A stretch of DNA of 37,154 nucleotides from Candidatus Nomurabacteria bacterium (GTDB lineage: Bacteria; Patescibacteriota; Saccharimonadia; Saccharimonadales; Saccharimonadaceae): positions 1 through 37,154 of the forward strand of contig JAISJL010000028.1 of assembly GCA_031261545.1 (NCBI GenBank). Reading direction: 5' to 3'. Of the stretch, positions 1-37,154 are shown one piece after another. A model generated the notes under the pieces. The model saw only the letters and a program-made list of their open reading frames with translations. It searched no databases and was not told where the DNA came from. The position numbers were made by a program, and so were the translations under genes. Within the stretch, counting starts at the first letter, position 1; the number at the start of each line of letters is the position of its first letter.

Positions 1-1
1 T

Positions 2-1465
2 TTGGATTGGGTAAACGCTATATCTGTAAAGACGACCAAACAGATTCTCGGCGAGATTATCACTAAATTGTTCAAGTTTGACAATCTGGACGATCCGAAG
101 CTCTATGCGGCGCTGTCCCATCTGACAACTTTGTGGCACAAGGTGGTCGAGAACAAGGGGGCGGAGTTTAGTCTCGGTGATTTTGTGCGGTATATTGACG
201 ATTGCAACAAGGCTGAGTTGCAAATTTTGGACGCCAACCCGTATAAAAACGCTAGCGATAGGGTGCAAGTGATGAGTGCGCACGCAGCCAAGGGGTTGGA
301 ATGGGAACATGTTTTCATTTTGGACGCGTCAAAGCAGGCTTGGAATAACGCTCGCACCAACAACAGCGATTGGCCGTTGCCAGATAACCTGCGCTCGATC
401 AAGAACGCTAATGCGGATGAAAATGGGCGAAAACGGCTATTCTACGTGGCTGTTACACGGGCGAAAACACACTTGTATATCAGCTCATCGGAGCAAGATT
501 TTGATGGTAAACGACGAGAGCGATTGGACTTTTTGGAAGACTGCGTGTCGTGCGAACCGATTTTGATGCCAGAAAAAGCGGAAGATTTGACCAAAAAAGT
601 GCAAAAAGGCCTGGAACTGTCGTGGATGCGGCCAGAGGTAACGGAAAACTTAAAGGATTTATTGCGAGAGAAAATTGCCGATTTTCACCTTAGTGCGTCG
701 GCGCTGAACACGTTTTTGGATATTGAACACGCTGGTCCGACGGAGTTTTTGATGCAAAATATTCTGCATATGCCTTCGGCGCAGTCGGCAGAGGTGATGC
801 TGGGTAATGCGATCCACGCTGCGATTGATTTTTGGCAGAAAAACAAGGTTTCGCCGGATGAATTACGCAAGTTTTTGGCAAAGTATTTGGAGACCAGGAC
901 TGATATTGCACCAGATAAGCTGGTGGAGTTTACAGATTATGGAGCGGGGATTTTGGAAAATTATTTAGCCGCCAAGGCTTTGATGTTCGGTTTGCCATCT
1001 GATAGTGAGGTGTCGCTGGGCTACGGCGGACAGGAGATACGCGTGGGCGAAGCGCGATTGGTGGGCAAGATTGACAGATTGGAATTTGATGAAAACGCCA
1101 AGACGATCACGATTGTTGATTTCAAGACGGGAAAATACCCGACAAGCAAGTCTTCGGCCATTTCGCGACATAAATACACCGAGCAGCTGTATTTTTATAA
1201 GATTTTGTTGGAATTATCCGGCAAATACCGAAATTACCAGATCATTGGTGGCAGGTTGGAATATATCAAGCCAGACGAGGAGACGGGTGGATTGCCGGAG
1301 CCGATTGAGGTGGTGTTTGAGGCTTCTATTGAAAACAGATTGCGACGATTGATTGGAGCGGTGTGGAAGATGATTTCGGAGGTGGAGTTTTGGTCTGCCG
1401 ACGAGATTTCGGCGCGGGGATTGCATAAAATGGCAGAGTTTGAGGAGTTTTTGCTCGAAAAATAA
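2..1465 (+). CDS. UvrD/Rep-like superfamily 1 helicase C-terminal part with C-terminal PD-(D/E)XK (RecB-like) nuclease domain; 5' partial
   Basis: Motifs VMSAHAAKGLEWEHVFIL and RRLFYVAVTRAKTHLYIS (SF1 helicase motifs V/VI); GNAIHAAIDFW...GKIDRLEF...TIVDFKTGK typical of PDDEXK_1. ORF open to the window edge. Confidence 0.88.
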   Translation: MDWVNAISVKTTKQILGEIITKLFKFDNLDDPKLYAALSHLTTLWHKVVENKGAEFSLGDFVRYIDDCNKAELQILDANPYKNASDRVQVMSAHAAKGLEWEHVFILDASKQAWNNARTNNSDWPLPDNLRSIKNANADENGRKRLFYVAVTRAKTHLYISSSEQDFDGKRRERLDFLEDCVSCEPILMPEKAEDLTKKVQKGLELSWMRPEVTENLKDLLREKIADFHLSASALNTFLDIEHAGPTEFLMQNILHMPSAQSAEVMLGNAIHAAIDFWQKNKVSPDELRKFLAKYLETRTDIAPDKLVEFTDYGAGILENYLAAKALMFGLPSDSEVSLGYGGQEIRVGEARLVGKIDRLEFDENAKTITIVDFKTGKYPTSKSSAISRHKYTEQLYFYKILLELSGKYRNYQIIGGRLEYIKPDEETGGLPEPIEVVFEASIENRLRRLIGAVWKMISEVEFWSADEISARGLHKMAEFEEFLLEK

Positions 1466-1496
1466 TACAATAAGCACTCTTCGCAACCATAATTTC

Positions 1497-1635
1497 AACC
1501 TTTTCGGGTCCTGCCAGTGCGTCCGCCCCTAAAATTTTTTCCTGAATTATATCACTCGCTAGATTATTTTGTTGATTGCCTAATTCAGTAAAAACATTTT
1601 TGGGGCAGCCCCGCGCGCTGTCACCCGAAAAGGTT
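1497..1635. repeat. Long imperfect palindrome (~139 bp)
   Basis: AACCTTTTCGGGT (1497-1509) is the exact reverse complement of ACCCGAAAAGGTT (1623-1635); inner arms CAGTGCG/CGCGCTG and CCCCTAAAATTTTTTCCTGAATTA/TAATTCAGTAAAAACATTTTTGGGG also pair. Confidence 0.85.
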
Positions 1636-1661
1636 TTACGGCAGAAAATCGCCAAAAACTC

Positions 1662-1690
1662 TTGACAAATGATGTCTGGTGTGATATAAT
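1662..1690 (+). promoter_or_regulatory. Sigma70-type promoter
   Basis: TTGACA (1662-1667), 17 bp, TATAAT (1685-1690), with TGTG upstream of the -10. Confidence 0.85.
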
Positions 1691-1696
1691 GGAAAG

Positions 1697-2416
1697 GTTG
1701 AGTTGGCAAGAGTATTCCTTTTGGTCGATTTCAACAACAAACAGCAGGGGTGAAAGCCCTTGTTTGTATCTTACGAAGAAAGAAGGTGATGAAGCTTGTC
1801 GATTTTCAACAACGACAGCAATACCGACAAAAACGCCGCTTACAGGCGTGAACAGTCATTTTTTGGCAGTCCGCGTGATGCAAAAACTCAAAACGAGAGT
1901 TCTATGCGTCAAGCCCAGCACGCCAACGACAGTTATGTTGGTAGGCTAACTGACGAACAGAAGAAAAATCTGGAAGTCACGCACGGAACTTGGTAGAGTA
2001 AAGACTATTAAGACCGCGGGGCTAGCCGAAAAATCTCCAGCCCTTCGCAAGGATGCGATGGAAATGAACCTGTATATACAGGTTTTTGGATTACGGAGTA
2101 ATCCATGGCTTTGAGTAGCAAACCAGTTGAAACCACGGAGTTGTTTTGACACCGTCCGGAAGTGCCAAAAAGGCAAAATGGTTTGTGAACCTGCTCCTAT
2201 GGAGTGAGCGGAGCAGGGTGGTAGCCGCCTGGTAGTTGGTGTGTTTGCGGCAAATGGTCGTGGACAAGCGGGCAGAGCCGCGACATTAACTACCTAGGTC
2301 GGTGACAAATTACCACAACTTTCTTAAACAATTTGTAAAAGGTCAGGCAGAGATCGGATAATTCTCTCCATCCCCCTTTACATATACCCCCTAGGCAACA
2401 AGTTTAGGGGTTTCAA
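1697..2416 (+). ncRNA. Candidate long structured RNA of unknown family (boundaries approximate)
   Basis: Consensus promoter upstream; serial perfect stems: ACAAACA/TGTTTGT, ACGCC/GGCGT, GGGCT/AGCCC, TCGCA/TGCGA, ACCTGTATATACAGGT, GGATTAC/GTAATCC, CCTGCTCC/GGAGCAGG, GGTAGTT/AACTACC enclosing GTCGTGG/CCGCGAC; possible pseudoknot GCCGC (2224-2228)/GCGGC (2247-2251); hairpin ACCCC..GGGGT near 2390-2416. Confidence 0.55.
1796..1996 (+). CDS. Putative 66-aa hydrophilic small protein, no recognised family
   Basis: TTG start preceded by AGAAGGTGAT (9/10 match to AGGAGGTGAT); lies downstream of the promoter at 1662-1690. Confidence 0.4.
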   Translation: MSIFNNDSNTDKNAAYRREQSFFGSPRDAKTQNESSMRQAQHANDSYVGRLTDEQKKNLEVTHGTW

Positions 2417-2419
2417 TGT

Positions 2420-2448
2420 TTGCAATTGTATTTTGATTATGTTAAACT
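2420..2448 (+). promoter_or_regulatory. Promoter of ftsE, leaderless arrangement
   Basis: TTGCAA - 17 bp - TAAACT, 6 nt before ATG at 2455. Confidence 0.5.
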
Positions 2449-2454
2449 TAAAGT

Positions 2455-3171
2455 ATGATAGTTTTCGAGAATGTAACGAAGCATTACTCAAAGGGCAAAA
2501 CAGGATTACCTGCTCTGAAAAACATCAACCTGAACGTTGGTGCGAATGAGTTTGTGATTTTGGTGGGGTCTTCTGGCGCAGGGAAATCAACATTGCTCAA
2601 AATGATTACGCGCGAGGAAAAGCCAGATAAGGGAAAGATTATTGTAGGCGGGATAAACTACGACGACCTCAAATCGCGACATATTCCGTTTTTGCGGCGA
2701 AAATTGGGCGTGGTTTTTCAGGATTTTAAGCTGTTACCAAAGCGGACTGTGTTCGAGAATATTGCTTTTGCCATGGAGATTGCGGGGATGACGAATTCGG
2801 AGATCAAGGCGGCAGTGCCAAAGGCGATTGAGTTGGTGGGGTTGGTGGGCAAGGAAAACAGCTTCCCGAGCCAGCTGAGCGGAGGTGAACGGCAGAGAGT
2901 TTCGATTGCGCGAGCGGTGGTGCGGCAGCCAAAGATTTTGATTGCGGATGAGCCGACGGGCAATCTTGATGAACAACATAAATGGGAAATTGTGCGCCTT
3001 TTGGAAAAGATTAACGCTTGCGGGACGAATGTGCTGCTGATTACGCACGACATGGAGATTGTGAAGAAATTGAAACGGCGAGTGGTAATTATTAACGGAG
3101 GTCAGATTGTGTATGACAAGAAAACGGCTTCGGTGACTATGCCTCCGCAGAAACCAGTGGGGCGAAAATGA
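2455..3171 (+). CDS. ftsE: Cell-division ABC transporter ATP-binding protein FtsE
   Basis: Walker A VGSSGAGKST, signature LSGGERQR, Walker B ILIADEPTGNLD; followed by ftsX. Confidence 0.95.
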   Translation: MIVFENVTKHYSKGKTGLPALKNINLNVGANEFVILVGSSGAGKSTLLKMITREEKPDKGKIIVGGINYDDLKSRHIPFLRRKLGVVFQDFKLLPKRTVFENIAFAMEIAGMTNSEIKAAVPKAIELVGLVGKENSFPSQLSGGERQRVSIARAVVRQPKILIADEPTGNLDEQHKWEIVRLLEKINACGTNVLLITHDMEIVKKLKRRVVIINGGQIVYDKKTASVTMPPQKPVGRK

Positions 3172-4391
3172 ACCGACCACAACAGCAACCATCTGGACAT
3201 AATCCGGCAGAGTTTGCGCGAAAAAGCATCAGCGAGATCGCCGACATGATTCATCGTGGCGATAAGCCACAGCCTTTGACATCCGACGGGGAACTGTTTA
3301 TTGGTGACATGCCGGAGAAAAATCCAATTTTGATGGAGCGAGTTTTGAGCACAGAGGTAAAGCGTGGACATAAGGTCAACAACCCGATCAAGACGGCACA
3401 GGATCTGCACATCAAGGCAAAGCAACTGTCAAAACGGACATTGAAGGCTCTGACCAAGCATCAACCACGCAAGATCATTACAGCGGCGCGGATCCATAAA
3501 TATGGGTTGATTAACTTTACGCGCAATGCCTGGCTGTCGGTGGCGTCGATTGCGATTATGATTATTACGCTGCTGATTATGTCGGTGACAGTGCTGGCGA
3601 CGCAGATTGCTAATGATACTTTGGAAACGATTAAGTCGCAAGTGGATATGTCGATTTATTTGAAGCAGGACATTTCCAATCAGGATATTAACGAGATTTT
3701 GGCTGACTTGAAGAAATTGCCATCGGTCAAGAGCTTCAAGTATACTTCGCCAACCGAGGCGCGCGAGAATTACATCCGTGAAAACCTCAACAATTCTGAT
3801 GCAATGTTGGCGATAAACGAAGCCGACAATATGTTCCCAGGGATTATAAATATTCAAGTGGTGGATATTAACAACACTTTGGAGCTGGAAAACTTTGTGC
3901 GGAATAATTACACGGCAGCGAGTAATTTGGATACGGCGCGATTGCCGAGCTTCGCTTCGGATCGGCGATCGGCGATTGACAAGATTGCCAGCACCGCCAA
4001 CATGATTAAGGGCGCAGGGTTGGTGGCGGGGATTGTGTTTATGGTTATTGCGGTTTTGATGATTTTTAATACAATTCGGATGGCGATTTTTAGCCGACAG
4101 GATGAGATTTATATGATGGGCCTGATTGGGGCGTCAAAAGCGTTCATCCGTGGGCCGTTTATCATTGAGGCGGCGATTGCGGGGCTGATTGCAGCGATTA
4201 TATCTGGGTTTATCTTATTATTTGCTTTACCAAAGGCTTTGCCAGCTATGATCCAATATGACATTACGGCGCAACCGATTTTTGATTGGCTGGGAGCGCA
4301 TTTGGCATTGTCGCTCGGGGGGTTGTATTTGGCGGGGATTGTGCTTGGGGCGTTATCATCTTGGATGGCGACAAGGAAATACTTGAAATAA
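3168..4391 (+). CDS. ftsX: Cell-division permease-like protein FtsX with long N-terminal extension
   Basis: FtsX-like TM segments and ectodomain; overlaps ftsE end by 4 bp. Confidence 0.92.
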   Translation: MNRPQQQPSGHNPAEFARKSISEIADMIHRGDKPQPLTSDGELFIGDMPEKNPILMERVLSTEVKRGHKVNNPIKTAQDLHIKAKQLSKRTLKALTKHQPRKIITAARIHKYGLINFTRNAWLSVASIAIMIITLLIMSVTVLATQIANDTLETIKSQVDMSIYLKQDISNQDINEILADLKKLPSVKSFKYTSPTEARENYIRENLNNSDAMLAINEADNMFPGIINIQVVDINNTLELENFVRNNYTAASNLDTARLPSFASDRRSAIDKIASTANMIKGAGLVAGIVFMVIAVLMIFNTIRMAIFSRQDEIYMMGLIGASKAFIRGPFIIEAAIAGLIAAIISGFILLFALPKALPAMIQYDITAQPIFDWLGAHLALSLGGLYLAGIVLGALSSWMATRKYLK

Positions 4392-4463
4392 AATTGTTTC
4401 CTACTAGCGCCAACCCCAATACACTTTTTCTTCACTCGTTACAGTCGATGCTTCGCATCGCGT

Positions 4464-4500
4464 ATAATCCGCCGTTACTCGCTTCGCTCGCGGGGATTAT
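4464..4500. repeat. Short palindromic repeat, family 2 copy A
   Basis: ATAATCCGCCGTTACTCGCTTCGCTCGCGGGGATTAT; similar to copies at 19313 and 32253. Confidence 0.75.
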
Positions 4501-4521
4501 CCGCCTCACTCGTGACTAAAA

Positions 4522-4573
4522 TCTAGCTTTCGGACTTCGTCCGCCACCTAATAGGTGGACGCTAGATTTTAAT
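4522..4573. repeat. Nested inverted repeat
   Basis: AAAATCTAGC...GCTAGATTTT enclosing CGGAC/GTCCG and ACCTAATAGGT. Confidence 0.7.
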
Positions 4574-4628
4574 CCTCGCTTGGCATAACTCGCTACGGAA
4601 AAAGGTATTGCGGGTTGGCTCGAAAGTC

Positions 4629-4657
4629 TTGACATTTTTATTTCATTGCTATATACT
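4629..4657 (+). promoter_or_regulatory. Promoter of S41 peptidase gene
   Basis: TTGACA - 17 bp - TATACT; ATG at 4667. Confidence 0.7.
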
Positions 4658-4666
4658 AAGAGAGTT

Positions 4667-5899
4667 ATGGAGGATAATAGAAGTGAGATTATAGTGCGAG
4701 CGAGCGGCAAACAGCCGAAGGCTCTGCGGGCGAGTAATAGGGCGTTCACGATTGCGACGGTGGTGGTGACGCTGCTAGTTGGGATTGTGATTGGGAGTAA
4801 TTTGGGGTCGATTTATAAGAAAATTGCACCAAATTCGTCGGTTTCGGATATAGACTTGTCGAGCGTACAGGATTTATATAGGGAGATTAAGAGTAATTAC
4901 AACGGCGAAGTTGACGATGCCGCCTTGGCGGATGGCGCAAAAAAGGGTTTAGTGACTGCGTTGGGTGATCCGTATTCGGGATATTTGACGACGAGTGAAC
5001 AAAGCGGCTTGGTGGACAATATCAACGGCGATTTTTCGGGGATTGGGGCGGAACTTGGCTTACGAAACGGCGTAGTGGAAGTTTTGCGATTGTTGCAGAA
5101 CAGTCCAGCGCAAAAATCGGGGCTACAGGTAGGCGATGTTGTTTATACTGTTGGCGGTGAGGATGTGTCGAGTTTGGGTGTTTCGGAGGTGGCCAGCAAG
5201 ATCCGAGGTGAAGTCGGCACACCGTGCAATTTGGTGGTGTTGCGAGGCGGCGAACTGAAAACCTTTGCGATTACGCGGGCGAAAATAACAGATACAAGCG
5301 TTTGGACAGAGGTCAAAAAGCAGGATGGCAAAAACATCTTGGTGCTGCACATTGTTTCGTTCTCGGAGGATGCCGGAGACAAGGCGTATTCGTTAGTCCG
5401 GCAAGAGATGAGTAAAGCCAAGATCGACGGAGTAGTGCTGGATTTGCGTGGCGATGGTGGCGGATATGTGCAAGCGGCGCAGAGTTTGTTGAGTTTGTGG
5501 CTGGGCAACAAGATTATTATGACGGAGAAGCATTTGGGCGGTGAGAGTTCGCTCAGATCATTCGCGGGCAAGGATATTTTAGCGGATACGCCGACGGTAG
5601 TTTTGATTAACGGTAGTTCGGCATCGGCGAGTGAGATTACGGCGGGGGCTTTGCGCGATTACGACAAGGCAATCTTGGTCGGCGAACAGAGTTACGGCAA
5701 GGGCTGTATGCAACAGATGCTGGGGTTGGCGGACGGCAATTACTTGAAAATCACAATTGCGGATTGGTACACTCCAAACGGCAACAATGTGAACGAAGTT
5801 GGCTTAACGCCAGATGAGGTTGTTGGATTGACGGTTGAAGACTTAAACAACAACCGCGATCCGCAACTTAGCGCAGCACTTAATAAATTAACTAAATAA
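4667..5899 (+). CDS. S41 family C-terminal processing peptidase (PDZ + TSP protease)
   Basis: N-terminal TM segment, PDZ (SGLQVGDVVYTVGGEDV), catalytic region VVLINGSSASASEITAGALRD and GEQSYGKG. Confidence 0.92.
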   Translation: MEDNRSEIIVRASGKQPKALRASNRAFTIATVVVTLLVGIVIGSNLGSIYKKIAPNSSVSDIDLSSVQDLYREIKSNYNGEVDDAALADGAKKGLVTALGDPYSGYLTTSEQSGLVDNINGDFSGIGAELGLRNGVVEVLRLLQNSPAQKSGLQVGDVVYTVGGEDVSSLGVSEVASKIRGEVGTPCNLVVLRGGELKTFAITRAKITDTSVWTEVKKQDGKNILVLHIVSFSEDAGDKAYSLVRQEMSKAKIDGVVLDLRGDGGGYVQAAQSLLSLWLGNKIIMTEKHLGGESSLRSFAGKDILADTPTVVLINGSSASASEITAGALRDYDKAILVGEQSYGKGCMQQMLGLADGNYLKITIADWYTPNGNNVNEVGLTPDEVVGLTVEDLNNNRDPQLSAALNKLTK

Positions 5900-5928
5900 C
5901 CTGACTGTTGTCGGGGCGAAGGAGGAAT

Positions 5929-6321
5929 ATGGAAGTAGGCGAAGCACCAAAGAAAAAGATTTTGATCGTTGAGGATGATGCAGGTTTGGCGCAGGTTTAT
6001 CGCGACCGACTGGAGATCGAGGGATTTGAGACGGTCGAGGCACACAACGGCGAGGATGCCTTGGTGATGGCGACCAAGGAGCGACCGGATTTGATCCTGC
6101 TCGACGTGATGATGCCGAAGATTAACGGGTTTGATGTCTTGGACATCTTGAAAAACACGCCGGAAACGATGAACATTCATGTGCTGATGCTTTCGGCCTT
6201 GGCGGACGAAGACAATATCATTAAATCGGAACGGATGGGCGCAGATGATTACATGATCAAGTCGCAGGTGGTGATTGACGACATGGTGAACAAAATCCGC
6301 GAGGTTTTGGAGACCTTCTAA
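5929..6321 (+). CDS. Stand-alone response-regulator receiver domain protein
   Basis: ILIVEDD, LILLDVMMP, MLSA, and conserved Lys in DYMIKSQ; no output domain. Confidence 0.9.
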   Translation: MEVGEAPKKKILIVEDDAGLAQVYRDRLEIEGFETVEAHNGEDALVMATKERPDLILLDVMMPKINGFDVLDILKNTPETMNIHVLMLSALADEDNIIKSERMGADDYMIKSQVVIDDMVNKIREVLETF

Positions 6322-7023
6322 ATGCGGGTGCTGCTAAAATTATCTGGCGAGCAACTGGGCGGAGAAGCCGGAAAAGGCTTCGACGCCGAGACAGCTCGCT
6401 GGATTGCTGGGGAAGTTTCGGAGTTGCAAAAGGCTAGCAATGAAGTAGCGGTGATGATTGGTGGCGGTAACTTTGTGCGCGGGGCGTTTTTCGAGAATAG
6501 TGGCATTGATCAAGTCGTGGCGGACACGGCTGGAATGTTGGCAACTTTGATAAATGCAACATTGTTGGGTGAAGTTTTCCGCAACGGCGGGCTAGATACG
6601 TCAGTTTTGACAAACATACATTGCGGGCAAGCTGCCGACGACTTCACCAAGCGCCGCGCCACGCACCATTTGGACAAAAATCGCGTGGTAGTTCTGGCCG
6701 GCGGTACTGGACGACCGTTCGTGACGACAGACACGGCAGCAGTTTTGTTGGCTTTGGAATTGGACTGCGACATCGTGGTCAAGGCGACCAAAGTGGCAGG
6801 AGTATACACCAAAGATCCAGCAAAGTTTGCCGACGCATCACTACTCTCGCATTTATCTTACGCCGAAGCGGTCGCAAACAAGGACATCGCCGTAATGGAC
6901 AAAACCGCTCTGGCGACTGCTGAAGACCACAATATTCCAATCTTGGTTTGCGAACTATCACGCGAGAAGCCGAATGAAATTATTCGAGCGTTGAAGGGTG
7001 AGACGGGGACGAGGATTGGGTGA
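6322..7023 (+). CDS. pyrH: Uridylate kinase (UMP kinase)
   Basis: Amino acid kinase fold: VLLKLSGEQLGG, VMIGGGNFVRG, VLAGGTGRPFVTTDTAAVLLALEL. Confidence 0.9.
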   Translation: MRVLLKLSGEQLGGEAGKGFDAETARWIAGEVSELQKASNEVAVMIGGGNFVRGAFFENSGIDQVVADTAGMLATLINATLLGEVFRNGGLDTSVLTNIHCGQAADDFTKRRATHHLDKNRVVVLAGGTGRPFVTTDTAAVLLALELDCDIVVKATKVAGVYTKDPAKFADASLLSHLSYAEAVANKDIAVMDKTALATAEDHNIPILVCELSREKPNEIIRALKGETGTRIG

Positions 7024-7089
7024 TTTGATATTATTGCGATGTTGTTGAGCTACGCTAGTTTGGTTTGATTACGATCAAATTTTATCCGA

Positions 7090-7175
7090 AACAAAAGAAA
7101 AACTGCTAGATAAATAGCAGTTTTTCAAGTGTTTTCCTGCGTAACGAGTGGTAATTCCTAGAGTTATCGCTCATT
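7090..7175 (-). ncRNA. Candidate small RNA (promoter to terminator, no ORF)
   Basis: Minus-strand promoter at 7182-7210; strong terminator hairpin 7097-7126; internal stem GCGaTAAC/GTTACGC. Confidence 0.55.
7097..7126. terminator. Intrinsic terminator hairpin, likely bidirectional
   Basis: GAAAAACTGCTA-gataaa-TAGCAGTTTTTC perfect 12-bp stem with T tracts on both strands. Confidence 0.9.
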
Positions 7176-7181
7176 AACATT

Positions 7182-7210
7182 ATTATATACTATTTAAAAT
7201 AAGAAGTCAA
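7182..7210 (-). promoter_or_regulatory. Minus-strand promoter
   Basis: TTGACT (7210-7205), 17 bp, TATAAT (7187-7182) on minus strand. Confidence 0.75.
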
Positions 7211-7246
7211 GTGGCATAATGCCGAGTGCAAAAATTTTTGAGTGTT

Positions 7247-7288
7247 CCATAAAAATATCCGTATATACGGTTTGATTGCGACCGTATA
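7247..7288 (-). ncRNA. Candidate tiny RNA with two mutually exclusive hairpins
   Basis: Minus-strand promoter 7294-7322; ATACGGT/ACCGTAT versus CCGTATATACGG followed by ATATTTTT. Confidence 0.4.
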
Positions 7289-7293
7289 CTTCT

Positions 7294-7322
7294 ATTATAG
7301 CACACATTGCTTAAAAAGTCAA
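7294..7322 (-). promoter_or_regulatory. Minus-strand promoter
   Basis: TTGACT (7322-7317), 17 bp with TGTGC before the -10, TATAAT (7299-7294). Confidence 0.8.
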
Positions 7323-7363
7323 TACCTTTCGCACAAAAAGTCGCATTTACAGATGGTGAACAT

Positions 7364-7392
7364 TTGACATTTAGTGCAAAGCATTATATAAT
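7364..7392 (+). promoter_or_regulatory. Promoter of tsaE, leaderless arrangement
   Basis: TTGACA - 17 bp - TATAAT, 6 nt before ATG at 7399. Confidence 0.85.
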
Positions 7393-7398
7393 GGGGGT

Positions 7399-7827
7399 AT
7401 GGACTATACTTTTTATGCAAAAACAACAGATGAAACACGCGAAATTGGGCGAAAGATTGCGGAGATTGCGCAAAATGACGGGGTTTTGTTGCTCGGCGGA
7501 GATTTGGGAGCGGGGAAAACGACGCTGAGTGGCGGGATTGGTGAGTTTTTGGGTATTTCGGATGAGATTACTAGCCCGAGTTTTGTGGTGAATAAGAAAT
7601 ACGCAGACGAAAATGGAGACACTGTGTTGTCGCATTATGATTTTTATCGGCTGGGTGACGACGTGGGAATTATGGGTGATGAGCTGCGCGAAGATATTTT
7701 TAATGAACTTTTTGTGGTCATTGAGTGGGGTGGGTCGGTGTTGAACTTTTTGCCGCGACCGTATTGGCGAGCGAAAATCTCCATGGAGAAAGATGCGCGA
7801 AAAATAACCTTGGAGAAAATCGCGTGA
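7399..7827 (+). CDS. tsaE: tRNA threonylcarbamoyladenosine biosynthesis ATPase TsaE
   Basis: Walker A LLGGDLGAGKTTL, SPSFVVNKKY, HYDFYRLGD, VIEWG. Confidence 0.92.
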   Translation: MDYTFYAKTTDETREIGRKIAEIAQNDGVLLLGGDLGAGKTTLSGGIGEFLGISDEITSPSFVVNKKYADENGDTVLSHYDFYRLGDDVGIMGDELREDIFNELFVVIEWGGSVLNFLPRPYWRAKISMEKDARKITLEKIA

Positions 7828-8186
7828 GCATTTTGGGGCTAAAAACCGATAGTGCGATTTGTGAGATTTGGTTGGATGATGAGATTTTTCGCTGGGAGGC
7901 AGGGCGCGAATTGGCACAAAAGTTGCTCGGAAAAATTATAGAGGTAACGCCACTTTCAGAGATTTCTGGCGTGGTGGTTTTTCGTGGTGGCGGGAGTTTT
8001 ACGGGACTACGCATTGGTATCACAGTTGCAAATTCGTTGGCGGATGCGCTCGGCGTGCCGATTGTGGGCGAAACTGGCGAAGATTGGCGAGAGAAAGCAA
8101 CGGAAAAATTAGCAAGAAAAGTTGATGAAAAAGTGGTTTTGCCGTTTTATGACCGCGAAGCCAATATTACAAAACCAAAGAAATAA
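7824..8186 (+). CDS. tsaB: TsaB-like tRNA threonylcarbamoyladenosine biosynthesis protein, short
   Basis: Starts VSILGLKTDSAICEI; GGGSFTGLRIGITVANSLADAL motif; overlaps tsaE by 4 bp (start revised from ORF track). Confidence 0.8.
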   Translation: MSILGLKTDSAICEIWLDDEIFRWEAGRELAQKLLGKIIEVTPLSEISGVVVFRGGGSFTGLRIGITVANSLADALGVPIVGETGEDWREKATEKLARKVDEKVVLPFYDREANITKPKK

Positions 8187-8192
8187 TAAAAA

Positions 8193-10220
8193 CTAAACTT
8201 TTAGCGAAATTGCTACACCGCCGCCAGAAGCCATGAAGATTGGAAGATAGTCGCCTTTTTTGACTTTTTGCGATGAAATCTTGAAACCATAGGGGTTGTC
8301 GCGGTAATGGGCGAATTCTTCGTCGCCGTAAACGGTCGCTTCATATTCGGTGTCGCTGTCCAAAAAATCTAAAAACAAGGAAAACTTACGTGGTTGCTGG
8401 TCGGTCAACCCGCCAATAAACCAATTTTTGCTATCGCGATCTTGCCGAGCCGTGACGAAAAACTCGCCAATTTCGCCGAGCAGGGGAATGGTTCGGGAGA
8501 AGTTGACTGGCACATCTTGCAAAAACTTGAAGGCTGGTTTGATAACTTGGAAGCCATCTTGGTATTCCAAATATTGCTCGGGACGGTCGGCGATCATGGG
8601 CAAGCCGCCGTGCCAAATGCAAACATAGAAGGCAAGTTGGCGCGCTAAGGTCGAGGTGGTTAAACGCATGAAATTGGTCAAATCGAAAAGCCCTGGTGTC
8701 ATGTCAAAACCACCGGCAAGGCCGCGAGTGAAAGGCAGAGTCACAAAATGTTCCGGAGTTATTCCGCCGCCTTCGTATTCTTGGCCACGAGCGCCTTCGC
8801 GCGTTAGCAAATTGGGGAAAGTTCGTTCGATGCCGGTGCCTTTGATGGGCTCGTGGATGTCGAGGCAGATTTTGCGCTCGGCTGCGAGTTCAACAATTTT
8901 TTGGTAATGACGCACGCCAAATTGCGAATGATGAAACTCGCCGTGTGTGTCGTGATAACTGCGGGCGTTCATGCGTGAACCAACATAGCCCAGTTTGATG
9001 TAGTCTATGCCAAACTCTTTGTAATAATCCAAAGCTTTGGGTAACTGTTTTTCGTAATTCTTGACGGCGCCGGCAGTTTCGTGATGCCCAATAATTTCGA
9101 CATTTTGACTACGCGCGTAGTCGGTGATTTTTTTGATGTCAAAATCGTCGGTTGGCGTGGTGAAGTCAAAAAGATCGCCGTTGTCGATCCACGTGCCGTC
9201 CCAACCTTTGTTCCAACCCTCGATCAAAAGTCCGGAAATGCCGAGACGGACGCAATAGTCGATATATTCCAAGGCATGTTCGGTTGTGGCGCCGTGGCGA
9301 TCGCCGGTTGCCCAAGAAAATTCCCCGACGAACATGGCCCACCAAATGCCGAGGAACTTGATCGGTTTAACCCAATTGAAATCTTTGTGCGGCTTGTCGT
9401 TGAGGTTATACATCATGCGCGATTTTAGGAGTTCGGTTGCTGAGTGTGCGACGAGGACGGTGCGCCACGGCGTGTTAAAAGGCAATTTGATATGGGCGCG
9501 CGAGCCGTCGGAAAGCGGCGTGATGTCGGATTGGAGTTTTTTATTTTCGTTCAGCCCCAAAGTCATTGAGCCGTAATCATAAAGCGCGGCTTCGTGGATG
9601 GCGAGATAATGCCCGGTTGGAGTTTTGATGGTGAACGGCGTGTGGCGAAACTTTTCGAGCTCGAAAATTGGTTTTTTCTCGTACAAATATTCGTAACGGT
9701 CGGGTTGGTAAGCGGGGATTGACCAAGTTTCGGAGTTAATGTCAATGTTGAATTCGGTCAGTTCGTCGGAGATGATCCACTCGCATGAATGCTTTTTTTC
9801 GTCGACGCCAGCATCCTGCATCGGAAACTCGTAACGAAAAGCAAAGCCATCGTCAAAGACGCGAAAACGCAAAGTCATGATGCGCCGCAAACCTTCGCTT
9901 TCGCTCAAATAAATTGCTAGCTCGTTGTAGTTGTTGCGGACTTTTTCTTGCTCACCCACCAGCATAGTCCAAGTTTCGTCAAACGATTTGCGATGAGTGC
10001 GAATGACTTTTAGTCCGCTTTTTATGGGCGCGAGGTTGGTGAAATCAAAACCAAGAAAAGATTTTTTGACCATGTCTTTGCCGTCCTTTTTGACTGAATA
10101 AAAAGGTTTGCCGTTGTCTAAATTGAAAAATAATTCCAAGCGACCGTTGGGTGAAAACAAGCTTTGCGCGCCGTGATCGCGAGGCTTGAATAAAGACTGG
10201 AAAAAACTTTTGATGCCCAT
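8193..10220 (-). CDS. Glycoside hydrolase family 97-like alpha-glucosidase/galactosidase
   Basis: N-terminal SPNGRLELFFNLDNGKPFYSV, WWAMFVGEFSWATGDRHGATTEHALEYIDYC, DIHEPIKGTGIERTFPNLLTREGARGQEYE resemble GH97 (SusB-like). Confidence 0.85.
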   Translation of the reverse strand: MGIKSFFQSLFKPRDHGAQSLFSPNGRLELFFNLDNGKPFYSVKKDGKDMVKKSFLGFDFTNLAPIKSGLKVIRTHRKSFDETWTMLVGEQEKVRNNYNELAIYLSESEGLRRIMTLRFRVFDDGFAFRYEFPMQDAGVDEKKHSCEWIISDELTEFNIDINSETWSIPAYQPDRYEYLYEKKPIFELEKFRHTPFTIKTPTGHYLAIHEAALYDYGSMTLGLNENKKLQSDITPLSDGSRAHIKLPFNTPWRTVLVAHSATELLKSRMMYNLNDKPHKDFNWVKPIKFLGIWWAMFVGEFSWATGDRHGATTEHALEYIDYCVRLGISGLLIEGWNKGWDGTWIDNGDLFDFTTPTDDFDIKKITDYARSQNVEIIGHHETAGAVKNYEKQLPKALDYYKEFGIDYIKLGYVGSRMNARSYHDTHGEFHHSQFGVRHYQKIVELAAERKICLDIHEPIKGTGIERTFPNLLTREGARGQEYEGGGITPEHFVTLPFTRGLAGGFDMTPGLFDLTNFMRLTTSTLARQLAFYVCIWHGGLPMIADRPEQYLEYQDGFQVIKPAFKFLQDVPVNFSRTIPLLGEIGEFFVTARQDRDSKNWFIGGLTDQQPRKFSLFLDFLDSDTEYEATVYGDEEFAHYRDNPYGFKISSQKVKKGDYLPIFMASGGGVAISLKV

Positions 10221-10244
10221 GGATATATTATATCATACTTATGC

Positions 10245-11072
10245 TTATGGCAAAAGGGCGGTGGTGATGGCTTCGAGTTGATGGGTTGGGTTCCAGATGA
10301 GAAAATTGGAGATTTTGGCGGAAAGGTCGCCCAGCCAAGGTGAGATGATGGATTGTTTGGCGTAGCGGATGGACATGGTGATGATTTTGCCGTCTTTGGC
10401 GACGAGAAAATACGGCTCTTGCCCGACTTGTTGGTGGACTGTTATGATGCTGGTGGGGTAGGAGATAGTGAATTTGTGGAGGGTTTCGATGAGAGTCATG
10501 ATGGGCATGGAGAAAGTGATGACTTTGGGGTAATAGATGGCGCGGAAGAGTTTTTGCAGTCCGGCGAGCGGAGAGAAAAAGGTGAGATTGGGATTTTGCA
10601 ACCACGCGGTGGCGCTGGGGAGCGACAGCTCAGCGGCATCGCGGGTCAGCAAAATCGGCTTGGTGGGATTTTCGATCAAAACTTTTTCGACAAAAATGGC
10701 AGTTTCGGAATTGCGTGAAAGGTCGCCGACGATCAAAAGCAAATCCGACCAATCGCCGAGAGCCTGCGCGTCTAATATGGCATCTTTGGCGAAACTACCG
10801 CTTTCGGTGCTGGGAGCAAAGGCGATTTCGCAATTTTTGAGATTTTTAAGATTGTTGCGTAGCGCGTCGGGCAATAAAACTCTGACTTCGCCAACACCGT
10901 TTTGGTACGCCGCCTCAGCGGATTTTGCCACGGCAAAAAAGCCGAGACGGTTGCCGCCAATAATACCCAAGCGACCAGCATGGGTGCGTTGTTCGGGCTT
11001 ATTCCAAAGAATGTCCGGAAAGAGCGGTTTATCAGTTTGTTTTTGCCAAAACTTTTCGATGTCTTTGTCCAT
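10245..11072 (-). CDS. NnrD/YjeF C-terminal-like (NAD(P)H-hydrate dehydratase fold) protein, divergent
   Basis: THAGRLGIIGGNRLGFFAVAKSAEAAYQNGVGEVRVLLPD resembles NnrD N-terminal motif; start revised to MDKDIEKF. Confidence 0.6.
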   Translation of the reverse strand: MDKDIEKFWQKQTDKPLFPDILWNKPEQRTHAGRLGIIGGNRLGFFAVAKSAEAAYQNGVGEVRVLLPDALRNNLKNLKNCEIAFAPSTESGSFAKDAILDAQALGDWSDLLLIVGDLSRNSETAIFVEKVLIENPTKPILLTRDAAELSLPSATAWLQNPNLTFFSPLAGLQKLFRAIYYPKVITFSMPIMTLIETLHKFTISYPTSIITVHQQVGQEPYFLVAKDGKIITMSIRYAKQSIISPWLGDLSAKISNFLIWNPTHQLEAITTALLP

Positions 11073-11077
11073 AAAAA

Positions 11078-11842
11078 TTATATCCCCGCACACAATCGCT
11101 TGACGGCTTGCCAAGGCTTGATTTCGGAAGTTTTGAGTTTTTTGTCCAAATCGGCAGCGAGTTTCGTGAGTTTTTGTGCGTCTTTTCGCGATAATTTGGC
11201 GCCGGCGTTTTGGAGTTGTTTGAGAGCGTAGTCGCTTTTGGCGTTCATGTCCAAAGCGATTTTTGTGAGAGAGGTTTTTCCGTCAGCGGATTTTATCATC
11301 AAAAATTGCAAAAGTTGCGTGGAGATTAAACCAAAAAGTCGAAAGGCTTCGTCGTCACTGCCAAAGTTGGCTTGCTCGATTTTGGAAATGATTTGCAAGG
11401 CCTTGGCGTTTTGACCGCGCAAAATGTTGTTTGTCAAAGAAAAGGTTTCGCCCATGAAAGTTTGCGGCAGATTGAGCTTCTCGTTTAAGACGTTTTCGGT
11501 GATGACGAATTCTTCGGCCGTTTTGCCAAAGGTCTTATAAAAAACGCCGCGACGATCAAGTTCGCTTTCGGAGAAAATGAGGGTGATGTTGGGGATTTTC
11601 TTGACGTTGTCAAAATTGTCAATGACATAATTGGCGAGTTCGGATTTTTGGCTGATATTTTGCAGAATAACAAAACGTTGGTCCGAGAAAAGACTAGAGT
11701 TCAACAAGAAACTCATCAGAAAACTGGGGCTTTCGATTTCGTCGCTTGCGAGAATTTCCTTTTCGGCTTTCGACTTTGCAAAAAGTTCGGCAATGCGCGC
11801 CTGCTTGGACGCGGAATCTGTGCCGTAAAACATGTAGATCAT
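11078..11842 (-). CDS. holA: DNA polymerase III delta subunit-like
   Basis: YMFYGTDS...; overall HolA-like architecture including LFGLISTQLLQFLMIK and LKQLQNAGAKLS. Confidence 0.8.
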   Translation of the reverse strand: MIYMFYGTDSASKQARIAELFAKSKAEKEILASDEIESPSFLMSFLLNSSLFSDQRFVILQNISQKSELANYVIDNFDNVKKIPNITLIFSESELDRRGVFYKTFGKTAEEFVITENVLNEKLNLPQTFMGETFSLTNNILRGQNAKALQIISKIEQANFGSDDEAFRLFGLISTQLLQFLMIKSADGKTSLTKIALDMNAKSDYALKQLQNAGAKLSRKDAQKLTKLAADLDKKLKTSEIKPWQAVKRLCAGI

Positions 11843-11900
11843 AGTTATATTATACCACTTTATGTTCCACCTCGCAATGCATATGTGAAATCAAAAACAC

Positions 11901-11929
11901 TTGACAAACGCTTTCCGATTTGATATAAT
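11901..11929 (+). promoter_or_regulatory. Strong plus-strand promoter without a convincing gene directly downstream
   Basis: TTGACA (11901-11906), 17 bp, TATAAT (11924-11929). Confidence 0.75.
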
Positions 11930-11985
11930 GAGGGTATATTACGATGCAGGCAGATCAAAGGTTAATACCCCAGACGAGCCTGTTT

Positions 11986-12330
11986 TTATTTGGGCCATTT
12001 CTTGCGTTTTTTGTATTCGAGCAGGGACTTCTTGCCTTTGGCATCCAGCGCATCAACAAAAGTGGAGTCAACTTTGTTATAAAGCGAAGACATATGATGG
12101 CGGCTAGGAACAATCAGCTTGGCAAAGCGGTTTTCCTCGATAAGGAAGCTGACCATTCGTTTATAATCGCCATCTCCCGAAACAAGAATAACTTTGTCGA
12201 AATCTTCTTTTTTATAAAGTTTGGACATGATGAGAAAAACGATGTCGGTATCGACATTGCCTTTTTTCTTGCCAGTCATTGTTGGCGTGTGCTCTCGAAA
12301 GCGCAGGATATAGCCACATTTTTGGTGCAA
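11986..12330 (-). pseudogene. NYN (LabA/DUF88-like) domain protein, N-terminally truncated
   Basis: FREHTPTMTGKKKGNVDTDIVFLIMSKLYKKEDFDKVILVSGDGDYKRMVSFLIEENRFAKLIVPSR is the central/C-terminal NYN region; the expected N-terminal strand with an FIDGxNL-type Asp is absent. Confidence 0.65.
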
Positions 12331-12373
12331 AAAGTTAAGTATGTTATAATTAGAGCAAGATTAGGAGGAAAAG

Positions 12374-13975
12374 ATGAAATATCAGGGACCAGTGGTTTTA
12401 ATTATTATAGATGGATATGGGCTGTCGCAGGACACGGTTGGAAATGCGGTTATGGCAGCACACAGTGAAACGTTGTGGAATTTGCGCGATAATTATCCAT
12501 GGGTGAAACTCAAGGCGAGCGGGACTGCGGTTGGATTACCGAGCGATGAAGATATGGGCAATAGTGAAGTCGGACACAACGCGATTGGCGCAGGGCGGAT
12601 TTACCAGCAAGGCGCAGCGATTATCGACCAAGCTTTTGCAACTGGTAGCATCTGGCAGGGCGAGGTTTGGAAAAGTGAGATCAAAAATGTTCTGGACAAT
12701 AATTCGACCTTGCATCTTATTGGACTTTTGAGCGATGGTGGAGTTCATTCTAATATCTCGCATCTTTTTGCTCTGATAGATCAGGCAAAAAATGAGGGTG
12801 TCAAAAAAGTTCGAGTGCATATTTTGCTAGATGGGCGAGATGTAGCGCCAACTTCGGCACTGGAATATGTAGGCGAGCTAGAAAAAGTATTGGCTTTGGC
12901 TAGGAACGGTGGGTTTGACTACCAAATTGCTGATGGCGGTGGACGACAAAGTATTACCATGGACAGGTATGGCGCAAATTGGGCTATGGTTGGTAAGGGT
13001 TGGCGGACACATGTTTTAGGTGAGGGGCGGCAATTTGTGAGTGCAGCAGAAGCAATTGAGGCTTATCGCGAGGAAAAGACCGGCATTATTGACCAAGATT
13101 TACCACCGTTTGTGATCGCAGAAAAGGGTAAACCGGTTGGTAAAATTGTGGATGGCGATAGTGTGATTTTGTTTAACTTTCGCGGCGATCGTGCGCAGGA
13201 ATTAGCATTAGCATTTGAGACCGGAGCAGATTTTGACAAGTTCGACCGAGTTTTTGTGCCAAAAGTGGAGTTTGCTAGCCTTTTGGAATATGACTCGGAA
13301 AAACATATTCCAAAGCGATTCTTGATTGCACCACCAGTTTTCACTAATACCTTGGGAGAAATCATTGCGAAAGACGACTTAAGGCAATTGGCGATTTCTG
13401 AAACACAAAAGTTCGGACACGTAACATATTTCTTCAACGGCAATCGCGCCAATAAGTTTAACGAAAGTTTGGAAACATATTTGGAAGTTCCAAGCGACAT
13501 CGTGCCGTTCGAACAGCGCCCATGGATGAAATCGGCAGAAATTGCCGACAAGCTAATCGACGAAATTACTAAAAAACACTATGATTTCGTGCGGGTTAAT
13601 TTCCCAAATCCAGATGTGGTTGGACACACTGGCAACTTTGAGGCGACAATTGAGGGGATTGAGGCGGTCGATGAAGCTCTGTCACGGATTTTGCCAGTGA
13701 TTGATGATTTAGGCGGGATGGCGATTGTCACGGCAGACCACGGTAACGCCGAAAAGATGTTTGCTATTAATGAAAATGGACAAAAAGTCACTGTGACATC
13801 ACATACAACCAACTTAGTGCCATGTTACTTTTATGATAATACCGAAAATGCTGCAAAATACATAGTTGAGCAAGGCGAATGTTCCGGCTTGACGAATATC
13901 GCTGCAACTGTGGCTGACCTATTAGACATAAAATCAGACGAAAAGTGGCGAAAAAGCCTTGTCAAAACTAGGTAG
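12374..13975 (+). CDS. gpmI: 2,3-bisphosphoglycerate-independent phosphoglycerate mutase
   Basis: VVLIIIDGYGLS, MGNSEVGHNAIGAGRIYQQ, LHLIGLLSDGGVHSNISHLFALI, VTADHGNAEKM; SD TAGGAGG. Confidence 0.96.
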   Translation: MKYQGPVVLIIIDGYGLSQDTVGNAVMAAHSETLWNLRDNYPWVKLKASGTAVGLPSDEDMGNSEVGHNAIGAGRIYQQGAAIIDQAFATGSIWQGEVWKSEIKNVLDNNSTLHLIGLLSDGGVHSNISHLFALIDQAKNEGVKKVRVHILLDGRDVAPTSALEYVGELEKVLALARNGGFDYQIADGGGRQSITMDRYGANWAMVGKGWRTHVLGEGRQFVSAAEAIEAYREEKTGIIDQDLPPFVIAEKGKPVGKIVDGDSVILFNFRGDRAQELALAFETGADFDKFDRVFVPKVEFASLLEYDSEKHIPKRFLIAPPVFTNTLGEIIAKDDLRQLAISETQKFGHVTYFFNGNRANKFNESLETYLEVPSDIVPFEQRPWMKSAEIADKLIDEITKKHYDFVRVNFPNPDVVGHTGNFEATIEGIEAVDEALSRILPVIDDLGGMAIVTADHGNAEKMFAINENGQKVTVTSHTTNLVPCYFYDNTENAAKYIVEQGECSGLTNIAATVADLLDIKSDEKWRKSLVKTR

Positions 13976-13999
13976 GGTGTGATAGAATAGAGTATAAGA

Positions 14000-15637
14000 G
14001 TGGGGGTGAATAATAGGATGAGTAGCCGATTGGCACAATATTTGAATAAATATCTGGTGGGCAGCGCGTATAGCGAGGCTGATGTTTTGGCGGAATTTTC
14101 GCGAGACCAAAGCGTCTTGGAGATGACGCCAGAGGTCGTAGTTTGTCCGGAAAACGTTTTGGACATTTGCAAAACAGTGATGCTGGCGAATCAACTGGCT
14201 CTCAAGGGGCATCATATCGGCGTGACGGCGCGAGGTAGCGGTAACGACAAGACTGGTGCGGCGATTGGCGAAGGAATCTTGCTGGATATGCGGAGCAAGA
14301 TGAACCGCATCATTGATGTCGACCCGCGTCAAAGGCTGATCCATGTTCAGGCTGGTGTAACGCTGGGCGAGCTGAACAAAGCGCTGTTCACGCACGGACT
14401 TTGCTTGCCGTTGACGCTAACGGGGGTTGAAAGTCCAGAATTAAACGACCAAAATCACACAATTGGTGGTTTGATTGCGAACAATCTCGGTGGGCAGGCG
14501 CCGTTTCGGCTGGGTCGCTTGTCGGATTATTTGATGCAAGTGGAGGCAGTGTTGGCTGACGGCTCGATTTTGCACACCAAGTCGCAGCATGTGCGCAAAA
14601 TGCCGTCTGCCGAAAGTAGCGCTACTTTCGCGGAAAAGATTGGCGCTAATTTGCTTGCGTTTGCGAACGAGAACAAAGCGGAATTGGATAATTTGGCGAA
14701 GGAACGAGCCGGAAACGCTGGCTATGCGCCGTTTTTGGCGCGAACGATTGCGGAGAACGGTCGGTTTAATTTGTTGCCGCTGTTCCTTGGTTCGCAGGGA
14801 ACTCTGGGGATTGTTACCGAAGCGATTTTGTATGCCGACTATTTGGGCCCGGTGCCGGATTTAGTGGCGGTGAGGTTCGAGAGTGTCAAACAACTGACTT
14901 CTCTCGCAGATTATATTTTGAGTGAGGAGCCGTCGATTTTTAACATTTTTGATGCGAGGATTTTTGGTGAAGCAAAAGATTTGGGCAAGATTTTTGATAA
15001 ATTAACGGATGTTGAACGCGGAACCGTTGTGGCTTTGATTGGGTTTGATGATATGTCGGCGCGAGTGCGTGGTCGTAAAGTTGGACGGCTGGCTAAATTG
15101 TTGGCACAAAACGAGATTGCCTTTGCGACAAGTGAAAATGATAACTTCACACAAAGTTGGTTTAACAATTTTGTGGATTTGTCCGTTAATTCTGAAAATA
15201 AAACGACATTGTGCGACGGAGTTTTGGTGCCGACGACTGCGCTGGAAAAATATTGGAACGGGCTGAAACGACTGGAGCGACTGCTCGACAATGAGATGCC
15301 AGTTTTTGGGTCGCTGCTGACCAATCTTTACAGCGTCCGACCGAAGTTTGACTTGGAAAGACCTGACAAGCAACCAGTTTTTCGCTTTGTGCGCGAATAT
15401 AGCCACTTTGTCAACAGTTGTGGTGGGCATTTGGCGGGTGAGGCAGGCGAGGGGAGGCTGCTTTCGCTGTCTTCGACTAACCTTTACAACGATTTTGGGC
15501 GCGAAGTCAACCAATTCGTCAAGCGACAGTTTGACCCGAACAATATTCTGAACCCAAACGTGAAGCAGCTGAACAATATTGATGAAATTAGCCAAAATCT
15601 GTGCGAAGAAAACGATTTTGGGCTTGTAAAAATATAA
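14000..15637 (+). CDS. FAD-binding PCMH-type oxidoreductase (D-lactate dehydrogenase/GlcD-like)
   Basis: VTARGSGNDKTGAAIGEGILLDM, IGGLIANNLGGQAPFRLGRLSDY, PLFLGSQGTLGIVTEAIL. GTG start; in-frame ATG at 14018 is an alternative. Confidence 0.88.
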   Translation: MGVNNRMSSRLAQYLNKYLVGSAYSEADVLAEFSRDQSVLEMTPEVVVCPENVLDICKTVMLANQLALKGHHIGVTARGSGNDKTGAAIGEGILLDMRSKMNRIIDVDPRQRLIHVQAGVTLGELNKALFTHGLCLPLTLTGVESPELNDQNHTIGGLIANNLGGQAPFRLGRLSDYLMQVEAVLADGSILHTKSQHVRKMPSAESSATFAEKIGANLLAFANENKAELDNLAKERAGNAGYAPFLARTIAENGRFNLLPLFLGSQGTLGIVTEAILYADYLGPVPDLVAVRFESVKQLTSLADYILSEEPSIFNIFDARIFGEAKDLGKIFDKLTDVERGTVVALIGFDDMSARVRGRKVGRLAKLLAQNEIAFATSENDNFTQSWFNNFVDLSVNSENKTTLCDGVLVPTTALEKYWNGLKRLERLLDNEMPVFGSLLTNLYSVRPKFDLERPDKQPVFRFVREYSHFVNSCGGHLAGEAGEGRLLSLSSTNLYNDFGREVNQFVKRQFDPNNILNPNVKQLNNIDEISQNLCEENDFGLVKI

Positions 15638-15682
15638 GTTCTTTGATACAATAGAATTAACGAAATATAGGAGGAGTCGAGG

Positions 15683-16219
15683 ATGACAAAAATTATGGTG
15701 GTCGAGGACGACAACAACTTGCGCGAGATTTACGGCGTGCGGCTGAACGCCGAGGGTTACGATGTGGTGACGGCGAACGACGGTGAGGACGCTCTTGGTA
15801 AGGTTTTAGCGGAGAAGCCGGATTTGGTTTTGAGCGACGTGATGATGCCGCGAATCAGCGGGTTTGATATGCTGGATATTTTGCGCTCGACACCAGAGAC
15901 GGCAAAGTTGAAAATCGTGATGTTGACAGCGCTCAACGACGAAAGCCAAAGGCAGCGCGGCGAGAAATTGGGCGCTGATCGCTATTTGGTCAAGTCGCAG
16001 ACAGGCATTGACGACATTGTGGCGACGGTCAAGGAATTGTTGGCGGCGCCAGCGACGCCAAACCCAACAGAACCGCAGGTGGCGGTGGCACAACCGCAAG
16101 CGCAAATAGAGGTTGCTACGCCAGCGGCAAGTGTTGCACCTGCGGTTTCGCAACAGGATTTTGTCTATGGTCAGCCAACAACGCCAACCGAGCAGATAAA
16201 CCAAAATGCGGCTCAATAA
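15683..16219 (+). CDS. Receiver-domain protein with Pro/Thr/Gln/Ala-rich C-terminal tail
   Basis: MVVEDDNNLREIY, DLVLSDVMMPRISGF, MLTAL, RYLVKSQ; tail APATPNPTEPQVAVAQPQAQIEVATPAASVAPAVSQQ. Confidence 0.88.
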   Translation: MTKIMVVEDDNNLREIYGVRLNAEGYDVVTANDGEDALGKVLAEKPDLVLSDVMMPRISGFDMLDILRSTPETAKLKIVMLTALNDESQRQRGEKLGADRYLVKSQTGIDDIVATVKELLAAPATPNPTEPQVAVAQPQAQIEVATPAASVAPAVSQQDFVYGQPTTPTEQINQNAAQ

Positions 16220-16886
16220 GTTTATTGCCGAGCAGACGGGAGTATCGCGGCGTGAAGCCGACGACCTTATTGCCGCAGGCAAGGTGTCAGTCGGAGAGCG
16301 CGTGGCGAAATTGGGAGAGCGATTTACTGATGGCGACAAGGTTTTTCTGGACGGGGTTTTGATTGTGCCGAAAACGGCTTTCACTTACATTATGCTCAAC
16401 AAACCAGTTGGCTATGTTTCTTCGCGCAAGGCGCAGGATAACGCACCGACATTATATGAATTATTGCCAGACGAATATAAGTTGCTCAAAACGGTGGGGC
16501 GATTGGACAAGGAAAGTTCCGGATTGATTTTACTGACCGACGATGGAGATTTTACATTGCAAATGACCCACCCGAAGTTCGAGAAAGTCAAGGTTTACGA
16601 AGCTACGCTGGATCAACCTTTGGCGCCGCTGCACCAACAAATGTTGGCGGATTTTGGCATAGAATTACCAGATGGTTTGTCAAAATTGGGCTTAGCGGAG
16701 ATTGGCGAGGGGCGCAAAAAATGGCAGGTTACGATGCATGAAGGCAGAAATCGCCAGATTCGGCGCAGTTTTGGGGCATTGGGTTATACCGTTGTGGCAC
16801 TACATAGGACGGATTTTGGGAAATATCATTTGAGCAATTTGGAAAGCGGCAAGATTAGAAAACTTGACTTTTCGAGCGATGTGTGA
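16206..16886 (+). CDS. RsuA/RluB family pseudouridine synthase (S4 + synthase domain)
   Basis: S4 domain MRLNKFIAEQTGVSRREADDLI; VGRLDKESSGLILLTDDGDF; HEGRNRQIRRSFGALGYTVVALHR. Confidence 0.92.
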   Translation: MRLNKFIAEQTGVSRREADDLIAAGKVSVGERVAKLGERFTDGDKVFLDGVLIVPKTAFTYIMLNKPVGYVSSRKAQDNAPTLYELLPDEYKLLKTVGRLDKESSGLILLTDDGDFTLQMTHPKFEKVKVYEATLDQPLAPLHQQMLADFGIELPDGLSKLGLAEIGEGRKKWQVTMHEGRNRQIRRSFGALGYTVVALHRTDFGKYHLSNLESGKIRKLDFSSDV

Positions 16887-16892
16887 TATAAT
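16864..16892 (+). promoter_or_regulatory. Promoter of der overlapping the 3' end and stop of the pseudouridine synthase gene
   Basis: TTGACT - 17 bp - TATAAT; upstream stop TGA (16884-16886) is within TGTGATATAAT; ATG of der 6 nt after -10. Confidence 0.85.
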
Positions 16893-16898
16893 GGGAGT

Positions 16899-18209
16899 AT
16901 GAAGGCATTACCTGTTGTTGCTTTGATTGGGCAGACCAATGTGGGCAAATCGTCACTTTTTAATCGGATTACCAGATCGCGAGCGGCGATCGTGGCACGT
17001 GAGGAAGGAACGACTCGGGATAGTGTGCAGAAGAGGGTTGAGTTTGATGGGAGTTCGTTTCTGCTGATTGACACGGCGGGATTAAAGAAGCCAACGGATG
17101 AGTTTGAGAGTTCGATTCAAGACCAGATTGACGATGCGGTCAACAACGCCGATTTGATACTTTTTACGACCGATAGCACCAAATATCTTGACCAAAAAGA
17201 CCAAAACTTGATCCGTGTGGCGCTAAAAAGCAAGAAGCCGGTGTTGCTTTTGGCGAATAAATCGGATTTGCGAGACAGTTTGTCGGTTGACGAGTTTTCG
17301 CGAACAGGTATTCGGCAGGTTTTTAAGGTGTCAGCGGAGCATAATATTGGGATTGACGAAGTTTTGCGTGAGATTGTCAGTAATTTACCTGTTGTTTCAA
17401 GTTCGTTTATTGAACCAGATGTGAAGATTGCCCTGATCGGGCGACCAAATGTTGGTAAATCGTCGTTGTTTAATACTTTGGCGAATAAGCAACAGGCGAT
17501 TGTGGCGAATCTTTCGGGCACGACGCGCGACATTAACAGGGTTTCGATAAAATACAACGGCAAGACAATTGAGATTTTGGATACGGCGGGCGTGCGCAAA
17601 AAGGGCAAGCAGGAAGTCGGGATTGAAAAGTTTTCGGCGCTGCGAACTCTGAGCGCGATTGAAGAAAGCGACATTTGCCTCTTGATGATTGACGCGACCG
17701 AGCCACACAATGCCTTTGACCAGAACTTGGCGGGGCAGATTAAGGATGCGGGGAAGGGTTTGGTCTTTGTGTTGTCAAAATGGGATTTGGTGGATGCCGA
17801 AATGACGGATAATATTTTGCGAGAATTGCACGAAGATTTTAATTTTGCACCATTTGCTCCGGTGATTTTCACGAGTAGTATGACGGGCAAAAATGTCACG
17901 AAGCTTTTGGAACTGGCGGAGCAGATTATGGAAAATCGTAAACGTGAGATAAAAACTAATGAGCTGAATAAAGTTTTGCTAGAAGCAACATCAAAACACC
18001 CACCGGCAGGCTTGAAAAACACCATGCCGAAGCTGCGTTATTGCGTGCAAACAGATGTAAATCCGCCTTGGTTTGTGATTCATGGCTCAAACTTGAAGCT
18101 CTTGCATTGGTCATACAAGCGCTATCTTGAGCGGACTTTTCGCGAGCATTTTGAGTTTTCGGGGACGCCGATTGAGTTTAGTTTTCGCGAGAGAGATGAT
18201 AAGAAATAA
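16899..18209 (+). CDS. der: Ribosome biogenesis GTPase Der
   Basis: Two G domains (GQTNVGKSSLFNRI and GRPNVGKSSLFNTL) and C-terminal KH-like region. Confidence 0.96.
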   Translation: MKALPVVALIGQTNVGKSSLFNRITRSRAAIVAREEGTTRDSVQKRVEFDGSSFLLIDTAGLKKPTDEFESSIQDQIDDAVNNADLILFTTDSTKYLDQKDQNLIRVALKSKKPVLLLANKSDLRDSLSVDEFSRTGIRQVFKVSAEHNIGIDEVLREIVSNLPVVSSSFIEPDVKIALIGRPNVGKSSLFNTLANKQQAIVANLSGTTRDINRVSIKYNGKTIEILDTAGVRKKGKQEVGIEKFSALRTLSAIEESDICLLMIDATEPHNAFDQNLAGQIKDAGKGLVFVLSKWDLVDAEMTDNILRELHEDFNFAPFAPVIFTSSMTGKNVTKLLELAEQIMENRKREIKTNELNKVLLEATSKHPPAGLKNTMPKLRYCVQTDVNPPWFVIHGSNLKLLHWSYKRYLERTFREHFEFSGTPIEFSFRERDDKK

Positions 18210-18211
18210 TT

Positions 18212-18243
18212 AACAGCGCTTTTCGCAACCTAATTTCCAAACT
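18212..18243. repeat. Single arm of palindrome family 1
   Basis: ACAGCGCTTTTCGCAACCTAATTTCCAAACTC resembles the left arms at 1475 and 31904; no matching right arm found. Confidence 0.5.
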
Positions 18244-18297
18244 CAACAAAAAGCGCCCACTGGCTGTGGACGACAATTTGTTGTTTGAGATAAAAAA

Positions 18298-19179
18298 TTA
18301 TTTACCAAACATTGCAAGGATGTCATAGGCTATTGCCGAGACACTCTCGGTTTCGTCTTGCGGGAACCGCAAGAAGTTCTTGCAGATTAGCTTTGATGCT
18401 TCCTCAACGGTTTCGCTTTCACGAAGACTGTCGAAGCTTTTACCACCGCTCCAACCAGAGTTATCCGAACCGATAAAACGCAACTGCGTGGTTACCGTTT
18501 GATAACTTTTAGGGTAGGTGGATTTGAGCTCGTCGAGCCGACTTCCGCTGAGCATAAACAAGCCAAAGGAACCCTCATCGGCAGTGCAGGCATCTTCATC
18601 GGCGTAGGACGCCTTAAACATGGCTGCTGCAAAAACGGCCGCTTGTTGCTCGGAATACTTCATCGTCCAGTTAAAATAGTCATAGCACTGGATAATGTTT
18701 GCATATTGGTTAAAGCCAATATGCATCCCGCCAATCATTGGCGCGTCGAAGCCATCGTCAGGGATGATTTCGTTGTGCAATCTGCGGCTTTCCTCATAGG
18801 CGAGCCATGGATTATCGGGGTCGTCGAGCGGATTCTCCGCTAACATTTCCGACAATTTTACTTCGGCGCGTTCGTAGATTTCCTTGTCGTCGCCGTCGAA
18901 ATACTCTGGGTAGCTCAGCACACCGTGGTTGTTGATGTAACTCCACCACGCAATTTCTTCTGCGCGAGAGTCAATACCTACTTGACGGACGCCTTCCATC
19001 AGTTCTTCTTCCGCCTGTCTTTCGGCTTCTCTTTCAGAATCGACATAGTCAGAATAGTTGTATCCGGCCTCTGCCGAAGTGCTGGAAGTTCCATTTTTAG
19101 AGGAACAACCGATAAAGAACACCAAGATGACGAGTGCTAACAACCCTAAGGCCGCTGCCGTTTTTTTACTAATGCTCAT
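18298..19179 (-). CDS. Secreted lipoprotein, possibly with phage-tail-lysozyme-like domain
   Basis: N-terminal lipoprotein signal LALVILVFFIGC; AAMFKASYADEDACTADEGSFGLFMLSGSRLDELK resembles lysozyme-like repeats; SD AAGGAGG. Confidence 0.6.
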   Translation of the reverse strand: MSISKKTAAALGLLALVILVFFIGCSSKNGTSSTSAEAGYNYSDYVDSEREAERQAEEELMEGVRQVGIDSRAEEIAWWSYINNHGVLSYPEYFDGDDKEIYERAEVKLSEMLAENPLDDPDNPWLAYEESRRLHNEIIPDDGFDAPMIGGMHIGFNQYANIIQCYDYFNWTMKYSEQQAAVFAAAMFKASYADEDACTADEGSFGLFMLSGSRLDELKSTYPKSYQTVTTQLRFIGSDNSGWSGGKSFDSLRESETVEEASKLICKNFLRFPQDETESVSAIAYDILAMFGK

Positions 19180-19262
19180 TGAAGCATCCTCCTTGTTTGG
19201 TAGATTTTTAATTTCACTCAGAACCTGAGTGCGACAGGCTATTTTGTAGTCTGTATGCTTCT

Positions 19263-19291
19263 ATTATAGCATACTTTGCCTGAAAAGTCAA
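19263..19291 (-). promoter_or_regulatory. Promoter of the lipoprotein gene
   Basis: Minus strand TTGACT - 17 bp - TATAAT, ~70-nt leader with CACTCAG/CTGAGTG hairpin and AGGAGG. Confidence 0.8.
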
Positions 19292-19312
19292 GCGTTTTCT
19301 ACGAAAACGCAG

Positions 19313-19354
19313 ATAATCCGCCGTTACACGCGCCTGCGGCGCTGCGGGGATTAT
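19313..19354. repeat. Short palindromic repeat, family 2 copy B
   Basis: ATAATCCGCCGTTACACGCGCCTGCGGCGCTGCGGGGATTAT; 38/42 identical to copy C; abuts pth stop codon. Confidence 0.85.
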
Positions 19355-19869
19355 CAATAGTTCTTAACTAATCCTGCCCATTCGCGGAGTTTGGTGGCGG
19401 TTTTTAGGGCGATTTCGGGGAGTTTTTGTTGTTCATCGTAGCTGAAACGGCTGAGGACGAAGGCGTCGGCGTCGGTTTGGGCTTTGGTGCCGTCATCTGT
19501 GCCGAGGCGGAGGCGGGCGAAGTTGTTGGTGCCAAGATGGGCTATGATGGATTTTAGGCCATTGTTGCCGCCGGCTGAGCCGTTCATACGCAGGCGCAAG
19601 TCGCCAAAAGTGAGATAAAAATCGTCGCAAATGACTAATAAATCGCGCGAAATGTTGATTTTGTAAAAGCGGGCTTCGCGGGAAATCCACTCGCCCGACA
19701 GATTGTAAAAGCCTTCGGGTAGTAAAAACTTGACTTTGTCGCCGAGAATTTGCTCGATTTGGCTGACAAAATCCGGTTTCGCCAGCAAAAACTGCAAAAC
19801 TTCGTCGCCGAGGTTGTGGCGAGTGTGTTTGTAGGCGGCGCCGTTACCGAGGGCTGCGATGAGTTTCAT
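19354..19869 (-). CDS. pth: Peptidyl-tRNA hydrolase
   Basis: KLIAALGNGAAYKHTRHNLGDEVL, VICDDFYLTFGDLRLRMNGSAGGNNGLKSI. Confidence 0.93.
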   Translation of the reverse strand: MKLIAALGNGAAYKHTRHNLGDEVLQFLLAKPDFVSQIEQILGDKVKFLLPEGFYNLSGEWISREARFYKINISRDLLVICDDFYLTFGDLRLRMNGSAGGNNGLKSIIAHLGTNNFARLRLGTDDGTKAQTDADAFVLSRFSYDEQQKLPEIALKTATKLREWAGLVKNY

Positions 19870-20851
19870 CTGTTATTCTCCGTGAAGCGGATTTGTTGAC
19901 TAAATAAAGCGGACGACCGAGGACTTCGCTTTGGATTTGGGCAATATAGAGCGCCGTGACGCCCTGCGAGATGAGGACAAGGCCGATGAGGAAGGACATG
20001 AAAAGCATTAACCACGACCAGTGTAGCCCGAGCGGGTCGCCGAGGATGCCTTGCTGGATGAGGGCGAAAATGCCCAAAAATCCAGACAAAACCGTGATGA
20101 AAACGCCGATCCAAGCGAAGATGAAGAGCGGGGCGGGCGAAAGCGAGACGAAGCTGTCGATGGCCAGGCCGAAGAGCTTACGGAAACTTTGCGAGGGTTT
20201 GCCGAATTGACGGTTGCCGTAGGGGTAGGTGATGTAATCTTGCGGGTAGCCGAGCCAGTCGATGAGGCCGCGAGTGATGCGGTTGTGTTCGGTGAGTCCG
20301 GAGAACTTTTCGGCAATGCTTCGGGTCATGAGGCGGAAGTCGGTGACGCCGGTGAGGGAGGTTTTGCTGCCGAAAAGCGACAACATCCAATAGAAAAGTT
20401 TGGAACCGAGTTTGGCGACGAGTCCGTGTTTGCCATATTTCTCGCGGACGCCGGTGATGATTTCGGTTTGGTTGCCGTTTTTGCTGAGGTTTTCCTGCAA
20501 CTTTTGGATAAATTGCGGGATATATTCGGGCGGTTGTTGACCGTCGGCGTCCATGGTGAGGATGGCGTCGGTATCGGAGTTGGTTAGTGCTTGGTCGATG
20601 CCGGCGGTGAGGGCGAGTTCTTTGCCGAAATTGCGCGAGAGGGCGACGATTTTGACTTGCTTGAATTGGTCGGAGAGTTTGTAGAGTTCTTGCAAAGTTT
20701 TGTCCTTTGAGCCGTCGTTGACAAAGATGATGTCGAAACTGTATTTTTGCTCGTGAGCGGATTTTTCGATTTGCGGCATGAGGCGACGCGTGACATAATC
20801 AAAAATGCCGCTGGCTTCGTTGTAAACTGGGATGACAAAAGAGATGTTCAT
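19844..20851 (-). CDS. Family 2 glycosyltransferase (DPM1/GtrB-like) with C-terminal TM helices
   Basis: SFVIPVYNEASGIFDYV, IIFVNDGSKDKT, ALSRNFGKELALTAGID, ILTMDADGQQPPE. Confidence 0.92.
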   Translation of the reverse strand: MNISFVIPVYNEASGIFDYVTRRLMPQIEKSAHEQKYSFDIIFVNDGSKDKTLQELYKLSDQFKQVKIVALSRNFGKELALTAGIDQALTNSDTDAILTMDADGQQPPEYIPQFIQKLQENLSKNGNQTEIITGVREKYGKHGLVAKLGSKLFYWMLSLFGSKTSLTGVTDFRLMTRSIAEKFSGLTEHNRITRGLIDWLGYPQDYITYPYGNRQFGKPSQSFRKLFGLAIDSFVSLSPAPLFIFAWIGVFITVLSGFLGIFALIQQGILGDPLGLHWSWLMLFMSFLIGLVLISQGVTALYIAQIQSEVLGRPLYLVNKSASRRITDETHRSPR

Positions 20852-20883
20852 AAAACCATTATACCATAAAAGATGACAGATTT

Positions 20884-22695
20884 CTACTCGGCTTCTTCGC
20901 TGAATTGGGAGTTGTGGAGGTCGGCGTAGAAGCCGCCTTGTGCGATGAGTTGTTTGTGAGTGCCTTGTTCGATGACATCGCCATGGTTCATGACCAAGAT
21001 GAGGTCGGCATCGCGAATGGTGGAGAGGCGGTGGGCGATGACGAAGCTGGTGCGGCCAGAGGTGAGATTCTCCATGGCGCGTTGGATGATTTCCTCGGTG
21101 CGAGTGTCAACGTTGGAGGTAGCCTCGTCGAGGATCATCATGGGGGCGTTGGCGAGCATGGCACGGGCGACGGTCAGGAGCTGCTTCTCGCCGACGCTGA
21201 CGCTTTCGGTGTCTTCGTCGATTTGGGCGGATAGACCCTTTGGCATAGATTCAATGAGGTGCTTGATGCCAGCGGCTTCGGCGATTTCCATGATTTCGGC
21301 GTCGGTGGCGGTCGGCTTGCCGTAGCGCAAGTTGTTGCGCAAGGTATCGCTCATGAGCCAAGTATCTTGCAAGACCATGCCGAATTGCTGGCGGATGTCG
21401 CTACGTTTCATTTGCGCAATGTCTTGTCCGTCGAGCAAGATTTGACCACTGTCCAAATCATAAAAGCGCATGAGCAAGTTGATTAGCGTTGTCTTGCCGG
21501 CGCCAGTTGGCCCAACGATGGCGACTTTTTGTCCGGCTTTGACCTTGAAAGATAGCTTGTTGATAGTTGGTTGGTCGGCGTCGTCGTATTGGAAAACAAC
21601 ATTGCGAAACTCGATGTCGCCTTTGATTTGCTTTGGCATGGGCAAGTATTCTTCGAGAGTGGGTTCGTTGGTTTCTTCGAGGAAATCAAAAACGCGATCA
21701 GATGCAGCAAGAGTTGATTGCAAGAGATTGGCGATTTGGGCGACTTGGGCGATGGGTTGGTTGAATTGTGAGACATATTGGATAAAGGCTTGGATGTCAC
21801 CGAGCAAGATTTTGCCATCGATGGCGAGACCGCCTCCGACAATGGCGACTGCGACATAGCCGAGGTTGCCGATGAAGTTCATGATAGGATGCATTAAGCC
21901 AGACAGGAATTGCGATTTGAGCGAAGATTTTTGGAGGTTATGGCTGGTTTGATAGAACTTTTTTTCCATGTCAGCGCCAGCGTTGAAGGCTCGAACAACG
22001 CTGTGGCCGGCGTAGACTTCTTCGGCCTGCGCCGTAACATCAGCGGTTTGCTCTTGGACGCCCTTGAAGAACTTTTGTGATTTCTTCGTAATAATTCCGA
22101 TGAAGCCCATGGAAAGCGGCAAAGTTGCGATGGCGACCAGCGTTAACTGCCAACTGATGGAAAGCATCATGATTAAAATACCAACGACAGTGACGACTGA
22201 CGAAATCATTTGACTCAAAGATTGGTTGAGAGAGGTGGCGATGGTGTCGACATCGTTGGTGACGCGGGCAAGAGTATCACCGAACTTGTGTTTGTCGAAA
22301 TAGCGAATTGGCAGGGTGTTGATTTTTTGGCTAATTTCGGCACGGAGTTTGAGCGTATACTTTTTTGTGACATAGGACATGATGATGTTTGATAAAAGGT
22401 CGGTGACGAGGCTGAAAATATACAAAGCGAGCAAGAAGAGGGCAGTCTTGGCGATGCTGTCAAAGTTGAAGACGATGGCGGATTGTGTCTTTGCCGCAGT
22501 CATGAGCGCGGTTGCGACATCGGTGGTGATGGTTCCTAAAATCTTTGGTCCGACGATGGCGAAAACGGTCGATGCAATGGCGAGGACAATTGTCAGAATG
22601 ACCCAGAACTTATATTCTGCCAAAGATTTGAGTAGCCTTTTGATGGCCAATTTGAGATTAGCCGGCTTTTCCTGTGGTTTTTTGTCGTTATGCAT
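20884..22695 (-). CDS. ABC transporter, fused permease and ATP-binding domain (half-exporter)
   Basis: VGPTGAGKTTLINLLMRFYD, SVGEKQLLTVARAML, MMILDEATSNVDTRTE; start revised to MHNDKK. Confidence 0.93.
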   Translation of the reverse strand: MHNDKKPQEKPANLKLAIKRLLKSLAEYKFWVILTIVLAIASTVFAIVGPKILGTITTDVATALMTAAKTQSAIVFNFDSIAKTALFLLALYIFSLVTDLLSNIIMSYVTKKYTLKLRAEISQKINTLPIRYFDKHKFGDTLARVTNDVDTIATSLNQSLSQMISSVVTVVGILIMMLSISWQLTLVAIATLPLSMGFIGIITKKSQKFFKGVQEQTADVTAQAEEVYAGHSVVRAFNAGADMEKKFYQTSHNLQKSSLKSQFLSGLMHPIMNFIGNLGYVAVAIVGGGLAIDGKILLGDIQAFIQYVSQFNQPIAQVAQIANLLQSTLAASDRVFDFLEETNEPTLEEYLPMPKQIKGDIEFRNVVFQYDDADQPTINKLSFKVKAGQKVAIVGPTGAGKTTLINLLMRFYDLDSGQILLDGQDIAQMKRSDIRQQFGMVLQDTWLMSDTLRNNLRYGKPTATDAEIMEIAEAAGIKHLIESMPKGLSAQIDEDTESVSVGEKQLLTVARAMLANAPMMILDEATSNVDTRTEEIIQRAMENLTSGRTSFVIAHRLSTIRDADLILVMNHGDVIEQGTHKQLIAQGGFYADLHNSQFSEEAE

Positions 22696-24445
22696 TATGG
22701 GCCTTTCGTATTTCTTCTGCGTATTCGTCTTCGGAAAATTGCGAGCGGGTAATTTCGCGATAAGTAGCGTTACTTTTGAGTAGTGAAAAATGTTCGCCAA
22801 AGCCAACGACTTTGCCACCGTCAATGACCATGATTTTGTCGGCGTGTTTGATGGTGTTGACGCGTTGGGCTACGATGATTTTGGCGAGATTTTTGTAATG
22901 TTTGCCCAAGTTTTCGCGCACCGCAGCATCGGTTTTGAGATCGAGCGCCGAGAAACTGTCGTCAAAAATTAGTAATTCGGGATTTTTCGCCAAGGCACGA
23001 GCGATGCAAAGGCGCTGCTTTTGACCGCCAGAGAAATTGGCGCCGTTTTGGGCGACTGGCGTTTCCAAACCTTCTTTTTCTTTGAGAAAATCGTCGGACA
23101 TGGAGTTAGCTAGCGCCTTTTTGATTTCTGCGTCGGTAATCTTGTCGTTACCGAGTTTCATATTTTCGCGGACTGTTCCAGCAAAGAGCAAGTTTTTCTG
23201 TGGGACAAAGCCAATTTTGTCCGACAAATCGGACTCGGAAAGATTTTTGACACTCGCGCCGCTGAGCAGAACTTCGCCCTCGGTTGCGTCAAAAAAGCGC
23301 ATGATTAGATTAAGAATTGTGGTTTTGCCGGCGCCAGTTCCTCCGATAATTGCCAAAGTTTCGCCCGCAGCCAACTCAAAAGTGATTTTGGAAATGGCCA
23401 TTTCTTCGGCTCCGTTATAGGCGTAACTGACATTGCTGAATTGCAAAAGTGGGGCAGTTGTTTCCAAATTTTCCGCCGTTTTGACAGATGATTTGACAAA
23501 TTTGACTTTTGAGTTTGTTCCAAGGACTTCTGCCAAACGCTTCCACGACACAACCCCGCGAGGCACCATAATAAAGCCAAAGGACAAGAACATAAAGGAC
23601 ATGATGACTTGCATGGCGTATTGCATAAAGGCGAGCATGTCGCCGATCATGAGACCGCTTTCGATGATGCGATGGGCGCCAACCCAGACGATGAGCAGTG
23701 GCACGAGCTTCATGATGATCGAGACTATTGGAAAGACCGTGCCCATGGTGATGCCGGTGAAAAAGTTGAGCCCCGCGAGTTCCTGATTTGCGCCATTGAA
23801 ACGCTTTTCTTCGCGCTTTTCGCCGTTGAAGGCACGAATAACGCGAAGACCGGTGAGGTTTTCGCGAGCCAGTTGGTTGAGTTTGTCGGTGGCTTTTTGG
23901 GTTAGCTTGAACTTTGGCAGAGCAATGACCATGGCGGCGATGATGCAGACCAAGAGCGCTGCGACGGCCAACCACATGATCCAGCTCATGCTGGGAGCGG
24001 TGCGGAAAGCCTGAAAAATTGCACCGACGGCCATGAGCGGGGCTTGCAAAATCATACGCAGGGTCATGATGGTGACCTGTTGGATCTGGGTGATGTCGTT
24101 GGTGGTGCGAGTGATGAGCGAAGCGGTCGAGAAATTATCGATCTCGTTGATGCCGAAAGACAGAACTTTGGCAAAAACATCGTCGCGCAGGTTTTTGGCA
24201 AGATTTGAGCCGATGTATGAAGCAAAAAAGCCAGCGATAACCATGCCAACGCCGCCGACTGCCGCCACGCCGAGCATACGCACGCCTTCTTGCCAGATGG
24301 CGTCCTTTTGACCGTTCATGATGCCGTTGTTGATGATGTTCGCCATGTATTCCGGCAGCGCCAAAGAACTCCAAACTTGCAAACCAAGCCCAACGAGGAG
24401 CGCGGCAATTTGCAGCCAGTATTTTCGTAGATATTTTAGAAACAT
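22688..24445 (-). CDS. ABC transporter, fused permease and ATP-binding domain (half-exporter)
   Basis: IGGTGAGKTTILNLIMRFFD, FSGGQKQRLCIARAL, LLIFDDSFSALD; overlaps the partner gene by 8 bp; start revised to MFLKYL. Confidence 0.93.
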   Translation of the reverse strand: MFLKYLRKYWLQIAALLVGLGLQVWSSLALPEYMANIINNGIMNGQKDAIWQEGVRMLGVAAVGGVGMVIAGFFASYIGSNLAKNLRDDVFAKVLSFGINEIDNFSTASLITRTTNDITQIQQVTIMTLRMILQAPLMAVGAIFQAFRTAPSMSWIMWLAVAALLVCIIAAMVIALPKFKLTQKATDKLNQLARENLTGLRVIRAFNGEKREEKRFNGANQELAGLNFFTGITMGTVFPIVSIIMKLVPLLIVWVGAHRIIESGLMIGDMLAFMQYAMQVIMSFMFLSFGFIMVPRGVVSWKRLAEVLGTNSKVKFVKSSVKTAENLETTAPLLQFSNVSYAYNGAEEMAISKITFELAAGETLAIIGGTGAGKTTILNLIMRFFDATEGEVLLSGASVKNLSESDLSDKIGFVPQKNLLFAGTVRENMKLGNDKITDAEIKKALANSMSDDFLKEKEGLETPVAQNGANFSGGQKQRLCIARALAKNPELLIFDDSFSALDLKTDAAVRENLGKHYKNLAKIIVAQRVNTIKHADKIMVIDGGKVVGFGEHFSLLKSNATYREITRSQFSEDEYAEEIRKAHNA

Positions 24446-24485
24446 ATCTTCTATTATATCATGGGTAATTTTTGTTGTCAAACGT

Positions 24486-25922
24486 CTAGTTGTTCTCTAT
24501 GGCGTCGGCAACCTTGTTCAACCTCGCCAAGACGGTGTCTTTGCCGAGAAGTGCCATCATTTGGTTGAGTTGCGGGCTGAACGGTGCGAAAGACAGAGCA
24601 ATGCGAATGAGCGAGAAGAGGACGGCAGGCTTCTCCGCCAGTTCTATGAGCAAATCATTGAGCGAGTTTTGTAGGTTTTCGGCAGACCAATCTTCAAGGG
24701 CGTTCAGTTTGAGGATTGCCTTTTGGAGATAATTGGCGATGGTTTCTTGGCTTAATTTGCTGAGTTTTTTGTCGTTTTGGATGAGATTTAGGTCGATTGT
24801 CGGATCCTTGAAGAAATAGGCGGTCATCATGGGCAAGTCGGAGAGAGTTTTGAGGCGATCGCGAACCAGTTCGAGGACTTGCTGACGATAATTGTCCGAA
24901 ATGGCGGCGTCAAAGGCTTCGCTGCCCCAGAAAATTGCGGCGCGCTTTGATAGTTCTTCTGTGTCGATTTTTCGCAACCATTGACCGTTGAGCCAGATGA
25001 GTTTTTGTTCATCAAAGCGAGCGCCGGAATTGTGGATGCGCGAGATGTCGAAACTTTTGATTAAATCGTCCAGCGAGAAAATCTCCCGCTCGGTGCCGTC
25101 ATTCCAGCCGAGAAAAGCCAAAAAGTTGGTCATGGCTTCGGGCAAAATGCCTTCATCACGATAATCCGTAACAGATTTGGCTCCATCACGCTTGCTGAGC
25201 TTCTTGCCACCAGTTGGTGCCAAAATGTGGGGAATTGTGACAAACTTTGGTCGTTCGATTTCGAGGGCTTCGTAGATTGAAAGATAGTTGGGTGTGCTGG
25301 GCAAGTATTCTTGACCGCGAGTAATGTGAGTGATGCCCATTTTGTAATCGTCGACGATGTGCGCGAAATTGTAAGTTGGCAAGCCGTCCTTTTTGATCAA
25401 AATAATGTCGTCCAAAACTTCGGCGCCTGCGGAAAGATCACCCATGACTTCGTCGTGCCAATCCCAGCGCTTGATGTTGGTTTGCTTAAACCGGAGCGGC
25501 ATGCCGATTTGCCATTTTGGCGGATTGGCTGGGCGATAATTGCGATAAAGAAAGGCGCGCTTGTTTTGGCTGTCTGCCTCGCGAAACTTTTGGACTTCTT
25601 CGGGTGTGTAGGGATCGGCATAGGCCAGACCTTTGGCGATCAGTTTTTGAGCATAATTAAGGTAGATGTCTTTGCGCGAAGTTTGGAAAACTGGCTCATT
25701 GTCCCAATCCAGCCCAATCCACTTCAAAGTATCGAAGATTAGTTCGGTTGCGCCCTCGACGTAGCGGGATTGGTCGGTGTCCTCGATACGGAGCAAGAAT
25801 TCGCCGCCAAGATGCTTGGCGATAAGGTAGGTGAAAAGCGCAGTGCGAACGCCGCCAACGTGCATGTAGCCGGTCGGGCTGGGCGCGAAACGCGTGCGGA
25901 CTTGTGTTTTTTCGTCATTCAT
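24486..25922 (-). CDS. gltX: Glutamyl-tRNA synthetase
   Basis: RFAPSPTGYMHVGGVRTALF (HIGH region), KLSKRDGAKSV (KMSKS). Confidence 0.96.
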   Translation of the reverse strand: MNDEKTQVRTRFAPSPTGYMHVGGVRTALFTYLIAKHLGGEFLLRIEDTDQSRYVEGATELIFDTLKWIGLDWDNEPVFQTSRKDIYLNYAQKLIAKGLAYADPYTPEEVQKFREADSQNKRAFLYRNYRPANPPKWQIGMPLRFKQTNIKRWDWHDEVMGDLSAGAEVLDDIILIKKDGLPTYNFAHIVDDYKMGITHITRGQEYLPSTPNYLSIYEALEIERPKFVTIPHILAPTGGKKLSKRDGAKSVTDYRDEGILPEAMTNFLAFLGWNDGTEREIFSLDDLIKSFDISRIHNSGARFDEQKLIWLNGQWLRKIDTEELSKRAAIFWGSEAFDAAISDNYRQQVLELVRDRLKTLSDLPMMTAYFFKDPTIDLNLIQNDKKLSKLSQETIANYLQKAILKLNALEDWSAENLQNSLNDLLIELAEKPAVLFSLIRIALSFAPFSPQLNQMMALLGKDTVLARLNKVADAIENN

Positions 25923-25934
25923 AGTATGATTATA
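25902..25934. promoter_or_regulatory. Divergent overlapping promoters for gltX (-) and the NUDIX gene (+)
   Basis: Minus TATAAT (25934-25929) 6 nt before gltX ATG; plus TTGTGT (25902-25907) - 17 bp - TATGAT (25925-25930) 9 nt before NUDIX ATG. Confidence 0.55.
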
Positions 25935-25939
25935 TCATA

Positions 25940-26428
25940 ATGAGCAAATATTTACCACCAATTAGGTTGCAGGCGCGCGGTCTGATTCTGAACGACGCGG
26001 GGGAGTTGTTTTTGGTGCGTGGGAAGAGTGCCGACGGATCGGTGGCGGAACATTTGGCTTTGCCAGGGGGCGGAGTTGACGAGGGCGAGAGCTTGGTTGA
26101 GGCTTGCAAGAGGGAACTCTCGGAGGAATTAGGTGTGCGCGCAGAGGTTGGACGGTTGCTCTTTATCCAGCAATATCGCAACTTTAAGCACGAAAACGAC
26201 GCTTGTGATTTTATGTTTGAGATTACCAATTGGCGAGATTTTTTGGGCGCTAGGCCGCCAGCTGGTGAACACGGTGCAGATGAGATTGCGGAGTTTGGGT
26301 TTTTTGATGTTACGGCGGTCTTGGTGAGCGGCGGGAAGATTTTGCCGGAGTTTTTGGCGGAAATTGACCTGCGAGATTTTATGAAAAATCACAGAGAAAC
26401 GGCAATTTATGACAATTTTCCAAGGTAA
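25940..26428 (+). CDS. NUDIX hydrolase
   Basis: Nudix box GGGVDEGESLVEACKRELSEELGV. Confidence 0.93.
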   Translation: MSKYLPPIRLQARGLILNDAGELFLVRGKSADGSVAEHLALPGGGVDEGESLVEACKRELSEELGVRAEVGRLLFIQQYRNFKHENDACDFMFEITNWRDFLGARPPAGEHGADEIAEFGFFDVTAVLVSGGKILPEFLAEIDLRDFMKNHRETAIYDNFPR

Positions 26429-27563
26429 GCGCGTTTTATTTGTCAGCCATCGTGCCAATTTCCAGAAGTTTAACCAGCCACTGATCAAAATGTTGCGTGC
26501 AGAAGGAGCAATTGTTGACTACGCATCAGATGGAACGGAGAAAATCGCAAACGTTCGCAAAAGCTTCACGATAGCTTTTAACCGGCACCCTTGGGCGATT
26601 TGGAACCATATTCGGGCGTTTTTCCAGATGCGAAGGTTACTGCAAGAGAGGAAATATGATTTAATTCACACTCATACACCAACAGCAAGTGCGATTACGA
26701 GATTGGCGAACGGTCGCAAAAAGTCCGATGGCCATAAGCCTTTGATTTACACAGCGCACCACTTCCAATTTAAGGCTGACGGGTCGCTGGTGGATTGGAT
26801 TTGGTTTCCGATTGAGTGGTTTTTGGGCAATTTTTACACTGACGCGGTGGTGACGATTAGCAGTGGTGATTACGCTTTGGCGAAAAAGCACTTCAAGCGG
26901 ACTCTGGTGCGACAGATTTCGGGGGTAGGGGTGGATTTGGCGAAGTTTCGGTCACATTTATCGACGGCGGAGAGAGCGAAAGTTCGGCGAGAACTTGGGC
27001 TGTCACCAGATGACTTTGCGATTGGCTACGTGGCGGAGATGATAAATCGCAAAAATCACAAGCAATTGCTGCAGATTTTTGCTGCCGCTTATGCTAAAAA
27101 TCCCAATTTGCGACTACTGTTGGTGGGCGAGGGGAAAAACATTGGCGGCATCAAGCGCTTTATCAGCCGTTTTGGTCTGGAAAATGGTGTCAGCATCATT
27201 ACCAAAAAATTGCCACAGATTGAGTATTTTTATGAAAGTTTAGATTTGGAGATTTCTTCATCGCGCAAGGAAGGACTGGGTATGCACCTATTGGAGGCGT
27301 TGGCTGTGGGGACGCCAATTTTGGCGAGCGATATTGATGGACACCGCGAGTTTGCTACTCCGGAACAACTGTTTGATCTCCGATATGGAGCGGAAGTTGT
27401 AGAAAAACTTGACTTTTTGAGCCAAGTGTGCTACAATAGGAGTATGAGCGGTAAAAACGCTGTGGTTAGGCAGTCACTGATGCCAGAGAAGTTTGCTTTG
27501 GATAATTCGCTAGAACAGATGGAAAAGATTTATGCAAAGGTGCTAAAAAATGCTAGACTTTGA
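26409..27563 (+). CDS. Family 4-type glycosyltransferase
   Basis: DLIHTHTPTASAI, TAHHFQFKADG, GVDLAKFR, ISSSRKEGLGMHLLEALAVGTPILASDIDGHREF. Confidence 0.9.
   Translation: MTIFQGKRVLFVSHRANFQKFNQPLIKMLRAEGAIVDYASDGTEKIANVRKSFTIAFNRHPWAIWNHIRAFFQMRRLLQERKYDLIHTHTPTASAITRLANGRKKSDGHKPLIYTAHHFQFKADGSLVDWIWFPIEWFLGNFYTDAVVTISSGDYALAKKHFKRTLVRQISGVGVDLAKFRSHLSTAERAKVRRELGLSPDDFAIGYVAEMINRKNHKQLLQIFAAAYAKNPNLRLLLVGEGKNIGGIKRFISRFGLENGVSIITKKLPQIEYFYESLDLEISSSRKEGLGMHLLEALAVGTPILASDIDGHREFATPEQLFDLRYGAEVVEKLDFLSQVCYNRSMSGKNAVVRQSLMPEKFALDNSLEQMEKIYAKVLKNARL
27409..27437 (+). promoter_or_regulatory. Internal promoter inside the glycosyltransferase gene
   Basis: TTGACT - 17 bp - TACAAT, 6 nt before in-frame ATG at 27444. 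Confidence 0.65.
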
Positions 27564-28686
27564 GATTAAAAAGAAAAATGGTTTGATGCGAGCGGGCGAG
27601 ATTACGACGCCACACGGGAAAATTATGACGCCAGCGTTTATTGTGGCGGGAACGAAAGCGGCAGTCAAGGCGATGTCGGTGCCGCAGGTGCAAGATTTGG
27701 GCGGGCAGGCAATTTTGAGCAATACTTATCATCTGATGTTGCAGCCGGGGGTTTCTGTTATTGCTGAAGCTGGCGGCTTGGCAAAGTTTATGGGGTTTGA
27801 CGGGGCGACTTTTACGGACAGTGGCGGGTTTCAGATTATGAGTTTGCCGAAGGTGAAGATAAAAAATGATGAAGTGATTTTTCGTAGCCATATTAACGGA
27901 GAGAAATTGACGATTTCGCCAAGGATTTCGATGCAGGCGCAACACCAGATTGGGGCGGATATTCATATGGCGTTTGATTGTCCGATTGGCTACGGCTCGA
28001 CGGACACAGCGCGGGAAAATGCCGAGAAAACTTTGCGGATTACGCACGACTGGGCTGCCCAAAGTTTGGCGGAACACAGTCGACTTAACGCGGAACATTT
28101 GGTGCGCGGAGAGAATACGCAGGCGCTGTTCGGCGTGGTGCAAGGTGGTGAGTTTGAGGATTTGCGAGCCAAGAGCGCACGGTTTTTCGCCTCAATGGAT
28201 TTTGATGGATTTGGGATTGGCGGGATGTATGTGGCGGAAAAGTCGCGAAAGTTCTTGCAGATTGTTGATGAGATTTTGCCAGATGAAAAGCCGAGGCATT
28301 GGCTGGGAATGGGGGCGGAGCCGATTGATATTTTTACGGGCGTGGAACTAGGGATCGACACTTTTGACTGCGTGGCGCCGACGCGGCAGGCGCGAAACGG
28401 GGCGCTCTATACCTTTTCGGGCAGATTGAACATTGGTAATGCAAAGTATAAGACGGATTTTGCTCCGATTGACAGCGAGTGTCAGTGCGCGGTTTGCCAA
28501 GGCGGAATCACGCGAGCGTATCTGTCGCATTTGTTTCGGGCGGGCGAGCTTTTGGCGTTTACGCTGGCGAGCATTCATAATGAGTTTTTTGTGGTTAATT
28601 TGACTTCGAGGATTCGGCAAAGTGTTCTTGATGGTAGTTTTCGAGAGTTAAGAGATAATTTCTTGGGAAAATATTATAATACTTGA
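27550..28686 (+). CDS. tgt: Queuine/archaeosine tRNA-ribosyltransferase
   Basis: TPAFIVAGTKAAVKAM, ATFTDSGGFQIMSL, FGVVQGGEFEDLR, Zn site CQCAVCQGGITRAYLSHLF. Confidence 0.95.
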   Translation: MLDFEIKKKNGLMRAGEITTPHGKIMTPAFIVAGTKAAVKAMSVPQVQDLGGQAILSNTYHLMLQPGVSVIAEAGGLAKFMGFDGATFTDSGGFQIMSLPKVKIKNDEVIFRSHINGEKLTISPRISMQAQHQIGADIHMAFDCPIGYGSTDTARENAEKTLRITHDWAAQSLAEHSRLNAEHLVRGENTQALFGVVQGGEFEDLRAKSARFFASMDFDGFGIGGMYVAEKSRKFLQIVDEILPDEKPRHWLGMGAEPIDIFTGVELGIDTFDCVAPTRQARNGALYTFSGRLNIGNAKYKTDFAPIDSECQCAVCQGGITRAYLSHLFRAGELLAFTLASIHNEFFVVNLTSRIRQSVLDGSFRELRDNFLGKYYNT

Positions 28687-28711
28687 CCTTTTGAGTGATG
28701 TGTGATATAAT
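28683..28711 (+). promoter_or_regulatory. Promoter of the VWA/unknown/MoxR cassette
   Basis: TTGACC - 17 bp - TATAAT with TGTGA before the -10. Confidence 0.8.
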
Positions 28712-28729
28712 GGAGGGAAGTAAGCATGA

Positions 28730-28761
28730 GCGGCATACGGAGGCAAAAATCCGTGCGCCGC
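28730..28761 (+). promoter_or_regulatory. Leader hairpin upstream of the cassette
   Basis: GCGGC-at-ACGGA-loop-TCCGT-gc-GCCGC; start codon ~60 nt downstream with AGGAGGTGA. Confidence 0.6.
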
Positions 28762-28824
28762 TTTTGGCTTTGCAGATTACCAAATAGCGAAGAATCCAAA
28801 AAAACTATTTTAGGAGGTGATTTA

Positions 28825-30063
28825 TTGGACACGGCGAAGTATTCCACGATGCCTTTTCGATACAAATTGTCGCGTTTTAGCCTAAAACTGCGTAAAATCT
28901 ATCCGTTTCTCGGCGAATTATGTTCGCGAGTGGAGAAATGGAGGAGTGAAAAAACGGAGTTGGCGGCGACGGACGGACTACATTTGTATCTGAACGAGGC
29001 AAGGCTGGCGGAATTGCCAGAAGAGGGATTGAACTTTGTTTTGCTGCACGAATTGTTTCATATTGTGCTGCGACATCGTTTTCCCAAAAATCTACCGTTT
29101 TATGCAAAGCGGTATTGGAACATCGCGGCGGATTTGGTGGTGAATTGGCTGATATTGTCAATGCAAAGTGAGCTGAAAAATGCCGGTTTACCGGTTCAGC
29201 CGATTGCGGACACAGCTCTAACGACCGATAATCTGGCCAAAGACAATTCCGGCATAATTGCCAAGTCGTTCATTGCGCAAGCAGTGGGGCAGGGCGTTTT
29301 GACGGAAAATCCACCGCTGTTGGTTGAGCTGAAGTGGAAAGCATTTGAGTGCGTATTGCCGAATTTTGAGGCGTTTGCATTTGATTTGCTGGAAACCGAT
29401 GGCGCAACAGACGGAGAGGAGGCAAAAATCGAAGTTCTGTTCGCGGAATGCGAAAAAACGGCCGGCAAGGATGGCATGCCGCATCAACTGCGAGATTTAT
29501 GGCGGGAGATGGAAAAAGACAAGCTGCTGGATTGGTATTTGCTGCTCAAAAGATGGCTGGAAGGGGTTAAGGAAAGCGAAGAACAATGCTTTTCGACACC
29601 TGACAAACGGTTGCTTTATAGCGGTATGATACTGCCTGGCTACGAGCAAGATGCTGGCACAGAGTTGAATCGTGCGCTGGTCGTGTTGGATGTCAGTAGT
29701 TCCGTCAACCGTGAGGAATTGCTGAAACTAGTATGGCAGATTGCGGACGTTTTGGCTCAGCTGGAGTTCGCGGGCGAAATCCTGTCTTTTGGTAGCGGAG
29801 TTTACCAAGAAGCGAAGTTAAGCAACAAAGCCTCGCTCAAAAGTTTCATTGACGAACTGAAAGTTGGCGGTGGAACAGATTGGGGCGAAGTAGTGCGACA
29901 CATCCAGCGGGAAAAGCTGGGAACGAGCGTGGTAATCGTCTTTACCGACGGTTATTTCTATAGTTTCGACAAAGGCTTGCAAAATGTGGTTTTTATCACG
30001 TTGGACGAGTCGCCGTCGGAGCTGCAAAACCTTGGCAAAGTAATCCAAATCAACCAAAACTAA
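28825..30063 (+). CDS. VWA-domain protein with N-terminal HExxH metallopeptidase-like domain (DUF2201-like)
   Basis: LLHELFHIVLRHRF; MIDAS-like DVSSSV, GGGTDW, FTDG; TTG start with perfect SD AGGAGGTGA (start revised). Confidence 0.8.
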   Translation: MDTAKYSTMPFRYKLSRFSLKLRKIYPFLGELCSRVEKWRSEKTELAATDGLHLYLNEARLAELPEEGLNFVLLHELFHIVLRHRFPKNLPFYAKRYWNIAADLVVNWLILSMQSELKNAGLPVQPIADTALTTDNLAKDNSGIIAKSFIAQAVGQGVLTENPPLLVELKWKAFECVLPNFEAFAFDLLETDGATDGEEAKIEVLFAECEKTAGKDGMPHQLRDLWREMEKDKLLDWYLLLKRWLEGVKESEEQCFSTPDKRLLYSGMILPGYEQDAGTELNRALVVLDVSSSVNREELLKLVWQIADVLAQLEFAGEILSFGSGVYQEAKLSNKASLKSFIDELKVGGGTDWGEVVRHIQREKLGTSVVIVFTDGYFYSFDKGLQNVVFITLDESPSELQNLGKVIQINQN

Positions 30064-30080
30064 AATAGGAGGAACTAAAA

Positions 30081-30746
30081 ATGACAAGTTACAAATTTGG
30101 AGCTGGCGGCTTCAGACTGGGCGAGCGCGTAGAAGTGAGAACTTCCGGCGTGCGTGGCGTATTGGTCGGAGAGGTGATTCACATCTCGGGTTGCAACACC
30201 TATCAGATAGCATTGCCAAACGGCAAAAAGAAGGACGAAACGCGACCGAAGATAGTGAATATTGACTATCTGTTGTTGCGGCGGCTGGAAGATACGGAGT
30301 CGATGGTGATGAGCCGCGATACGGAGCTGACAGATGAAAACTCGTTCGCTCCCAAAGGCACAGACATCAACAAGGAGTGGATTATGTCCAGCCTGAGCGT
30401 GCCAAAAGAGTGGATTCCTGAGGTCGATGAAGCCATCGGCGTGGAGGAAATGACGCTGAAACTGGGCATGGAGGTGTTTGACAAAGCCCACGGCTTACCG
30501 GTGATTGTGCAATATGCCTTCCGTGATTTATATTCCAAAGAGATAGAATACGGAGTTTCGGCATATTCGGGCATTGACGGCAAGGAAATCTTTACATCCT
30601 CGGGACGAGCATACCAGTTTATTCCACTCGAACTCAAGGTTGATGTTTACCCCGAGACGGGAGGCAAGACCGGACCGGCGTTCGAGGAGCATCGTTCTTC
30701 AGAATACGGCGGACACGAAGATTTGACTGAACGTAGTTTTGGCTAA
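30081..30746 (+). CDS. Uncharacterised 221-aa protein in the VWA/MoxR cassette
   Basis: SD AGGAGG; gap of 17 bp from upstream gene; N-terminal beta-rich GFRLGERVEVRTSGVRGVLVGEVIHISGCNTYQIALP. Confidence 0.8.
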   Translation: MTSYKFGAGGFRLGERVEVRTSGVRGVLVGEVIHISGCNTYQIALPNGKKKDETRPKIVNIDYLLLRRLEDTESMVMSRDTELTDENSFAPKGTDINKEWIMSSLSVPKEWIPEVDEAIGVEEMTLKLGMEVFDKAHGLPVIVQYAFRDLYSKEIEYGVSAYSGIDGKEIFTSSGRAYQFIPLELKVDVYPETGGKTGPAFEEHRSSEYGGHEDLTERSFG

Positions 30747-30759
30747 GGAGGGATGAAAA

Positions 30760-31830
30760 ATGGCGATAACAATTCGTCAGTTTGGCGAAGCGGCAGCGGC
30801 GACCTTTGACCACAAGTTGAAGCGTTCGTTGATGGTGCTGGGGCCGACTGGAATAGGTAAGAGCGAAGTCATCCATCAGTTAGCGGAAGAGCGTAAGATG
30901 AAGGTGATAGACGTGCGGTTGCTGCTTTGGGCGTTGACTGACCTGAAAGGCGTGCCATATCCCGACGAGACGCACACTTTCACGAAATGGTTGCAAAATG
31001 ATGTCTTGCCGCAGATTGGGCGTGATGGTGAAAGCGGGATTTTGTTGCTGGAAGAGCTGGTCAGCGCGCCGAGAAGCGTGCAAGCGGCGGCCTACCAGTT
31101 GACACTTGACCGCAAAATTGGCGAGTACCAATTACCTGATGGCTGGTTTATACTGGCAACAGGCAACCGCGAGCAAGATGACGGGGTGTATGTGCGAATG
31201 CCAGCGCCTTTGGCCGACCGATTCGAAATCCACGAAGTGGAGACGGATTTCCAAGATTGGAAATCCCACGTAATATTACGTGGCTTAAACCCTGCGGTAG
31301 TCGGGTATTTGTCATCTGACCCGAATGCGTTGTATACCTTCACGCCGAACAGTGGCAAACTGGTGTTTGCCACTCCGCGCAGTTGGGTGGCTGTGGCTGA
31401 TTTGCTCGATTGCAGATTGAGCGGAAAGGCTTTGGCGGCCAAATGCGAGGCAAATGTCGGAGTCGATGAGGCAACCAAGTTCCTTGAATACTACAAAAAC
31501 ACCAAGAAACTACCCAACATTGAGATGGTGCTGAACGGTGGCTATGCCGGCGTGCATTTCTTGGAATCATTGGATGTTTATTATCTGCTAATCCAAAACT
31601 TTGTTTATGCGATAAACAATGAGGAAAAGCAGGGCAATGACATCTGGCGGAAGTATTCCGACAATAGCGTGGAGTTTTTGGCGGGGAGTGATAATTTTCC
31701 GCTGGAGCTCAAAAAGAGTTACGTTGACCAACTTTGCGAAGCGATTGAACCTGCGCGCGAATACCTGTTCAATGGTTCGCGTTCGCAAGCGATGTCGAGG
31801 TTGTTGCAAGAGTTGGAATATGTTAAGTAG
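30760..31830 (+). CDS. MoxR-like AAA ATPase
   Basis: Walker A LGPTGIGKSEVIHQLAEE, Walker B GILLLEELVSAPRSVQAAAYQL, FILATGNREQDDGVYVRMPAPLADRF. Confidence 0.88.
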   Translation: MAITIRQFGEAAAATFDHKLKRSLMVLGPTGIGKSEVIHQLAEERKMKVIDVRLLLWALTDLKGVPYPDETHTFTKWLQNDVLPQIGRDGESGILLLEELVSAPRSVQAAAYQLTLDRKIGEYQLPDGWFILATGNREQDDGVYVRMPAPLADRFEIHEVETDFQDWKSHVILRGLNPAVVGYLSSDPNALYTFTPNSGKLVFATPRSWVAVADLLDCRLSGKALAAKCEANVGVDEATKFLEYYKNTKKLPNIEMVLNGGYAGVHFLESLDVYYLLIQNFVYAINNEEKQGNDIWRKYSDNSVEFLAGSDNFPLELKKSYVDQLCEAIEPAREYLFNGSRSQAMSRLLQELEYVK

Positions 31831-31855
31831 GAGGATTTTTCGTTATTTTATTGTT

Positions 31856-31883
31856 AGTCCCGTAAGTTTTTACTTACGGGACT
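31856..31883 (+). terminator. Perfect 12-bp hairpin after the cassette, probable terminator
   Basis: AGTCCCGTAAGT-TTTT-ACTTACGGGACT; only a weak T tract. Confidence 0.65.
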
Positions 31884-31902
31884 TTCATCGGTTAACATAT
31901 TG

Positions 31903-32016
31903 AAAGCGCTTTTCACAACCATAATTTCCAAGATACCGTTACACGCCGGGAACCTTCGGTTCTCGGGTTGCACTTCGCCTTTAGTATCTTGGAAATTAGG
32001 TTGTGAGCGCGCTTTT
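31903..32016. repeat. Long palindrome, family 1
   Basis: AAGCGCTTTTCACAACCATAATTTCCAAGATACC versus reverse complement of AGTATCTTGGAAATTAGGTTGTGAGCGCGCTTTT; inner hairpin CCGGGAACC-TTC-GGTTCTCGG. Confidence 0.85.
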
Positions 32017-32019
32017 ATG

Positions 32020-33567
32020 TTATTTATACTCCCAAATCGTTCCGTCGTCTGTGTCGCGCAAAACCACGCCGTATGTTTCGGTGATTTGGTCGCGGAGTTG
32101 GTCGGAGAGTTGCCAGTTTTTGCTGGTTCGGGCGGCTTCGCGGTCCTTTATGAGATTATAGGCTTCATCTTGCAGGTTGGGGGTGGAGTTTAATAGATTT
32201 AGACCCAACAAATCGTCGATGAATTGCCAAAAGTCAAGCGCCTTCGACGCAGATAATCCGCCGTTACACGCGGCTTCGTCGCTGCGAGGATTATTGGGGT
32301 TTTGATAGATTTTTGGCATTAGTTCGTCGATTTTGGCGATGGTTTGGGCAGAGGTGAGGTTGTTATTGACACCTTCAAGAATAGGATTGGTAAAATCACC
32401 AACCATCATCTCGTGTTCGGCGCTCCGGGCCGCTTGGCCAAGTCTTACCGGCCCCTCAATGAGATTGGGCGATTTTACCTGCCATCTGAGCGCGGCAAAA
32501 TTGCGCCATTTGGTCAGGAGTTGGTGGGCGGCGGCGAGGTTTTCCCAAGAAAAGTTGCGTTCAGAGGAAAAGTGACCTTGAAGAACCCACATGCGATAGT
32601 CCATATAGTTGTAACCCTTTTGTTCCAAATCGTAAAAGGTGAGGATATTACCCTTGCTTTTGCTGATTTTGGCGCCGTCGATGGTGATGAAGTTGTTGTG
32701 AAGCCAATAATTTGCCAAAATTTTGCCAAAGGCCGCTTCACTTTGGGCGATTTCGTTGGTGTGGTGGACAGGGATGTGGTCGATGCCGCCGGTGTGGATG
32801 TCGATTGTTTCGCCGAGGAGGGAATGGATGATACAGGAGCATTCGATGTGCCAACCAGGGTAGCCAAGGATAGCGCCAGTTTCATCTGTGGCTAAATCTT
32901 TTTGGTTTATGGCTGTAAAATCGAGAAGATCTTTGATGTCATCTGGCAAGGGCCATTGCATGGCGTGATCTTCGTGCTTCGCGATAAACTTCCAGAGAGC
33001 AAAATCGCTCAGATGGCGCTTCTGGGCGTTAAAATCAACGCGTGCGCCAGCTTCAAGGCCCTTTAAGTCCAGATGACCGAAATCGGCGTAGCGAGGGAAT
33101 TTGCTGGTGTCGTAATAGATGCCGTCGGTAGTGGTGTAGGCATAGCCCTTTTCCGTTAGGGTCTTAATCATCTGTAAATCCTCGAAAATGTAATCCGTGG
33201 CTTTGGCGATGGCGACGGGTTCGGTGCAGTTCAACCCGCGAAAATGACGCAGAAAGTCATCTGTGAAGAACTCGGCTATTTGCCAAACGGTTTTTTGTTG
33301 CTTTTTGGCGGATTTTTCCATTTTGTCTTGACCTTCGTCCGAATCTGATGTCAGATGCCCGACATCTGTGAGGTTCATGACGCGCTTGACACGATAGCCG
33401 TTTAATTGTAGAGTGCGCACCAATAAGTCCCAATAAACATAGGCGGTGAAATTGCCAATGTGAGCGAAGTCGTAAACCGTTGGTCCACAGGTATAGATTT
33501 TGACCTCGTTTTGGTCGATAGGCTTAAAATCGTCGATTTGACGGGTTAGAGTATTAAAAAAGCGCAT
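32020..33567 (-). CDS. cysS: Cysteinyl-tRNA synthetase
   Basis: YTCGPTVYDFAHIGNFTAYV, HIECSCIIHSLLGETIDIHTGGIDHIPVHHTNEIAQSEA, KISKSKGN; start revised to MRFFNTL. Confidence 0.95.
   Translation of the reverse strand: MRFFNTLTRQIDDFKPIDQNEVKIYTCGPTVYDFAHIGNFTAYVYWDLLVRTLQLNGYRVKRVMNLTDVGHLTSDSDEGQDKMEKSAKKQQKTVWQIAEFFTDDFLRHFRGLNCTEPVAIAKATDYIFEDLQMIKTLTEKGYAYTTTDGIYYDTSKFPRYADFGHLDLKGLEAGARVDFNAQKRHLSDFALWKFIAKHEDHAMQWPLPDDIKDLLDFTAINQKDLATDETGAILGYPGWHIECSCIIHSLLGETIDIHTGGIDHIPVHHTNEIAQSEAAFGKILANYWLHNNFITIDGAKISKSKGNILTFYDLEQKGYNYMDYRMWVLQGHFSSERNFSWENLAAAHQLLTKWRNFAALRWQVKSPNLIEGPVRLGQAARSAEHEMMVGDFTNPILEGVNNNLTSAQTIAKIDELMPKIYQNPNNPRSDEAACNGGLSASKALDFWQFIDDLLGLNLLNSTPNLQDEAYNLIKDREAARTSKNWQLSDQLRDQITETYGVVLRDTDDGTIWEYK
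32253..32294. repeat. Short palindromic repeat, family 2 copy C, inside cysS
   Basis: ATAATCCGCCGTTACACGCGGCTTCGTCGCTGCGAGGATTAT; 42 bp = 14 codons, encodes NNPRSDEAACNGGL in the cysS frame. Confidence 0.85.
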
Positions 33568-33568
33568 G

Positions 33569-34678
33569 CTAGGACTTCCTGCGAACGGCCTTTTTGACTT
33601 TGGCGCCGTATTCTTCGTAGATGACCCTGAGGCAGTTGACAATTGGCACGGCCAAGATGCCGCCGACAATGCCGTTCATGAAAAGACCGATAGTGATGGC
33701 GATGAGGACGACTAGGGCTGGTAAATCCGAGCGGTTGGCGTGGATTTTGGGGACGATGATGTTGTTTTCGATCTGTTGATAAATGAAGTAGACGGCGACG
33801 AAGATGATGGCGGCAGGAAGGCTGTTGAACGCCAGCAAAATGCCCGCGATGATGGTACCGATGGTGGCGCCGAACATGGGGATGAGACACATAATACCCA
33901 TGAGTAACCCCAGAGGTAGGCAGAGGTAGATTGGCACACCAGTGAAGATGGAGATGACAAAAATGAGTATGACGCTGAAAAGAGCGTCAATGAGGGCGAC
34001 TGTCAACTGACCGTTGACGTAGTTGGAGATGGCTTTGGACATGCGACTGAGGGTGCGCTGGAGTTTGGTTGAGGCCTCGCTGCCGGATTGTTTAGCCCAG
34101 AATTGATCCATGAGGGGTGAACCGTCGGCCAAAAAGAGGTAGGTTAAGACAACAACGAGGAAAACTGACGCCAAAACCGAGAAAAACGAGCCGGCGCCGC
34201 TGATGAAACCAGTCTGGAAGTCGTTGGCGATGCCGTTGATGGAGCTTTGCGCGCTGACGACGATGTCTTGGAGGAACTCGCCCAGACCGTGACCATTAGC
34301 GAAGTCGTATAGGGCGCCAAGTTTGGAGTCGGCAGAGGCGATGATGTCGGGCATGGAGGTGATGAAAGTGCCGGTTTGTCGGATGATGGCTGGGACGATG
34401 ATAGCGAGAAGACCGCCGAGGACGATGATAACCATGAGATATGACAGGGTGACTGCCAGTTTGCGGCGTTTTTTATGGGTGCCGGATAAGATGTGGGATA
34501 ATTTTGAGACTATTGGGTTGAGAGCGACGGCAAAGAAAATGGCAGTCAAAACGATGCCCAAACCGACACGCATTGACCAAAGCAACCCGCCAACCGCCAA
34601 AAAACCGATGACAACCAACCAAAAACGAATAAATGTCCATGTGTCGATTTTGATGATAACTTGTTTTTCGTCGTTCAT
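33569..34678 (-). CDS. AI-2E family transporter (PerM-like)
   Basis: Multi-pass protein with FLADGSPLMDQFW, LPLGLLMGIMCLIPMFGATIGTIIAGI, ENNIIVPKIHANRSDLPALVVL. Confidence 0.88.
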   Translation of the reverse strand: MNDEKQVIIKIDTWTFIRFWLVVIGFLAVGGLLWSMRVGLGIVLTAIFFAVALNPIVSKLSHILSGTHKKRRKLAVTLSYLMVIIVLGGLLAIIVPAIIRQTGTFITSMPDIIASADSKLGALYDFANGHGLGEFLQDIVVSAQSSINGIANDFQTGFISGAGSFFSVLASVFLVVVLTYLFLADGSPLMDQFWAKQSGSEASTKLQRTLSRMSKAISNYVNGQLTVALIDALFSVILIFVISIFTGVPIYLCLPLGLLMGIMCLIPMFGATIGTIIAGILLAFNSLPAAIIFVAVYFIYQQIENNIIVPKIHANRSDLPALVVLIAITIGLFMNGIVGGILAVPIVNCLRVIYEEYGAKVKKAVRRKS

Positions 34679-34710
34679 ACTAATATAATAGCATATTATT
34701 CTTGAAAATG

Positions 34711-34866
34711 TAACCCCCTGAAGAATCATTATTTCGCTCTCCAAAACCTAATTCCAAACAGGCCATCTTATCTTGAAAAGAAGCTGGGAACGTGATACAT
34801 TGCAACTCGTCTTTAGCCTGTTTGCGAATTAGGTTTTGGAGAGCGAAAATGATTTGTGAGGGGCTA
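34711..34866. repeat. Long palindrome, family 1-related
   Basis: TAACCCCCTGAAGAATCATTATTTCGCTCTCCAAAACCTAATTCCAAACAGGC versus reverse complement of GCCTGTTTGCGAATTAGGTTTTGGAGAGCGAAAATGATTTGTGAGGGGCTA. Confidence 0.9.
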
Positions 34867-34915
34867 CAAATCATATATTGAAAAAAACCTTGCAATGTGT
34901 TAAGATAGGGGTATT

Positions 34916-36187
34916 ATGAAACTAAATAAGCAAGAAATCAGCAAGACTAGGTGGGAATACGAGGCAATTTTTGACGAGGCGGAGGTGGCAGAGGCGAAGG
35001 CGCGTATTTTGGAGAAATTGGCGCCGAATGTGAAGGTGGACGGCTTCCGCAAGGGCAAGGCGCCGCTGGTGATGGTGGAGAATCGCGTGAACCAGATGGA
35101 ATTGTGGCAAGATGTGATGGAAAGTTTGGTTAACGATTTGATGTTTGAGCAGATCCGCAAGGACAGTTTGGCGATCTATAACCCAGAAGTTGTCCCAGAT
35201 GACGGCAAGATCAAAAACGCTCAGCCAACGGTCAAGATTGCCTTTGACGTGGTGCCAAATGTGGAATTGACGGATTACAAAAAGTTAAAGGTTAAGTTTG
35301 CGGAACCAAAGGTTGAGGCAAAGGATGTTGACGAACTGATTGACACGATTTTGACAGAGAAAGCCAATCCGGTGGAGGCGAAGCGTGAAATCAAAGATGG
35401 CGACATTGCGGTGATTGATTTTGTGGGCAAAAAGGACGGCAAACCGTTCAAGAACGGCACAGCGAAGAATTACCAGTTGAAAATTGGCAGTCATCAGTTT
35501 ATTGAGGGCTTTGAGGAGGGCATTGTCGGGCATCTTAAAGGAGATAAGTTTGAGCTGACATTGAAGTTTCCGGAGAATTATTTTGAAGTGGAGTTGGCGG
35601 GCAAGCCGGTGGTGTTTGAGGTGGAATTGAAGAAAGTTTTGGAGCTAAAAAAGCCGGAATTAACAAATGAACTGACGAAGAAACTTTGGGGCAAAGATTT
35701 GGCTGAGTTTAAGGCAGAAGTGGAAAAATCACTTACGGCGCAAAAAACCGCCGAAGCCAAGCAGAAACTACTGGGCGAAATCTTGAAGGAATTGCGGAAA
35801 AAAGCGAAATTACAGATTCCAGAGAAGATTAAAGAGGGGCAAATTGCTTCGTCGAAAGCGGCTTTGGAGAATCATCTGAAAAATCAAGGCTTGACGCTAG
35901 AAGGCGTGGCAAAGATGAGCAATCTGACACCGGAAGAGATGGACAAAAAACAAGCAGAAGAGGCGGTGGAAATCTTGGAAAACGAGCTGGTTATTGAGCA
36001 ATTGGCGAAGGATTTGGCGATTGAAATACCAGATGAGGACATCAAGATGTATCACGAGATGGCGCACGGGGGATATGACCACAAACCGGAGAAATTGCGC
36101 AAGGGCAGCAGCGAGTGGGGTCAGATTAGCCACAGATTGTCGCAGGAACAAGTGGCGAGGACAATTTTGGAGTTTTTTGTAAAATAA
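34916..36187 (+). CDS. tig: Trigger factor
   Basis: Ribosome-binding signature VDGFRKGKAPLVMVENR; FKBP-type domain GDIAVIDFVGKKDGKPF...IEGFEEGIVGHLKGDKFELTLKFPENY. Confidence 0.93.
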   Translation: MKLNKQEISKTRWEYEAIFDEAEVAEAKARILEKLAPNVKVDGFRKGKAPLVMVENRVNQMELWQDVMESLVNDLMFEQIRKDSLAIYNPEVVPDDGKIKNAQPTVKIAFDVVPNVELTDYKKLKVKFAEPKVEAKDVDELIDTILTEKANPVEAKREIKDGDIAVIDFVGKKDGKPFKNGTAKNYQLKIGSHQFIEGFEEGIVGHLKGDKFELTLKFPENYFEVELAGKPVVFEVELKKVLELKKPELTNELTKKLWGKDLAEFKAEVEKSLTAQKTAEAKQKLLGEILKELRKKAKLQIPEKIKEGQIASSKAALENHLKNQGLTLEGVAKMSNLTPEEMDKKQAEEAVEILENELVIEQLAKDLAIEIPDEDIKMYHEMAHGGYDHKPEKLRKGSSEWGQISHRLSQEQVARTILEFFVK

Positions 36188-36200
36188 GAGGGGGCGATAG

Positions 36201-37154
36201 GTGAAAAAAGTGGGGCAAAGTAAGCAGGATAAAGCAAAACGACGCAATCTGAAGCGACGGCTGTTTATACGGCGAGCGCGAAAATATTGGCTGAACAAAC
36301 GCCAGTCCATCTTGACCAACGTGTTTTTGGTCTGTTTGTCGGGTTTGGTGGTGCTTTTGGCGATTCTCGGCGTGGGTTGGGTTTCGGGCGGCGAGATGGC
36401 GCTAGTGGAGCAGGCTTCACAGATGTCGCTGGGACGAGTCTTTTCGGGAGAACTGGTCAACTGGACATACGTTTTGCTGGCTAAGGGAATTTTTGCGATT
36501 TTTGGGCTCGGTTTTTGGGCGATTAAACTGCCGAATTTGCTAATTGCCATCGGTTGTTTATGGCTGTTTAACAGCGTGGCGCGACAATGGCTTTCGCGAT
36601 CTGTGGCAAACTTAACAACCTTGCTGTTTGCAACGGGGATTGGCTTTTTGACCTCAGCTTTGACGGCCGATGGTTCGATTTTGTATATTTTATATCCGTT
36701 GCTAATCTTTTGGCTGATAAACAAGATCTCTTTGGCCGACCGCAAGCAGCCATTTATCATTGCGCTATTTGTGGTGGGTGCTGTGGCGGTTTATACACCA
36801 TATATGGTGTTAATCTTGGCTCTGGCGGTTTTGGCGTCGTTTTGGCACCCGAAAACACGATTCTTCTTTGCCCAAGCGGAGAAAAATACCTTTTTTATTG
36901 GTTTGATTACGACAGTGGCGATTTTGCTGCCGCTGATTATCACGATATTCTTTGAGCCTTTGATCCTGAAAACATTATTTTTGCCAGTTGACTTTGCGCA
37001 CTCTTTTACCAATCTGGGGCAAACCATGTTGAGCAGCATCATTGCTTTTCGTTCTGGGTTCTTCGAAGGGCATTTGACGCCATTATTTGATCTGGCGACT
37101 TTCGGACTGTTTATCTTGGGCATGGGTCAGGTGATCCGTAATCGATATTCTTAT
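36201..37154 (+). CDS. Multi-pass membrane protein, possibly GT39/ArnT-like glycosyltransferase; 3' partial
   Basis: GTG start, basic N-terminus VKKVGQSKQDKAKRRNLKRRLFIRRARKYWLNKRQS, then multiple TM segments; open to window end (not in the ORF track). Confidence 0.65.
   Translation, partial: MKKVGQSKQDKAKRRNLKRRLFIRRARKYWLNKRQSILTNVFLVCLSGLVVLLAILGVGWVSGGEMALVEQASQMSLGRVFSGELVNWTYVLLAKGIFAIFGLGFWAIKLPNLLIAIGCLWLFNSVARQWLSRSVANLTTLLFATGIGFLTSALTADGSILYILYPLLIFWLINKISLADRKQPFIIALFVVGAVAVYTPYMVLILALAVLASFWHPKTRFFFAQAEKNTFFIGLITTVAILLPLIITIFFEPLILKTLFLPVDFAHSFTNLGQTMLSSIIAFRSGFFEGHLTPLFDLATFGLFILGMGQVIRNRYSY

Follow-up and report, generated by a model that had tools for sequence, protein, structure and literature searches.

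Palindromic repeats lying in frame within cysS and other conserved genes of the family Saccharimonadaceae

The cysteinyl-tRNA synthetase gene (cysS) of a genome from the family Saccharimonadaceae contains a palindromic repeat that also occurs in intergenic DNA, which raises the question of whether this segment is a native part of the gene or an element inserted into it in frame. The best-known examples of essential genes with palindromic elements lying in frame come from Rickettsia, the first case, and from Wolbachia. The window analyzed here is a stretch of 37,154 nucleotides, contig C8 of a 506-kb genome that is 76% complete (G000); positions given without a contig refer to this window. The genomes studied are fragmented, and those named are metagenome-assembled. 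According to the results below, the cysS segment is very probably a small dispersed palindromic element inserted in a surface loop, with an element of a second family in the preceding loop, both representing a class of short non-autonomous palindromes that enter genes and intergenic DNA.

Palindromic segments of the cysS gene

The cysS gene (32020..33567, minus strand) encodes a protein of 515 aa, identified by Pfam (tRNA-synt_1e, E-value = 8e-79, and CysS_C), by CysRS hits in the PDB, and by alignment with relatives, and it carries two in-frame palindromic inserts. The first, assigned to the S family from homology, loop length, and pLDDT, comprises 16 codons, NNPRSDEAACNGGLSA, within the open frame (32248..32295, minus strand; residues 425-440), of which 32252-32295 form the palindrome proper. 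The CysS-encoding strand at 32253-32294 reads NNPRSDEAACNGGL. A sequence-only reading of this DNA had placed the repeat in frame and matched it to an intergenic copy at 19313-19354 in 38 of 42 positions; both statements were correct, and over 48 nt the two copies agree at 92%. The shared upstream sequence that it had also reported was recovered by a BLAST search of the 506-kb genome with the intergenic copy, in which homology extended over ~65 nt (82%, E-value = 1e-14; query positions 1-71), included AAAAGTCAAGCG, and continued to about position 32230. It remains unresolved whether this extension belongs to the insert or is native: in cysS, AAAAGTCAAGCG encodes ALDF, which fits a helix present in relatives, so that it need not belong to the insert. 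If only the 16 best-matching codons are counted, the helix start that is left, SKALDF, fits the family; all 22 codons of homology would take in ALDF. The palindromic character claimed for the segment can be traced at 32252-32295, but it has decayed there, and the copy folds no better than shuffled sequences (z 0.0 and z -1.4 in two tests). The repeat in cysS is real and larger than first noted.

Alignment with the CysS proteins of 27 relatives (37-60% identity) revealed that the loop linking helix 406-421 to helix 440-454 is the longest in the set, with 35 residues against a median of 25 (range 11-31), which supports the reading of the repeat as an in-frame insertion. The indel exactly covering the repeat that had been proposed as a check was not obtained, because the loop length varies among relatives and the edges of the insert are fuzzy; the net gain over the median was 10 aa, compared with 16 codons of repeat or 22 codons of homology. 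In the same-genus genome G001, the corresponding loop lacks the repeat. The AlphaFold2 model of CysS had a mean pLDDT of 87.5, with values below 50 at residues 423-436, overlapping the S insert, and at residues 366-378, in the loop of the second insert, so both inserts overlap low-confidence stretches between confident helices.

The second insert, overlooked in the sequence-only reading, lies ~95 nt from the first (32389..32479, minus strand) and is assigned to the F family on the basis of core matches, alignment, and pLDDT. It is a 21-bp imperfect inverted repeat (arms 32389-32409 and 32459-32479, 76% complementary) around the core GCGCTCCGGGCCGCTTGGCCAAGTC (32420..32444, plus strand). Its loop comprises 39 aa, compared with 17-34 aa in the 27 relatives, and a net excess of ~16 codons (about 48 nt) over G001 is contained within a 91-nt imperfect palindrome.

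Element families in the genome and its relatives

The S family, with elements of 44-66 nt, consists of four copies: that in cysS, the only genic one seen, and three that appear intergenic, located at 19284..19356 (plus strand), at 4463..4501 (plus strand; shorter centre; BLAST and covariance model), and at G000:C23:2897-2935. The first of these three was delimited by fold, BLAST, and covariance model; its palindrome (19312-19355) is preceded by a hairpin, GCGTTTTC/GAAAACGC, and the copy folds better than shuffles (z -4.6). One S copy contains a compensated pair change, ATAATGC/GCATTA. A covariance model gave the four copies E-values of 1e-10 to 6e-9, the model having been built from the same four; it found only these in G000 and, in 60 relatives, at best weak matches (E-value of 0.001 or worse).

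The sequence-only reading had proposed a search for further genic copies and their reading frame. Such copies were found, mostly of other families. This genome has one of F type in cysS and one of B type in lepA, and relatives have many whose frame stays open across the host gene. The F element measures ~90 nt. Its core is identical at 25 of 25 positions in queA of G001, where it is in frame and ~44 residues replace the few of most orthologues; queA of G000, from the same genus, has no insert. A nearly identical core lies in frame in ksgA of G001, whose palindrome appears longer than the insert when compared only with the length typical of KsgA. Seven matches to the cysS F region were detected in G001, and the core was found in G002 as well, other copies in these two genomes matching it with a variable gap of one or two bases. 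Other core sites lie between long arms that differ by locus, with no long frame across them.

B-family elements are palindromes of about 112-120 nt. A DNA search of 61 genomes gave B matches in G000 (11), G007 (nine), and G026 (three). Of 394 members of the family, 16, belonging to 9 of 61 genera, contained B-like sequence. Carriers of B elements in a public collection are named Candidatus Saccharibacteria, Nc150P4bin6 and UBA949. The lepA gene of G000 contains a 120-nt palindrome in frame (G000:C30:2299-2418; z -9.8 against shuffles), which encodes part of LepA residues 182-231, a stretch of 50 residues standing where LepA of E. coli (3CB4) has 3. In G007, five copies are clearly genic and in frame (murC, typA, lepA, tkt, and a Sua5-TrmB fusion), and all five are read in one frame, as ARLSKDGERVSDEPRDDGREERR or a close variant, with three frames open. 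TypA of G007 carries an insert relative to 5A9V, and its murC copy folds only marginally better than shuffles. Related sequences occur in ~20 housekeeping genes of other genera of the family, typA, murC, and tkt included, many of the genes being identified by Pfam. In other genera, B-like stretches were seen in open frames of valS, prmC, priA, dinB, uvrD, gatB, a RecB-like gene, dnaB, uvrA, lysS, gatA, leuS, argS, mnmA, clpC, and others. Some of the weak B-type matches (20-50 nt, E-value about 1e-5) were assigned to the family by the encoded peptide, without alignment of orthologues. Shorter, pre-insertion orthologues were established for lepA, typA, queA, and cysS; ksgA and several B-type hosts were not among the alignments.

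Different elements struck two loops independently. At residue 64, lepA carries a B element in G007 and a different palindrome in G021, and the queA loop holds F in G001 and B in G031. The in-frame palindrome of G021:C4 lepA starts with GTCATTGCGA and ends with ATGAC, recalling the ATGAC motif of RPE-4, -6, and -7 (PMC3767692). As a separate observation, lepA is split at about residue 320 in several relatives (G001:C31, G003:C3, G004:C32, G007:C50, G020:C24, and G021:C4). In the cases read, the first part stops after ...VGDTVTLxKY, and the second frame starts 1-6.6 kb later near ...MIEPLPGYKEVKPFVYAGFF; no intron match was found for the split genes in Rfam. The lepA gene of G000 is single and intact.

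Arm complementarity and the possibility of functional structure

Some genic arms are gene-specific yet complementary, and complementary arms differ between copies. In eight B copies of G000, 84.6% of the cells of the named structure were paired and 20 of 35 pairs were changed on both sides, one-sided changes being almost absent; the covariation score was 0.442, compared with at most 0.178 when partners were slid. The structure was derived from one of the eight copies scored, so the excess over the slid versions is partly built in, and relatedness of the copies can inflate the excess over shuffles. The RNAalifold consensus of all B copies recovered the inner hairpin only, because their arms differ. 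In queA of G031, the arms are peculiar to that gene and extend into the conserved codons for RLSV: GGCTGTCTGTT, which is the outer left arm, is located within these codons, and the sequence complementary to it forms the right-hand end of the insert. It is conceivable, though we hold this only tentatively, that the short core alone is carried between sites, each site forming or restoring its long complementary arms by inverted copying of the neighbouring gene sequence. The 91-nt palindrome around a net insert of about 48 nt in cysS and the apparently longer palindrome of G001 ksgA are in line with this. The arms of G031 queA fit template switching, as proposed for mitochondrial coding palindromes (PMC6649704), which is an inference. 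Inverted duplication of native flanks, considered as an origin common to all arms, is suggested by G031 queA and by cysS and is not shown for G001 queA; it is kept only as this tentative reading.

Other palindromes were observed in the same genome. A long palindrome of family A (31899..32020, plus strand; z -9.0) lies just downstream of cysS and shares CCGTTACACGC with the S family. Three near-identical, near-full copies of family A occur on one contig (G000:C18:10602-10708, 16727-16832, and 17945-18054), in one of which CACAACC/GGTTGTG is replaced on both arms by TACTACC/GGTAGTA. Family C comprises intergenic hairpins resembling three-way junctions (window 4517-4571; G000:C1:31321-31372; C12:6005-6058) with the core TCGGACTTCGTCCGCC and outer stems that vary between copies and are still complementary. 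Family D is a long palindrome at 34732-34848 with 23-bp perfect outer arms and kin at G000:C1:18162 and C5:1599.

The strong covariation of the B copies would also be expected if the hairpins were functional RNA or DNA structures under selection (attenuators, RNase sites, terminators, or promoter-linked hairpins), with the coding copies regulating their gene. The intergenic S copy indeed abuts a promoter-like site (19263..19291, minus strand; TTGACT, 17 nt, TATAAT; consensus match only) directed towards the gene at 18298-19179, and the 12 bases of AAAAGTCAAGCG overlap the -35-like TTGACT there (minus strand, 19286-19291). The hairpin GCGTTTTC/GAAAACGC or a similar one, placed directly upstream of a TTGAC -35 box and in contact with it, was seen in three genomes (window 19263-19310, G001, and G007). 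This explanation is nevertheless improbable: neither the genes that hold copies nor the positions of the copies within them are related, the fold is lost in the cysS copy, Rfam gave no match in the window, and a same-genus queA orthologue is without the insert.

Under the preferred reading of inserted elements, a short palindromic element would move into genes and intergenic DNA by an unidentified enzyme or by replication errors; such mobility is inferred. Most genic insertions would be lost, whereas those keeping the frame in permissive loops would persist and be translated; the cysS insert is proposed to have been kept because the reading frame and fold were preserved. Translation, which open frames in essential genes lead one to expect, is likewise inferred, as is neutrality for the host protein. 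Templated repair (template switching) may preserve or restore arm complementarity, which we also infer. Neither a mobilising enzyme nor a target-site duplication was found, the orthologues being too diverged for duplications to be read. The B and F patterns had no match in viral contigs, and spread by viruses was rejected on this ground.

Relation to known palindromic elements

REPs have been reported inside ORFs of uvrA, uvrD, and tRNA synthetases in several bacteria, some REP dimers lying within long palindromes (PMC3733652). GTAG- and CGTC-tagged REPs in ORFs resemble the elements described here, which are also short palindromes in uvrA, uvrD, and tRNA synthetase genes (PMC3733652), and the size, palindromic form, and intragenic copies could suggest REPs moved by RAYT (Y1 transposase). 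We regard this as quite unlikely. PF01797 is absent from B-carrying G000 (76% complete) and G026, and it is present in many relatives where no B copies were found; B-carrying G007 has one PF01797 gene. CGTC repeats have been reported from five phyla, Saccharibacteria not among them. As no RAYT association was found, the elements are not classed as RAYT REPs.

It is very unlikely that the cysS segment is original gene sequence from which the intergenic copies arose, even though only four copies are known and the adjoining ALDF fits a native helix. The segment is absent from all 27 relatives, so the conservation in orthologues lacking the repeat family that the sequence-only reading had named as refuting insertion was not met, and the other copies have a palindromic design in common, which includes a compensated change, and their centres differ. 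An artefact of assembly or binning of metagenome-derived genomes can practically be dismissed: the window and many relatives are fragmented assemblies, but the inserts leave the reading frame intact and are found again in genomes and genera independent of one another, and the contigs that contain them continue as normal coding sequence to either side.

For the inserted elements, the closest parallel is found in the Rickettsia palindromic elements (RPEs), which measure 105-146 bp and occur both between genes and in frame within conserved genes; one RPE-bearing product studied, guanylate kinase, is active (PMC2229807, PMC3767692, PMC10969869). Besides intergenic copies, the elements described here share with RPEs and the Wolbachia palindromic elements an in-frame position in conserved genes that are unrelated to one another, conservation of the peptide encoded, and exposure of its site in the protein (PMC3767692, PMC2229807, PMC10969869). 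The resemblance to RPEs suggested by the sequence-only reading holds in behaviour, in that in-frame copies lie in several unrelated conserved genes (lepA, typA, murC, tkt, queA, ksgA, cysS, and others), and the use of one element frame across different genes is met by the five clearly genic G007 copies. The elements differ from RPEs in their phylum, in the length of the S element (only 44-66 nt, compared with about 100-150 bp), and in forming S, F, and B families without obvious mutual sequence link; in addition, the arms of F and some B copies are locus-specific and closely matched, whereas loss of repeat identity over time is reported for RPEs (PMC6649704). Consequently, while the elements work like RPEs or intragenic REPs, membership of the RPEs is not claimed in the absence of homology data.

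Two further systems are comparable. In the mitochondria of Nematomorpha, near-perfect inverted repeats are likewise translated in genes, and template switching has been proposed to maintain their arms; both arms there encode conserved native protein, whereas here there is a repeated core (PMC6649704). MITEs (ERIC, NEMIS, and RUP) are also small non-autonomous palindromic repeats, some of which give in-frame fusions (PMC2229807). Inverted arms are present here as well, but neither a TA target duplication nor a parent insertion sequence was identified (only PF01797 was sought).

No published description of such elements for Saccharibacteria or the Candidate Phyla Radiation was found among openly licensed papers. 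Parasitic-looking DNA appears to be translated into essential proteins, with translation inferred. That a lineage with reduced genomes in another phylum has several families, some of which struck the same loops independently, would show a general route of protein change, and such replicate cases would allow tests of element spread and neutrality. The maintenance of coding palindromes could be approached directly through the locus-specific complementary arms, and the inserts would account for unusual stretches of low complexity in Saccharibacterial proteins as annotated.
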